Source: Clostridium sp.
GTDB taxonomy: Bacteria > Bacillota > Clostridia > Clostridiales > Clostridiaceae
Direction of reading: 5' to 3'
Assembly (NCBI RefSeq): GCF_016650035.1
Contig: NZ_JAENWM010000007.1
Span: forward strand, 1 to 64,000
Length of the DNA stretch: 64,000 nucleotides
The notes beneath the pieces are model-generated. The model made no database searches and had not been told where the DNA came from. It worked only from the letters and a program-made list of their open reading frames with translations. The position numbers were made by a program, and so were the translations under genes. Of this stretch, positions 1 through 64,000 are shown piece by piece. Each line of letters begins with the position of its first letter. Position 1 is the stretch's first letter.

Positions 1-152
1 GCTTTTTTAAAATAATGTGTAAAAAAGTCTTTTTGTTATGCCTATAATTAATTTGAGTATAATTCGTTATCCAGATACATATTATTATTTCCTAAATGTG
101 GATATTGTTAATTATTGTTTTCCGACTATACTCTATTATATCTATTTACATT

Positions 153-1451
153 TTACCTCTTTTTGCTTAAACCAACAAGTATGCTAACTATTAAAGTTAC
201 CACTACTATTAATAAATAGCAACTAAACCTTTTTGTTCCACTTTCTACAATATCAATTTTAATTTTTTCTATTCTAATTAAATATCCATTTTTAGAATCT
301 AATGCTGTTAAACCATCAAAGAACTTAATACTAGATAAATAAGTACCTTGTTCAAAATTTATTTTTTCTTTAAGTGCACCCAAACTATTCAAACTATATA
401 TACTATTATCGTTCTTTTCATAGAAATATATACAATCTAAGTCTCCTAATATTCCTTTTGTATCAACTGCTAAACTCACTAAACTATCTACTGCTGTATG
501 TTGATAAATCGGTGCTGGTGGATTTGTTGTAGGGTGTTTATCTAAAATAAACGATATGGAACTGTTATTTAATCCTTTAAACTTAGGGGAACTAACTTCA
601 TCCCCACCCGTGTAATCTGGAAAACCATACCATGCATTTTTTTTAATCTGGTATATATAATCACTATCCCCTTTTACAGGCCTTAACCCTCTATCCTCAA
701 TACCTCCCACAGTAACCACTACTTTGCCCTCACTGTTAAAATCTATACCCTTCATATTCCTTATACCCCAAGCAAAATTTGCCTTTGCTCCGGTTTTTAA
801 ATTATAGATTATTATTGACGAATTCCCAGGCACATGTTCCGTAATAATTTGTCCTTTTGTATTCATAGTTTTATATGGAACAAATGCTCCAGTTTTTTCT
901 TTAGTAAAATTAATTCCTTTAACTGTTATTCCCTTTGGCGAAATATCATGATTTATAGGATAATCATCTAGCCACTGGTTATCAGGGCCTACTACCCCAG
1001 AATTTGTTGCCGCACCTATAGTAACAAATATATATTCCCCATAAATCTTAATCAAACTCTTATTATAATCTCCATAATTAGGTATGTCCTTAATTAGTTG
1101 TTTATCTTCTTTAGATATTAAATTATAAGAGTAGACTCCCGTCCCTGATGCATAATATAATATTTTATTGTTATAGTCTAAACTATTTATACTCAGTTTC
1201 TTATCTTCAAATATAGAATATGATTTACCTGCACTATCAATGCACTGTATACTGTCTTTGAAAGCTATATAGTAGTTTCCCTCTTTGTCCACAGTAAAAT
1301 CTACTGCTTCATTTAATCCCTTAAAAAGTATTTGTGACTTTATGCCTCCATCTTTTACTGTAATTTTATGTTCTGTAAAGTTTCCTTTCATTGAAAATAG
1401 TGCAAAAGCCATTGCGGCTAAAATAACTATAAATCCAATGGTCTTTTTCAT
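153..1451 (-). CDS. membrane-anchored glucose/sorbosone dehydrogenase-like beta-propeller protein
   Basis: 432-aa ORF with N-terminal and C-terminal hydrophobic segments; motifs such as WGIRNMKGIDF and NAWYGFPDYTGGDE resemble sorbosone dehydrogenase-type propellers; preceded by GGGGGG RBS. Confidence 0.6.
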   Translation of the reverse strand: MKKTIGFIVILAAMAFALFSMKGNFTEHKITVKDGGIKSQILFKGLNEAVDFTVDKEGNYYIAFKDSIQCIDSAGKSYSIFEDKKLSINSLDYNNKILYYASGTGVYSYNLISKEDKQLIKDIPNYGDYNKSLIKIYGEYIFVTIGAATNSGVVGPDNQWLDDYPINHDISPKGITVKGINFTKEKTGAFVPYKTMNTKGQIITEHVPGNSSIIIYNLKTGAKANFAWGIRNMKGIDFNSEGKVVVTVGGIEDRGLRPVKGDSDYIYQIKKNAWYGFPDYTGGDEVSSPKFKGLNNSSISFILDKHPTTNPPAPIYQHTAVDSLVSLAVDTKGILGDLDCIYFYEKNDNSIYSLNSLGALKEKINFEQGTYLSSIKFFDGLTALDSKNGYLIRIEKIKIDIVESGTKRFSCYLLIVVVTLIVSILVGLSKKR

Positions 1452-1471
1452 ACTTCCCCCCTAAATTATAA

Positions 1472-1509
1472 ATACTCTAATCTATGTATATTTACATAGA
1501 TTAGAGTAT
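1472..1509. terminator. perfect long inverted repeat, possible terminator/attenuator
   Basis: ATACTCTAATCTATGTA-TATT-TACATAGATTAGAGTAT, 17-bp perfect arms between two minus-strand genes. Confidence 0.5.
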
Positions 1510-1527
1510 ATGTATTAATAAAAGTGG

Positions 1528-2085
1528 TTAATTGCTTTTAGCAATTTTTATATGGTCCCTTTCAACTTCTGATAGTGCAGTAAATACTTTTTCAACATTA
1601 AGATTAACTATTTTCTTTAAGTTTTTTTCATAAAACTGCGAAGCATGAATTTCTCTATCTTCTGCCAGTTTCATCAAGCTTTTGTCAGTCTTATGTTTAC
1701 TGTAATCTATATCGATAAGTTTAGGCAATTCTTTGAATCCACCTAGTTTCATGTGCACTATAGCATGCATCCGCTCAATCTTTGAAAGTGCTTCAAAAGT
1801 TTCTTTAACCTCTATACTACGTGCAAGCACAGCTGCTGATTTATAAAAATCCGAATTAAATATTTCAAGTTTCATAGCATGATCAATTATCAATAAAGTA
1901 CTAGGATCTAAACACCCAACAGGACCCTCAAATATTTCTTTGCTTTCGACTTTTATATACTTAGTATTTACACCACAAAATGGACAATATTTAATACATT
2001 CACTTTCGTTATCTTCAAGTAAGCCTTTACTATTTATATTGAAATTATTTATATTTATATCCATCCCACAAATCAAACATTTCAT
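1528..2085 (-). CDS. ferritin-like/rubrerythrin-fold protein with N-terminal Cys-pair zinc-ribbon-like motifs
   Basis: 185-aa ORF; CLICG...CPFCG motifs then helical domain with E/H spacing (EVERDHIKIA). Confidence 0.6.
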   Translation of the reverse strand: MKCLICGMDININNFNINSKGLLEDNESECIKYCPFCGVNTKYIKVESKEIFEGPVGCLDPSTLLIIDHAMKLEIFNSDFYKSAAVLARSIEVKETFEALSKIERMHAIVHMKLGGFKELPKLIDIDYSKHKTDKSLMKLAEDREIHASQFYEKNLKKIVNLNVEKVFTALSEVERDHIKIAKSN

Positions 2086-2300
2086 ATTTCTATTATACCC
2101 CCAGGTTTATTAGGTTAGGACAATCATTAATAAGAACATTTTAACACAAAAACTACCCCTAAGGAGAATTTTTTTATATAATTTATTTATTTTGAAAAAA
2201 TACAAGTTTTATCCGCCTTGTAGAATATAATCCAATCACTTCACATACAAATAATTAATAACTGCTATAGGTCAGTGTCAAGAACAAGGAGGATCCATCC

Positions 2301-3806
2301 ATGATAAAAGATAATTTCTATAGAGATTCAATAATACTCACAGTTTCAAATTTAGTTGGAGGTATACTTAGATTTATGTTTGCGATTCTACTTTCGAAAA
2401 AACTTGGAGCACAAGGTATGGGGCTTTATAGCCTTGTAATGCCTATCTATGATTTATTCATTTGTCTTATCTGTGGTGGAATGGTAACAGCTATTTCAAA
2501 AGAAGCCTCATCTTACTTTGGAATAAACGATTATGGCAATTTAAACAAAACCATACATACTGCCATTGTTTTTGATTTTATTTGGGCTATATTAATAGCT
2601 ATTTCAGTATTCATTTTATCACCTTTTATCAGTACATACATAATAAAAGACCAAAGGACATTATATTCTCTTTTAGTTATTTGCCCTGCTTTAATCTTTG
2701 TTGCACTTTCTTCTATATACAAAGGCTATTTCTATGGTATTTCAAATGTTAAAGTACCTGCAATAATAGATATAGTTGAAAAAACTGTAAGAATGATTAT
2801 ATTAGTTGGAATAATAAATTTCTTTACACTCAGAAATGTGACTTCTACTGTACCCGCTACTTACATCGCCTTATCCATTGGGGAATTTATAAGCTTTATT
2901 CTGTTATATGCCTTCTATAAAAAAAGTAAAAATAAATTCAAGGAGTACACTAAAAGGGCTGAAGGAAGAGCTCAACTCCTATTTAATGTTCTTGTCGTTT
3001 CTCTGCCACTATCCCTTAATGGTTTTTTAACTACCGCAATTTCTGCACTATCCACCTTAATTGTCCCTAGGCGACTAGTTTATGCAGGTCTTGAATATAC
3101 GGAAGTTCTAGCCTTAATCGGTAAATTCTCAGGCATGGCTATGAGCATCGTGTTTTTTCCATTTATTATTGTAATGTCTATGGCAACCATATTAACTCCC
3201 GACATTTCTAAAAGTATTAGTAAAAATGATTATCATGCACTAGAGGAAAGAGTTGCCGAAGTTATAAAAATTTCATTTTTGCTCGGCGCATCCACTCTAA
3301 TAATATGTTTATCTACTGGAGATTCCCTTGGAAAACTATTTTTCGACAGATATGACTTAGGCATCTACATACGTCTTGCTGCATTAAGCGCTCCATTCAT
3401 GTACATGGCTGGTTCAACTTTTGGAATACTAAATGGACTTGGTAAACAAAAAATAATTTTAATAAATTCTCTAATAACTTCTATTTTACAACTTGTGCTT
3501 CTATATATACTCTTAGGCATTTCGGGTATGAGTATTTTAGGATATGGAATAGCTCTCCTTGTAACCTCTATATTAAGCTTTATATTAAATATCATAGCAA
3601 TCAAAAAAAGTTGCTATCTACAGTTTTCAATGACAGAAATTATAATCAATGTTTGTCTTAGTATATTCATATACTTCATACTTAAAATTTTAGATAATAC
3701 TATACCTAATTCTATGTTTATCACTAAAAATATAGTAATCATTGTTACTGGGTTCTCCCTAATATTATTTTCTTTTATTCTTTCAAAAAATAGTAAACAA
3801 GTCTAA
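2301..3806 (+). CDS. polysaccharide biosynthesis/MATE-type flippase, SpoVB family
   Basis: 501-aa polytopic protein; N-terminus KKLGAQGMGLYSLVMPIYDLF typical of SpoVB-like; AGGAGG RBS. Confidence 0.8.
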   Translation: MIKDNFYRDSIILTVSNLVGGILRFMFAILLSKKLGAQGMGLYSLVMPIYDLFICLICGGMVTAISKEASSYFGINDYGNLNKTIHTAIVFDFIWAILIAISVFILSPFISTYIIKDQRTLYSLLVICPALIFVALSSIYKGYFYGISNVKVPAIIDIVEKTVRMIILVGIINFFTLRNVTSTVPATYIALSIGEFISFILLYAFYKKSKNKFKEYTKRAEGRAQLLFNVLVVSLPLSLNGFLTTAISALSTLIVPRRLVYAGLEYTEVLALIGKFSGMAMSIVFFPFIIVMSMATILTPDISKSISKNDYHALEERVAEVIKISFLLGASTLIICLSTGDSLGKLFFDRYDLGIYIRLAALSAPFMYMAGSTFGILNGLGKQKIILINSLITSILQLVLLYILLGISGMSILGYGIALLVTSILSFILNIIAIKKSCYLQFSMTEIIINVCLSIFIYFILKILDNTIPNSMFITKNIVIIVTGFSLILFSFILSKNSKQV

Positions 3807-3840
3807 TGCTCCCAAAAGCCTTGGACTTGTTTCTTTTACT
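3796..3840 (+). terminator. rho-independent-like hairpin
   Basis: AAACAAGTC ... GACTTGTTT followed by CTTTT. Confidence 0.5.
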
Positions 3841-3856
3841 AATCACATTTAATTTT

Positions 3857-5485
3857 TCATCTAATTCTTTTTAAAATAGATACAGGTATGAGTTTCGTAA
3901 TCTTACGTGGTAAACCTTCCAAATCTTCTTTAGTTATTCCACCTATAAGCACTAATACGAAGAAATAAGTTAATATAGCTAAAATCATAGAACTTGCTAT
4001 TGCCATAGCATTAGCAAAAAAACCTTCCTTTATAAAACTAAATACAAAATTAAAGTTAATATATATGAGTTTTACAACTATTGCCATAATACCTGATGCT
4101 ATTATGGGTTTAATGGCATGATTAGGCAGATTAATTTTAACCCTTAGTGTTTTGTTCATAGCACTATTGTTAAATATCAAAAGTATCGCAAAACTTACAC
4201 CACTAGCCATAACAGCTCCTAATACGTTAAATCTTGGAATGGCTACAAAAATATAATTAACAATTATTTTTCCCATTAACCCAAACACTGCATAAACGGT
4301 AACTAAATAAAGTTTCCCAAGACCTTGAAGAATTGAAGTTTGAATACTAACCACAGCCATAAGTATTATTACTCCTGACCCATATATAAGTAATCTTGTT
4401 ACATCAGAATCAAAGTGTAGTAGTTCTACTATAGGTTTAGCTAAAACTGCTAGTCCAACTGAGGATGGTACTGCCACTAAAAAACATAGCCTAAAAGCAT
4501 AATTAACCTTTCCCTTTACAGCTTTTTTATCCTTTAATGCCATTAAACTAGAAATAGAAGGCAAAATAGTTATTGCGAGTGCTGTAATAATGGCTATAGG
4601 TACATTTATTAATGTGGTATATTTAGTTAATACACCCCATAAAATTGTAACTTGACTTTTAGACATTCCAGAATCTATCATTCTAGATTTAACTAACCAT
4701 AAATCAATAAATAACCCCGCTTGCTGTATTCCTAAACATATTGTCATTGGAACGGCATAACTTAAAAGCCTTTTTATTATTTTTTTAGTGGTGAGTCTTT
4801 TTATATTTAATTTGTTATATCCTTTAGGAACTCTAAAAACTTTATTCTTTTTATAGGAATTAATCATATATATTACGGCAACTAACGCTCCAATAGTTGT
4901 ACCAATGGTTCCGCCTGCTGCACCTTGTGCCATTCCATATTTTATAAAATACGCTGCAAAAGCTAAGCTAAATATGGTATTTGCAATTTGTTCCAATACC
5001 TGCGATACAGCAGTAGGAGTCATATTTCCTCTTCCTTGGAAATACCCTCTATAAGCTGATAATATAGATGATATTAAAATAGTTGGAGCTAAGGCCATTA
5101 TTGCTAGCTTTGCATTGGCACTTTTAGTTATTATTGATAGGGGTCCTGCAAAAAGAAGCAATAACAAGGACATAACCAGTCCCAATATAAAAAGTAAAAA
5201 TCTAGCTATTTTAAACGTTCTTACTGCATCTTTGTAATTTTCTACAGCTATAAGTTCTGATATCATTTTAGAAATAGCAACTGGAATACCCGCATTTGTT
5301 AAAATATATACATACACAAATATAGGGTATGCAGATGCATATATACCATAGCCATCAGTTCCTAATATGTTATTTAAAAAAGGTACATAGAGTAAAGATA
5401 AAAGCTTAACCATAAAACTTGCTACAGATAATATGGCAAAGCCTTTTGAGGTAGACTGTTTATTTAAATTCACTTTTTCGCTCAT
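3857..5485 (-). CDS. SpoVB/MurJ-like oligosaccharide flippase
   Basis: 542-aa polytopic protein; LNNILGTDGYGIYASAYPIFVYVYILTNAGIPVAISKMISE motif. Confidence 0.8.
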   Translation of the reverse strand: MSEKVNLNKQSTSKGFAILSVASFMVKLLSLLYVPFLNNILGTDGYGIYASAYPIFVYVYILTNAGIPVAISKMISELIAVENYKDAVRTFKIARFLLFILGLVMSLLLLLFAGPLSIITKSANAKLAIMALAPTILISSILSAYRGYFQGRGNMTPTAVSQVLEQIANTIFSLAFAAYFIKYGMAQGAAGGTIGTTIGALVAVIYMINSYKKNKVFRVPKGYNKLNIKRLTTKKIIKRLLSYAVPMTICLGIQQAGLFIDLWLVKSRMIDSGMSKSQVTILWGVLTKYTTLINVPIAIITALAITILPSISSLMALKDKKAVKGKVNYAFRLCFLVAVPSSVGLAVLAKPIVELLHFDSDVTRLLIYGSGVIILMAVVSIQTSILQGLGKLYLVTVYAVFGLMGKIIVNYIFVAIPRFNVLGAVMASGVSFAILLIFNNSAMNKTLRVKINLPNHAIKPIIASGIMAIVVKLIYINFNFVFSFIKEGFFANAMAIASSMILAILTYFFVLVLIGGITKEDLEGLPRKITKLIPVSILKRIR

Positions 5486-5519
5486 TAAATCATCACCTTC
5501 GGTGCTTTAAAACCACCCT

Positions 5520-6473
5520 CTAAAATTTAAATACATCCTTTTTAATCTTTTTAAGTACTGGAGGTAAACTTTCCGCAATGGTTTTGTTTTCCATATAAGC
5601 TAGTTCCTCTGGGCAATTCTTAAATATTGTCTTATATGCATATAAAAATTGATAATCTAAACCATATTTGTTTTGGAAGAAACTATTCATCTTTTTCTCA
5701 CCATATTTTGGATCACCAACAATAGGGTTTCCTAAATGGCTTAAATGAGCACGTAGCTGATGGCTTCTACCTGTTATAAGATTAATATCTACTAGTGAGA
5801 ATGTACCACAACTTTCTATATTTTTAACTTCCATGGCTATTCTTTTTGTATTAGGCATCTTTGTGTCGAATACCTCTGAGATGTTTGCATCCTCGTCTTT
5901 GCGTATATACCCTTCATAAACACCGTCTTTTATTCTGTTTCTTACTAGTGCCATGTAATATTTCTCAACACTTCTTTCTCTTACCATTTCATTTAAAAGT
6001 TTAAGAGAGTTAAAGTTTTTACCAAACATAACTATACCTGAAGTATTTCTGTCTAGCCTATTACAAGGTGCTGGTGTAAAGGTTATTTCATTTTCAGGCC
6101 TATAGTCTCCCTTGTCAAACAAATAAGAAAGAACATAATCCACTAAAGTAGCTTCTCCACCCTTTTTGTCAGAATGAACTAAAACTCCCGGCCATTTTTC
6201 CACCATTAATATATTAGCATCCTCAAATGTTATTTTTAGATTATTATCAATTCTAATAAACTCTTCTTTTTTAAACTCACTGGTAATATATTTTGTTTCA
6301 ACTATATCACCTTGTACTAAAGAATGTTTTTCCTTGATTTTATTACCATTAACCCTAATATCACCTTTTCTAAAAGCCTTATATATTTTACTTAGTGGTA
6401 CATCACCTAGTACTTTTCTCATGAATTTATCTGTTCTTTGTCCTGCTTCATTTGCTCCGATCTCTATCCTCAT
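5520..6473 (-). CDS. RluA-family pseudouridine synthase
   Basis: 317 aa; S4-like N-terminus, catalytic NRLDRNTSG, and TGRSHQLRAHLSHLGNPIVGDPKYG. Confidence 0.93.
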   Translation of the reverse strand: MRIEIGANEAGQRTDKFMRKVLGDVPLSKIYKAFRKGDIRVNGNKIKEKHSLVQGDIVETKYITSEFKKEEFIRIDNNLKITFEDANILMVEKWPGVLVHSDKKGGEATLVDYVLSYLFDKGDYRPENEITFTPAPCNRLDRNTSGIVMFGKNFNSLKLLNEMVRERSVEKYYMALVRNRIKDGVYEGYIRKDEDANISEVFDTKMPNTKRIAMEVKNIESCGTFSLVDINLITGRSHQLRAHLSHLGNPIVGDPKYGEKKMNSFFQNKYGLDYQFLYAYKTIFKNCPEELAYMENKTIAESLPPVLKKIKKDVFKF

Positions 6474-6595
6474 ATGTTTCCTCCTATGTTTCTATATATA
6501 ATGACGTATTCCGCTTATAATCCAATCTATTTTATAATAAATTACCTTACACTTTTCAAAAAATCACATCAAGCTTCAATTATATACTAATTTCG

Positions 6596-7768
6596 TTACA
6601 AATCCAATAGGAATTCATAAGCTAACTTGCATTGCATAGCTACTCCTATGGATAAACAGCTCTCATCTATATCAAATAAAGTTCCATGAGCAGGATGAAC
6701 TATACCTTTTTCTACATTTCCACTTCCTAAAAAATAAAATAACGACGGCCTTTCCAAAGAAAAATAAGAAAAACTTTCTCCTCCCATAGTAGGATGATCT
6801 AATTTATAAACATTATCCGCTCCTATGACTTCACTTGCCAAAGTTTCAAACATTCCTGCCAGCTTATCATTATTATAAAGACAAGGATAGCTTTCCACAA
6901 TATTAATTTCACATTTTCCTCTCATAGATGTAACTATGCCTTCTACTACCTGAATTAATCTAGTCTTTATATACTCCCTATTCTCACTGCTGGTAGTTCT
7001 GATAATTCCAGATATTATAACTTCTTCCGGTATAATATTTTCAGCTGTGCCTCCATGAATGGATCCTATAGTCAGTACTGCAGGATCTGTAGGCGAAATT
7101 TCCCTGCTTATAATATTTTGAAGGGAAGTAATAACACTACTAGCAATTACAATAGGATCAATAGTCATATGTGGACTTGCACCATGTCCTCCCTTACCTA
7201 TTATTTTTATTGTAAATGGATTCGATGCTGCATAGGCTACCCCTCTTTTTAAACCAACTGTTCCTGCTTCTAACCACTCTTCTACATGGAGCCCAAAAAC
7301 AGCATCCACCTTAGGCTCTTCAAGCACTCCCTCTTTAATCATAACCCTTGAGCCACCAGTAGTTTCTTCAGCTGGTTCAAAAAAAAGTTTAATATTACCT
7401 GGGATTTTCTCTTTCATACTATTTAATATTTTGGCCGCACCTAGAAGTATAGTTGTATGAGCGTCATGTCCACAAGCATGCATTTTACCTTTAACTGTAG
7501 AGGAATAATCGCATATCTTCTTATCGTCTAATGGAAGTGCATCCATATCTGCTCTTAAAGCAACAGTCTTTTCGCCCTTACCACGAATAATAGCACAAAT
7601 TCCCGTTCCTGCTACCTCATAATATTCAATGCCTTCCGCTGCTAAAAAGTCTTTTACCTTTTGGGAAGTTCTAAATAAATCAAAGCCTAGTTCTGGATTC
7701 TTATGAAGGTCCCGTCTTATATCTACTAATTGACTATGAATATTTTCTGCCATCTCTAAAAAATTCAC
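6596..7768 (-). CDS. M20-family metal-dependent amidohydrolase
   Basis: RADMDALPL, HACGHDAHTT, GLHVEEW, GGHGASPH motifs; likely GTG start at 7768 after GGAGAGG (ORF track start 7786). Confidence 0.92.
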   Translation of the reverse strand: MNFLEMAENIHSQLVDIRRDLHKNPELGFDLFRTSQKVKDFLAAEGIEYYEVAGTGICAIIRGKGEKTVALRADMDALPLDDKKICDYSSTVKGKMHACGHDAHTTILLGAAKILNSMKEKIPGNIKLFFEPAEETTGGSRVMIKEGVLEEPKVDAVFGLHVEEWLEAGTVGLKRGVAYAASNPFTIKIIGKGGHGASPHMTIDPIVIASSVITSLQNIISREISPTDPAVLTIGSIHGGTAENIIPEEVIISGIIRTTSSENREYIKTRLIQVVEGIVTSMRGKCEINIVESYPCLYNNDKLAGMFETLASEVIGADNVYKLDHPTMGGESFSYFSLERPSLFYFLGSGNVEKGIVHPAHGTLFDIDESCLSIGVAMQCKLAYEFLLDL

Positions 7769-7811
7769 GTTTACACACCTCTCCACTTATTAATATCCTA
7801 AAAAACTATTA

Positions 7812-9821
7812 CTAGTTATCCCAATATATTCGGATTATATCTCCACTATTTAGTGGCTGATAATAACTAGCTTTACTATCATTTAGCGTCAGTATTAGAT
7901 TTCCATTTGATTTAGACAAATCAAAGTCTACATAATCAAATATGTCCACAAAAATATATTTTTCCTTATTTTTAAGAGTTATGATTTTTTTATTAACCTC
8001 CACTACAAGCTCTTTTAATCCTACATCTGATTTATTATGTGCATCTTTAACCTGAACATATTCATTAGTATTTTCCTTTTTTAAAGTTACACTATATATT
8101 CTATCTCCTTCTTTAATAACGTAATCCTTCTGCAGTTCTTTATTATTCATCATAAAAGTTAGAGTACTTTCTTTATTTCCATAATATTTTATATATTCCT
8201 GAATTGTAACTGGGAATTCTATATTTATATCATCATTTTCTTTAATTAGTGAATTTATAAGAGCTCTTTTTCCATTTATGAATGTTACAGGCTCCATATT
8301 TCTTATTTTATCATCAAAATAAAAACTCACAGCTTGAATGTTCTTTACAAAATCAGTAATCTTAGGTTCAGCTTTTTTTCCATCGATGCTGAAAGAAACA
8401 TCGATAATGTCCCCCTCTACAACTTCGGAATCAATATTTGCGATGGAGCTATTTATCTTTATTTCCGCCCCTTTAGCTAAGCTACCAAAGGACACTCGTT
8501 TTATACCATCAACTGTAAATCTAATATTCTTACCGTTCTTACCAATTAATATCTTAGGATTTATACCTTCTTGCACCATTACGTCCATAACAGTATGTTT
8601 ATGTGCATTAAATAGGCTTATAATTTTATCATTTATTGTGACATCAACAAAATCATTTCCTAATCTCTTTACTGATATAAGTGCTATACCTAAAACTGTA
8701 ACCCCAATGCTTCCAAGACTAGCATCACATATACATTCAACTACTGCGTCTCGTCCCTTAATAGCAACCCTTTGTAGTGGCAGATTTAATATTTTAGCAA
8801 TGTTCTCTCTAATAAAAGGAGTATGTGCTCCCCCTCCTACTAGAAATACAGCATTAGGAGATTTCCCTCCATTTAATTCAATTATCTTATTCCCAACTTG
8901 TTCTGCAATCTTCATAACTATAGGGTTAATTATTTTCAATACTTCCTCAGGCTCTATTTCATTTTCAAGACCTAACACATCTATAAATACAATTTTTTCT
9001 TTTCCACTGCACTGCTTTTTAATACTCTCCGCGGCATTAAAATCAACTAAATATGATTGTGCTACTACTTCAGTTACTTCGTCCCCAGCCATTGGTACCA
9101 TACCATATGCACTTATACTGTCTTTACTACTAATAGCAATATCCGCAGTGCCTGCACCAATATCAACTAATGCTAAATTTAGAAGTCGTAAATTCTGTGG
9201 TACTGCAGCTTCCATAGCTGCTATTGGTTCTAAAGTTAAGCTTACAACGGAAAGCTCCGCCTTACTCATAACAGCATAAAGGCTATCAACAACTGAGCGT
9301 GGAAGGAATGTAGCAATTATATCAACCGCAATATTTTCTCCTTTGTGAGCATTCAGATTTGAAATTACATAACCATTTAAATAGTAATTTTTAACACTGT
9401 AGCCTACACAATAAAGCTTACCTTGTGTAGATTTAACAACTTCATCCTCTGCCATTTTAACCGCGGTAATCTCCAAACTTCTAATAGCTTCTCTATTAAT
9501 TTCCTTATCTCCATCTATTTCTATTTCAGCCTTTGTTGTAGTTGTTCTTAAAAACCTTCCCGCAGCAGCAATAGCTACTTTAGTTAAGGAAATATTTAAG
9601 TTACTCTCCAATTCATTTTTTACCTTTTTCACTCCACTAGCTACGGAGTCAATATCATGAATTTGACCATCAATCATAGCCCTATCCTCATGTTCTATAT
9701 AACTTTCGGAAAGAACCTTAAATTTCTTCTCTGATATTACTCCAACTGTCCCTATAATGGACCTTGTTCCTATATCTAAAGCAAATATTAGTCCCTCTTT
9801 ATTAACATTTGTGATATCCAT
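7812..9821 (-). CDS. FtsA-like actin-fold protein with long C-terminal extension
   Basis: 669 aa; FALDIGTRSI, ALVDIGAGTADIAI, VFLVGGGAHTPF actin/FtsA signatures; about 270 aa beyond the ATPase core. Confidence 0.8.
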   Translation of the reverse strand: MDITNVNKEGLIFALDIGTRSIIGTVGVISEKKFKVLSESYIEHEDRAMIDGQIHDIDSVASGVKKVKNELESNLNISLTKVAIAAAGRFLRTTTTKAEIEIDGDKEINREAIRSLEITAVKMAEDEVVKSTQGKLYCVGYSVKNYYLNGYVISNLNAHKGENIAVDIIATFLPRSVVDSLYAVMSKAELSVVSLTLEPIAAMEAAVPQNLRLLNLALVDIGAGTADIAISSKDSISAYGMVPMAGDEVTEVVAQSYLVDFNAAESIKKQCSGKEKIVFIDVLGLENEIEPEEVLKIINPIVMKIAEQVGNKIIELNGGKSPNAVFLVGGGAHTPFIRENIAKILNLPLQRVAIKGRDAVVECICDASLGSIGVTVLGIALISVKRLGNDFVDVTINDKIISLFNAHKHTVMDVMVQEGINPKILIGKNGKNIRFTVDGIKRVSFGSLAKGAEIKINSSIANIDSEVVEGDIIDVSFSIDGKKAEPKITDFVKNIQAVSFYFDDKIRNMEPVTFINGKRALINSLIKENDDINIEFPVTIQEYIKYYGNKESTLTFMMNNKELQKDYVIKEGDRIYSVTLKKENTNEYVQVKDAHNKSDVGLKELVVEVNKKIITLKNKEKYIFVDIFDYVDFDLSKSNGNLILTLNDSKASYYQPLNSGDIIRIYWDN

Positions 9822-9844
9822 TTTTATACCTCTTCCTCACAAAA

Positions 9845-9879
9845 TACTAAGCTCATATTAATAAAATATGAGCTTAGTA
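9845..9879 (-). terminator. perfect 15-bp hairpin followed by TTTT on the minus strand
   Basis: TACTAAGCTCATATT-AATAA-AATATGAGCTTAGTA; lies between 9916-10215(-) and the FtsA-like gene. Confidence 0.65.
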
Positions 9880-9915
9880 AAATTATATAACATTATATTG
9901 CAATATTCAACAAAA

Positions 9916-10215
9916 CTACTGCATTAACTTAATTACTCCAGAATTTTCTGATATATAAGGCAATTGTTTTACAATAGTGTAAATGTATTTTGGTTTTGAT
10001 TTCTCATCTTTTAAAACCTGTTCTAAGGATAATTCATTATAATACAGTAACTTACACCAAAAATCCACAAAATCATCTCTTGTAATAAAAATTACATCAT
10101 CTCGCTCTTTAACTGTAAATCCACAATTGAACTTTTCTAAAATTTTTATATCTGAGTAATCCTCCCTGGATAAAATCGATCGCACATCTTCCCACATTTT
10201 CTTAAAGGCAACCAT
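9916..10215 (-). CDS. conserved hypothetical protein, 99 aa
   Basis: ORF with AGGAGG-type RBS just upstream. Confidence 0.6.
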   Translation of the reverse strand: MVAFKKMWEDVRSILSREDYSDIKILEKFNCGFTVKERDDVIFITRDDFVDFWCKLLYYNELSLEQVLKDEKSKPKYIYTIVKQLPYISENSGVIKLMQ

Positions 10216-10363
10216 TGAAACTCCTCCTTAACTAACAATTTCCTCTATAGTATATCTGATTTTCACCCATTGTCAAATATTGCTGTCTATTACATTATAT
10301 GTTTCTTTTTTTACTTTATAACCTGAATTACTAAATAAAAAAAATTTATTTAAACTCTTGATA

Positions 10364-10507
10364 TTATTTATGTTTTCCTTTTTTCTTCTTTTTAAGATTT
10401 CCTTTTCTACCAATAGATTCAGTAGGCTTATCCTTTGATGTTGCTTTGATACCTTTAGCCTTTTCTATAGCAATATTAATAGAGTTTTTCCCTTTTGGAA
10501 GTGCCAC
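10364..10507 (-). CDS. small lysine-rich protein, 47 aa (MALPKGKNSINIAIEKAKGIKATSKDKPTESIGRKGNLKKKKKGKHK)
   Basis: GTG start 7 nt after AAGGAGGG RBS, clean stop; not in the supplied ORF track (below its apparent length cut-off). Confidence 0.7.
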   Translation of the reverse strand: MALPKGKNSINIAIEKAKGIKATSKDKPTESIGRKGNLKKKKKGKHK

Positions 10508-10551
10508 AATAAATCCCTCCTTATATTAGAAACTCTTATATTCTTAAATTT

Positions 10552-12603
10552 CTAGTCCACTTTTGATATTAGAGAATTATTATATAGTACCTTAGCATCA
10601 AATTTTCTTATAATTCCCCCATCAAACTGCAAGACTAAATCATTATTTGTAATAGAAATTACTTTTCCCTTGCCAAAACTTTTATGCAGCACCGTATCTC
10701 CTTCTTTAAAAGGAAAATTCGTACCATCTTCTCCTATAATATTGCACTCCACAATAAATCGTGAGGTTTCTTTTACTTTTCCTTTTATATTTTTAGAAAT
10801 GCAAAGCCAAACATTGTCTATAGCTCTTGTAATCCCTACATAAAACAGCCTTCTTTCTTCCTCTATGTTTTTATCCATGCTATTTACATGTGGGATATTT
10901 TCCTCATTACAATTTATAAGGAATACGTTTTTAAACTCCATACCCTTTACCCCGTGGATCGTACTAAGTATCACCGCATCGTCCTCTGTGCTTTTCTTAT
11001 GCTTTTTAATCTCCTCTTTAACCTGCTCTACATGGGCTAGAAAAGCTATTATAGAGTTATATCCTTCTATTGATTGTCTAAACTCGTCTATAACGTCCTC
11101 CATCTCACTTAAATCAATCTTAAATTTTGTGCAATATTCTTTAATATTATCATGATAACCTATACTTAAAACTATATTATCTACAGCACTTTTTAATGAG
11201 ATTTTATTTAGACTATGAATATCTTTTTTTAATTTATCTAACATCTTCATTTGAAACACTGGTGTACCGTCGATATCCTTTACCATTTCAAAACAGTCAT
11301 CCTTTACAGAATTTCTTCTTAATTTATCTAAATTTAATTTACTTATATATCTAAAGGGCTTATTAATTATTCGAAGAAAACTATCTCTATCAGTTTTATC
11401 AATGCTCAGTTTTAAATATGCTATTATATCTTTGCAAATGAAATGCTCAAAAAAATCATACTCCTTATCTAAAAGCAGAAAAGGGATTCTTTTTTTAATG
11501 AAAACATCTATTAGACTTCTACACTCTACATTTGTTCTGTATAATATGGCATTATCTCTATAATTTTTATCCTGTACACCATTTCGTTCTTCAATGATAC
11601 AACTGATTTCCTCTGCCTGATAACTTTCATTTACATTGTTAAGTACCGTAATACCACCATCTTGCTGTTTAAAAGCACTTATGTATTTTTCATTCCTCAT
11701 GCTATTATTCTTTATAATACTCATGGATATTTCCACTATATTTTTTGGACATCTGTAGTTAGTGGATAAGGGTAATTTCCCTCCACCGTCAAAACGTTCA
11801 GAAAACTTAACCATACATTCAGGATTAGAGCCTCTAAAGCCATAAATACATTGGTCTTCGTCACCTACTGCAAAAATTGAATTACCCTCGTTTATAAGTT
11901 TTAATATTTCCACTTGCATGGAATCACAGTCTTGAAATTCATCAACTAAAACATGTTTAAATAAGTTTTTATAACCTTTAAGCAGTGTATAATCTTTTAT
12001 AAACAAGTCTCTACAACCTATTTGAAGATCATCAAAATCATATAAGTTTCTTTCTTTCCTATACTGTTCATAAATATTATAGGCTGCTGTAAAGATTCCT
12101 TTATCAATACTTGAAGAGAAGCTTTCCAGATCATCGCCACTAGTCTTAAACACGGAAATATTATTTATTACTTCCTTTACTTTTTCATCACTTACTTCAT
12201 CTAAATAAGACATTAATACATTTTTTATTAGTTTATATACTTCTAGTGTATTAATTATAGTTATATCCCCATAATAATTTTTAAGAATTTTATAAAATAG
12301 GCCATGAAACGTTCCAAAAAACGGAACTCTTTCATTTCCATTAATAGCAACATATCTCTTTTTCATATTAATTGCCGCAGCTCTTGTAAACGTAATTACG
12401 ATAATATTTTTAGGGTTTATTTTTTTATGATTTATTAAATAAACAATTCTATTAACGATAACTACTGTCTTACCTGATCCCGGACCTGCTGTAACTAATA
12501 AATTTCTGCTATCAGAAAAAACTGCTGCTTTTTGTTCCTCACTTAAATTTGTATTCATTTTATTTTTTACTACTTTATTATTTATAATTTGTTTTGTCTC
12601 CAC
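10552..12603 (-). CDS. UvrD/PcrA-family ATP-dependent DNA helicase
   Basis: VTAGPGSGKT, VDEFQDCD, VGDEDQCIYGFRGS, TIHGVKGMEFKNVFL, RRLFYVGITRA motifs. Confidence 0.93.
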   Translation of the reverse strand: METKQIINNKVVKNKMNTNLSEEQKAAVFSDSRNLLVTAGPGSGKTVVIVNRIVYLINHKKINPKNIIVITFTRAAAINMKKRYVAINGNERVPFFGTFHGLFYKILKNYYGDITIINTLEVYKLIKNVLMSYLDEVSDEKVKEVINNISVFKTSGDDLESFSSSIDKGIFTAAYNIYEQYRKERNLYDFDDLQIGCRDLFIKDYTLLKGYKNLFKHVLVDEFQDCDSMQVEILKLINEGNSIFAVGDEDQCIYGFRGSNPECMVKFSERFDGGGKLPLSTNYRCPKNIVEISMSIIKNNSMRNEKYISAFKQQDGGITVLNNVNESYQAEEISCIIEERNGVQDKNYRDNAILYRTNVECRSLIDVFIKKRIPFLLLDKEYDFFEHFICKDIIAYLKLSIDKTDRDSFLRIINKPFRYISKLNLDKLRRNSVKDDCFEMVKDIDGTPVFQMKMLDKLKKDIHSLNKISLKSAVDNIVLSIGYHDNIKEYCTKFKIDLSEMEDVIDEFRQSIEGYNSIIAFLAHVEQVKEEIKKHKKSTEDDAVILSTIHGVKGMEFKNVFLINCNEENIPHVNSMDKNIEEERRLFYVGITRAIDNVWLCISKNIKGKVKETSRFIVECNIIGEDGTNFPFKEGDTVLHKSFGKGKVISITNNDLVLQFDGGIIRKFDAKVLYNNSLISKVD

Positions 12604-12739
12604 TTTCTTTCACCTACTATAATTATGTCATATATTATGTTTATACCCAAAATGCTCTTGTATTAATCATTACCTTATAAATTGGAATTATGTTATAATT
12701 CCATTATATACTTTTATTAAATTTCAAAGGGGAAAAATT

Positions 12740-14218
12740 ATGAAAAACTCAAAAGATTTTAATGTGAGAAATGAACGAAATCTAACAATGCTAGTAGATT
12801 TTTATGAATTAACTATGGCTAATGCTTATCTTGATAATAATGTTGGAGATAAAATTGCATACTTTGATATGTTTTTTAGACGAATACCTGACGGTGGTGG
12901 ATATTGCATCATGGCCGGCGTACAACAGTTAATTGAATACCTTTCAGATTTAAGTTTTTCTGATGATGATCTATCCTACTTAAGGGGGAAAAATGTTTTT
13001 TCAGAAGACTTTATAGATTACCTAAAGAATTTTAAATTTTGTTGCGATGTATGGGCAATACCAGAAGGTTATCCTGTTTTTCCTGGTGAACCCCTAGTTA
13101 TAGTTAAAGGACCTGTTATGCAAGCTCAATTTGTTGAGACAATGGTGCTACTCACAATAAATCATCAAACCTTAATAGCCACTAAAGCAAGTAGAATATG
13201 TAGAGCTGCCTTAGGTAGACCTGTTATGGAATTCGGTTCTAGACGTGCTCAAGGCTATGATGGCGCCATATACGGTGCTCGTGCTGCTGTCATTGGTGGT
13301 TGTTCTGGTACTGCATGCACCATAGCTGAAGAAATGTTTGACATTCCAGCTCTTGGTACTATGGCTCACAGCTGGGTACAACTTTTTGATACTGAATACG
13401 AAGCCTTTGAATCTTGGGCTAAAACTTACCCTGATAACTGCATGCTTCTTATAGATACTTATAACGTACTACGCTCTGGTGTGATAAATGCCATAAAAGT
13501 ATTTGATGAGGTACTTAAACCAATGGGCAAAAGACCTAAAGGAATCCGAATAGATAGTGGCGATATTACTTACTTAACTAAAAAAGTAAGAATGATTCTA
13601 GATGAAGCTGGATACGAAGATGTAAAAATAACTATTTCTAACTCACTTGATGAACACATAATAAAGGGTGTTTTAGAAAACGGGGCACAAATCGATAACT
13701 TCGGTGTAGGCGAGAGACTTATTACTGCAAGATCAGAGCCTGTGTTTGGCGGGGTCTATAAGTTAGTTGCTGTTGAAAACGATTCAGTTATAATACCAAA
13801 AATAAAAATCAGTGAAAATGCAGAAAAAATAACTAACCCTGCGTTTAAAAAAATATATAGGATTTTTGATAAAAAAACACATAAAGCCGTTGCAGATTTA
13901 ATTACATTACATGACGAGGTAATTGATGAAAGTAGACCCCTTGAAATATTTAATCAAATCTTTACCTGGAAAAAGACACGACTAAGAAATTACTATGTAA
14001 AAGATCTTATGGTTAAAATATTTGAAAATGGAAAACCTATTTATAACTCTCCTTCTGTCATGGAAATAAAAGCATTGTCCGCTAGGGAAGTTTCCAATTT
14101 GTGGCCAGAAGTTTTAAGATTACAAAACCCTCATCCATATTATGTAGATCTTTCTTGGAATTTATGGAATCTAAAGCAGAGTTTATTAAACCATTATTCA
14201 GAAGCCTTGGAAGAGTAG
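12740..14218 (+). CDS. pncB: nicotinate phosphoribosyltransferase
   Basis: 492 aa; LTMLVDFYELTMANAY, EFGSRRAQGYDGAIYGARAA, GTMAHSWVQLF, RIDSGDITYL motifs. Confidence 0.93.
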   Translation: MKNSKDFNVRNERNLTMLVDFYELTMANAYLDNNVGDKIAYFDMFFRRIPDGGGYCIMAGVQQLIEYLSDLSFSDDDLSYLRGKNVFSEDFIDYLKNFKFCCDVWAIPEGYPVFPGEPLVIVKGPVMQAQFVETMVLLTINHQTLIATKASRICRAALGRPVMEFGSRRAQGYDGAIYGARAAVIGGCSGTACTIAEEMFDIPALGTMAHSWVQLFDTEYEAFESWAKTYPDNCMLLIDTYNVLRSGVINAIKVFDEVLKPMGKRPKGIRIDSGDITYLTKKVRMILDEAGYEDVKITISNSLDEHIIKGVLENGAQIDNFGVGERLITARSEPVFGGVYKLVAVENDSVIIPKIKISENAEKITNPAFKKIYRIFDKKTHKAVADLITLHDEVIDESRPLEIFNQIFTWKKTRLRNYYVKDLMVKIFENGKPIYNSPSVMEIKALSAREVSNLWPEVLRLQNPHPYYVDLSWNLWNLKQSLLNHYSEALEE

Positions 14219-14317
14219 TGCCACCCACGTGGCAAGTGGCAAAAGTGACAAGCTCTAGCGTATAAATGTTATCCACAGCCACTTCCACAAGCTGTTTCCT
14301 ATATAATAAAAACAATA

Positions 14318-14348
<31 letters not shown>

Positions 14349-14357
14349 GGAGGAAAA

Positions 14358-14717
14358 ATGGAGCAAACTTTAAAAATCAAACTCTCTAAGGATGCTCATC
14401 AAGAGCTTATGGAAATGATTAGTCGGAGCGAAGATTATGACAGCATTAGATTTGTGTATGCCAGTGGCTGTTGCAAAACAGCAAAAGTAGACATAATCTT
14501 AGATAATTATAAAACAGGAGACATTAAAAATACCATTGGTGATTTGCAAATACTATATGATGAAACTCTTGTGGATAATATTGTAGAACTCACAATAGCC
14601 TACAAGGATTCTGGATTTTGGATTAAAACAAAATTGCCGGAAAACAGCAAATCAAATTGCTCTAAAAGCGATGAAAAATCTTGTAGTGGTTGCTCTGGAA
14701 ATTGTAGTTCTCACTAA
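14358..14717 (+). CDS. HesB/IscA-like (FeS-biogenesis fold) protein with Cys-rich tail
   Basis: 119 aa; IRFVYASGCCKTAKVDIILD and C-terminal NCSKSDEKSCSGCSGNCSSH. Confidence 0.65.
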   Translation: MEQTLKIKLSKDAHQELMEMISRSEDYDSIRFVYASGCCKTAKVDIILDNYKTGDIKNTIGDLQILYDETLVDNIVELTIAYKDSGFWIKTKLPENSKSNCSKSDEKSCSGCSGNCSSH

Positions 14718-14723
14718 TCAAAA

Positions 14724-14757
14724 AAACTAACCAAAATATTTTTGGTTAGTTTTTTTA
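14724..14757 (+). terminator. rho-independent terminator
   Basis: AAACTAACCAAAA-TATT-TTTGGTTAGTTTTTTT. Confidence 0.85.
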
Positions 14758-14773
14758 TGCACCTTTAAATAAA

Positions 14774-15244
14774 TTATACGTTTACTAATGGCCCAGGATT
14801 TTTTGCAAATAAATCCACAGTTTTCTCGTACGTGCCTTCAGTAAGTTCTGGAAACCAAATTGTAATTTCATGTTCTGCACTTTCAGGGCTATCAGATGCA
14901 TGAACTAAATTCTGAGTTTTATCTAAAGCAAATTTTCCTCTTACACTTCCAATTTCTGCTTTTGTAGGATCTTTATCTCCATTTATTTTTCTCACTACAT
15001 CCACAGCTTTTTCACCCATTAATATAATTGCACAAATCTTACCTTCGGTAATATAATTTATTAACTCTTCAAAAAAATTCTTTCCAGCATGTTCACTGTA
15101 ATGTTTTTTAGCACTTTCTTTTGTAGCAGTCATCATTTTCAGAGCTACAATTTCAAGCGATTTCTCCTCATATTGATTAATAATTTCCCCAATAAGGCCA
15201 CGGTTAACTCCATCAGGTTTAATTAAAACCAAGGTTCTTTCCAT
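14774..15244 (-). CDS. ndk: nucleoside diphosphate kinase
   Basis: MERTLVLIKPDGVNRGLIGEII; NLVHASDSPESAEHEI active-site His region. Confidence 0.95.
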   Translation of the reverse strand: MERTLVLIKPDGVNRGLIGEIINQYEEKSLEIVALKMMTATKESAKKHYSEHAGKNFFEELINYITEGKICAIILMGEKAVDVVRKINGDKDPTKAEIGSVRGKFALDKTQNLVHASDSPESAEHEITIWFPELTEGTYEKTVDLFAKNPGPLVNV

Positions 15245-15323
15245 TTAATTCACTCCCTCTTTAAATTAATTATAATTTAAATTATATCCAATTATTGCAT
15301 AATATACACCAGCGCTTATAAAC

Positions 15324-15539
15324 CTATGCATAAGTTTGTTTATACAATAGCCTTAAAGGAGATTCTTTATCCTCACTAAATAAATCATAATCTGAATGGT
15401 TTTTAATAATTAGTGGCTTAAAGACTTTAAGTTCAAGAAATGGACAATTCCCCCCGTTATCTGCCCATCTGTATAGTGCACACTCCTTAAAACAATTAAT
15501 TTCTTCTTCTGCTGTTGTTAAAAAAGGACACTGTAACAT
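15324..15539 (-). CDS. small Cys-containing conserved hypothetical protein (71 aa)
   Basis: CPF-x10-C-x3-C-x10-CPF pattern; start follows GAGGTG. Confidence 0.6.
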   Translation of the reverse strand: MLQCPFLTTAEEEINCFKECALYRWADNGGNCPFLELKVFKPLIIKNHSDYDLFSEDKESPLRLLYKQTYA

Positions 15540-15657
15540 TTCATCACCTCATTCCCATAATTTACTACTCTTAATAGCATTATAAGATATTTTAGTGATA
15601 AGTTACAGTGTTTTTTGAAAATTCTAAATATTATTTTATAAGCACATGAAAATATGT

Positions 15658-16341
15658 CTAATTATTCACGCCATCCTCTAAATACTTCCACTCTACAATG
15701 TCACCAAACTTTAGTGTATAAGCTCCGCAGCTTACACCGGGCTTAACTCCATTTACGTAATAACACCAACCACTTAGTGGCCCAGAACCTCTTACCTTAA
15801 GGTCATACATCCTTGTAACATAAGTTGATTCCCCTCTTCCGGACGCTGCATAGTTATTGCCTAATTCATTACGTGTAATATCAGCTACTGTTTTATTCTC
15901 AATATTTACATATACAGATAAAATAATTTTACCAGAGATATCATCTTTAATTATTAAATTAGGTTTTTTTACAGGTTCTTTTTTAGGTTCAGGAGCTTTG
16001 GGAGGTATATCTTTTTTTACAACTACTACTTCTTTCTTTTCAACTACTACATTTTCAGTGCTAGTAGTCTTTGTATCTGTTGTTTTATTTTCCACTATCG
16101 CTTTTGTTTCCTGCTCCTTAACTTCTGGTTTAGCATCATCTTTCAGTGTTTCCACTTTAACCGTTTGTTCTTGTATATCTTTCTCTTTTACAACTACTTC
16201 TGCTGATTTTGAGTCTTTTTCTTCCTGCTGCAGCGCAGCGGTATTTTTATTTAGGTATTTGTCTTGTACAATTTTTGTAATACTTAAAAGCCCTACGCTT
16301 ATTAATATAACTGTAGCTACAAGTAATATTTTCTTTTTCAA
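15658..16341 (-). CDS. N-terminally anchored DUF4430 (transcobalamin C-terminal-like) protein
   Basis: signal/TM helix, E/K/P-rich linker, C-terminal SGWCYYVNGVKPGVSCGAYTLKFGDIVEWKY typical of DUF4430. Confidence 0.8.
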   Translation of the reverse strand: MKKKILLVATVILISVGLLSITKIVQDKYLNKNTAALQQEEKDSKSAEVVVKEKDIQEQTVKVETLKDDAKPEVKEQETKAIVENKTTDTKTTSTENVVVEKKEVVVVKKDIPPKAPEPKKEPVKKPNLIIKDDISGKIILSVYVNIENKTVADITRNELGNNYAASGRGESTYVTRMYDLKVRGSGPLSGWCYYVNGVKPGVSCGAYTLKFGDIVEWKYLEDGVNN

Positions 16342-16390
16342 CTAAATCACTCTCTTCTATTCTGACATTATAGACCATTTGTATTATATA

Positions 16391-18202
16391 CTATTTTTCA
16401 CTACTAATCTTTCTTGTGTACAACACTCCTATAACCATAAAGAGCATCCCTAAAACTATAAGAACATTAGTATCAATAGTGGACCCCGTTTGAGGTAATG
16501 TATTAGCCTCTGCTTCATTTGTAGTTTCAATTTTATCAGTTGTTGTACTATCCCCTAAAACAAAAACTGGCAGCTCTTTTGCATTAATATCGCTAGAGTA
16601 AAAATCATATTTCCCAGAAGTTTTATATTCTTTAATTGCTATTAGCGCTCTAAGTACCTGCTCTGTAGATGTATAGTTTGACTTAGTGTCTTCTACTAAA
16701 TGCTTAAACCCTCCATCTTCAGCTTTAAAGGATAACAGTGCTGAAACTAAATCACCTTTGGCTTTAATAAATGTTTCTCCCTCTGGATCTATTCCTACAG
16801 ACGTAAGTCCTAATATAACAAAAGCTGTGGTTTCACTAGCTAAACCATATTGACTAATGCTGTATCCACTTTCATTTTGTAATATAGACAGAGAATTAAC
16901 AGCTGCATCAATAGCTGCTTTAACATCTGGTTTTGTACTAGAAAATTCTGATAGAGCATTTATAGCCGCTCCTGTCATGTCTGGATCTATTTTGTCTCCA
17001 TAATAAGTCCATCCTACCATTTTATCTGCATCATAACTTAACTTTGATTTCATTATAATATCAGCTAATTTTTCTTTAGAAACTTTGTAATCTTCCTCTA
17101 TGTTGGCATAGTTATAAGCAAAGATTCCAAACACCGCATCATTAATTAAAAATGTATTTATATCTCTATTAAACAGCTCTGAAACTAAATCGTAACCCTC
17201 CACATTATAAGGCGTATATCCGGCGGCCGTTAAGCCTATAATTAGTTTTTCAATGTCTGTATTGATTAAATCTTTTACACCATTTACCTTAATATCTTCA
17301 ATACTCTCTTTTAAGAAGGTAGTGTCTACTTTTTCACCTAACGTATTTAAACTAACAGCAGACCAAGTATCAATTCCCTTAGCATTTACAGCTGCAACCG
17401 AACTATTTATTGCCTGAGAAATTTCTTTTGTAATTGTAGTATTGTCTACAACTTCAGCTGTAATATTTTCACTTTCCTCCACCACGGGTGCTACTTCTTT
17501 TCCTATAGTAAATTCTATTTTATCATAAACTACTTTTGGAGATGCCTCAGTCCTAAAATCGCTTAACTCAAGAGTATGAGTTCCTACTTCTAGTCCTGCT
17601 GCAAGTGTAATTTTATTATCCACAACTACTACATCCTTGTCATCAATTTTAGCCATTATTCCAGTAATAGGTTGAATTACTTCCTTTTTCGTTGTGTAAT
17701 CTTCATAAGTGTTATTTAAACTAATAGTTAATTCAACATTTGCATCCTTAGTTGAATAATCTATTTTATTTGCCGTCATAGTTCCCATATCTCCATAATA
17801 TAAAATAAGCTTATCCCCGTTTTCTAATGTTGCACCATCAATAGCTGAAGCAATATCTTCATAACTGTTATTTCTTCTTATTGCATAAAGCCACCCATCA
17901 TATCCACCAAATTTTGCGCTATTTATTCCACCAATTTCCGAAATAAATTTTCCCCAGTCTTCATCATTAGAAGTCATAGATATATTATTTTTATCTAATA
18001 CCTCTTTTAAAGCCTCAAACCCATTTGATTTACTAGATGTTCCTGTTGTAATTATTTTTTCAAACCCTTCTACCTGCACTGAAACCTCAAAATCATTTTC
18101 TACTGCTTTAACCATTGTACTAGCTCCTGTAAGAATTTGACCCATTACGAATATTAATACCAAAGCCATAGTGTAAATCTTCATTTTCATTGTTTTTCTC
18201 AT
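16391..18202 (-). CDS. LPXTG surface protein: DUF4430 domain + linker domain + alpha-alpha helical (prenyltransferase/transcobalamin-barrel-like) repeats
   Basis: signal peptide; FGGYDGWLYAIRRNN...LENGDKLILYYG (DUF4430-like); helical repeats (MTGAAINALSEF, SEFVILGLTSVGIDPEG-type); C-terminal LPQTGS + TM + basic tail. Confidence 0.78.
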   Translation of the reverse strand: MRKTMKMKIYTMALVLIFVMGQILTGASTMVKAVENDFEVSVQVEGFEKIITTGTSSKSNGFEALKEVLDKNNISMTSNDEDWGKFISEIGGINSAKFGGYDGWLYAIRRNNSYEDIASAIDGATLENGDKLILYYGDMGTMTANKIDYSTKDANVELTISLNNTYEDYTTKKEVIQPITGIMAKIDDKDVVVVDNKITLAAGLEVGTHTLELSDFRTEASPKVVYDKIEFTIGKEVAPVVEESENITAEVVDNTTITKEISQAINSSVAAVNAKGIDTWSAVSLNTLGEKVDTTFLKESIEDIKVNGVKDLINTDIEKLIIGLTAAGYTPYNVEGYDLVSELFNRDINTFLINDAVFGIFAYNYANIEEDYKVSKEKLADIIMKSKLSYDADKMVGWTYYGDKIDPDMTGAAINALSEFSSTKPDVKAAIDAAVNSLSILQNESGYSISQYGLASETTAFVILGLTSVGIDPEGETFIKAKGDLVSALLSFKAEDGGFKHLVEDTKSNYTSTEQVLRALIAIKEYKTSGKYDFYSSDINAKELPVFVLGDSTTTDKIETTNEAEANTLPQTGSTIDTNVLIVLGMLFMVIGVLYTRKISSEK

Positions 18203-18214
18203 TATTATTTCCCC

Positions 18215-18916
18215 CTAGAATTTTTCAATATTTTTAATGTAAGTTATTTCTAATTTGCTTTTAAATCTAGTTAAAACTTTGTAGAAACTTTCGTAAAAAA
18301 TCAAAGCAAAAATAAAATTTCCCACCGCATGCATTATATCTGCACTAACACTTGTAAGATAAATTGTTAGAATACCCTTAATACTAATTGGGTCTAATAT
18401 TATAAGCACCGACCATAAATTCATTATCCAATCAAACAAAAATCCGTATAAGAAACATATAATTGCAAATTTTTCTACGGAAAGTTTTTTACCTCTTTTA
18501 CCTATTAAGCCTGAAAGTGCTCCAACTATACCCCAGGCAAGCATCTGCCAAGGGGTATAAGGGCCTTGACCAAGAAAAATATTTGAAATAAATGCTGCTG
18601 TGCTTCCAACCAAAAACCCTTCATACGGTCCAAATACTAGTCCAGATAAGGCTACTAAGAAAGTTGTTGGCTGAACATTTAGTATGGCCACAAAAGGTAT
18701 TCTGCTAATTGCTGCAAATACGCTTAAGGTAGCTATAACGGCTATTTCTTTAGTACCCATAGAACTTTTTTCGAAATAAAAATAACTTAAAAATATTATT
18801 AAAAACACAGCTATAGTTACACTTAATGACATATTAATATAACTCTTATATTTTATACCCAGCACTATTAGAAGTATTGGAATTAAAAATGTAAAATACA
18901 TTGTAATTTTTTTCAC
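18215..18916 (-). CDS. ECF transporter S component (predicted cobalamin/corrinoid specificity)
   Basis: 233 aa; IAVIATLSVFAAISRIPF ... ALSGLVFGPYEGFLVGSTAAFISNIFLGQGPYTPWQMLAWG ECF S-component pattern; riboswitch-linked operon. Confidence 0.82.
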   Translation of the reverse strand: MKKITMYFTFLIPILLIVLGIKYKSYINMSLSVTIAVFLIIFLSYFYFEKSSMGTKEIAVIATLSVFAAISRIPFVAILNVQPTTFLVALSGLVFGPYEGFLVGSTAAFISNIFLGQGPYTPWQMLAWGIVGALSGLIGKRGKKLSVEKFAIICFLYGFLFDWIMNLWSVLIILDPISIKGILTIYLTSVSADIMHAVGNFIFALIFYESFYKVLTRFKSKLEITYIKNIEKF

Positions 18917-20580
18917 TATTTCACCTTCAAATTAAGCTTATTTGAACTTACTTCGGTTTCTTCAAAATCTTTTAAAGTAAAAATATCGCTATTCCTATTT
19001 CTAAAAACTTTATTAATGGTGGTGGTATAATAAATCCCTGTACCAAGAATTTCTTGGCAGGTTCCATCCCCTACTATTTCACCATTAAACATTAATAAAA
19101 ACCTACTACAAAATTCTGCTGCAAAATCTACGTCGTGGGTTACAAGTATTATAGAAGTCCCATTTTTATTGAGTTCTTGTAGTATCTCACCTAGCATTGT
19201 TTTCACCTTTGAATCTAGTCCCCTAGTTGGCTCATCTAACAGTAAAACTTTAGGTTTGAGAACCAAAATTGAGGCTATGGCAACTCTCTGAATCTCACCA
19301 CCACTAAGGTCTCTTGGATTCTTATTCTTTAACTTGTAAATATCTAAAGCTTTTAGAGTATCTTCTATAACCTGATAGTCTTTAATATTGTAATTATCTA
19401 AAGTAAATTTTAATTCATCATAAACCGTTTCCTTTGATATATAATCATTAGGATTTTGTGAAACATATCCTATAATCCTTGCTATATCTTTGATTTTCAG
19501 CTTTTTAATTTCTTTATACTGTCCACTAAAATTCACTTTAACACTACCACTATATTTTAGAAGGCCCATAAGTGATTTTAAAAAAGTTGTTTTTCCACCG
19601 CCGTTAGCCCCCATAACACCAATGAATTCACCTTGTTTTATGCTAGTGTTTAAATCTTTAATAACTATATTTTCATCATATTTACAGTTCAAATTTTCAA
19701 TTCTTATAAGTTCTTCACTGTTAGATGAATTTTCATCTAGTAGTCTCGGTTTATATTCATATGTAAATTCTTCAATAGCCCTTCTTGCGTCCCTTAAACC
19801 ATAAGGCATATTTGTAATATCTAAATCTTTTGATATTTTTAAATAATTAGGTAAAAATATCTGAAGTTCTTTATTTTTCTCATTATAAAGCTCCTGTTTA
19901 CTTCCTGAAAAAGCTATTTCTCCTTTAGATAATATAAGGATTTTATCAGCAATATCAAAACATTTATGGATCCTCTGTTCAATAATTATAATGGTAATTC
20001 CTAGTTCATCGTTTATTTTCTTTATAAGTCCGATAACATCTTCTGCAGAAGCTGGATCTAATTGTGACGTAGGTTCATCTAAAATAATACAATTTGGTAA
20101 ATAAACTATTGCAGAGGTTATAGCAACTCTTTGTTTTTGACCACCTGATAGTGTATTAATGTCTCTATTTGCTATATCTAATATGTTAGAAAACTGCATA
20201 GCTTCAAAAATCCTTCTCTTCATTTCCGAACTTTCAACACCAACATTTTCAAGTCCAAAAGCAATCTCCCTGTGAACTTTATTCATAATCAGTTGACTTT
20301 CTGGATCTTGAAAAACCATCGTTACCTCACTTGCCCTTTTGCTATGTTCCATTTCTGTTACTTCATTACCATCTATTGTTACACTGCCTTTTATCTTACC
20401 TCCATAAAAATTTGGTACAGCTCCTGAAATACATTTAGCCAACGTTGATTTTCCTGATCCTGATTCTCCTACAACGAATAAAATTTCTCCTCTATCAACT
20501 TTTAAATTTATATTTTGAAGCACCGGTTTTGACTCTTTAGGATAGTAGTAGGTTAGTTCCTTCATCTCTATATATGACAT
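18916..20580 (-). CDS. ECF transporter ATPase, two fused ABC domains (EcfA1A2-like)
   Basis: two Walker A motifs (GESGSGKST, GANGGGKTT), two signatures (LSGGQKQR, LSGGEIQR), two Walker B (CIILDEPTS, VLLLDEPTR). Confidence 0.92.
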   Translation of the reverse strand: MSYIEMKELTYYYPKESKPVLQNINLKVDRGEILFVVGESGSGKSTLAKCISGAVPNFYGGKIKGSVTIDGNEVTEMEHSKRASEVTMVFQDPESQLIMNKVHREIAFGLENVGVESSEMKRRIFEAMQFSNILDIANRDINTLSGGQKQRVAITSAIVYLPNCIILDEPTSQLDPASAEDVIGLIKKINDELGITIIIIEQRIHKCFDIADKILILSKGEIAFSGSKQELYNEKNKELQIFLPNYLKISKDLDITNMPYGLRDARRAIEEFTYEYKPRLLDENSSNSEELIRIENLNCKYDENIVIKDLNTSIKQGEFIGVMGANGGGKTTFLKSLMGLLKYSGSVKVNFSGQYKEIKKLKIKDIARIIGYVSQNPNDYISKETVYDELKFTLDNYNIKDYQVIEDTLKALDIYKLKNKNPRDLSGGEIQRVAIASILVLKPKVLLLDEPTRGLDSKVKTMLGEILQELNKNGTSIILVTHDVDFAAEFCSRFLLMFNGEIVGDGTCQEILGTGIYYTTTINKVFRNRNSDIFTLKDFEETEVSSNKLNLKVK

Positions 20581-20603
20581 TTTATTTGCTCCCTGTAGTA
20601 GTA

Positions 20604-21461
20604 TTATTTATGTTTTATTTTCTTAGCTAGAATAATTTCTATTATGATTACTAATATTAGTAGGACTATAACCCAGTAATTTATAAGTTGCGATGCACTA
20701 ACCTTCATATATATATCAAAATCATCCAAGCCACTTGCCTTTATTATCAAATAAAAAATCAGTGCAGCACTGCTGCCTATAATTGTTAAATAATCAGTTG
20801 TTTGGAGCCTAGGCTTATCATATACAGTTCTTTTACCACTTAAAAACCCTCTCACATAGGCAGCTTCACCTATACCAAAAGCTCCCTCTAACGAATCTTC
20901 CAGCAAAACAGATAATACCGGTATATTGCTTTTGATCTTCTCTTTTAGCTTTTTGCTCTCGAAGTCAACACCCCTTATGCTGTATATTTCCTTTAAGTTT
21001 ATAATTCTATTTTTCATATTCGGAAATATTTTAAGTGAAATCATAATGGTTAATGTTGATTTTGGCAATTTAGAAGAAAAATATGATGATGCCACATCTG
21101 TATCTATAATTATTGAAACTACCATAAACAAATAAATTACCACTAAAAGTTTAAATGCTAATATAGCACCATAAAGTAAAGCTTCTAATGTGAATCTTTC
21201 CCCAAATAAATAAAATAAAGTAGTACTTCCCTGTGCCACAAAAATCATATTAACCACTATGGCTAAGATTGAAAATGGAACAAAATATTTAAAGCCATTT
21301 TTAAGTTTCTCCACATTTCCGCTATATATCATAGTAATAGCGCAGAACATAAAAATTATTGTTAGCACCATTGGATTTCTGCATAAAAAGGTTATTACAA
21401 GTAAATTTATCCCTAAAAGGGCTGCTGTCAAAACATGAATTTTGTTACTTTCACTAACCAT
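20604..21461 (-). CDS. ECF transporter transmembrane component EcfT
   Basis: 285 aa polytopic; AAYVRGFLSGKRTVYD coupling-helix-type motif; operon with EcfA and S component. Confidence 0.85.
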   Translation of the reverse strand: MVSESNKIHVLTAALLGINLLVITFLCRNPMVLTIIFMFCAITMIYSGNVEKLKNGFKYFVPFSILAIVVNMIFVAQGSTTLFYLFGERFTLEALLYGAILAFKLLVVIYLFMVVSIIIDTDVASSYFSSKLPKSTLTIMISLKIFPNMKNRIINLKEIYSIRGVDFESKKLKEKIKSNIPVLSVLLEDSLEGAFGIGEAAYVRGFLSGKRTVYDKPRLQTTDYLTIIGSSAALIFYLIIKASGLDDFDIYMKVSASQLINYWVIVLLILVIIIEIILAKKIKHK

Positions 21462-21491
21462 AATTCCTCCTGTTAATATTTCCTACAAATC

Positions 21492-21516
21492 AAAAAAACC
21501 GAACTTAAAAGTTCGG
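21492..21516 (-). terminator. rho-independent terminator at the 3' end of the riboswitch leader
   Basis: minus-strand CCGAACTT-TT-AAGTTCGG followed by TTTTTTT. Confidence 0.9.
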
Positions 21517-21574
21517 TGAAGGTCTATATAATATAAGCCTTTACCTTCCCTCCGAAGATATTGTATTGTTTATA

Positions 21575-21722
21575 CTTATAAAAGATATCCTGGCTTTCAC
21601 TTCGTCCTAAAGGTACCCTTCCCTAACGTTTTTAAACATCGTTAAGTGGTAATATACCCGTCGTCCATGATTACAGTAGCGGGGGCTGCTGTGGCATTAA
21701 ACCACATTCCCTTTTATAATTA
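21575..21722 (-). promoter_or_regulatory. cobalamin (B12) riboswitch aptamer
   Basis: minus strand: closing stem TTATAAAAG...CTTTTATAA; GGGAATGTGGTTTAATGCCACAGCAGCCCCCGCTACTGTAA core; B12 box AAGTGAAAGCCAGGAT. Confidence 0.95.
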
Positions 21723-21814
21723 CATGTTATATTTAATTATTTCTATAATACAATTATATTGTTATTATATTTAATTGTCTACTCTTTTATAACAAATCCA
21801 ATAAAATTGTTTTG

Positions 21815-22456
21815 TTAAAACCCAAAGTCCTCCCCAACTACAACCACAGTAATATCAGTTGTCATTGGTTTTCTCTTAATTACTGAATAAACTCTACAAA
21901 TTCTAGAATCTGATTTGCAATCACTACAAACTCCAGTTTTAGTACAAGGATTAGGCGTATTTAGCCTTTTATTATTCTTTGGTGCTGCAATTTGTTCTAG
22001 TCTTTGAAATGCCGCAGCTTCATTTTTACAGATTTTATTAACTCCTACTACAATAATTACTTTTTTAGGTCCAAAACTCATTGCTGCTATTCTATTTCCT
22101 ACCCCGTCAATATTAACAAGTTCTCCCTCTAAAGTTACAGCATTAGAGCTACATAGAAAAACATCGCATACAAGCTCTCCCCTCATAGTTTCCATTTTCT
22201 CATCTGGCGATAAATTCGGGTCACCATGGTCTAGTACAATACCTCCCATAGATTTCACCTTTTCTTGTATACCAAGTTTCTTTATAGTCATAGATCCTCC
22301 AAAACCTACCTTGTCCCCTTTAACTATATTATTCATTATAAATTCTGAGGTTTGTTCACCATTTTGAATATATATAGCTTTAAATCCATTTTTCAAAAGT
22401 TCCTCTACTACTCTTGAACCTCTAGTCTCATTATGCCAATCATGAATTTCCTTCAT
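21815..22456 (-). CDS. LUD-domain (LutC/YkgG-like, DUF162) protein
   Basis: 213 aa; GFGGSMTIKKLGI, LVNIDGVGNRIAAMSFGPKKVIIVVGVNKI, C-terminal Cys cluster CTKTGVCSDCKSDSRIC. Confidence 0.88.
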   Translation of the reverse strand: MKEIHDWHNETRGSRVVEELLKNGFKAIYIQNGEQTSEFIMNNIVKGDKVGFGGSMTIKKLGIQEKVKSMGGIVLDHGDPNLSPDEKMETMRGELVCDVFLCSSNAVTLEGELVNIDGVGNRIAAMSFGPKKVIIVVGVNKICKNEAAAFQRLEQIAAPKNNKRLNTPNPCTKTGVCSDCKSDSRICRVYSVIKRKPMTTDITVVVVGEDFGF

Positions 22457-22596
22457 TTTTTTTCCTCCTTTTTATTTTTTTTTGCATTATATACTTATTT
22501 AAGTATAACTTAAAAAACAGATATAAACATATGTTTTAATTTTTTGGGCATATTAATCATATAAAGTGTGCTTTTATAATCAACATTATACGAGGA

Positions 22597-22956
22597 GTGA
22601 TTTTTTTGAATATAACCAGTATGTCTTCATCCTATCTATTTTTAGGTATTTCCATAATATCATTATTATTTTTCTTATATTACAAATTCCTTGTAGTTAA
22701 CACAGGAGATACAAGTAAAAGACGAGATAAAATTATTGGATCCATGAAAGACCCTGATAATTGGAGAGACAGAAATAATAAAATGTCTTATGTTTCTCTC
22801 TTTTGGGCCATTATATCAATAGCTATTTTTATCTATCTGAAATTCTTCCGTACTGCAGGGCTAATTTCAATTATATATGTCTTCATATATTCAGCTGTAA
22901 TTGTATTAAGTGTTTCAGTATTCCTTAAACAAAACAAAATGGTAGCCAGTAAATAG
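22597..22956 (+). CDS. small integral membrane protein (119 aa)
   Basis: three predicted hydrophobic segments; own RBS and downstream terminator. Confidence 0.6.
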   Translation: MIFLNITSMSSSYLFLGISIISLLFFLYYKFLVVNTGDTSKRRDKIIGSMKDPDNWRDRNNKMSYVSLFWAIISIAIFIYLKFFRTAGLISIIYVFIYSAVIVLSVSVFLKQNKMVASK

Positions 22957-22973
22957 CAAATAATTTAATTCAT

Positions 22974-23012
22974 AAAAGGAAGCCTTCGCGTAAGCTTAGG
23001 TTTCCTTTTATT
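22974..23012 (+). terminator. rho-independent-like terminator
   Basis: AAAGGAAGCCT...AGGTTTCCTTTT. Confidence 0.7.
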
Positions 23013-23014
23013 GT

Positions 23015-23653
23015 TTATTTATTTTTATCATGTAAAACGTCAATAAAACTTTTAATGATTTGAGCTGTGAACCCCCATATTATATATCCATTATACTCAT
23101 AAAAATATTCATCTAAATACCCTTTCCTAAACTTATAATCACTACCTCCATTTATTAAATGAAAAGGAAAATCCTCTTGGTTTATAGGTCCTATCTCCAT
23201 TTTATAAAGCAGTGGTTCATTATCCAAAAAGAATGTGAGTGGAACTTTAAATATGTGATCCACTTCATCCTGGCTAGGGTTTATTTCTCCATATTTTAAC
23301 TTACCTACAAAGGCATACATTATATTTCCATAAGGACTTATATAATAGTCCATGTCTCCTATAACCTGAATTTGCTCTCTTTTTAAGTTTAATTCTTCCA
23401 TAGTTTCTCTTATAGAAGTTTCCCTCGGATTTTCATCTCGTTCCAATTTCCCTCCTGGAAGACAAACATCACCTGGCTGACTCCTTAATTTATGAGCACG
23501 CACTTCAAATACCACTGACAACTCCTCTGAATCCTCCACAAGTAGTATCATAACTGCACTTTCCTTGAATTTACCTATTACCTTGGCCTTTCTATTAGCA
23601 AATATTTGATCTAACTTATTTATCATGTTAATCATCTCCAAATTTATAATCAA
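23015..23653 (-). CDS. NUDIX hydrolase (CoA pyrophosphatase-like)
   Basis: NUDIX box GGKLERDENPRETSIRETMEELNL. Confidence 0.9.
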   Translation of the reverse strand: MIINLEMINMINKLDQIFANRKAKVIGKFKESAVMILLVEDSEELSVVFEVRAHKLRSQPGDVCLPGGKLERDENPRETSIRETMEELNLKREQIQVIGDMDYYISPYGNIMYAFVGKLKYGEINPSQDEVDHIFKVPLTFFLDNEPLLYKMEIGPINQEDFPFHLINGGSDYKFRKGYLDEYFYEYNGYIIWGFTAQIIKSFIDVLHDKNK

Positions 23654-24876
23654 GCTTGGTTATTTTCAGAAGCTCTGTTTTTTTCTATTATAAAACCTAT
23701 AGCCATAAATATTATTCCATAAAGGACTAAATAAATTAAATTCAATAAGATGTCATTAATACTTCCATTATATAATATTAACTTAGTTATAGCATTGTGT
23801 ATCCAATATGTTGGCATTAAATGTGCCACTTGGATTATCTTTTGTGGCATCAGTTCCATACTCCAGAGGCAACCTGAAATCAAACCCATAAACAATATAA
23901 ACACCGGCATAACGCTTTGAAACGTAATATGGCTTTTGAAAATACGAGTTAAAAGTACAAATAAATTTGACATACAAAACATATAGACTATACAAATTGT
24001 AATAACTAAACCAAAACTTTTTAAACTCTTCATATCCATTGTTTTATATAAAAAACTAAATTGCAATAAAACCACAAAACTTCCACTTAACATAATACTT
24101 ATTACATCGCTTAAAAGCAAATAAGAATATGGAACTCCAGATGCCTTAATTCTTTTATAAACTCCTGAGGATCTAGTTTTCATTATTGTTGCACTTCCCG
24201 ATAACAAAAACAAGGTAGAAAAAATTATAACCATTCCCAAGGAAAACTGCTTAGATACAATATCCCCTTTAATCATTGCTGTATTTTCCATTTTAGTATT
24301 TGGGGAAATAGAGTTTACTTTTAGAGGCAAGTTAAAATTAGGATCATTAATATGACTTAAATTATACATTATGATTTCATCATAAACTTTTATATCAGCA
24401 TTTTTACTTATTGCCTTTTCACCTGTGCTAGCAGCCTTAACCCCGCAGACATAATACAATATCTCACCGGCAATCACATCTGTAATTCCTGGTGCAAAAA
24501 CATTATGCGGCAAATAATGAACAGTTATTAAATCATCAAATCTTTGTTTTTCTATATTTTCCTCTAGTCCAGAATTTAATATGTATACTCCTTGCACAAA
24601 ATTATCATTAAGGTTTTTACTGATATCTGCTTTTTTAATAATTATACATTTCAGCGAATTACTATGACTCAGTCCCTCTAATATTCTCCTAGAAGTCACA
24701 GAATTATCTTCATCAATTACAGCTATAGGCACTTTATTTAAAAAAGATGGCTTAGTAAAAATAGTTGCAACAAACATTAATAAAATTAGAGGCACAATTA
24801 TGCTAAGTGTAATAAGTATTTTCTTTTTAAATAGTATTTTCATTCTTATAGCTATTAGTATTCTTATACTATCCAT
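23650..24876 (-). CDS. ABC-2 type transporter permease
   Basis: 408 aa; N-terminal TM, extracytoplasmic domain, C-terminal TM block (ABC-2 fold). Confidence 0.82.
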   Translation of the reverse strand: MDSIRILIAIRMKILFKKKILITLSIIVPLILLMFVATIFTKPSFLNKVPIAVIDEDNSVTSRRILEGLSHSNSLKCIIIKKADISKNLNDNFVQGVYILNSGLEENIEKQRFDDLITVHYLPHNVFAPGITDVIAGEILYYVCGVKAASTGEKAISKNADIKVYDEIIMYNLSHINDPNFNLPLKVNSISPNTKMENTAMIKGDIVSKQFSLGMVIIFSTLFLLSGSATIMKTRSSGVYKRIKASGVPYSYLLLSDVISIMLSGSFVVLLQFSFLYKTMDMKSLKSFGLVITICIVYMFCMSNLFVLLTRIFKSHITFQSVMPVFILFMGLISGCLWSMELMPQKIIQVAHLMPTYWIHNAITKLILYNGSINDILLNLIYLVLYGIIFMAIGFIIEKNRASENNQA

Positions 24877-26099
24877 TGCATTTTCCTCTTACCTCTTTTA
24901 AGCATAAACATGGAAGTCATTAACATGCATAAAGTTAACAAGAGCATACCCCCTATAATATTTTTAATATCATTAAGAGAATACAAATTTAATATGTACA
25001 TCTGCCCTTTTATTATCCAATAGTTAGGGGTTAATTTAGAAATATTTCTTATCTTTTCAGGCATCATTTGTAATGGTATAAAGCTTCCACCAATAATTGA
25101 AGATATAAATACATATATATTAGTCATCAAAATATAACTCTCCTCACTTCTAAAAAAAGTAGCAAGCATTATGTAAAAACTTATTATAAGTCCTACACTG
25201 ATAATTATAAACACAAATAAATTTTTCATTATAGCACCTATATCTAGTTTATAAAATATAAATATAGGTGCTATAAAAATCAATAAAAGCGTAATACAAT
25301 AAGTGGAATCCGCTATCCACTTACTTAAAATGATCTCAAAGGAAGTAGTTGGGGTGATAAGCAGTCGTTTAATCACCATTGAATTCCGCTCCTTAATAAG
25401 TAAGTTTCCTAAAACTATACCCATATACATTAATAAAAGTACTGCTATTGCTATAATATAATATTCTACAGATGTGGTAGATGGAATATCGTTGTGAGGC
25501 TCATAAGTAAAAAATCTAGATCTACCCAGTGCAGTAAAAATCAAATTTCTTGATAAATAATCATTTACTTTAACTTTATTTTCCACAGGCTCATCATATT
25601 TATCCATATAATATTGAACAGAACTAACTCCTATCCCTACAGCTCCAATAATTCGTGAATATCCTTCCATAACATTTTTTAATATGGAACTTTTAAGAGG
25701 TTCATCTGAATTTAAAGTTATCTCCAAAGGTAGATTTTCCATAGCAATCAAGCTTCCAGAAAAATTTTTCGGTATTTCTATTATTCCAGTTAATAAATTG
25801 TTATTAAATTTCTCATTAGCTGATGCGCTTGTACAAACTTCAACATGTATAAAATCCGAAAAGTTTTTGTTATTACTAAAATTTTCTAATAGAAGTTTAC
25901 TTGCCACGCTATTATCCTTATCCACTATGGCAACCACTATTGGAGAAATATCAGATTCTTTTTTCATCATGTCTTTAAATGAAAAAGAAAGTATAAAAAA
26001 CACTATAAACGGAAGACATAAAGAGGCTAGAAGCCACTCCTTATGTCCTATAATAATTTTCAAATCTTTTAATATTAAAGTTTTTAGTCTTGTAATCAT
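24864..26099 (-). CDS. ABC-2 type transporter permease
   Basis: 411 aa, same architecture as neighbour, 13-nt gene overlap. Confidence 0.82.
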   Translation of the reverse strand: MITRLKTLILKDLKIIIGHKEWLLASLCLPFIVFFILSFSFKDMMKKESDISPIVVAIVDKDNSVASKLLLENFSNNKNFSDFIHVEVCTSASANEKFNNNLLTGIIEIPKNFSGSLIAMENLPLEITLNSDEPLKSSILKNVMEGYSRIIGAVGIGVSSVQYYMDKYDEPVENKVKVNDYLSRNLIFTALGRSRFFTYEPHNDIPSTTSVEYYIIAIAVLLLMYMGIVLGNLLIKERNSMVIKRLLITPTTSFEIILSKWIADSTYCITLLLIFIAPIFIFYKLDIGAIMKNLFVFIIISVGLIISFYIMLATFFRSEESYILMTNIYVFISSIIGGSFIPLQMMPEKIRNISKLTPNYWIIKGQMYILNLYSLNDIKNIIGGMLLLTLCMLMTSMFMLKRGKRKMQWIV

Positions 26100-26237
26100 A
26101 ATTTTTCACCCTAATTTTTCATATAGTTAACTTTAAACCTAGTTCATAAACTAATATTCTGCATAAATTTCAACTATCCTCTTTTGTATTCATCATTTCG
26201 CTATTGTCTAAGCATTTATTGTAATCACAAGAAATTA

Positions 26238-26266
26238 TTGACATCCTACTGTGTCTATTATATAAT
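26238..26266 (+). promoter_or_regulatory. consensus sigma-A promoter with embedded inverted repeat (26246-26252/26268-26274)
   Basis: TTGACA (26238) - 17 nt - TATAAT (26261); CTACTGT...ACAGTAG. Confidence 0.85.
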
Positions 26267-26291
26267 AACAGTAGACAAGGAGGTTGTGTGC

Positions 26292-26678
26292 ATGAATATT
26301 CTTATATCAGCCCTTTCGCAAACACCCATATATGAGCAAATACAGAATCAGATAAAAGAAATGGTACTCAGTGGAAATCTAAAATCTAAGGAACAATTGC
26401 CCTCAATAAGACTTATGGCAAAGGATTTGAAGGTTGGCATTATAACCGTAAAACGTGCTTATGAAGAATTAGAAAAAGAGGGAATTGTCATCACTTTGCA
26501 AGGACGAGGATGCTTTGTAGCAGAGATTGATAGGTTTAAAATAAAAGCAATATACCTTGATATGCTAAGGGAACGGCTCCTTGAAATCAAAGAATTTGCA
26601 GACACTTCAGACATATCCCCTAGTGAAATGCATAAAGTTATAAATGAAATATACGGAGGTAGTGAAAATGACAAATAA
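26292..26678 (+). CDS. GntR-family (YtrA-like) transcriptional regulator
   Basis: PIYEQIQNQIKEMVLSGNLKSKEQLPSIRLMAKDLKVGIITVKRAYEELEKEGI wHTH; ATG at 26292 after AAGGAGG (ORF track start 26184 is too far upstream). Confidence 0.9.
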   Translation: MNILISALSQTPIYEQIQNQIKEMVLSGNLKSKEQLPSIRLMAKDLKVGIITVKRAYEELEKEGIVITLQGRGCFVAEIDRFKIKAIYLDMLRERLLEIKEFADTSDISPSEMHKVINEIYGGSENDK

Positions 26679-27516
26679 GGCTTTAGAAATCAATAATTTG
26701 AATGGACGTATAGGAGATTTTTCTTTAAATAATATAAATTTTTCAATAGAAAGTGGAACTATTATGGGGTTTATAGGAAAGAACGGTTCAGGCAAAACCA
26801 CCCTTATAAAAACAATACTTAATATGCTTGATAAAAAATCTGGAGAAGTGTTATTCGATGGCCTCCCTATGTATGGAAACGAAGAAATAGTTAAAGCAAA
26901 AATAGGAGTTGTATTTGATAGCCTAATTTATCCACTTAATTTAAAGCCTAGAAAGATAAAAAAAATGATATCTCCCTTTTACAAAACCTTTGACGATGAA
27001 AAATTTGATGAGCTAATGAAACGTTTTGAACTTGATCCAAGAAAAAAGCTTTCAACATATTCAAAGGGTATGCAGATGAAATTTGGAGTTGTAATGGCCT
27101 TATGTCATAATCCAGAACTTATCATACTTGACGAACCTACAGCAGGGCTTGATCCTATAGCAAGAGCTGAGGTAATGGATTTACTTTTAGAACTTATGCA
27201 AAACGAAAAAAGGTCAATACTTTTTTCAACACACATTACAAGTGACCTTGAAAAAATTGCTGATTATATAACCATGATTGATGACGGTAAAATTGTTTTT
27301 ACTAAGGGAAAAGACGAAATGCTTGATACCTATCTCCTGGTACAAATTGAAAAAGAAGCTATGACAGATGCAATTAAATCTGGAATTATAGGGTTAAAAG
27401 AAACAACTTTCGGATACCAGGGATTAAGTGAAAATATAAAACTAAAAAATTTAGCTGGAGTAAAAACTGCTAGGCCAACTATTGAGGATATTATGATTTA
27501 CATGGGTTCGAAGTAA
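26668..27516 (+). CDS. ABC transporter ATP-binding protein
   Basis: GFIGKNGSGKTTLIKT, STYSKGMQMKFG, LIILDEPTAGLDP; ATG at 26668 overlaps the regulator's 3' end. Confidence 0.92.
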   Translation: MTNKALEINNLNGRIGDFSLNNINFSIESGTIMGFIGKNGSGKTTLIKTILNMLDKKSGEVLFDGLPMYGNEEIVKAKIGVVFDSLIYPLNLKPRKIKKMISPFYKTFDDEKFDELMKRFELDPRKKLSTYSKGMQMKFGVVMALCHNPELIILDEPTAGLDPIARAEVMDLLLELMQNEKRSILFSTHITSDLEKIADYITMIDDGKIVFTKGKDEMLDTYLLVQIEKEAMTDAIKSGIIGLKETTFGYQGLSENIKLKNLAGVKTARPTIEDIMIYMGSK

Positions 27517-27561
27517 TGAGTAGAAACTATAATACAAAATTTCTTACAAGGAGGTACCATA

Positions 27562-28254
27562 ATGCTAAAGAGATTTAATAAGTTTCAACAACTTTTAGCA
27601 TGTTCCGCAAAATTCACTGGTGGGAATAAACGCTCAAAACCGACTTTTTTTCTTACGTTTATTTACATGTATATTCTGATTATTTTCATGATTACATTTG
27701 GAGAGGGAGGATTCGTATTCTATCCCACAGTTTCTATTTTGTTTGCAGTTTATTCCATTATAAATGCAAAAAATAAATTATTTGAAGTTATACCAGTTTC
27801 AAAATTGTATTCACTTATAAATATCTATTTATATGTTTTTATAACTATTTATGTTGCAAATACATTATTGCTCATAGCGATAATGCTTTTTTCACAATTA
27901 AATTTAACTTTGGGCATGAATTTACCAACAAATAGTTGGAAAACTATCTTAGTTATATATTGTATAACTTCTATAATAGCAAGTATCTCATTGCCCATAT
28001 TTTTTATAAAGCTTAATTACCTTAGAAAACTTCTTACTATATCAGTAATTGTACTTATTCCCATAGTGCTTTTATTATTTAAAAATACTTTGTCCGTTGT
28101 AACTGAACTTGATAAAGTACATTTTTGGAAAAGCATTACACTAATGCCCCATTATAATGAATTTATATTAATATTACTTTGTGTAGTAATACTAACAATA
28201 TCAATGTTAATATCATACAGACTCTATAAAGGAAAGAGGTGCACAACATGTTAA
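27562..28254 (+). CDS. ABC transporter membrane protein (YtrA-linked type)
   Basis: 230 aa, six hydrophobic segments; RBS AAGGAGG. Confidence 0.7.
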   Translation: MLKRFNKFQQLLACSAKFTGGNKRSKPTFFLTFIYMYILIIFMITFGEGGFVFYPTVSILFAVYSIINAKNKLFEVIPVSKLYSLINIYLYVFITIYVANTLLLIAIMLFSQLNLTLGMNLPTNSWKTILVIYCITSIIASISLPIFFIKLNYLRKLLTISVIVLIPIVLLLFKNTLSVVTELDKVHFWKSITLMPHYNEFILILLCVVILTISMLISYRLYKGKRCTTC

Positions 28255-28991
28255 AAAAACTTATTGCTTATCAGAAACTATTGACACATTCAAATCCCCC
28301 GTTTGTTTCTAGCCCCCCGACCATATTTCTATATTGTTTTGTTATTGCTACGATGCTCCTTATGAACGTCTTTATATTTTTCGGAAATACAATGAGTTCG
28401 ACTACTTTTTTACCAATTGCTGCACCTATAGTAATCGTATGGATGACAAATAGAGTACTTTACGGTAATCAGCGCCTATTTGAAACCGTTCCTGTAAGCA
28501 GAAAATATGCTGCACTAAATATATTTTTCTTCCCAATAGTAACACTATTTATAGCATATATTATGATTTTGATTTTCAGTTCTGTGGTAATGGGTATTAT
28601 TATTGCCCTTGTATATCTTATATCTTCCAAGGGTTTAAGCGAAACACCTCCAGAATCTGCAGTGCATCAAATAATAGACACCTCAAAAGGGGATCTATTA
28701 ATGATTTTTATATTTTTAATAATTATTTTTGCAGCCATGGCAATTACTTTTATAAAAAACAAAAAACTAAGACTCTCAAGCTTTGTGGGGTTTGCTGTTA
28801 TTGGTTATGGGCTGTTATTTCTACTGAAAATCAATATGCCAATATCTCCGAGCACTGGTAAAGTAGAATTTCTTGAAAGTTTTTATATTATGCCTGAGGT
28901 AAATACAATTCTGATTTGTGTAGCTATTGCTACATTTATAATAAGCATTATATCGGTTTTACTGGGATGTAAACTTTATGTAGATAGTTAA
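28239..28991 (+). CDS. ABC transporter membrane protein, paralog of preceding gene
   Basis: 250 aa; shared LFE(V/T)(I/V)PVS(K/R) motif with 27562-28254; overlaps it by 16 nt. Confidence 0.7.
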   Translation: MHNMLKKLIAYQKLLTHSNPPFVSSPPTIFLYCFVIATMLLMNVFIFFGNTMSSTTFLPIAAPIVIVWMTNRVLYGNQRLFETVPVSRKYAALNIFFFPIVTLFIAYIMILIFSSVVMGIIIALVYLISSKGLSETPPESAVHQIIDTSKGDLLMIFIFLIIIFAAMAITFIKNKKLRLSSFVGFAVIGYGLLFLLKINMPISPSTGKVEFLESFYIMPEVNTILICVAIATFIISIISVLLGCKLYVDS

Positions 28992-29084
28992 ATGTTAACT
29001 TGTTCTTAATATCTTAAAATGATATACTATCTTTGTATTTATCGGCAATAAATATAAAATTTGATTATAATGGAGAGATGAAAA

Positions 29085-30335
29085 TTGAAAAGAAGAAGTA
29101 ACATTATATTATTCACACTAGCATTCACGATAATTTTTTCTACAACTGTTTTTGCTGCTGAAAAACCGCTAAACTTAATTGGTAAAGCTGCCGTTTCAGT
29201 GGATTTAGAGACTAACGAAATTATTTATACTAAAAATATTGATAATAAAATGTACCCGGCAAGTATTACAAAACTCATTACGGCCTTATTACTTGCAGAA
29301 AATATGAAAATAACAGACAACTTAACCTATACAGCATTAGCAAAGGCTCAACCCCCTTTCACCTATAATGCTAATCTACATCCAGTAGCAGTGGGTGATA
29401 CTATGTCAGCAGACAATGTAATGGATGCACTTCTTCTTTTTTCAGGAAATGATATTGCTTATATGATTTCTGATAACGTTGGCAAAACTACACCTGAGTT
29501 TATTAAAATGATGAATAAAAAAGCGGTATCGCTAGGAATGACGGGTTCTCACTTTGTCACTCCAAATGGTTTGGATGATATGACCGATGAACATTATACA
29601 ACTGCATATGACATAACTCTTTTAGGAAAAGCTGCTTACAACAACGAATGGGTAAAAAAATCAATGGCTAAAAAAACTAGTACAGTAAAATTCTCTAATG
29701 GACCTGAAGCTCCTATAGAAAACAGAAATAAACTTCTTGGAATAGACGGAAACGTTGGTGGTAAGACTGGTCTTACAGACAAAGCTGGAAGATGCTTAGT
29801 TTCTATATATGAACGTGACGGTCGCAAAATTATAGGAGTTGTTATGAAATCTGAGGATGATGATAAAGATACAAAAGTCTTTGAAGATATGACAAAACTA
29901 ATTGACTATAGTTATGCTGCTAAGAAAGAAGTACTTAATAAAAAAGATACTGAACTTAAAACAATTTCTGTACCTTACAAGGTTATCCCATTCATAGGAC
30001 CAGAAAAAACAATAGATATTCCGCTTACTGCAAAAGAAGATTTAACTTATTATAATAATGATGTTAAACCAGAAATTGCTTTTAATGTTTCCGGAATAAA
30101 TCCATGGAAACTTGATAAAGAGACTTCTGTGGGAACACTAGATTTAATACAAAGAGATTCAAAAATTAGCTTTGAATTATATCCAACAATTTCAAAATCT
30201 ACTCTCATTAAAGACAACATAATTATCTATGCTGGAGCTGCTATTGTACTGATTGCACTTATAGTCTTAATTATCTTCTTAATTTCCTTTATTAAAAGGA
30301 AAAATAATCGTGGTGGTAGTAGAATTAGATTTTAA
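29085..30335 (+). CDS. D-alanyl-D-alanine carboxypeptidase (DacF-like, S11 family)
   Basis: PASITKLITALL (SxxK), SGND, KTGLTDKAGRCLVS (KTG); C-terminal TM anchor; TTG start. Confidence 0.9.
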   Translation: MKRRSNIILFTLAFTIIFSTTVFAAEKPLNLIGKAAVSVDLETNEIIYTKNIDNKMYPASITKLITALLLAENMKITDNLTYTALAKAQPPFTYNANLHPVAVGDTMSADNVMDALLLFSGNDIAYMISDNVGKTTPEFIKMMNKKAVSLGMTGSHFVTPNGLDDMTDEHYTTAYDITLLGKAAYNNEWVKKSMAKKTSTVKFSNGPEAPIENRNKLLGIDGNVGGKTGLTDKAGRCLVSIYERDGRKIIGVVMKSEDDDKDTKVFEDMTKLIDYSYAAKKEVLNKKDTELKTISVPYKVIPFIGPEKTIDIPLTAKEDLTYYNNDVKPEIAFNVSGINPWKLDKETSVGTLDLIQRDSKISFELYPTISKSTLIKDNIIIYAGAAIVLIALIVLIIFLISFIKRKNNRGGSRIRF

Positions 30336-30343
30336 TTTTAAAA

Positions 30344-30382
30344 ATTACTATATTAGTATTTAGCTAATATAGTAATTTTTTT
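30344..30382 (+). terminator. rho-independent terminator
   Basis: ATTACTATATTAG-TATTTAG-CTAATATAGTAATTTTTTT, 13-bp perfect stem. Confidence 0.92.
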
Positions 30383-30425
30383 ATTGTTTTGACCAATATC
30401 CTGCGGAAATATTGACATTTATAAC

Positions 30426-30453
30426 GTTATATATTAATATGAAAATATATAAC
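30426..30453. promoter_or_regulatory. 10-bp perfect inverted repeat, candidate ArsR-family operator
   Basis: GTTATATATT-AATATGAA-AATATATAAC upstream of the ArsR gene and next to a TTGACA element. Confidence 0.6.
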
Positions 30454-30509
30454 CTAAATTAAAAATAAAATTTATTTATATACAAAGAAATATAGTTAGG
30501 AGATTTTTT

Positions 30510-30797
30510 ATGAATAACGATTTTCAACAATATACAGAAATTTCAGATTTACTAAAAGCTCTTGCCCACCCAGTGCGAATATGTATTATACGAGGACTTA
30601 TGGGCAAAGGAAGTTGCAACGTTAGTTATATGCAAGGTTGTCTAAATCTTCCTCAATCCACTGTTTCCCAACATCTACAAAAACTAAAATCATTAGGTGT
30701 TATTAAGAGTGAAAGAAATGGATTACAAGTTAATTATACAATTGCCAATGAAACTATCGTAAATGTAATAAATGCTATTTTTCCCGATGAAAATTAA
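30510..30797 (+). CDS. ArsR/SmtB-family transcriptional regulator
   Basis: 95 aa; LLKALAHPVRICIIRGL ... CLNLPQSTVSQHLQKLKSLGVI. Confidence 0.92.
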   Translation: MNNDFQQYTEISDLLKALAHPVRICIIRGLMGKGSCNVSYMQGCLNLPQSTVSQHLQKLKSLGVIKSERNGLQVNYTIANETIVNVINAIFPDEN

Positions 30798-31665
30798 ACT
30801 TACCATCAAAGCTCACTAAAGTTACTCCTATAATTATAACGACGCACCCAATTACCTGCCAAGCAGTTACTACTTCATTTAGGATCACCGACGCTGCAAA
30901 TAGACTCATAATTGGTTGTAAATTTATATATGTTGTGGTAATGGTTGCTCCAAGTTCTTTTAGACAATACACATATATTATGTACCCAATGCAAGAACAG
31001 AATATGGATAAAAACACTATATTTAATATAACTTTAGTAGAAGGAACTTGTAGACTACTTAAAAACAGTGAGGGGCTTAAAAATAGTGACCCCCACATGA
31101 TTTGATAAGTAGTTATAGTTATACTTTTATATTTCCCTTTAAAACTAGTACAGACCATATTATAAATTATCCAAGAAAATACTGCTCCAAGGGCCAATAA
31201 ATCTCCTATACTTCCCTTTGAAAAAAAGCTTACCCTATCTTTAGATACAATTATTATAATAATTCCAACTACACTTAAGGTAGCGCCAATAATTTTTCCA
31301 TAGCTCATCTTCTCTTTATAAATTATTCTTTGAGAAAACAAAGTGAAAATAGGTATGGTAGATATTAAGATTGCCACATTAGACGCCGAGGTATATGCTA
31401 CAGACGAGTTTTCAAAAATAAAATATATTGTTATTCCAAAGAGCCCACCCAATGCCAATTTAAACCTGTCCTCTTTTAAAACCTTCTCCTCTGGAAACTT
31501 TACTTTCAATACTATAAATAATATTATTGCGGCTACTATAAATCTATAAAATGCTGATAAGGCAGGGCTTACCTCATCCACTATAACCTTTATGCTTAAA
31601 TAAGATAAGCTCCATATCACCATTAAGATAATTGCCAATAAGTGAGGCAATTTTTTATTTTTCAT
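30775..31665 (-). CDS. EamA/DMT-family transporter
   Basis: 296 aa, ten TM-like segments, two EamA repeats. Confidence 0.88.
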   Translation of the reverse strand: MKNKKLPHLLAIILMVIWSLSYLSIKVIVDEVSPALSAFYRFIVAAIILFIVLKVKFPEEKVLKEDRFKLALGGLFGITIYFIFENSSVAYTSASNVAILISTIPIFTLFSQRIIYKEKMSYGKIIGATLSVVGIIIIIVSKDRVSFFSKGSIGDLLALGAVFSWIIYNMVCTSFKGKYKSITITTYQIMWGSLFLSPSLFLSSLQVPSTKVILNIVFLSIFCSCIGYIIYVYCLKELGATITTTYINLQPIMSLFAASVILNEVVTAWQVIGCVVIIIGVTLVSFDGKFNFHREK

Positions 31666-31978
31666 TATATCTCTCCCCTTTACTACTTCTAATACAAATT
31701 AAAATAAAACATAAATATGTTAGTCTATTTCATTTCATACACATATTATAGTATATCTTAGAATATCCAATAATTACACTATAATTTTATCTCATTTTTT
31801 TATTTGTCTATTTTTTTGTATAATAGTTTATAATATGTTTTTTTGCAATTTTAATGTTGTTAACATTTCATAATTGAAGTATAATAGTATATAACGGTCA
31901 TTTTCGTTGTCAATTATGACGGTATCAGCTTGTATAAATATCATTTATTAATAAGTATAAATTTACGGAGGTGCCAAT

Positions 31979-33721
31979 TTGAAAAAAGAATTTTCTCTAA
32001 GTAACGATAAGGTCATGATAAATTTCACTGCAAAATATTGTAATAGTCCTGAGAAACTACTAGAAAGTGACGGTTTTAGAAGGGTTTTCAACGCTTATCT
32101 TAAGAAAATAAAAAAGAAAAAATCAAATAGCTATAAATATTTAATCCAAAACGCACACCTAGAAAACGAAGAATTAGATGTCTTCATTATACATTTATTT
32201 AAACTCCTAACTATATTAAATATAAATGAAATCATAAATTTAAATACTAAATATAGTGCTCTTATAAATCTAAAGGATAACCTCATCGATTTCATAGAGG
32301 ATTTTTATAGTTTTTGGAGAAGGCTTGAAAGATACACTGTAATTCAAAACAATAAGATTAATGAGGGTTTAGAAAAAACAAGTTTTATTGAAGCAAACAA
32401 CGATTTCTCTATGCTTATTCTTAATTTATACAGAAAAATAGAAGAGAATGTTGCTGGCCACAAACCTACTGTTTACAGGCAGCTACCTGCTGGTGGTAAT
32501 GCTGGACTAATTGTTAATAATATAAATTGGCCTATGCCTTCTGGATATGAACTATTAAAGCACATTCCCTTTATTGATACAATAATGCTAGATTTACCTT
32601 ATATTAGCTATCCTAAGAAGAATACTCGTGATGGTATCTTCGAAGAATGTTTTGAAAATCCCCTTAAAGACTGTTCCATAAGTGCAGATCATTGGTTTTG
32701 TTATCCAGCTAAAGTGGGTACTCTGCTTGCATTTATCTACATTCACAGAGATTTTATGGCTCATGCAATAACCCTATGTAATCTATTCGAAATGGCAAGA
32801 GAAAAAGAATATGTAGGCATTAAACCGGATATAGTTTTTGTTTTTGGTGCTAAGGATTCTTATTCTAAAATTAAAACAATATTTTATGATGATGTAGAAA
32901 ATGATATTATGCTAGGTTATATAAGTCATGGCGACGAAATTGATTACTTCGGCTATGTGAAAAAAATGACTTTAACTCTGCATAACCTAATAATGATTAA
33001 ACGAGGCTACTTACCAATCCACGGTGCAATGGTAAACATTGTTATGAATAATGGTAACAGTGCAAATGTAGTTATTATGGGTGATAGTGGTGCAGGTAAA
33101 TCAGAGTGCTTAGAAGCTTTTAGAAGCTTAAGTGAAGATTATATAAGTGACATGACCATAGTCTTTGATGACATGGGTTTCTTAAATATGAACGGTGGTA
33201 AGAAGCCACTGGCCTATGGAACAGAAATTGGTGCTTTCGTGAGACTTGATGATTTGGACGCAGGTTATGCCTTTAAAGAAATTGATAGAAGTATATTTAT
33301 GAATCCTGATAAAATTAACGCAAGACTTGTTATGCCTGTAGCAAGCTATAAAGATATTATTAAAGGATACCCTATAGACTTATTCCTTTATGCAAATAAT
33401 TATGAAGAGGTAAAGGACGGAACTTCAGAAATTGATTTCTTTACAAATCCAAAAGACGCCATTAATGTATGCAAAACAGGTGCAAGGATGGCAAAAGGCA
33501 CTACTACTGAACTAGGCCTTGTAACCTCCTATTTCGCAAATCCTTTTGGACCTGTTCAAAAACAGGAACTAGTAGATGTACTGATAGTTAATTATTTTGA
33601 AGAATTCTTCAAAACCGGGGTAAAAGTTGGACAAATTAGGACCTCCCTTGGTATAAAAGGGCAAGAAAAACATGGTCCTAAAAAAGCAGCTAAAAAATTA
33701 TTCGAATTAATTATAAAGTAA
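31979..33721 (+). CDS. PEPCK/HPr-kinase-like P-loop protein
   Basis: 580 aa; Walker A GDSGAGKSE (as in HPr kinase), downstream FDDM and TEIGAFVRLDDL; TTG start after GGAGG. Confidence 0.6.
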   Translation: MKKEFSLSNDKVMINFTAKYCNSPEKLLESDGFRRVFNAYLKKIKKKKSNSYKYLIQNAHLENEELDVFIIHLFKLLTILNINEIINLNTKYSALINLKDNLIDFIEDFYSFWRRLERYTVIQNNKINEGLEKTSFIEANNDFSMLILNLYRKIEENVAGHKPTVYRQLPAGGNAGLIVNNINWPMPSGYELLKHIPFIDTIMLDLPYISYPKKNTRDGIFEECFENPLKDCSISADHWFCYPAKVGTLLAFIYIHRDFMAHAITLCNLFEMAREKEYVGIKPDIVFVFGAKDSYSKIKTIFYDDVENDIMLGYISHGDEIDYFGYVKKMTLTLHNLIMIKRGYLPIHGAMVNIVMNNGNSANVVIMGDSGAGKSECLEAFRSLSEDYISDMTIVFDDMGFLNMNGGKKPLAYGTEIGAFVRLDDLDAGYAFKEIDRSIFMNPDKINARLVMPVASYKDIIKGYPIDLFLYANNYEEVKDGTSEIDFFTNPKDAINVCKTGARMAKGTTTELGLVTSYFANPFGPVQKQELVDVLIVNYFEEFFKTGVKVGQIRTSLGIKGQEKHGPKKAAKKLFELIIK

Positions 33722-33778
33722 AAAAAGAATCATATATGAGTAGAATTAATTTCTGCTCAATATATGATTCTTTTAAAT
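33722..33778. terminator. bidirectional terminator
   Basis: AAAAGAATCATATATGAG...CTCAATATATGATTCTTTT. Confidence 0.85.
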
Positions 33779-33786
33779 TTCGAGAA

Positions 33787-35793
33787 TTATTCCTCCACCT
33801 TTGATGGACTTTTGTAAAACGAACTTACCCTATCGAAATTATTTTTAAGTCTTGCCCCATTGTTTAGTTGAAGTACTCTATCAGTATTTTTAATTATATA
33901 ATTTTCAAGCTTATCCATGTACAAATCCCCTGCTATTTCACTTTGGGTAACCATTGTTAATCCTTTTTCCCAACTAGCTGTTAACTCTGGATTTAACAGC
34001 GTAGGGATAGAGTTTTTCACCACATCATAAATAATTTCTCCAAGGAGTGTAGGCATAACCACTTGTGTTTTGTTATTAGCTTTAATGTATGTTATTTTTT
34101 CAAGTTTTGTTAAAATCCCTGAACGGGTAGCACTTGTGCCAATGCCAGAGCCTTTTATGTGCTCTCTTAGTTCTTCATCCTCAATAAGCTTACCTGCATT
34201 TTCCATGGCTATAATTATTGAACCTGTAGTAAACCTTTTAGGAGGAGAAGTCTTACCTTCTTTTACCACTAAATCTTCCAGCTTCACGGTTTGACCTTTT
34301 TTTAAGGTACTTAAAAATTTCATGTTTTTAGTTTCGTGATCATTACTATCGCTAACAGGTTTCAAAACCTCTAAATAACCTATTTCTGTGCAAACCTTAT
34401 CTGAGGTAAAAAATCTTTCCTGTTCAATTTTTGTTATAACAGAAACTTTGTTATACACAGCAGGTGGATAAAATATTGCCAAAAACCTTCTAGTCACCAA
34501 ATTATAGATTTTCTTTTCTAAATCTTTTAATGAAAAATAATTTTGAAGCCCTTCACCTGTTGGGATAATAGCATAATGGTCTGTAACTTTACTGTCATCA
34601 ACATACTTTGTTTTAGCTATATTACTGTACCACTTTTTCTCTAGAATATTCTCAGCTATTCCCTTTATATCAGATTCCCCTTTTAAATTAATTAATTTTC
34701 TTATATTATTATCTATTTCTTTAGCCACTGATGTAGATAATACTCTAGCGTCTGTCCTAGGATATGTAAGCATTTTTTTCTCATATAATGCTTGAACGTG
34801 ACTAAGAGTTTGTTCTGGGTTTATTTTATATATTTTTGAGCACTCATTTTGTATTTCTGCTAAATTAAACAGAAGTGGAGCATTTTTATTTTCTTTTTTC
34901 TTTGTAATACTTTCTACTATAGCTTTGCCATCACTACTAAAATCTCTAAGTTCCCCTATTAATTTTTCTGCGGTTTCCTCAGTCTTAAATCCACCTTCAT
35001 TGTAAAGTAGTGGCGAGTCAAAATATTTAGAGCCTTCTACTGCTTTCCATTCCCCATCATAATTACAGCCTTCCTCTACGTTAAAGCTAGCAATAATCTT
35101 ATAAAAAGGGGTAACAATAAATTCTCTAACTTCTCTTTCCCTTTGAACCACCATTCCAAGCACACAGGACATTACTCTACCCACTGCAATAACTATATAT
35201 TTTTTACCAAGATAATTACTTACAGTTTTTCCATAGACTAAACTTAAAAGCCTAGAAAAGTTAATTCCCATTAGATAATCTTCTTTTGCTCTTAAATAAG
35301 CAGCTTCCGATAAATTATCATACTCACTTAAATCCTTTGCTTCTTTAACTCCACGAATAATCTCTGATTCTGTTTGTGAATCTATCCACACTCTTCGTTT
35401 TTGTTTTACAGGATTACCAGCCAAATCATCCACTAAACGATAGATATATTCCCCCTCGCGCCCCGAATCTGTACAAACATAAATTCTATCAATATCTTCG
35501 CGAATCAATTGATTTTTAACTATATTAAATTGTTTTTTCACGCCGTCTATAACTTCGTATTTATATATTTTAGGCAAAAATGGCAAGGTAGTTAAAGACC
35601 ATTTTTTAAGTTTTACATCATATTTTTCGGGATAACTCATGGTAACAAGATGTCCCACACACCATGTAACAACTGCTTTTTCAGATTCTATAAATCCATC
35701 TGATTTTCTCCCATTTATTTTTAAGGCTTTGGCAAATTCCGCTGCAACACTTGGTTTTTCTGTAATAAATAATGCTTTACTGATAAGTACCAC
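33787..35793 (-). CDS. topB: DNA topoisomerase III (type IA)
   Basis: FITEKPSVAAEFAKAL, TDSGREGEYIYR, LTYPRTDARVLS, GIGTSATR. Confidence 0.92.
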   Translation of the reverse strand: MVLISKALFITEKPSVAAEFAKALKINGRKSDGFIESEKAVVTWCVGHLVTMSYPEKYDVKLKKWSLTTLPFLPKIYKYEVIDGVKKQFNIVKNQLIREDIDRIYVCTDSGREGEYIYRLVDDLAGNPVKQKRRVWIDSQTESEIIRGVKEAKDLSEYDNLSEAAYLRAKEDYLMGINFSRLLSLVYGKTVSNYLGKKYIVIAVGRVMSCVLGMVVQREREVREFIVTPFYKIIASFNVEEGCNYDGEWKAVEGSKYFDSPLLYNEGGFKTEETAEKLIGELRDFSSDGKAIVESITKKKENKNAPLLFNLAEIQNECSKIYKINPEQTLSHVQALYEKKMLTYPRTDARVLSTSVAKEIDNNIRKLINLKGESDIKGIAENILEKKWYSNIAKTKYVDDSKVTDHYAIIPTGEGLQNYFSLKDLEKKIYNLVTRRFLAIFYPPAVYNKVSVITKIEQERFFTSDKVCTEIGYLEVLKPVSDSNDHETKNMKFLSTLKKGQTVKLEDLVVKEGKTSPPKRFTTGSIIIAMENAGKLIEDEELREHIKGSGIGTSATRSGILTKLEKITYIKANNKTQVVMPTLLGEIIYDVVKNSIPTLLNPELTASWEKGLTMVTQSEIAGDLYMDKLENYIIKNTDRVLQLNNGARLKNNFDRVSSFYKSPSKVEE

Positions 35794-35955
35794 TTCGCTT
35801 TCCGTTTAATTACAACAATAATACTTTAAGAATTAATTATACCATTATTTATACCTGTGTGTAAGTAAATCATATTGTCTAAAGAAAAATATATATTAGG
35901 CACATTAAAACTTTTAAGCTATAATATATCTATAGTGATTTTAGGGGGGAAAACA

Positions 35956-36993
35956 ATGGAATATATTGATTTAAGAAGTGATACAGTAACCGAACCTACC
36001 CAGAATATGAGACAAGCAATGTTTACGGCGCAGGTGGGAGATGATGTTTACGGGGATGATCCAACTGCAATAGCTCTAGAAGAATATGCGGCTAAACTCG
36101 TGGGCAAAGAAGCTGCACTATTTGTGCCAAGTGGTACTTTTGGGAATCAACTAGCACTCTTTACACATTGCACTAGAGGTAATGAAGTCATTCTTGCTGA
36201 TGACTGCCACATAGTAATGCATGAGGTTGGTGCTTCATCAATAATTGCAGGGGTTCAGCTTAGAACAATAACAAGTAATAAGGGCGAACTTGACCCTGGA
36301 AAAATCGAAGCTAAAATTAGAAAAGAATATGAAGATATACATTATCCAGGTACTGGCCTTATTTGCTTAGAAAACGCTCATTCCGTTGGAAGAGTAATAC
36401 CTTTAAGTACAATGGAAAAAGTTTATACCATAGCAAAAAATCATGAAGTGCCAGTTCATGTTGATGGTGCAAGGCTCTTTAACGCTGCTGCATATCTAGA
36501 TGTAGATGCAAAAGAAATCACTAAATATTGTGATTCTGTTATGTTTTGTATGTCTAAAGCTCTTTGTGCACCTATAGGTTCTATGCTTTGCGGTGATAAA
36601 GACTTTATTGATAAAGCAAGAAAGAAAAGAAAGCTTTTAGGTGGTGGTTTAAGGCAATGTGGTATTTTGGCTGCAGCAGGACTTGTAGCCTTAAAGGAAA
36701 TGATTCCTCAGCTTAAAATTGATCACAAAAATGCTCTACACCTTGGAAAAACGTTATCAAAAATTCCAGGCATAGTAGTAAATATGGAAGATATCCATAT
36801 TAATATGGTTTTCTTTGATATGAAAGAAACTGGATTTAGCAGCGAGAAATTAGTAGAGAAACTTTATAGTAAAGGTATTAAAATCAATGGAGAAGAAGAT
36901 GGGTTAATGCGTTTTGTTACTCACAATTGGGTTTCTGAAAAAGATGTTGATTTTGTAGTAGACTCTATGAAAGATATCTTTAATATAAATTAA
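35956..36993 (+). CDS. low-specificity L-threonine aldolase
   Basis: DLRSDTVTEPTQNMRQAM, GDDVYGDDPT, HVDGARLFNAA, SKALCAPIGSML (PLP Lys); ATG at 35956 after AGGGGGG. Confidence 0.93.
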   Translation: MEYIDLRSDTVTEPTQNMRQAMFTAQVGDDVYGDDPTAIALEEYAAKLVGKEAALFVPSGTFGNQLALFTHCTRGNEVILADDCHIVMHEVGASSIIAGVQLRTITSNKGELDPGKIEAKIRKEYEDIHYPGTGLICLENAHSVGRVIPLSTMEKVYTIAKNHEVPVHVDGARLFNAAAYLDVDAKEITKYCDSVMFCMSKALCAPIGSMLCGDKDFIDKARKKRKLLGGGLRQCGILAAAGLVALKEMIPQLKIDHKNALHLGKTLSKIPGIVVNMEDIHINMVFFDMKETGFSSEKLVEKLYSKGIKINGEEDGLMRFVTHNWVSEKDVDFVVDSMKDIFNIN

Positions 36994-37015
36994 TTTTTAT
37001 TTTCCAAATTTATCA

Positions 37016-37024
37016 TGGTATATT
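37016..37024 (+). promoter_or_regulatory. extended -10 element (TGGTATATT) upstream of the candidate ncRNA
   Basis: TGnTATAAT-like 5/6 match just upstream of the structured region. Confidence 0.45.
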
Positions 37025-37030
37025 AATTTC

Positions 37031-37648
37031 AAAAAAACATACAATAACTTTAATGATGATTTAAAGTGGTTGAGCCAAGAGTGCTCCGAGGCTAAAGTTT
37101 AGTGTTAGAGTATTCGGCCAAAGGTATATACGATATCCGAAAGGGTTTTTTATGTGCCGGAGGGAAGATTATTATGGGTTCTTAACAGCTGTATATGTGC
37201 CCAACTGTATATATATGGTTTTCCCGGATGTGTAATAGTCGAGCTAAGATGGTATAGGTTGCCGCAGGTTTTATTAGGCACATTAAATAAATAACAAACC
37301 AAAGATGTGAGGGATATTTTGTATCATAAAAGCGATAGGTTCCGTTGTTATACTTCAAAGGTTTCTGTCAAGGCCGTATGATGCAAAAGACTAGCATACT
37401 GATTTGTTATTTACATGAATGTATTTATTATATAACTAGGGGTTATTCTTGGTCGAGAGATTATTTATGGCTCCCAAGGTATTCTATATTGTCAAGTAAA
37501 GATGTGTATGTGTGCTGTAATGCTCTTATGTTGTCGAAAGATAGAATATGGGTGTGTAGGTATGTATATAGGTTGTAGCGTAGATTGCTTTGAGTTGTCG
37601 AAAATCCTAGGTTGAAAAGGCAAGTTATTATTAATAACTTGCCTTTTT
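37031..37648 (+). ncRNA. candidate large structured non-coding RNA (~620 nt)
   Basis: no plausible ORF; hairpin 37047-37053/37061-37067; 11-bp helix 37288-37298/37403-37413 enclosing 10-bp helix 37318-37327/37378-37387; 8-bp helix 37480-37487/37541-37548; ends in strong terminator 37619-37648. Confidence 0.65.
37619..37648 (+). terminator. rho-independent terminator
   Basis: GGCAAGTTAT-TATTA-ATAACTTGCC-TTTTT. Confidence 0.9.
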
Positions 37649-37676
37649 ATTGTAACTTATTAAATTATGTTTAAAA

Positions 37677-38279
37677 TTATTTTTTTATCATTTCACTATC
37701 TTCACTCATAGGTACACGAGCATCATAGTGACCTTTAATAGAATCAACTTTTTTTCCATCAACAAGAAATTGAACTTTTGTTATCCCTAAATTCGGGTCT
37801 AAAATCAAAGTGTTTATAATTGAATATAGTGCCATTCCCTCTCCTGTAGACCCACCTGATATCTTTTTGACTGAGTTGCCACTAATGTCAACACTAGCTA
37901 TTCCTTCTTTAACCTGCACGTCTAATAATGTTAAATCGGAAGGCAGTGTTTCATATAATTTTTCTGCACCTTCACTTGGTGCGCTAGGTCCTTTTATAAG
38001 TTCTAGTACCATGGCTTTAGCTGTAAGTTCTTCTATGTTTCTTTTCTCTCCCACTAAGTACATAGCTTGATCGTCGCTAAAATATAGTACCACTTCTTTA
38101 GTTTTTATTTCCTCATCTTTTACTTCTGTGGTTTCTTCTACAACTTCATCTGAAGTTTCTTTAATAATTACTTTTGAATCATTGTCCTTTTTTACCTCAG
38201 CTCTTTCACAACCTGAAAGTGTAAAGATTAAAACACTACATAATATTGCCGAAAGAATTTTCTTCATAATTGTCACCAT
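37677..38279 (-). CDS. GerMN-domain lipoprotein
   Basis: lipobox LSGCE; YFSDDQAMYLVGEKR...AKAMVLELIKGPSAPS...LTLLDVQVKEGIASVDIS GerMN pattern. Confidence 0.85.
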   Translation of the reverse strand: MVTIMKKILSAILCSVLIFTLSGCERAEVKKDNDSKVIIKETSDEVVEETTEVKDEEIKTKEVVLYFSDDQAMYLVGEKRNIEELTAKAMVLELIKGPSAPSEGAEKLYETLPSDLTLLDVQVKEGIASVDISGNSVKKISGGSTGEGMALYSIINTLILDPNLGITKVQFLVDGKKVDSIKGHYDARVPMSEDSEMIKK

Positions 38280-38312
38280 CCTTTGTAAAATATGCTTAAA
38301 TTATATCATATA

Positions 38313-39086
38313 TTATGTCATTATATGATTGTTTTTATTAAAGATTATATTTTCAAAACTTACATACCTTTTAGAATATTTATTTCCAGGCGCATCTCTA
38401 TAAGTACCATCCTTATCCAAAACCATAACTGTTGCTTTTTTATTTATTTTATGAATAAATCCATTATATTTCTTACCTTCACTAAAAAAACTAACTCTTT
38501 GTCCTATTATTATACCATATTTTTCTGATACTATTTCCTTTTGACTAGGAAGCTGATGATTCACCTCTGTGTGACCAAATAATTTATAAACCATAATTTT
38601 AAATCTTTGTTTTTTGCAACTAGATTCTTTAAATATATGTAATTCTAGTAAATGGCATAATTCATGTTCAAATACTATTTGGAATGCCTCTAAAGAATCT
38701 TTAGTGCTTATACCAGATACTATTTTCTCTCTTTCCACTTTATAATACTCAAAAAAGAACTTTATACCCATTCTAATTTCATAATTTTCCTCATCTTCTT
38801 GTAACTCTTTTATTTTTCTACTATAGATGGTTTTTCCTGCTGCAGAGGTCATTCTAGTGGATAGTGAAAATTTTAAGCACCCTATGAATTTTGTATTAAA
38901 ATAACCACCAAAAAATTCTTCGTCATACAAGGAGAATAAAACTTTTAGGTCCTCATTTGACATTTGCGTTAGCCTTCCGCTGCTCACATTTTCAGATTTA
39001 ATAATGAATTCATTTCTTATAACATTTCTTTTCCGGACTATTTCCTCTTTGTCGTATTTTAAATTTTTTATATACCCTAATATCAT
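38313..39086 (-). CDS. SprT-like zinc metallopeptidase-fold protein
   Basis: 257 aa; FEHELCHLLELH (HExxH) and SprT-type organisation. Confidence 0.75.
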   Translation of the reverse strand: MILGYIKNLKYDKEEIVRKRNVIRNEFIIKSENVSSGRLTQMSNEDLKVLFSLYDEEFFGGYFNTKFIGCLKFSLSTRMTSAAGKTIYSRKIKELQEDEENYEIRMGIKFFFEYYKVEREKIVSGISTKDSLEAFQIVFEHELCHLLELHIFKESSCKKQRFKIMVYKLFGHTEVNHQLPSQKEIVSEKYGIIIGQRVSFFSEGKKYNGFIHKINKKATVMVLDKDGTYRDAPGNKYSKRYVSFENIIFNKNNHIMT

Positions 39087-39135
39087 AATAATTACTCCCT
39101 ATTAAAAAGCCAACTCATTTTCAGATCTAATATAA

Positions 39136-39180
39136 TAGTATAAAAACCCAACATGCATGGCATATAGGATTTTTATACTA
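39136..39180. terminator. hairpin terminator
   Basis: AGTATAAAAACCC...AGGATTTTTATACT. Confidence 0.6.
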
Positions 39181-39183
39181 ACT

Positions 39184-41508
39184 TTAAACAGTTTTTAAAA
39201 TAGTCGTATTAATTATAAAATTCAATGTATCTTTTGATTCATTTGAACTTTCCTTTAACTCATTAAGAAAGTCATTTTGAATTTGCATTAAATCAACATC
39301 CTTTAATGCAAATGTTTCTTCTATTTCATGAATTTCCTTCTCTATAACTACTTTGGATGAAGATAGTACTATATTTTTTTTGATTGATAATTTTAAAACT
39401 AATAATAATTGTGTATATACTTCTTTACTTAAATTTAAATCAGAGTTTCTGAGAGTTTTTGTTAAATATTCAAGCGATTTATTTAATTGATTAGTATACA
39501 GCTTAACGTCATGATTACCTATTATAAATGCTAACATTGCTTTAATAGTATATTTTATATTGCTTTCTATGCCACTTTCAACATTAACACCAAAGGCTCC
39601 ACTAGCTAATTGATTAGAAGCTAAAACTCTTAGCATTTCACTCTTTTGAAAATTAGCATATATCTCATTATTATCTTTTAACTGTGATAAATCTCTATAA
39701 TAAAATGAAGTTGATTCAGAATCATCATCTAACTTATCATAGGAAATCTCTAAGCTTTTCGTGGTTTTAACAGGCAATATTTCTCTTATTCTTATTCCTA
39801 GTATTGGGTCTTCCATCTCTTCATAAAGAATAAAAGAAGTTTCTTTGCAAATTATACCAACTTTTTTAGAAATTTCAATAATTTTGTTATTCATTGCTTC
39901 TTGCAATTCTCCTCGTTCATATTTAACTCTATGTTGAAGAGATTCTATTCTTTTTTTGTACCATACTTTTTCGATTAAATTAACATTTTCTTCTAGTTCT
40001 AAGTCGTTCAGCATAATTCTTCTTTGAATTCTATTCTTGCCAACTTTTCCTTTTAAGGTTACAACTCCTTCGACTTCTCCATTGATCTTAGCAAAAATCG
40101 AAAATGGCTCTTTATCATACATATAACTAATTGTTCTTGGGAACGTTGTTTCTACTTTCATTTTACCCCAATCTATTTCAATGTCCGTAATTTGAGGATT
40201 TTTAATCCTATTAAATTGTTTAAGCACTATGTCTTCAATTCGCTCCCCAGGATAAATAACTTCCGCTACGCCATAGGTAATCTGAGCTAATTTATTTATG
40301 AAATAACTATTTACCGAAGTATCTATTCCAAAAGGGAATATTCTACTTTCTTTGATATTTTCTTCTACGAAATCTAATATTTCTTTTTCATTTTCCACTA
40401 AATCATCTGTAAAGAGGAATATTATGTTTTCCTCACTTTCACTTTTTTCAAGTAATGCATATTTTATTGCATCAAAAATAACTGCGTCTTTTTCTGCTAC
40501 AAGATCTTGAATCCACTTACTAGCATTACTTAGATTTTTTTCGTTAAAATCAACCTTTAATTCTTTAGAAAAGTGGTGAAGTTCGTCTCCAAAAGCTACA
40601 ATATTAAAGGTATCCCCTATGGTTAAATTCCTTAAACATAGCTGAAGAGCATTTTTACCCTCTATTAATTTATTTCCACCCATTGACTGAGATAAATCTA
40701 GAAGGAATATATAGTTTGCTCCGGATACTTCTTGCTCTATTTCAATTTCAGGTATAAATCTTAAATATAAAATCCCCTTATCTGCCCTAGGATAATCATA
40801 AATCATTCCTGTAGTTTCTAATTTTTCTTGTTCTTCTAGTATTATTTCTAAATCACTATTCATTTTTTGATTTTTTCCGTCTAAAGTTACTTTGTATAGA
40901 TTATTTTCTTCATATTCAACCTTTAACTTATGAGATGAGCTCTTAAATTCTAATTTTGTTAGTGATTCGACAAGTAGCCTTAAAGTAAATTTATAATTAT
41001 AAGCTTTACCTGTTTTACTATCTTCACCAGAAATTAATTCATCATCTTTAGATAGATTTATAGGAGTAATTATTGTTGGAATAATTAATTTCATATTATT
41101 ATCTTCGTAGCTAAGTTCTTCGATATAGGACACTTTTATTTTTACAACTTCATTAGGAATTATCTTGCCAATAACTATTCTAAATATATTATCATTAAAT
41201 TCCTCTAAAATAATAGTTGTATTATCTTTACCCTTAAAGTTCTCATATATTCTACTGGCTTCTTCCTTATCTTGTATTAACCCTTTTATAGTCCTTCCAC
41301 CAAGTACTGCTTCAAATCCTGATATAACTGCTCTCTCTGGAATTGGAAATGTATAAACTGCCTCTACATCATTTGTTCCTCTATTTTCATAAACATGGTC
41401 GATAGTATACTCTGCGAATTCCCCACATAAATTTCCTCTAATATTTACTTCTTTTAAAATTATGTTGTTTTTCAATTGTTTGCCATGATTACTTGAATGA
41501 ATTGCCAT
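39184..41508 (-). CDS. VIT + von Willebrand factor A domain protein
   Basis: N-terminal VIT (DVEAVYTFPIPERAVISGFEAVLGGRTIKG), VWA MIDAS-like DLSQSMGGNKL; ATG at 41508 after GGAGGG. Confidence 0.88.
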   Translation of the reverse strand: MAIHSSNHGKQLKNNIILKEVNIRGNLCGEFAEYTIDHVYENRGTNDVEAVYTFPIPERAVISGFEAVLGGRTIKGLIQDKEEASRIYENFKGKDNTTIILEEFNDNIFRIVIGKIIPNEVVKIKVSYIEELSYEDNNMKLIIPTIITPINLSKDDELISGEDSKTGKAYNYKFTLRLLVESLTKLEFKSSSHKLKVEYEENNLYKVTLDGKNQKMNSDLEIILEEQEKLETTGMIYDYPRADKGILYLRFIPEIEIEQEVSGANYIFLLDLSQSMGGNKLIEGKNALQLCLRNLTIGDTFNIVAFGDELHHFSKELKVDFNEKNLSNASKWIQDLVAEKDAVIFDAIKYALLEKSESEENIIFLFTDDLVENEKEILDFVEENIKESRIFPFGIDTSVNSYFINKLAQITYGVAEVIYPGERIEDIVLKQFNRIKNPQITDIEIDWGKMKVETTFPRTISYMYDKEPFSIFAKINGEVEGVVTLKGKVGKNRIQRRIMLNDLELEENVNLIEKVWYKKRIESLQHRVKYERGELQEAMNNKIIEISKKVGIICKETSFILYEEMEDPILGIRIREILPVKTTKSLEISYDKLDDDSESTSFYYRDLSQLKDNNEIYANFQKSEMLRVLASNQLASGAFGVNVESGIESNIKYTIKAMLAFIIGNHDVKLYTNQLNKSLEYLTKTLRNSDLNLSKEVYTQLLLVLKLSIKKNIVLSSSKVVIEKEIHEIEETFALKDVDLMQIQNDFLNELKESSNESKDTLNFIINTTILKTV

Positions 41509-41810
41509 TGTATCCCTCCTGATTTTATAAAACAAAAACTTTACAGAATGATTCAAATACTATATATATATTTTATCATTAATATCCAAATTAGTCTTTG
41601 AATTTTTTGCGACAATTTAATTTTATACCAGTATTTTTACATATTTTATATTTTTCCTACACTTTAGCAATTAGAAAATCATTCACATTGCTAAAATGCG
41701 GTTAAAAGTTTCATCATAACTTGAGTAACTCAAGCTTATATATTATAATTAAGTATAAATACTATAGATTGTAATCACAACTTCTGTCCTATGAAAGGGG
41801 AAATTCATAA

Positions 41811-43040
41811 ATGAAAAATTGTATAGTAGCACAATCAGGCGGTCCAACTTCTGTAATAAATGCTAGCGCCATTGGCATTCTCGACACCAATAATAGTCTT
41901 CACTTTTACGATAACGTCTATGCTGGTATAAATGGAATACAAGGTATTTTAGACAAACATATTGTAAACCTATCTAGCATTCCCTATGATGAAACTCGTG
42001 GATTAAAGTATACTCCATCCTCAGGTCTTGGCTCTTGCAGATATAAATTAAAATCCCATGAAGAAAACAGTTCCGAGTACATAAAGCTTTTTGAGATATT
42101 AGAGGAATACCAAATTAAAACCTTTTTCTATATAGGTGGTAATGATTCACAAGATACTGTACATAAATTCAGCATCTACGCAAAGGAACATAATAAGGAT
42201 GTAAAATTTATAGGCATACCTAAAACTATAGATAACGACCTACCTATTATGGATCATACCCCTGGCTTTGGAAGCGCAGCCAAACTAATTGCCACATCAG
42301 TTCTTGAAAACTTCCTAGATGCCAGTGTATATCCTGCAAAAGGAGTGTTCATACTTGAAACTATGGGCCGGGATACTGGGTGGCTTGCAGCTAGTGCTTG
42401 TATCGCAACTATTAACGGTAGTCCTGCTGCAGATTTCATCTATCTTCCCGAAGTAGCTTTTGATACTGACAAATTCCTTTCTGATGTAAGTAAAAAACTT
42501 ACTGAGAAAAACCATGTTTTCGTAGTAGTATCTGAGGGAATCAGGACTAAAGAAGGTAAATTCTTAGGTGAAACTTTGGTAACAGTTAATGATAAATTTG
42601 GCCATGCTCAGTTAGGTGGAGTTTGTGGCTATCTTAAAGAATCACTTTTAAGCACTAATACCGCTGAAAAAGTTAGAGTTTTAGAACTTTCTACAATTCA
42701 ACGCTGTGCTATGCACTGTGCATCTCAAACTGATATTGATGAAGCCTTTGAGGTTGGCAAAGCCGCTATTACTTATTCAATAAACGGAATAAGCGGCAAT
42801 ATGATAGGTATAAAAAGAATATCAAATTCGCCTTATATTGCAGAAACTTTTGTCCTTGAAGCTTCAAAGGTTGCTAATAATATTAAGTATTTCCCTATGG
42901 AATGGATAAACGAGGAAGGTAATAATGTTACAATGGAAGCCTATGATTACACTTTGCCATTAATAATGGGAGAACCTAAAATAACAATAGAAAATGGTCT
43001 TCCAAAATACACATTTTTAGATGAGGCTTTTAATTTATAA
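41811..43040 (+). CDS. 6-phosphofructokinase, predicted pyrophosphate-dependent
   Basis: QSGGPTSVINAS, YIGGNDSQDT, IPKTIDNDL signatures. Confidence 0.9.
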   Translation: MKNCIVAQSGGPTSVINASAIGILDTNNSLHFYDNVYAGINGIQGILDKHIVNLSSIPYDETRGLKYTPSSGLGSCRYKLKSHEENSSEYIKLFEILEEYQIKTFFYIGGNDSQDTVHKFSIYAKEHNKDVKFIGIPKTIDNDLPIMDHTPGFGSAAKLIATSVLENFLDASVYPAKGVFILETMGRDTGWLAASACIATINGSPAADFIYLPEVAFDTDKFLSDVSKKLTEKNHVFVVVSEGIRTKEGKFLGETLVTVNDKFGHAQLGGVCGYLKESLLSTNTAEKVRVLELSTIQRCAMHCASQTDIDEAFEVGKAAITYSINGISGNMIGIKRISNSPYIAETFVLEASKVANNIKYFPMEWINEEGNNVTMEAYDYTLPLIMGEPKITIENGLPKYTFLDEAFNL

Positions 43041-43186
43041 ATTTAAATCATAATTAAGCCAGCTTTGATATGCACAATCTTGACATAAAATGCACAGTAT
43101 TGTACTATTGTATTGTATATTTGAGCAGTATATGAAAAAATTTCATGTTTTTATATAGCAAAAATTAAACAATAGGAGTGAAAAAA

Positions 43187-44644
43187 ATGAGTACTAAAAA
43201 AATAAGAACTAGATTTGCACCAAGCCCCACTGGAAGAATGCATGTTGGTAATTTGAGAACTGCGCTATATGCTTACTTAATAGCTAAGCATGAAGATGGA
43301 GATTTTCTATTAAGAATAGAGGACACAGACCAAGAAAGATTTGTAGAAGGTGCTGTAGATATAATATATAACACCCTAAAGCTTACAGGTCTTAAACATG
43401 ATGAAGGCCCAGACCTTGGTGGAGATTATGGTCCATATGTACAAAGCGCACGACGTGACATATATACTAAGTATGCAAAACAGTTAATTGATAGTGGTGA
43501 AGCTTATTACTGTTTCTGCACAAAAGAGAGACTAGATAAGTTAAAATCTGAAGTAGAAGGAAACAGTGGTAATTTTAGATATGATAAACATTGCTTAAAC
43601 CTTACCAAAGAAGAAATAGCAGATAATTTATCTAAAGGTATGCCTTATATTATAAGACAAAACAATCCTACTGAAGGGTTTACCTCTTTTAAAGATGCAA
43701 TTTATGGTTCAATTTCAGTAAATAACTCAGAACTAGATGATATGATTTTGATAAAATCTGATGGACTTCCTACTTATAACTTTGCAAACGTAATTGATGA
43801 CCATTTAATGGACATTACACATGTTGTTCGTGGAAATGAATATTTATCTTCTTCTCCAAAATATAATAGGTTATATAAGGCTTTTGGATGGGAAGTTCCA
43901 ATTTATGTCCACTGCCCACTAATAACAAATGAAGAACATCAAAAATTAAGTAAGAGAAGTGGCCATTCATCCTTTGAGGATTTATTAGAATCAGGATATT
44001 TAATGGAAACAATAATTAATTTTATAGCCTTACTTGGTTGGAATCCCGGAACTAACGAAGAGATTTTTAATCTAGAGGAACTAGTTAAAGCCTTTGATTA
44101 CAAAAACATGAGTAAATCTCCAGCGGTTTTTGATGCTGTAAAGCTAAAATGGATGAATGGAGAATATATTAAGAAATTGCCATTAGACGTATTCCATAAG
44201 ATGGCTCTGCCTTTTTATGGTGATTTAATAACTAACAAGAATATAGATCTAATGAAAATAAGTCCTCTTGTTCAAACAAGAATAGAGTTCTTGCATGAAA
44301 TTCCTAGTCATATTGACTTCATTGAAAATTTACCACAATATGATATTGATTTGTATGTACACAAAAAAATGAAAACTACACCAGAAAATTCATTAGAAAA
44401 TCTAGAAAGTCTGTTACCAGTATTAGAGAATCTAACTGATTGGTCACTTGATTCATTGCACACTACAATAATGGAATTCATTAAAACTCTAGGAGTTAAA
44501 AACGGCCAAATGTTATGGCCAATAAGAACTGCTTTATCTGGCAAAGCTTCATCTCCAGGCGGTGCTTTTGAGCTTGCTGAAATTTTAGGTAAAGAGGAAA
44601 GCATTAAGAGAGTTAAAATTGGAATTGAAAAGCTTAAAAAATAA
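43187..44644 (+). CDS. gltX: glutamyl-tRNA synthetase
   Basis: [42 protein letters not shown] (KMSKS-like); ATG 43187 after AGGAG. Confidence 0.95.
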
Positions 44645-44654
44645 ATAGTGCTAA

Positions 44655-44706
44655 AACTAAAAAAGATAGAGTTTCCGACTTTTATAGCCGTAATCTCTAT
44701 CTTTTT
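44655..44706. terminator. bidirectional terminator
   Basis: AAAAAAGATAGAG...CTCTATCTTTTTTT. Confidence 0.85.
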
Positions 44707-46974
44707 TTAGTTACTAAACCCTATGTCATCTAATAATACTTCACCTTCAGTGGTTTTATTAAATATAAAATTAATATATTCAATATTACTAAGACTAACT
44801 TCAGGGTTTTTGACCATGAAATTTTCCAGTGGTATTCTATAACTTTGAAGCCCCATCTCCATTTCATTATCATATATTTTCTCTAAAAATGACCATTTGG
44901 TAAATTTCACTTTAAATGCAGGATTTAAAACTCCAACCTCACTTAAAGCTACCTCTGAAACTAATCCATTTTCATCTTTAACTTCAATAGTTAAATCAAT
45001 ATTATCTATATTTTCACTAAATCCTGTATCAGCCAATGAAAAGTTTAATATGCTACTCTTACTTAGCTCCCTCTTAGAGAAATCTTTTGGTAATTCAACC
45101 TTGTAAGTTGCAAAGCTATTTTTACTTCTTGTTTCAATGCCATAAGTATTTTTCCACCTAAGAAATACTCCACTATTGTTTTTTTCTTCCTCATTTCTTA
45201 AAGGAGTATCTTTCTCCCTCCAGAATGTAAAGCGCTCACCTTTAAGCTTTACTCCGGAAGTTGTACCTGTAGTTATATCAACGTCCTCCTCAAAATTTGC
45301 TATTACGCTATAACTAGAATCCTCAAATTTACTAATATATTTTGTCTGAGGTAATATTTTTTGCCCATAATTATAATTTTGAAATAATTTAATATAATCC
45401 CTTTTGTTATAAAGAGTATTTTGTAAAAAAGAAGATATATATATCTTCGCAATTTCTCTCTGCTCCTCTCCCGCAAGCATTGAATTTACATTTAGAAACA
45501 GTCCACTAGGTCCACCTATATCGATATTCCCCCACGTAGTATTAAACTGCCCATGGTTAGCCCCTTCAATATAGAGGGATGTTTTAAAATACTCTTTATC
45601 ATCAGTAAACGCAATACGATCATACTGTAAATCACCATAAAAACTTGATACATCTCCATCCTGTGAACCTTGAAGCACCAAATAATTAACATTCTCAAGT
45701 GGTGTTAACTTACCACCTGGTTTGTACTGTCCATCTGTAGGCGCAATAGCTACAACAGATTTAATATTAAACTTAAAATCAAACCCTATATCAGCATCAT
45801 TTGGATAAAAGTCAAGATTATTAAACGTTGCTGCCGTAGCCACTGCTTCTCCACCTCTTGAATGGCCTATTAATGCTATGTTTTCCATATCTACTTTTTC
45901 ATAAAAAATATTATCTATGCTTTGGTTCCACTTTTCAAAAACCTCTAAATGTTTAAGAAGCATCCACGCTCTTGCATCATTTTCATTTCCCATACTTCCA
46001 CTCCAAGAGCCATTCAAAAAATTCTCATCTACGGATACTGCTATAAATCCTTGACTAGCAAATAATTCTCCTAAATACGCATATCCGCTATCCGAATAAT
46101 CTTCCATAGCATGATTTCCATGAACTATCATAACTAAGGGGTACACACCTTCCTCTTTTGGATACCACACTGTACCATTTAAAGGATATTCCCTCTCAGT
46201 AAAACCCCAAAATAATTCTCTCATCTTACCTTTAAATCCAGATATTTTCCCTACCATTTGAGTAGCATTCACAGTACCAGATATTAACTTAGCGTCTTTT
46301 CCAAATTGAGGTCTTTTATCGTTACCACTTCCATAAGTTAATGAGCCTACAGTATATTTGCGGTCATCTAGTGGATTTCTAAAATCACTATCTACAACTG
46401 CTTGTACACCATTTACTATTGAAACTTCATTTACTTTCTTAAAACCAAGATTCACATTAGTAAATGCCCAAATACCTAAGTATACATTTACAACTATACT
46501 AATGAGTAAAAAAAACAACACTTTATTTTTCTTAATACCCTTTTGCCCCATTTTTTTTATGTTAATAGCCAGAGATGTTTCTACCATAACTATTAAAACA
46601 GTGCAAATGATTGCTTGCCATAGCTCTATAAATAAAAAACCTTTAAAAACAATAGTTAATATTAAAACTCCCGAAAGTAAAATAATAGTTGTTTTTTTAG
46701 GTAAATGTCGTAGCACTTTAAAAATCAATTTAATCAAAGCCATACTTAGCAGTAATGCAAATACCCCTATTATTGTTAAAATAGCAGAATCCACTACTAT
46801 CCCTAGCCCTGTGTTTACATATCTTCCTATTATGGCGAATACTATTATTGTAGTTATAATTAACGCTAATTTTATACCAGTCGAGTACTTATCCAATCTT
46901 TCCATACTCTCTATTATTTTTTTATTATTTCGATTAAACTTCACTTTTATAAACCGTACTATTTTTTTAATCAT
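44707..46974 (-). CDS. multi-TM membrane protein with C-terminal alpha/beta hydrolase domain
   Basis: 755 aa; several N-terminal TM helices, then VMIVHGNHAMEDY and nucleophile elbow IGHSRGGEAV. Confidence 0.75.
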   Translation of the reverse strand: MIKKIVRFIKVKFNRNNKKIIESMERLDKYSTGIKLALIITTIIVFAIIGRYVNTGLGIVVDSAILTIIGVFALLLSMALIKLIFKVLRHLPKKTTIILLSGVLILTIVFKGFLFIELWQAIICTVLIVMVETSLAINIKKMGQKGIKKNKVLFFLLISIVVNVYLGIWAFTNVNLGFKKVNEVSIVNGVQAVVDSDFRNPLDDRKYTVGSLTYGSGNDKRPQFGKDAKLISGTVNATQMVGKISGFKGKMRELFWGFTEREYPLNGTVWYPKEEGVYPLVMIVHGNHAMEDYSDSGYAYLGELFASQGFIAVSVDENFLNGSWSGSMGNENDARAWMLLKHLEVFEKWNQSIDNIFYEKVDMENIALIGHSRGGEAVATAATFNNLDFYPNDADIGFDFKFNIKSVVAIAPTDGQYKPGGKLTPLENVNYLVLQGSQDGDVSSFYGDLQYDRIAFTDDKEYFKTSLYIEGANHGQFNTTWGNIDIGGPSGLFLNVNSMLAGEEQREIAKIYISSFLQNTLYNKRDYIKLFQNYNYGQKILPQTKYISKFEDSSYSVIANFEEDVDITTGTTSGVKLKGERFTFWREKDTPLRNEEEKNNSGVFLRWKNTYGIETRSKNSFATYKVELPKDFSKRELSKSSILNFSLADTGFSENIDNIDLTIEVKDENGLVSEVALSEVGVLNPAFKVKFTKWSFLEKIYDNEMEMGLQSYRIPLENFMVKNPEVSLSNIEYINFIFNKTTEGEVLLDDIGFSN

Positions 46975-47009
46975 AGATTTCCTCCTTCGACTATATGATA
47001 CTTATGAAA

Positions 47010-47062
47010 AACACAAACCCCCTCTATTTTACATCTATAGAAAGGGTTTGTGTTTATTATTT
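47010..47062 (-). terminator. hairpin terminator
   Basis: AAACACAAACCC...GGGTTTGTGTTT 12-bp arms. Confidence 0.75.
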
Positions 47063-47118
47063 TGTTTAGTATTTTATTTAAAATTGCTTTACTTCCTGAT
47101 ACATAAGAATAATAACTT

Positions 47119-47742
47119 CTAATTACTATATTTAAAATAAATTAATGAACTTAAAAACCTCTGATATTTAGTAATCTCAGAGCTGACTTCGCGTCCTCTA
47201 AAGAAAACCATTGAAATAACTTCCCATAAAAACACCCATCCGCCTATATTAAATCCTTGTTGTATAGTTCCAAGGAATATATTATCACCAACAGTTGTAC
47301 CTAAAAAAACAGACACTGCAAGGAGACCAAGTGATGTTATTATATATTTAAATATCTTGTGATAATTATCTTTTAAAACTTTAATTTCTTGATGCAAATA
47401 AAAAGAATAATAAGTTTTTATACCTGCAATTAAAGATTCTTCTCTATTTACGTCTTTTCCCTCTTTTGGTAAGTAGAAGCATATATCCACTCCATGTTTA
47501 TCCGGGATTTCTTCAAAACAATTTTCAAGAAAAATTGCTAAATCCGGATCCATATCTCTTTTTTTGAAAGGAGCGTGGTCCCAATCATTAAATATATCAT
47601 TATACTTGTCTAAAGCTACCTGTATAACATAATTTCCGGTAGTAGGACTTTTCTCATAAATCTTTTGAAGATAATCACTTTTCTTTGCTTTCATGGTTTT
47701 TTCCTTCCATTTGCTATTCATGTTCTGCAATACATTTTGCAT
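47119..47742 (-). CDS. hypothetical membrane protein
   Basis: 207 aa, two TM segments. Confidence 0.6.
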   Translation of the reverse strand: MQNVLQNMNSKWKEKTMKAKKSDYLQKIYEKSPTTGNYVIQVALDKYNDIFNDWDHAPFKKRDMDPDLAIFLENCFEEIPDKHGVDICFYLPKEGKDVNREESLIAGIKTYYSFYLHQEIKVLKDNYHKIFKYIITSLGLLAVSVFLGTTVGDNIFLGTIQQGFNIGGWVFLWEVISMVFFRGREVSSEITKYQRFLSSLIYFKYSN

Positions 47743-47992
47743 TATATCAACCCTTCACAACCAATACAGTTATGTCTCATTATACACCGATTTCTTAAAA
47801 TAGCCAAATAGAGCCATTCTAGATAGTCGGAGGATTATCGAAACCATTCACGTTATACTCTAGTTTACGTTAAAGTCCACATGTTTAGACTGCTATTCGA
47901 TAATTAGAGCCTTAATCGTTATGTTATCTAACATAATTATGATACTACTTGCTTTTATTATGCACAAATAACATTATGTTTATTACTATTAT

Positions 47993-48769
47993 TTATAGAT
48001 ATAAATTAAAATACCAATTTAAAATTTTCTCCCCATAAATAATTATTAAAAAAGTTGCCATTATAATGGATGGACCAAAAGGCATTTCCGCTCTACCTTT
48101 TTTCTTTTTAAAAATAAGTAAATAACCACCAATAACCCCACCAATTATGAAAGAAAAAAACAGCATCATAAAGGTTAATTTGAAACCTAAAAACAATCCA
48201 CAAAGTCCGCAAATTTCAGCATCACCCCAGCCCATACCCTCTGTTCCAAGAATAAGCTTGGACATTAAAATAATAAAAGTTATAGTACCCGCTCCAAGCA
48301 TCCCACCATAAACGTAGGTAAGTACTTGTTCACCTAGGTAAAAGTTAACCCCTAGAAAAACAATACCCACTCCTATAGCCATCCAAGTAGTTGTGCTGTA
48401 TACATCCATTGTGTCATAATCTATCATAGCTATAATTACTAAAAAAGGTATTAGTATTAAAAACTTTAGAAGATTTATATCTAATCCATACTTAAAATAA
48501 GTTAATAAAAATAGCGTAGCTGTTGAAAGTTCTACTAGGGCATATCTACTAGATATTTTCTCCTTGCAGTTTCTGCATTCTCCTCCTAAGAAGATCCAGC
48601 TAATTACTGGTATAAGATCATAGGGCTTTATACCATTACCACAGGAAGTGCAATGCGAGGGTGGAAATGATATACTTTCCCCTCTTGGAATCCTGTATAT
48701 ACATACATTTAAAAAACTTCCGATTAATAGTCCTAGAATAAATATTGTTATTGGAAAAATGCTTTCCAT
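47993..48769 (-). CDS. pilD: type IV prepilin peptidase
   Basis: GSFLNVCIYRIPRGES, CTSCG...CRNCKEKISSRYALVE, GWGDAEICGLCGLFLG. Confidence 0.95.
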   Translation of the reverse strand: MESIFPITIFILGLLIGSFLNVCIYRIPRGESISFPPSHCTSCGNGIKPYDLIPVISWIFLGGECRNCKEKISSRYALVELSTATLFLLTYFKYGLDINLLKFLILIPFLVIIAMIDYDTMDVYSTTTWMAIGVGIVFLGVNFYLGEQVLTYVYGGMLGAGTITFIILMSKLILGTEGMGWGDAEICGLCGLFLGFKLTFMMLFFSFIIGGVIGGYLLIFKKKKGRAEMPFGPSIIMATFLIIIYGEKILNWYFNLYL

Positions 48770-48858
48770 TAGTGGAGCCCCCTTTTGTTTGGCTTTGTAG
48801 TTTTTGACTCTATTGTTAATTTTAACATATATGTAGAAATAAGAACATTAAAAAATTT

Positions 48859-48889
48859 ATTGTCCAAAGTCATATGTGCTTTGGACAAT
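48859..48889 (-). terminator. rho-independent terminator of the pilin gene
   Basis: ATTGTCCAAAG-TCATATGTG-CTTTGGACAAT, U-tract on minus strand. Confidence 0.85.
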
Positions 48890-48940
48890 CAGATTTAAAC
48901 CTAAATAGAATTATCAATCTTCTATTAGTAAACCTTATTA

Positions 48941-49369
48941 TTATTTGTTATAGGGTTCTACTTTTGTTGCTAGTTCCGGGTATAATTGAAATTCATTCGT
49001 ATCGTCAAGATCAGCACCTGCAATAGTTTGAGTTTTATCTGAAGCAACTGTTACCGTTACTAAATCATCAGCCACAGCTATTGTAAAGTCTCCCGATATT
49101 AACTGAGGTGTTGGGTACTGTGAAAGGTACTTTACTATGTCAGCTGCAACAGGAGCTTGGGGTGCTTCAAAAATCACATTATCGTTCATGGCCAACACCG
49201 TTGCATCTGCAATGACCCTCGCACTTGCAATATCTGCTTTTACTTTTGCATCCTTTTGTATATTAGAATACTTAGGCACCGCAATTGCTGCCAGTATGCC
49301 AATAATTGCAATTACAATTATAAGCTCAATTAAGGTAAACCCTTTTTTCTTTTTTAAAGTCTTTTTCAT
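48941..49369 (-). CDS. type IV pilin
   Basis: KKGFTLIELIIVIAIIGILAAIAVPKY prepilin signature. Confidence 0.95.
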   Translation of the reverse strand: MKKTLKKKKGFTLIELIIVIAIIGILAAIAVPKYSNIQKDAKVKADIASARVIADATVLAMNDNVIFEAPQAPVAADIVKYLSQYPTPQLISGDFTIAVADDLVTVTVASDKTQTIAGADLDDTNEFQLYPELATKVEPYNK

Positions 49370-49715
49370 TTTCTAATTCCTCCTAATATCTTTTTTATTT
49401 TAACTCCTTATGAGAGCTAATATCTTTTTATAGTTAGAAATTGTGCTTTCACGTATGATAGCTGTTTTATAGAGTTTTTTATTATTTCCATAATTAAAAA
49501 GCCTACTATAGGAAAAATGGTAACCTAGCTTCATGGTTATATAAAGAATATTAGCCATACTTTTAATAAAATATACCTCCCTTAATCCTAAATTTCTTAT
49601 CATTTATGAAAACCTTCTCAGTTAAATGAGCTGAAATAAAGCATTATGCCATATTAATGGATTTAAAAAATAATTATAAAATATATTTTTCAGTACTTTA
49701 GATTTGAACAAAAAT

Positions 49716-49762
49716 AAAGAGTGAATTTCAATCCTAAAAATAGGATAAAATTCACTCTAATC
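49716..49762 (-). terminator. hairpin terminator
   Basis: AGAGTGAATTT...AAATTCACTCT with inner ATCCTA...TAGGAT. Confidence 0.65.
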
Positions 49763-49783
49763 TAAAATATTATATTAGTTTTT

Positions 49784-50323
49784 CTATACCACATCAAAGC
49801 CATATATTCTATCAACTATCTTACTATTAAAGTGACATTTCATAAGTCTATACGACATATATAAATCTCCTGAAGCACCTAATAAATTAAATAGGAATAT
49901 TACACCACCAAGCGAAGTCGGCAATAATAATGATGCAATAGACATCACTGTTACTGGTGCTAGAAGAATAATTAAAAATTTAGTACGCTCTATAGGCAGC
50001 TGTGAAATTTCCATAGTATAAGCATAAATTCCTTTGAACCCATACTTAACCTTACCACCAAAAACTTTAAATGCAAATCCATGTATAGACTCGTGTATAA
50101 TTGATATTGGAACCATTAAAAGTAGTGCATATATAAAAAAATTAATTACTAAGTATTCACTTGGATAAAAGATAAAAGGCCTTAGAAAAAAATTGTCAAT
50201 TATACTATCTGCGTTACTTCCTAGAATTTTTACTATTATAAGTGCTATAAAAATACATATTACATGGGTTTTCCACGAAATTTTAAAAGACATGTCCATC
50301 ACCTCATTTAGAAGTATTGACAT
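49784..50323 (-). CDS. DUF3267-like integral membrane putative zinc metallopeptidase
   Basis: IHESIHGFAFKVFGGKVKYGFKG (HExxHG) with flanking TM helices. Confidence 0.75.
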   Translation of the reverse strand: MSILLNEVMDMSFKISWKTHVICIFIALIIVKILGSNADSIIDNFFLRPFIFYPSEYLVINFFIYALLLMVPISIIHESIHGFAFKVFGGKVKYGFKGIYAYTMEISQLPIERTKFLIILLAPVTVMSIASLLLPTSLGGVIFLFNLLGASGDLYMSYRLMKCHFNSKIVDRIYGFDVV

Positions 50324-50372
50324 GTTTTTCGGTTATTAAACTATTTTTATGACCGTAGCCATAACATTTGGT

Positions 50373-50892
50373 TTAGTTGTATGAAATTACTGATCCAGTA
50401 GTCCCGTCCATCAAAATATTACCACCAATATTCAATAACATTACCGTAGAGTCCAAATTGAAGGTCTGATTCTTTAAAGTCTCTTCTACTTTAAAATATA
50501 CTGTATTATCTTTAATTTCAAATTCCAATGTAGTCGTAATATTTGTTGACGTTCCTCCTATTATATTTGTTATGGTACCATTATAATATTTCTTAAGTTT
50601 TCCACCATCTACATAAATATATTTTTTAGTTGGATCATTAGTGGCTGGCATGGTTGTTAGTAATGTTGCATCACTACTGTACCTAAGTTCTTTTGTTATA
50701 TAATTAGCCGCAAGCCTGGTATTGGATTGTATATCTGATTTTGCAACACCATTATTAAAAGATTTATATCCAAAGTTACCCATGGAATAAGCCATTGTTA
50801 ATGGCTATCCCAAGTATTGCTATAGTCACAACTAATTCAACAAGTGTAAATCCTGACTTAAAAATTAATTTCTTCTTAGTATTAATGCACAT
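50373..50892 (-). pseudogene. prepilin-type minor pilin interrupted by a +1 frameshift near 50798-50802
   Basis: 50892 frame gives MCINTKKKLIFKSGFTLVELVVTIAILGIAINNGLFHG*; continuation MAYSMGNFGYKSFNNGVAKSDIQSNTRLAANYITKELRYS... is in a different frame (ORF 50373-50795). Confidence 0.75.
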
Positions 50893-50932
50893 TAAGATAC
50901 ATCTCCCTTTAAGTACAATAAAATACTTTTTA

Positions 50933-51295
50933 TTAATGAGTAGTAAAGGTAGTTAATTCTTTAGATGTACTACCATAATTATAAGGTACATCAATTTGTC
51001 GTCCAGGTATTAGGATTTCATTAGTTGGATCTCCTGAGAAGGTCAACTTAATAACTGTAGCTGTGTTTACTACACTACCAGTTAAAATCGTAGAATCATT
51101 AATATTAGTTTCTATTTGATTTTGTGCGGTAAAATGAGAATCACTTTTTTTACCTGAGTTTGAAATACCAACTATACTACTTGTAAACATTTTAAGAAAA
51201 GATGTACTTATTATAGCCAGTATAGCAATAGATAGAACAACTTCTATTAATGTAAAACCTTCTTGATTTTTAATTACACTTTTACCTTTAGTCAT
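50933..51295 (-). CDS. prepilin-type minor pilin (PilV-like)
   Basis: NQEGFTLIEVVLSIAILAIISTSFLKMF. Confidence 0.85.
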   Translation of the reverse strand: MTKGKSVIKNQEGFTLIEVVLSIAILAIISTSFLKMFTSSIVGISNSGKKSDSHFTAQNQIETNINDSTILTGSVVNTATVIKLTFSGDPTNEILIPGRQIDVPYNYGSTSKELTTFTTH

Positions 51296-51319
51296 ATTTT
51301 CACCCTCTTTTATTATATA

Positions 51320-52255
51320 CTAGCTCCAAGTATCCGTATAAAATATAATTTCGTGTGTAGATGAACCAGGAAAATTAATATCTCCGATAGGTATTTTATC
51401 TAATGTTTTGAATTCATCATGACTTTTTATTTCTGAACCATTTTTATAATAGTACCATTGTGAATCATATTGTATTCTCCCCCATTTTTCAGTTGTATCA
51501 ATTTTATCAGTTCTAATTACACCAACTGAGGGTAAAACCTTTAAAACTAATTTTCCATCATTTTTACCATTCCTATTCATAACTAATTTTACATCGAAAA
51601 TTAACATACCTGCATTTAATGTTAATGGGCTTTTAAAGTTCCAAATATCAGTGGTGAACACTATAGTATCCGCTTCGTAAGTTGGAGTTTTCTTTTCAAT
51701 CTTTAACCTTTTGTTAGGCTTATCAAAATCTACTGTTACTATTTTCCCCTTCCCACTAAGCACATTTGCATCATCGCTTGCTTGTCCACTACTTGGGTCA
51801 TACCATAATAAATCGGCTCCAGAAACTGTATCACCTGGCGGATCCGTAACTGTGGTAGTTCCTTTTACCCTTGTTACTATTACTGTTTGTTGAACATTTC
51901 CAACCGTGCCCACAGAAATTATGGTTGTAACAGAGCCTACCTTTTTTATTTCGACTACAAATTTTCCGTTCATATTTACTGGCTGAGCATTAACAAATTG
52001 GTTTGAATTATTTAAAAATACAGGTTCACATGTTCCAATCGGTTTAATAACAATGTCTGGATTTTCAAATGCGCTTAAAGTGGCTTCTGCGCCTGAACGT
52101 GCAAGATAATGGGCTTGTAATCTTTTATCTTCATTAGATGCTTGCCTTGTTTCTGAAAGGCTAATATTTAACATGGCCATACCAAGTATTGTCATAACAA
52201 CCATAACCATAATAACAACAATTAGGGCAGATCCCTTATTATTTTTTGGTATCAT
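51320..52255 (-). CDS. PilX-like type IV pilus assembly protein
   Basis: NNKGSALIVVIMVMVVMTILGMAMLNISLSETRQA...RLQAHYLARSGAEA; start at 52255 after AAGGAGAT. Confidence 0.8.
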   Translation of the reverse strand: MIPKNNKGSALIVVIMVMVVMTILGMAMLNISLSETRQASNEDKRLQAHYLARSGAEATLSAFENPDIVIKPIGTCEPVFLNNSNQFVNAQPVNMNGKFVVEIKKVGSVTTIISVGTVGNVQQTVIVTRVKGTTTVTDPPGDTVSGADLLWYDPSSGQASDDANVLSGKGKIVTVDFDKPNKRLKIEKKTPTYEADTIVFTTDIWNFKSPLTLNAGMLIFDVKLVMNRNGKNDGKLVLKVLPSVGVIRTDKIDTTEKWGRIQYDSQWYYYKNGSEIKSHDEFKTLDKIPIGDINFPGSSTHEIIFYTDTWS

Positions 52256-52410
52256 AAGTATATCTCCTTTAAAAACAAATTTACAATAAAGCACATCAAA
52301 ATTCAAAATATTTCTATCCATTTATCACTATATTTTTTGTAATTTTTACTCATTTTCGGTTTTGTAACATAAAGATTTGCTAGCTCTATACCTTCATTGT
52401 TAACTTATAC

Positions 52411-53178
52411 TTAAGTAGATGCCCCAAGAAAAGGATTTCCAATACCGCTAGGCGCTTTATAATCCCAGTCAAATTCATAATTATCATTAAGCTTAGGAAC
52501 ACCATAAAAATCTAATATAATAGTTCCTGATAAATCACTACCCTCTGCTTCAAGTAGGTATATGCTATTTATAATTACTTTTTTATCATAATCTTCTACT
52601 TTCTCTATAAAATTCATAAGTTCATCATAACTACCGCTAAACTTAAATGTAACTTGCATTTTATATGCACCAATAACATTTGAATTAGTAATGTTTGTAT
52701 TTTCACTAGTACCATCTTTTACAGTCGTACCATTAAAGTCGCTTACTAACTTGTCTATTTCATTTGTTGCATTTTTACTATCGTCTTCAACTTTTGCAGT
52801 TTTACTTGTATCTACTGCGGTGTTTTCCCTACTTACTTCTGAAAATTCTAACGTTTCTGCTTGAAGATTACTTTCTTTAATCATTTTGTCTAAAACTACT
52901 ATAATTTCTTCCTGCTCTATTGAAGGAAATAGCATATCTGTTACCTTAGATATTTTAGTATTTAAAGTGCTATACTGCTCTTTTCTTTTATCTTGTGATG
53001 CAATCTTTGCTTTACCCTGCTCCCATTTTTGCGAATACTCATCTCTACTGGCTTTTAATTCAGTTATCTTTTGATCTTGTTTTGTATAAATAAAATTATA
53101 ATAACTGTAACCTAATAACATTAACAATAAAGCTCCTATTAGTATTTGTTCCCTTTTAGTTACCTTCATTATTATCAC
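52411..53178 (-). CDS. pilO: PilO-like pilus inner-membrane assembly protein
   Basis: single TM, coiled-coil, operon position after PilM/PilN. Confidence 0.78.
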   Translation of the reverse strand: MIIMKVTKREQILIGALLLMLLGYSYYNFIYTKQDQKITELKASRDEYSQKWEQGKAKIASQDKRKEQYSTLNTKISKVTDMLFPSIEQEEIIVVLDKMIKESNLQAETLEFSEVSRENTAVDTSKTAKVEDDSKNATNEIDKLVSDFNGTTVKDGTSENTNITNSNVIGAYKMQVTFKFSGSYDELMNFIEKVEDYDKKVIINSIYLLEAEGSDLSGTIILDFYGVPKLNDNYEFDWDYKAPSGIGNPFLGAST

Positions 53179-53737
53179 CGTCCTTTAAAGTACAATATAT
53201 ACTAAAAGTAAGGTTTTTGTTTTCTGTAGATGACGAATCTATGATAGAAACATGAACTTCTTTTATACTATCTAAGTTTCTTAAAGCTCGCTCAAATACT
53301 GCTACTGATTCTCTATCTTTTCCTTCGGCTTTAAGTTGCATTCCACTAGCATCCAAAGTAATATCTTTAAAATACACACCGCCAGGAACGCAAGAATTTA
53401 TTTCATCCATTAGTTGACTACCTATAATGTCTTTACTATTTATGTCATCACTAATATTTACCACAATATCATGATACTGATTCATTAATGCCAACTTCTT
53501 TTCTTCATCTTCTATTTCTTTTAACTTAACAATATTCTCTTTTGAATTTAAATTTTGCTGTATATCCACTATTTCTGAATTCAACTTACTTATTTTAAAA
53601 TAATTAAAGGCATAAGTAAAACTAATGAATAAGATTAACCCCATAGATAATACAACAGCATATAAATATTCTTTTTTAAAATCTTTTCTACTTCCCGAAT
53701 ATTGAGAAAAAAAGTTAAAATCCTTCATAAGTTTCAC
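53156..53737 (-). CDS. pilN: PilN-like pilus assembly protein
   Basis: single TM, PilN fold pattern, between PilM and PilO. Confidence 0.8.
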   Translation of the reverse strand: MKLMKDFNFFSQYSGSRKDFKKEYLYAVVLSMGLILFISFTYAFNYFKISKLNSEIVDIQQNLNSKENIVKLKEIEDEEKKLALMNQYHDIVVNISDDINSKDIIGSQLMDEINSCVPGGVYFKDITLDASGMQLKAEGKDRESVAVFERALRNLDSIKEVHVSIIDSSSTENKNLTFSIYCTLKDGDNNEGN

Positions 53738-54868
53738 CTACCTCAGTCTTATTATCGCTCCTATAGCGTTTAAATATTTGCTTAATTCCTCATCTATTCT
53801 AGCTGGATCTACTTTAGATGATTCTACTTTAAATATGTCTTTTTTAGATAGATCTACTTTAGATTCATTTATTTTAGAACAGTTTACATTACTTAAGCTC
53901 TGTATTTTGATAACAGGTAAGTTCAATGCATCTTTTATAAATGTTTCTATACCTTTAAGATTTGAACTTCCTCCATAAATATATATCTTGTCAACTTTAT
54001 TGCCTTGTTCTTTATTTTTATAATAATTAAGCAATCTTTCTATTTCGTGAATCCAATTTTTCACTTGTACTTTTACAATATTATTTACCGTTGAACTCTG
54101 AATATTACTTAGAGAATCTGCTTCTAAATTACAACACTCTATCTTTTGCTTTTCTGCTTCTTCTTCTGAAATAGATAACTGCTTAGCAATATCAATATCT
54201 ATATGAGCGCCACCATAAGTGATAATTCTAGTAAACTGCACATTTCCACCTGTAACAATATTTACATTCATAAAATCATATCCTAAATCTATAACTGCAA
54301 CAGTGTCTTCCATACTGTAATTTTCATCATTAATTTTTATATCGTAAGTAAATAACTTATTAATACTATTGGAACTAATATCTAATGCTACTGCATTGCC
54401 TTTTAATCCCTTTATTAAATTATAATATCCATCTGCCATGGTTTTAGGATACACTACTACTGTAACCTTAGCTTTTTTCACACCGACCTCTTCAAACTCT
54501 TTTAATACTTTATATTGCATTATATAATCATCAAACCTAATTGGTAAATATTTTTCCATTTGAAACTTAATTATAGCGTCCATATCTTCCTTTTTAGCAA
54601 CTGGGGTATCAATATCTCTAGTTATAATTAATGTGCTTTTTGTGGTGATAATGATATTTTTACATTTTATATTTTCCTTTTGTATCACATCTAAAATATC
54701 AGTTTTGAATTTAGTTATATCTAAAATATTTCCATCATTATAATATCCTACTGGAGTAGGAATATTGATGGCTTTTTCTATGATAACATTTTTTTTGCTT
54801 TGACTTCCTAAAACTAGTTTTGTATTTTTTGAACCTATGTCTATGGATATAACTTTTGAGTTGAACAT
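53738..54868 (-). CDS. pilM: PilM actin-like pilus assembly ATPase
   Basis: VISIDIGSKNTKLV, VAVIDLGYDFMNVNIV, IYIYGGSSNLKGIE. Confidence 0.93.
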   Translation of the reverse strand: MFNSKVISIDIGSKNTKLVLGSQSKKNVIIEKAINIPTPVGYYNDGNILDITKFKTDILDVIQKENIKCKNIIITTKSTLIITRDIDTPVAKKEDMDAIIKFQMEKYLPIRFDDYIMQYKVLKEFEEVGVKKAKVTVVVYPKTMADGYYNLIKGLKGNAVALDISSNSINKLFTYDIKINDENYSMEDTVAVIDLGYDFMNVNIVTGGNVQFTRIITYGGAHIDIDIAKQLSISEEEAEKQKIECCNLEADSLSNIQSSTVNNIVKVQVKNWIHEIERLLNYYKNKEQGNKVDKIYIYGGSSNLKGIETFIKDALNLPVIKIQSLSNVNCSKINESKVDLSKKDIFKVESSKVDPARIDEELSKYLNAIGAIIRLR

Positions 54869-54915
54869 GAGTAGTCACCTCTTTTTTAGTTTATTTAATT
54901 GAAATGTTTAATATG

Positions 54916-54966
54916 AACTTCCAGCTATTGTTGCGTACCCTAAGGTGATAACAATAACTGGAAGTT
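54916..54966 (-). promoter_or_regulatory. 17-bp stem (one mismatch) hairpin upstream of pilM, no U-tract
   Basis: AACTTCCAGCTATTGTT / AACAATAACTGGAAGTT. Confidence 0.7.
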
Positions 54967-55298
54967 GATGTTTGTAACCTTGAGTTATTGGCCTACGTAG
55001 ATTGTTCTACCATCAGGCTCCATTGCTGACTCTTTGTTTAATATAATATTTCCATTCGCAGTTTGTTCATGACTCCTGGGGCCTTGAGAAGAAACTGAAC
55101 TTGCTTCAATTTCCATATACTGGGTAGCTGACCCGACCCCATTCCATTAAATGGGTTAGCGGAGCAAATCCGTTTAATGGTTGCTACATTACCTTTCCAT
55201 TAAATGGATTTGATTCATGACCCCTTGGGGCTTTGTGAGACCCGAAGGGTTGAACTTGCTACTGGTGGACGGACCATCGTGCTGCTTTTCTAATAGTT

Positions 55299-55658
55299 CT
55301 AATCAATTGTAGCTGGTACAGAAACATTTACATTACCAGATACATCTACGCTAACTGTTACAGCTACATCAGCATTAGATGCATCTTTATAATATGCTGT
55401 TTCATCAAGATAATTATCGGTAACAAGTTCGTCTTCATCAATACTACCAAAAGCAACTCCATCATAATAAGCAACTGAAGCGGCATTTTTCACAACCTGT
55501 TGTGTAGCAACATTTGCTTTATTCTTAGCACTACTTTGAACTTTTGCAAACCTTGGAATAGCTATCGCCGCCAATATCCCCAAAATTGCAATAACAACAA
55601 TAAGCTCAATCAGCGTAAACCCTTTTTTCTTCTTTTTCTTTATTAAATCCATTTCCAT
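55299..55658 (-). CDS. type IV pilin
   Basis: KKKKGFTLIELIVVIAILGILAAIAIPRFAKVQSSAK. Confidence 0.95.
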   Translation of the reverse strand: MEMDLIKKKKKKGFTLIELIVVIAILGILAAIAIPRFAKVQSSAKNKANVATQQVVKNAASVAYYDGVAFGSIDEDELVTDNYLDETAYYKDASNADVAVTVSVDVSGNVNVSVPATID

Positions 55659-55737
55659 TAATAATGCCTCCTTATAAATTAATTATATAATAACGACTCA
55701 ACTACGAAATATTACCATTTTGTAGTTGCATCATATA

Positions 55738-56943
55738 TTAAACTGTATTAACCATATCAAACATCGGCATCATCATAGCAATAACTATAAATCCAATAAT
55801 AACTCCCATAACTATTATCATCAGTGGTTCTAGCATTGTAGTCATTCTTTTCAGCGAAGCTTCTAATTCTTCATCATAAAAATTTGCTGTCTTATCCAAT
55901 ATATCGTCAAGTGAACCAGACTCTTCACCTATTTTTATCATGGAGTGTAGCATTACTGGAAATAGAGATTCATCTCCTATCGCTTCACCTAAAGATATTC
56001 CTTTTAGTACTTTTTCTTTAATTACTTCTAAGCTATTTTCTGCTACTTTATTTCCAACTACCCTTTGTACCACTTCTAGGGCTTGTACCAAAGATACCCC
56101 ACTAGCAAGTACTGTAGATAATGTTCTAGTAAATCTTGATACTATTACTTTTTCGGTAGTATCTTTAATTATCGGTAGTTTCAATTTTAATCCATCTAAT
56201 GATAATCTACCTATTGGACTTTTAGTATAATTTTTCACACCATAAACTGCTACGCTTATAACTGCAATTAAAATGTACCATTTAGTTTGTATAAATTCAC
56301 TTAATCCCATAACTATTCTAGTTGGTAATGGTAGAGGCACTCCTGAGCCTTCAAACATTCCTATGAATGTGGGCATTATAAATGTTAAAAGAAAAATCAC
56401 TACTACCACTGATAAACCTGCCAGGACCATTGGATAAACCATAGCACTCTTAAGTTGGTTATTTATCTTATTCTCTTTTTCAAAATGTGATGCCATTCTG
56501 CTCATTATTATATCTAAATTACCACTGACTTCACCAGTATTAATCATATTTATCAGTAAATCAGGAAACACATCGTTATGCTTACCGAGTGCTTCCGAAA
56601 GAGATATCCCCTTCTGCACATCATCATATGCTTCATTTAAGCTTTTCTTCAATTTTTTATTTACCGTTTGTTTTCTTAAAACGTCTAATGCATTAGAAAT
56701 ATTAGCACCCGCATTTATCATGGTGTGAAACTGCCTACAAAATATGTATAAGTCCTTTGTTTTAACTTTTTCAAAGGATTCAAATATATCTTTCTGCTCA
56801 CGTTCTAATGTTTCTTTAATCTCTATAGGATAGTAATTATTATCCTCTATCATGGCTAACACTTCATTTTTATTATTAGCCTTAAATGTCCCTTCTGATT
56901 TTTGGCCTTGATGGTTCATAACTTTATACTTAAATGTAGGCAT
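55738..56943 (-). CDS. pilC: type II secretion/type IV pilus inner-membrane platform protein
   Basis: FCRQFHTMINAGANISNALDVL, two GspF-like repeats. Confidence 0.95.
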   Translation of the reverse strand: MPTFKYKVMNHQGQKSEGTFKANNKNEVLAMIEDNNYYPIEIKETLEREQKDIFESFEKVKTKDLYIFCRQFHTMINAGANISNALDVLRKQTVNKKLKKSLNEAYDDVQKGISLSEALGKHNDVFPDLLINMINTGEVSGNLDIIMSRMASHFEKENKINNQLKSAMVYPMVLAGLSVVVVIFLLTFIMPTFIGMFEGSGVPLPLPTRIVMGLSEFIQTKWYILIAVISVAVYGVKNYTKSPIGRLSLDGLKLKLPIIKDTTEKVIVSRFTRTLSTVLASGVSLVQALEVVQRVVGNKVAENSLEVIKEKVLKGISLGEAIGDESLFPVMLHSMIKIGEESGSLDDILDKTANFYDEELEASLKRMTTMLEPLMIIVMGVIIGFIVIAMMMPMFDMVNTV

Positions 56944-56955
56944 TTACTCACCCCC

Positions 56956-58644
56956 TTATTCTTTCAAATATGCTATCTTAACCAGTTCTTGAATGGTTGT
57001 CATTCCTTTTAGCACTAAATCAATACAGGATATTTTCAGCGTTTTCATTCCATTTTCTATGCATATATCTCTTATTTCATCTACACTAGCATTACGCATA
57101 ATGTACTCTCTGTGTTTACGAGTTACTTCCATTATTTCATATACACCTATTCTTCCTTTGTATCCACTGTAGCTACAGTGTCCACAGCCTTTGCCTTTGT
57201 GAAGCATTAATTCCTCCGCTCCGTGAATTCCTAGAATCTCTTTTTCGAAATCAGTTGCCATGTAAATTTCACTGCACATTGGACATATTTTTTTTACAAG
57301 TCTTTGAGATATAATTCCTGCTATGGCACTAGCTACTAGGTAGGGTTGTATATCCATATCTATAAGCCTTACAATAGCTGAAGGTGCATCGTTTGTGTGA
57401 ATTGTGCTTAGCACTATATGCCCTGTTATAGATGCTCTGGTAGCTATTTCTGCTGTTTCATTATCCCTTATCTCACCTATCATAACAACATCAGGGTCTT
57501 GTCTTAAAATTGATCTTAATCCCGATGCAAAAGTTAGTCCTGCTTTTACATTTACATTTACTTGGTTTATTCCATCTACTACGTACTCTACAGGGTCTTC
57601 TACTGTTATAATGTTCTTACTATTATCATTAAGTTCACTTAATAAGGTATATAGTGTAGTGGATTTTCCACTGCCTGTAGGTCCTGTAACCAAAATTATT
57701 CCATATGGATTTTTAAGTATTTTTTCTACTTTTTCTAAGTCATCTTCATTCATACCCAGCTTTTCTTTACCTACTAAGAAATTTTCTCTATCTAGTATAC
57801 GGATTACAATCTTTTCACCGTGAATTGTTGGCAAAGTGGAGACCCTCAGATCTACTTTCTTATCATCTATAATCGTTAAAATTCTACCATCCTGTGGAAT
57901 TCTCTTCTCTGCAATATTTAATTCTGCAAGTATTTTTATACGAGTTATAAAAGCATTAAATATATCTTTATTGTATTTGGCTATCTCATTTAAAGTACCA
58001 TCTATTCTATATCTTATTTTTATATGATTTTCAAAAGGTTCTATATGAATATCACTGGCTTTCAGCTTTATTGCATCACTTATTATAGAATCAACAAGTC
58101 TTACCGCTGGTGCGCTTTTTATATCATCTAATTGTGCTTTATTTTCTTCCTTATCTTCATTTGTTCCTTGAGCTTTTGATAAATCCTCAGCTGCTTTTTT
58201 CGCATTTTGATTAGCATAGTATTTATCAATTGTATTTTTAATATCTTTTGTTGATGCGATATATATTTCAACATCAAAACTTGAAGATATCTTAACATCG
58301 TCTACTGCAAATATATTTAGTGGATCAGACATGGCAACCTTTAGCTTATTATCTTCCATACCAAAAGCAACTAAGTTATATTTTTTCGAGATAATTTCTG
58401 GGATTAGTTGAACAACTTTTTGCTCAATATCTTCCCTATCTAGATGTACTCTCTTTATAGATAATTGTTGCTCTAGAACTTCTAAAATATCTTCTTCACT
58501 TAAAATACCATCATCAATAAGAATTTGACCTATTCTTTTCCCGGTTCCTTGCTGTTTTGTGAGCACATTCCGAAGTTGTTCTAAATCTATTTTTTTAGAT
58601 TCAACTAATAAATCTCCCAATCTTTTTTTTGCCATATTCCTCAT
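56956..58644 (-). CDS. pilB: type IV pilus extension ATPase
   Basis: GspE N-domain; VTGPTGSGKSTTLY, RQDPDVVMIGEIRDNETAEIA, CPMC...CGHC. Confidence 0.96.
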   Translation of the reverse strand: MRNMAKKRLGDLLVESKKIDLEQLRNVLTKQQGTGKRIGQILIDDGILSEEDILEVLEQQLSIKRVHLDREDIEQKVVQLIPEIISKKYNLVAFGMEDNKLKVAMSDPLNIFAVDDVKISSSFDVEIYIASTKDIKNTIDKYYANQNAKKAAEDLSKAQGTNEDKEENKAQLDDIKSAPAVRLVDSIISDAIKLKASDIHIEPFENHIKIRYRIDGTLNEIAKYNKDIFNAFITRIKILAELNIAEKRIPQDGRILTIIDDKKVDLRVSTLPTIHGEKIVIRILDRENFLVGKEKLGMNEDDLEKVEKILKNPYGIILVTGPTGSGKSTTLYTLLSELNDNSKNIITVEDPVEYVVDGINQVNVNVKAGLTFASGLRSILRQDPDVVMIGEIRDNETAEIATRASITGHIVLSTIHTNDAPSAIVRLIDMDIQPYLVASAIAGIISQRLVKKICPMCSEIYMATDFEKEILGIHGAEELMLHKGKGCGHCSYSGYKGRIGVYEIMEVTRKHREYIMRNASVDEIRDICIENGMKTLKISCIDLVLKGMTTIQELVKIAYLKE

Positions 58645-58813
58645 TGGCTATGCCCCTTTATTAAACATATTATCTGTTTTTTTTCTCTTTATGCTGTAAA
58701 TCTAATTATAAATCATAATAAAAACAATTATATTATGATTTACTAGTTAAGTTATTATATATCACAATCTAAGGGAATTCAATTAAATACTAAAAAATAT
58801 TGTATTTTGTGGT

Positions 58814-58866
58814 AATAAAAAAATAGCCCCTGTCCCAAAAGGATTAGGCTATTTATTTTTTTTAAA
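58814..58866. terminator. hairpin terminator
   Basis: AAAATAGCC...GGCTATTTATTTTTTTT. Confidence 0.7.
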
Positions 58867-59055
58867 TTAAATTATATTTACAATTTAATATGCCACTTGT
58901 ATTTTATCTGTAACAAAAATTGCATATAAGCATTTCCAAGTCTTTATCTTTGTTTTTATGATTATTACATTAGTACCTAGGCTAATTAACTACAAATAAG
59001 TATAAAAATAACACAAGTAAATCTCATTTTTTTCAAAAAAAATTTCTTTTCCCTA

Positions 59056-60756
59056 TTATTCGACAAAAAGGTTTATAAACTCAGATTTATTATAATCAAA
59101 GATCCCTCTAGCAGTAATTTTAACCTGTGGTATTACTGGAAGAGCCATAAAAGATAAGCTTATAAAAGGATCATATTCCTCTCGCACTCCGAAGTTTCTA
59201 GCAATCCTACTGAGCCTTTTTAGATGCTCTGCCACCATGTATGGAGTTTGAAAAGTCATTATACCTCCAATTGGCAAGCCTAACTGAGCAATAACCTTTC
59301 CTTCAGACACCATAACGATTCCTCCACCAATAGTTATAAGAGCATTAACGGCCACCTCCATATCCTTATCGTTTTCTCCCACTACTATAACGTTATGAGA
59401 ATCATGAGATATTGTTTGTGCTATAGAGCAATGCTTTAGTCCCAGGCCCTCTATAAATCCAACAAAATGCTTACCTGTATTGTGATGTCTTTCAAACACT
59501 GCGATTTTTAATATATCTTTTTCCACCATTCTCTTTATACAGCCATGCTCATTCTCTGTTTTTCTTTGTACCAATTTAGTTTCTAATGATTTTGGAATTA
59601 ATTTTATTACATTTACAATTTTAGCTTTACTTTCCACCTTAAATATATCACTATTTATAAACTCCATATGCATGGAAGAACTTATTTTTAATTTTTCGTG
59701 TTTTATATCCTGAAGCTCTGTGTACTGCTTACCATCTTTAATAACTTTTACTATATTTAAACCCTTTAGGTCTTCAAATAGCACCAAATCCGCTTTATAC
59801 CCTGGGGCTATAGCCCCTCTGTCCTTTAAATCATAGCACTTAGCTGCATTAAATGAGGCAATTAAAAAAGCCTTTATAGGATTAAGCCCTTGCTTTATAG
59901 ACATTCTAATACAGTTATCTATAGATCCATCCTCTAGCACGTCGTCTATATGTCTATCATCAGTGCAGAATAAAAATCTTCCATAATTATGATTATTAAC
60001 AGCTGGAAGTAAGTTTTTTAAATTTCTAGCAGCAGACCCTTCTCTTAGCATAACGTACATTCCTCTACTAACTTTGTCTAAGGCTTCCTTAGCACTAGTG
60101 CACTCATGATCTGTTTTAACACCAGAGCTCAAATATGCATTAAGCTCCCTATATGATATATTCGGACAATGCCCATCAATATGTTTAAGCTTTGCCATTT
60201 CTATTTTTTCTAATATATCTTCATCCTTATTTATAACTGCAGCAACATCCATTACCTCACCAAGGCCTAAAACTCTATTATTATCTATTAATTTTTCTAA
60301 TTCCTTCGCATTAATAACGCAACCACTATCCTCAAATTTAGTGGCTGGAACACAAGAAGGTAGCATGTAAAAAATATCTATAGGGGCCTTCACACTATTT
60401 TCCAGCATAAAATTTATACCCTTCATTCCATCTACATTAGCTATTTCATGTGGATCTGCTATTACGGTAGTCACACCTTTTTTAATTACTACCCTTCCAA
60501 ACTGCTGGGGCATAACCATAGAAGATTCTATATGCACATGCGCATCTATAAATCCCGGTGTTACATATAAATCCGAACAATCAATTTCACTTTCCCCATC
60601 ATAATTACCAATACCTATAATAATATCATTAACTATAGCAATATCCCCACTATCTATCGTTTCAGTAAACACATTAATAAACTTTGCATTCTTTAATACC
60701 AAATCTGATTTAATCCTTCCCATAGCTGCATCAATGTTCTTTCGAATCTTCTCCAT
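59056..60756 (-). CDS. ade: adenine deaminase
   Basis: VTPGFIDAHVHIESSMVMPQQF, TVIADPHEIANV, GLGEVMDV, ISHDSHNVIVVG; ATG 60756 after GGGGGG. Confidence 0.94.
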   Translation of the reverse strand: MEKIRKNIDAAMGRIKSDLVLKNAKFINVFTETIDSGDIAIVNDIIIGIGNYDGESEIDCSDLYVTPGFIDAHVHIESSMVMPQQFGRVVIKKGVTTVIADPHEIANVDGMKGINFMLENSVKAPIDIFYMLPSCVPATKFEDSGCVINAKELEKLIDNNRVLGLGEVMDVAAVINKDEDILEKIEMAKLKHIDGHCPNISYRELNAYLSSGVKTDHECTSAKEALDKVSRGMYVMLREGSAARNLKNLLPAVNNHNYGRFLFCTDDRHIDDVLEDGSIDNCIRMSIKQGLNPIKAFLIASFNAAKCYDLKDRGAIAPGYKADLVLFEDLKGLNIVKVIKDGKQYTELQDIKHEKLKISSSMHMEFINSDIFKVESKAKIVNVIKLIPKSLETKLVQRKTENEHGCIKRMVEKDILKIAVFERHHNTGKHFVGFIEGLGLKHCSIAQTISHDSHNVIVVGENDKDMEVAVNALITIGGGIVMVSEGKVIAQLGLPIGGIMTFQTPYMVAEHLKRLSRIARNFGVREEYDPFISLSFMALPVIPQVKITARGIFDYNKSEFINLFVE

Positions 60757-60948
60757 ACTCTTCCCCCCCATTATTTAATTGCAAGTACTTTCTATTACAA
60801 TATTATGTAAAGGGTTCTAGTATTCCTCATTAATAAATTATCACTATTCTTTATACAAACTCTATCAACATTTTTGATTACTTAACTTTCACATTAAGCT
60901 TATAATCATCTACTATTACTTCACTTTATATTTTTTTATTACAAACTC

Positions 60949-61196
60949 ATGTATAGACTTTCTTCAAAGTGACTTGAAACAGAAGCGACAAAACTATTGA
61001 AATACTATTTAGAAACTCTTCTTTCGCGAACATAAAATTCTCGTAAGCCTGCCAGGACGGCAGGCTAGTGAACCTGAGCCAGGAAGGCGAATGTGAACGT
61101 TAGAGAATTTTATATGAGCGAAAGATTAGAGTTTATTAATGGTATTTCCTAGTTTCGAGCTCTGTTGCAAGGTACGAAGAAGAATTCTCTATACAT
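60949..61196. repeat. ~248-bp imperfect palindromic element (MITE-like or structured RNA repeat)
   Basis: ATGTATAGA...TCTATACAT ends; long nested arms including GAAATACTATTTAGAAACTCT / AGAGTTTATTAATGGTATTTC, TCTTTCGC/GCGAAAGA, ATAAAATTCTC/GAGAATTTTAT and central hairpin AGCCTGCC-AGGAC-GGCAGGCT. Confidence 0.75.
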
Positions 61197-61208
61197 ATTT
61201 TTTCTGCA

Positions 61209-61234
61209 ATAAAAAAACACAGCTATTGCTGTGC
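61209..61234 (-). terminator. terminator overlapping the stop codon of the upstream gene
   Basis: minus strand AGCACAGC-AATA-GCTGTGTTTTTTT. Confidence 0.85.
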
Positions 61235-61900
61235 TTCAATTTCTTCAGTTTTTAATCCTACCTTATTAAACCAGTCCACATATATATAGAATAAACTCAC
61301 AACATCCTGTTGATTATATAGTAGTATTTTATCTTTTTTCTCCTGAGGCATTCTATTTATATAGTCATCATCTTTTACTATTTTACCAAAGGTTTTAGCT
61401 AAATTAGATCCACTAATTAATTCACTTTCACGATCAATATCAAATATCTTTTCTAAAGCTTTAAGCCCAATACAATTTCCTTCAGCTTTTTCATAACATT
61501 TTTGAAGATCTACATCTTGAAAATATCCTTCTAATAAAAAGTCTATTTTGTGTGCCTTTAACAAATAATTTATAACTGTAAAATCATTATTTCCCGAAAA
61601 CGTAACAATGCATTTTTTGTTATATTTATTCTTCATTTCTTCAAAATAATTTTTAGCTAGAGATAATATTTCTACAGCATCTTTTTTATTTTCCGCCATA
61701 TATTGAGTAACCTTTAACTCATTTGATGCTTCATCATAAATACAACATCCAAAAACTCCAATACATATAGGTTTTTTATAAATATAATGTTCTAAATCAA
61801 AAAACAATGCGTCTTTAAAGAGGTTCTCATTTCCGTCTATGACAAGGGCATTTTCTGTTGAAATTTCCCCCACCTTAATACTACTAAGTTTTGTAATCAC
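61223..61900 (-). CDS. RNase H-like (YprB-type) exonuclease-domain protein
   Basis: 225 aa; FFDLEH...TFSGNNDFTVINYLL...LYNQQDVVSLFYIY DEDD-type pattern. Confidence 0.75.
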   Translation of the reverse strand: MITKLSSIKVGEISTENALVIDGNENLFKDALFFDLEHYIYKKPICIGVFGCCIYDEASNELKVTQYMAENKKDAVEILSLAKNYFEEMKNKYNKKCIVTFSGNNDFTVINYLLKAHKIDFLLEGYFQDVDLQKCYEKAEGNCIGLKALEKIFDIDRESELISGSNLAKTFGKIVKDDDYINRMPQEKKDKILLYNQQDVVSLFYIYVDWFNKVGLKTEEIEAQQ

Positions 61901-62027
61901 ACTATCACTCTTTTCTACTAAGTTTACTAACTTGTTTACAACTCTTCTCTATTTATATGTTATCACAGTTTCCCCTATTATATGAAGTATTTTTAAAAAT
62001 TTAGTACATTTGAGCATTATTTTTATA

Positions 62028-62056
62028 TTGACACTTATAAATAATGATGGTAAAAT
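62028..62056 (+). promoter_or_regulatory. sigma-A promoter of feoAB
   Basis: TTGACA (62028) - 17 nt - TAAAAT (62051). Confidence 0.85.
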
Positions 62057-62061
62057 GATAT

Positions 62062-62076
62062 TGAGAATTATTTTCA
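62062..62076. promoter_or_regulatory. predicted Fur box
   Basis: TGAGAATTATTTTCA versus 7-1-7 consensus TGATAATNATTATCA. Confidence 0.75.
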
Positions 62077-62092
62077 ATGAGGAGTGATTATT

Positions 62093-62317
62093 ATGAGCAT
62101 CTATGATTTAAAACCTGGAGATAAAGCACTCATCCAATCAATTTATGGCGATGAGAAATTTATGAAAAGATTATTCGCATTAGGTTGCATAGAAGGCACA
62201 GAAGTAACACTAAAAGCAACTGCTCCACTAGGCGACCCTATAATTATAAATTTACGTGGTTTCAATTTAGCTATTAGAAAAAATGATGCTAAAAATATAC
62301 ATGTTAAAACTGCATAA
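62093..62317 (+). CDS. feoA: ferrous iron transport protein A
   Basis: SIYDLKPGDKALIQSI...RLFALGCIEGTEVTLKATAPLGDPI...LAIRKNDAKNI. Confidence 0.95.
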   Translation: MSIYDLKPGDKALIQSIYGDEKFMKRLFALGCIEGTEVTLKATAPLGDPIIINLRGFNLAIRKNDAKNIHVKTA

Positions 62318-62331
62318 GAAGGAGGATTAAA

Positions 62332-64000
62332 ATGATTACTGCTGCACTATTAGGTAATCCTAATGTTGGTAAGACGACTTTATTTAATGCACTTACAGGA
62401 TCCAATCAACATGTGGGTAATTGGGGTGGAGTAACCGTAGATAAAAAAGAAGGCATAATTAATAATCAAATTAAACTTGTTGATTTGCCAGGAATTTATG
62501 CAATGGATACTTATTCAAACGAAGAAAAAGTTTCTAAAGAGTTTTTGGAAAATGAAAATGTAGATGTAATTATAAATATTATTGATGCATCAAATCTTGA
62601 AAGAAATTTATATCTTACAACACAATTAAGACAATTTAATATACCAATAATTTTAGTATTAAACATGGTAGATGTAGCCCTATCGAAAGGCTTTGATATT
62701 GATTATAAGCTTTTATCAGAAAAACTAGGGATGAAAATTATACCTATTGTAGCTTCAAAAGGCACGGGAATATCTGATGTTACTGATTGCCTCATTAACA
62801 AAGATTATATCACTACAACGCCTAACACTTTAAAATTTAAAGATGAAAAAGAAACATATGGTTACATTGAGTCTTTATTAAAATCCTGTACTAATAAACG
62901 CAATAATAATAAAATTTCTATTACCGAAATAATAGATAAAATTGTTCTTAATAGATTTATGGCTTATCCATTGTTTTTTGGTAGTTTATTTTTAATATTT
63001 ATGTTTACTTTCAATTGGGTAGGACAACCTTTAGCTGATCTTTTAAATACATTACTTAATGATTCTCTTATTCCATTTATAAGTAATATACTTGCAAGTA
63101 ATAGTGATTGGTTTTCTTCTCTTATAGTCGATGGTATTATAAGTGGAGTTGGCTCTGTGGTAGTATTCTTGCCGATTATATTGGCATTATTCTTAGGTAT
63201 ATCATTTTTAGAAGACAGTGGTTACATGGCAAGAGCTGCTTTTATAATGGATAAATTAATGAGAAAAATGGGACTCTCAGGCAAAGCCTTTATCCCCTTG
63301 ATTGTTGGATTTGGATGTTCAGTGCCAGCTATAATGTCTGCTAGAACTTTAGAAAGTGATAAAGACAGAAAATTAACTGCTCTTTTAGTACCTCTAATGT
63401 CTTGCAATGCTAGACTACCAGTTTATGCACTCTTTGCATCAGTATTTTTCCCCGGACGCGAGACCTTAATAGTATTTTCATTATACTTAATGGGTATTGG
63501 CTTAGCCTTTGGAATTGGTATATTATTCAAACACACTTTGTTTAGAAAAGACGAAGAGCCTTTTATTATAGAATTACCAGAATATAAATTACCAGAACCA
63601 AAGACCTTATTACTACATACTTGGGAAAAAGGTAAAGGTTTCTTAAAGAAAGCAGGCACTATAATTTTCTCAATTTCTGTAATAGTATGGTTCTTATCAA
63701 ATTTCAACATTACAGGTATGGTTGACATAAATTCTAGTTTCCTCGCTATAATCGGAAAATTTATAAACCCAATATTTATCCCGCTTGGATTTGCTTCTTG
63801 GCAAAATTCTATAGCACTTCTAACTGGTCTTATGGCTAAAGAAGTAGTTGTAGGTACCATGGGTGTTATATACGGAGGCAATTTAACCAATATCTTACCT
63901 GGTTATTTTTCGCCACTATCCGCTTATAGTTTTCTCTCTTTTGTATTACTCTACACACCTTGCGTGTCAGTAATTGCAACTATGAAAAAAGAATACGGAA
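62332..64000 (+). CDS. feoB: ferrous iron transport protein B (partial, runs off the window)
   Basis: starts MITAALLGNPNVGKTTLFNALTGSNQHVGNWGGVTVDKKEG; G-protein and permease domains; no stop before 64000; absent from the ORF track. Confidence 0.96.
   Translation, partial: MITAALLGNPNVGKTTLFNALTGSNQHVGNWGGVTVDKKEGIINNQIKLVDLPGIYAMDTYSNEEKVSKEFLENENVDVIINIIDASNLERNLYLTTQLRQFNIPIILVLNMVDVALSKGFDIDYKLLSEKLGMKIIPIVASKGTGISDVTDCLINKDYITTTPNTLKFKDEKETYGYIESLLKSCTNKRNNNKISITEIIDKIVLNRFMAYPLFFGSLFLIFMFTFNWVGQPLADLLNTLLNDSLIPFISNILASNSDWFSSLIVDGIISGVGSVVVFLPIILALFLGISFLEDSGYMARAAFIMDKLMRKMGLSGKAFIPLIVGFGCSVPAIMSARTLESDKDRKLTALLVPLMSCNARLPVYALFASVFFPGRETLIVFSLYLMGIGLAFGIGILFKHTLFRKDEEPFIIELPEYKLPEPKTLLLHTWEKGKGFLKKAGTIIFSISVIVWFLSNFNITGMVDINSSFLAIIGKFINPIFIPLGFASWQNSIALLTGLMAKEVVVGTMGVIYGGNLTNILPGYFSPLSAYSFLSFVLLYTPCVSVIATMKKEYG

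Follow-up and report, generated by a model that had tools for sequence, protein, structure and literature searches.

The window analysed here, a stretch of 64,000 nucleotides, belongs to a 3.97 Mb genome; the named species nearest to it are members of Clostridium. On its minus strand it carries a cobalamin riboswitch and an intrinsic terminator, followed by five genes that encode an ECF transporter and two surface proteins with DUF4430 domains. The features are, in the order of transcription:

21753..21781, minus strand: promoter-like site, TAGACA-17-TATAAT, the best scorer in the promoter scan (11/12), directly 5' of the riboswitch
21563..21761, minus strand: cobalamin riboswitch, RF00174 (Rfam, 82 bits, E=1.2e-18)
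21498..21517, minus strand: intrinsic terminator or expression platform, an 8-bp hairpin followed by TTTTTT
20604..21461, minus strand: EcfT, CbrV-like transmembrane energizing subunit (family profile against solved EcfT, 7.6e-26; CbiQ in 17/21 relatives)
18916..20580, minus strand: EcfA-EcfA' fused ATPase, CbrU-like (TIGR04520, 3.2e-118; ABC_tran in two stretches)
18215..18916, minus strand: S component, CbrT family (ECF S-component domains; PDB relative 6FNP_A)
16391..18202, minus strand: sortase-anchored surface protein of 603 aa, with signal-like N-terminus, DUF4430, second beta domain, alpha/alpha barrel and LPQTG anchor
17789..18079, minus strand: N-terminal DUF4430 of this LPXTG protein, residues 42-138 (iterated HMM, 4e-18 to 7e-23; model matches 5NO0)
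17501..17782, minus strand: its second all-beta domain, residues 141-234 (secondary structure from the AlphaFold model, with pLDDT mostly 80-92)
16595..17425, minus strand: its alpha/alpha barrel, residues 260-536 (family HMM, 1e-89; Foldseek matches among alpha/alpha toroids, transcobalamin included)
16484..16498, minus strand: its LPQTG sortase motif (Gram_pos_anchor / TIGR01167), then a hydrophobic stretch and a basic tail
15658..16341, minus strand: second DUF4430 protein of 227 aa, with N-terminal hydrophobic membrane anchor, long charged linker and C-terminal DUF4430 (Pfam, 6.5e-11)
15670..15957, minus strand: DUF4430 of this small protein, residues 129-224 (iterated HMM, 6e-26)

The riboswitch exceeds the Rfam gathering threshold of 31.5 bits for RF00174, and Cobalamin was the sole RNA family detected in the window by the Rfam scan. 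The terminator hairpin is placed between the riboswitch and the EcfT gene, and the five genes lie 3' of both elements with intergenic gaps of 23, -1, 12 and 49 nt. Rfam, the open reading frames and the hairpin scan bore out the original prediction of a riboswitch and terminator ahead of five tightly spaced minus-strand genes, and the ORF coordinates gave the very gaps that it had listed. The hairpin scan of the operon region revealed no credible terminator between the five genes, and the promoter scan found as many promoter-like sites in this region as in shuffles. As expected for this RNA family, low intracellular cobalamin would let transcription read past the terminator, and cobalamin would repress the operon.

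Comparison of the S component with PDB sequences identified chain A of 6FNP, at 3.3e-8 with the single sequence and 4.3e-26 with a profile, and no other clear PDB sequence relative was found in this search. The structure 6FNP is that of ECF-CbrT, for which uptake of cobalamin and cobinamide has been shown biochemically, and CbrT is an experimentally proven B12-specific S component from Lactobacillus delbrueckii (PMC5997447). Since the clear PDB relative of the S component is a demonstrated cobalamin importer, the transporter half of the operon is assigned, by homology, as a putative CbrT-type B12 ECF transporter. The EcfT of the window had no Pfam match when queried alone. The families of EcfT and EcfA are those found in ECF-CbrT (PMC5997447, 6FNP) and in the CbrT/CbrU/CbrV annotation class, and the operon encodes an EcfT along with two EcfA ATPase domains, as that transporter has. 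In contrast to CbrT of L. delbrueckii, which uses a shared general ECF module, the module of the window appears to be dedicated and has fused ATPases; putative surface receptors and a riboswitch are further parts of the operon. Import of another corrinoid or tetrapyrrole, such as cobinamide, another cobamide or heme, in place of cobalamin itself is unlikely. CbrT does take cobinamide too (PMC5997447), cobamides vary widely and an ECF transporter for heme is described (PMC7299338), but the cobalamin riboswitch and the homology to CbrT favour corrinoids over heme. The possibility of another cobamide mostly refines the reading of the operon as a corrinoid import system, as the present evidence does not separate one cobamide from another.

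The first of the two surface proteins has a hydrophobic, signal-like N-terminus and ends in a sortase motif, and three sortases were found in the genome. Its DUF4430 domain scored slightly under the Pfam cut-off (21.1 vs 23.8 bits); a profile built from relatives recovered this domain (4e-18) as well as the barrel (1e-89). No Pfam family was found for the second beta domain. The small DUF4430 protein, the gene of which is kept as the last gene in near relatives, has no lipobox and no LPXTG motif. Thus, the identities of the five genes stood as originally listed, with the correction that the small protein is anchored by its N-terminal membrane segment.

We compared a DUF4430 profile from related operons with PDB sequences, and it matched human haptocorrin (6e-7), transcobalamin-2 (2e-5) and intrinsic factor (0.004). 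The alignment with haptocorrin revealed shared motifs, including the sole invariant W, and all 50 of 50 DUF4430 domains sampled from related operons matched Pfam DUF4430. A further match of this profile is 3U7Z, a protein from Ruminococcus gnavus that carries the label 'putative metal binding'. PDB sequence searches with the whole alignment of the small protein gave matches to the low-complexity linker only, and those with the first barrel alignment gave only weak matches to cyclases.

At the level of structure, an AlphaFold model of the LPXTG protein of the window, made with 35 relatives as input, had a pLDDT of 86 and a pTM of 0.55, and the model does not settle how its domains are placed relative to each other. 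Foldseek against the PDB matched this model with several alpha/alpha toroids, among them transcobalamin (7QBE, E=9.8e-5), farnesyltransferase, complement C3/C4/C5 and cyclases, and the beta domain separately matched that of human transcobalamin as an isolated domain (5NO0) with a TM-score of 0.68 by target length. By sequence, the barrel is closer to the squalene-hopene cyclase and prenyltransferase toroids than to transcobalamin, and is therefore not diagnostic by itself. Since the barrel match was unspecific, we made a second model, of a relative from Schinkia azotoformans in which the barrel is followed by DUF4430. Foldseek ranked structures of transcobalamin, haptocorrin and intrinsic factor in all of the top 15 places among its PDB matches (E 1e-11 to 3e-8); the first match of another fold came at E 1e-5. 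The overall TM-scores of this unit against the carriers were about 0.40-0.46 with large rmsd, which may reflect an altered placement of the domains in the model without ligand. The structural likeness to the cobalamin-binding barrel/beta pair, on which the original prediction had staked itself, was thus found, as both halves in the window match transcobalamin and the fifteen best matches of the relative are B12 carriers.

Vertebrate carriers are built of the same two domains, an alpha/alpha barrel and a DUF4430/SLBB beta domain. The order of a barrel followed by a C-terminal beta domain in one chain is present in relatives (L145, for example), some of which share the size of the vertebrate proteins as well. 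In contrast, in the LPXTG protein of the window DUF4430 precedes the barrel, a further beta domain and an anchor to the wall are present, and the operon adds a second DUF4430 domain on a separate protein. Transcobalamin, haptocorrin and intrinsic factor of vertebrates are, moreover, soluble and act in receptor-mediated uptake.

The surface proteins might be corrinoid-related and still not form an intrinsic-factor pair, with DUF4430 alone binding and the barrel serving as a scaffold, an adhesin or an enzyme module of the terpene-cyclase/prenyltransferase toroid type. The best scores of the barrel sequences, against squalene-hopene cyclase and prenyltransferase toroids, agree with this, as does the finding that the isolated beta domain of human transcobalamin binds cobalamin unaided (PMC5599065). 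As matches for the two-domain unit, however, all cyclases rank far behind transcobalamin, haptocorrin and intrinsic factor, and a protein outside the cell would not encounter prenyl diphosphates. A functional terpene cyclase was rejected, as the position of the class II cyclase motif DxDD reads DPDM or DPDI and the protein is extracellular. We therefore consider binding by DUF4430 alone quite improbable.

A genome search with the barrel family gave 76 loci in Bacillota, from Clostridium, Caloramator, Paenibacillus, other Bacillales and Ruminococcus. At least one ECF subunit was present in 66/76 of these loci. A riboswitch lay nearby in 57/76, as scanned with a riboswitch model built from nearer relatives, and all 66 of its 66 matches were on the strand of the operon, pointing into it. 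About nine of the weakest matches were in gut Clostridia with short riboswitches; when weak matches were re-scanned with Rfam, four were confirmed as Cobalamin and one as AdoCbl, and those of L116 and L121 fell below threshold. Association of the riboswitch by chance was rejected, 66 matches being found against about 1.7 from a rough genomic expectation, although such chance values are indicative only because the loci share descent and are not independent. Among 59 relatives found from the S component, barrel and S component co-occurred in 21/24 versus 2/35 (p=8e-11). The three exceptions do have a barrel when a more sensitive profile is used.

The association of these genes is the same across families and orders. 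In one genome, a riboswitch lies directly ahead of the barrel and DUF4430 genes at a locus free of ECF genes (L069), and the ECF genes, in the order T-A-S, are on another contig (L070) where they have no riboswitch. The original prediction would have fallen had the surface genes been transcribed from a separate, B12-independent promoter, and the riboswitch adjoining both surface genes in L069 argues against such a promoter. Riboswitches immediately 5' of barrel genes also occur in many Bacillales and Ruminococcus loci. That the riboswitch controls the ECF genes only, and that the surface proteins are unrelated adhesins encoded 3' of them by accident, as the 49-nt gap ahead of the last gene and the promoter-like sites throughout might suggest, is scarcely credible against the shuffle-level promoter counts, the lack of a credible terminator between the genes, the conserved gene association and the riboswitches directly before barrel genes.

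The genome harbours five cobalamin riboswitches in all. To judge from their positions, the remaining four are directed at a cob operon, hemA with tetrapyrrole genes, the CbiMNQO cobalt uptake genes and NrdD/NrdG; this genome-wide context rests on single-family searches. NrdD/NrdG, fronted by one of these riboswitches, is an anaerobic ribonucleotide reductase. The BtuFCD-like genes of L171 were rejected as riboswitch-controlled, since the orientation shows that the riboswitch there faces NrdD/NrdG. The corrin biosynthesis genes found were CbiD and CobD/CbiB. Because CbiD is present, the organism probably makes a corrinoid besides importing one; it may consequently not depend on uptake, which counts against the reading of the operon as a corrinoid capture and import system.

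A transcobalamin-like clade of SLBB domains was predicted computationally in Gram-positive bacteria by Burroughs et al. in 2007, with SLBB domains fused to a toroid on one side or the other, wall-anchored forms, and CbiO/CbiQ operons that encode a further SLBB protein, and a role in B12 scavenging and transfer to animals were proposed (PMC1796856). The suspicion that related loci might already be catalogued was thus justified. SLBB of that class corresponds to DUF4430, and the window contains the transcobalamin-type SLBB/DUF4430 domain (by Pfam and profile), a wall-anchored fusion to an alpha/alpha toroid in its LPXTG protein, and an operon with a CbiO-like ATPase, a CbiQ-like protein and a second SLBB protein. 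In contrast, riboswitches have no mention in the text of that paper and one is present in the window operon, and the paper described carriers as usually lacking key B12 biosynthetic enzymes, whereas this genome has CbiD and a cob operon preceded by a riboswitch. In lactobacilli, DUF4430 genes lie next to B12 genes, and a Lacticaseibacillus protein is annotated as 'additional lipoprotein component of putative cobalamin ECF transporter' (PMC9963975); a five-gene barrel locus of lactobacilli (L158) was also found here. BtuG-type surface lipoproteins of Bacteroides (PMC6143338) are likewise surface-exposed and capture B12 for an importer, but their setting is the Gram-negative outer membrane and they are functional analogues only. 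The literature searched, which covered few subscription journals, yielded no experimental test of such surface proteins. The window operon is thus a well-supported further example of a class already predicted computationally, to which the present analysis adds the link to the riboswitch, the assignment to CbrT, support at the level of structure, a genome in which ECF and receptor genes are apart, and the occurrence alongside corrin biosynthesis.

Taken together, the operon very probably represents a riboswitch-controlled system for corrinoid capture and import, with intrinsic-factor-like binding at the surface and hand-off to a CbrT-family S component. The CbrT-family S component and the transcobalamin-like fold support the Gram-positive corrinoid uptake system that had been proposed, of which corrinoid binding and hand-off are the inferred steps. 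As fold and homology suggest, the wall-anchored barrel/beta protein and the membrane-tethered DUF4430 protein would capture the corrinoid outside the cell, and the barrel and a beta domain would close around it in the manner of intrinsic factor and transcobalamin. The corrinoid would then be handed to the S component, and import would be powered by the dedicated EcfT and fused-ATPase module. The two domains of human transcobalamin, when expressed separately, need cobalamin in order to associate (PMC5599065), so a binder split into domains can be functional. We tentatively propose, at somewhat below even confidence, that the halves of the intrinsic-factor-like binder are spread over two surface proteins, the wall-anchored barrel and the membrane-tethered DUF4430, which would assemble round the corrinoid and pass it to the S component. 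If true, an ECF importer would here work together with a relay that captures its ligand outside the cell, and the vertebrate B12 carriers would have a living counterpart in bacteria.

Such systems are widespread in Gram-positive bacteria. Little is understood of the way in which these bacteria obtain scarce corrinoids across their thick wall, and according to a survey of gut genomes from 2019, identifying the transporters of B12 and B12 precursors is an open problem (PMC6593275). If confirmed, the family would explain corrinoid capture in many Bacillota, including Ruminococcus bromii of the gut and Paenibacillus of the soil, and would support the proposal of 2007 that animal B12 carriers came from Gram-positive bacteria. 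The operon provides a compact set of proteins for testing both the origin of B12 carriers and the capture of corrinoids.

The cobalamin riboswitch of the Desulfotruncus arcticus locus (L100, 1654-13515) is followed by a 3953-aa ORF with DUF4430 and barrel domains, and a further DUF4430 gene at this locus is preceded by a second riboswitch. The riboswitch-associated protein of Calidifontibacillus oryziterrae (L133, 6079-12270) is 2063 aa long and carries nine tandem DUF4430 domains followed by barrels.

A single ORF of about 880-950 aa, comprising the ATPase and the S component, is present at five Ruminococcus loci (L116, L130, L135, L139 and L157; mostly R. bromii), and is an apparent EcfA-S fusion. 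In Caloramator sp. mosi_1 (L096, 6425-12032), the operon type seen in the window lies in short ORFs, with the barrel and S pieces split, reflecting either a pseudogene or sequencing errors. The Latilactobacillus curvatus locus (L158, 3769-9411) belongs to CP117684.1, a sequence entered in the database as a 592-kb plasmid, and holds genes for barrel-LPXTG, DUF4430, EcfT, EcfA and S proteins; a search for a riboswitch at this locus found none.

Another locus in the window's own genome, L171 (G000:C108), showed the following features:

7790-7910, minus strand, cobalamin riboswitch, facing NrdD/NrdG
5438-7546 and 4918-5421, minus strand, anaerobic ribonucleotide reductase genes NrdD/NrdG
8088-11737, minus strand, FecCD/periplasmic-binding/ABC importer and adjoining nitrite/sulfite-reductase-like gene

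The importer lies upstream of this riboswitch, close to it, and is outside its control. The genes that the riboswitch faces are NrdD/NrdG, a layout consistent with repression of a B12-independent enzyme by B12.
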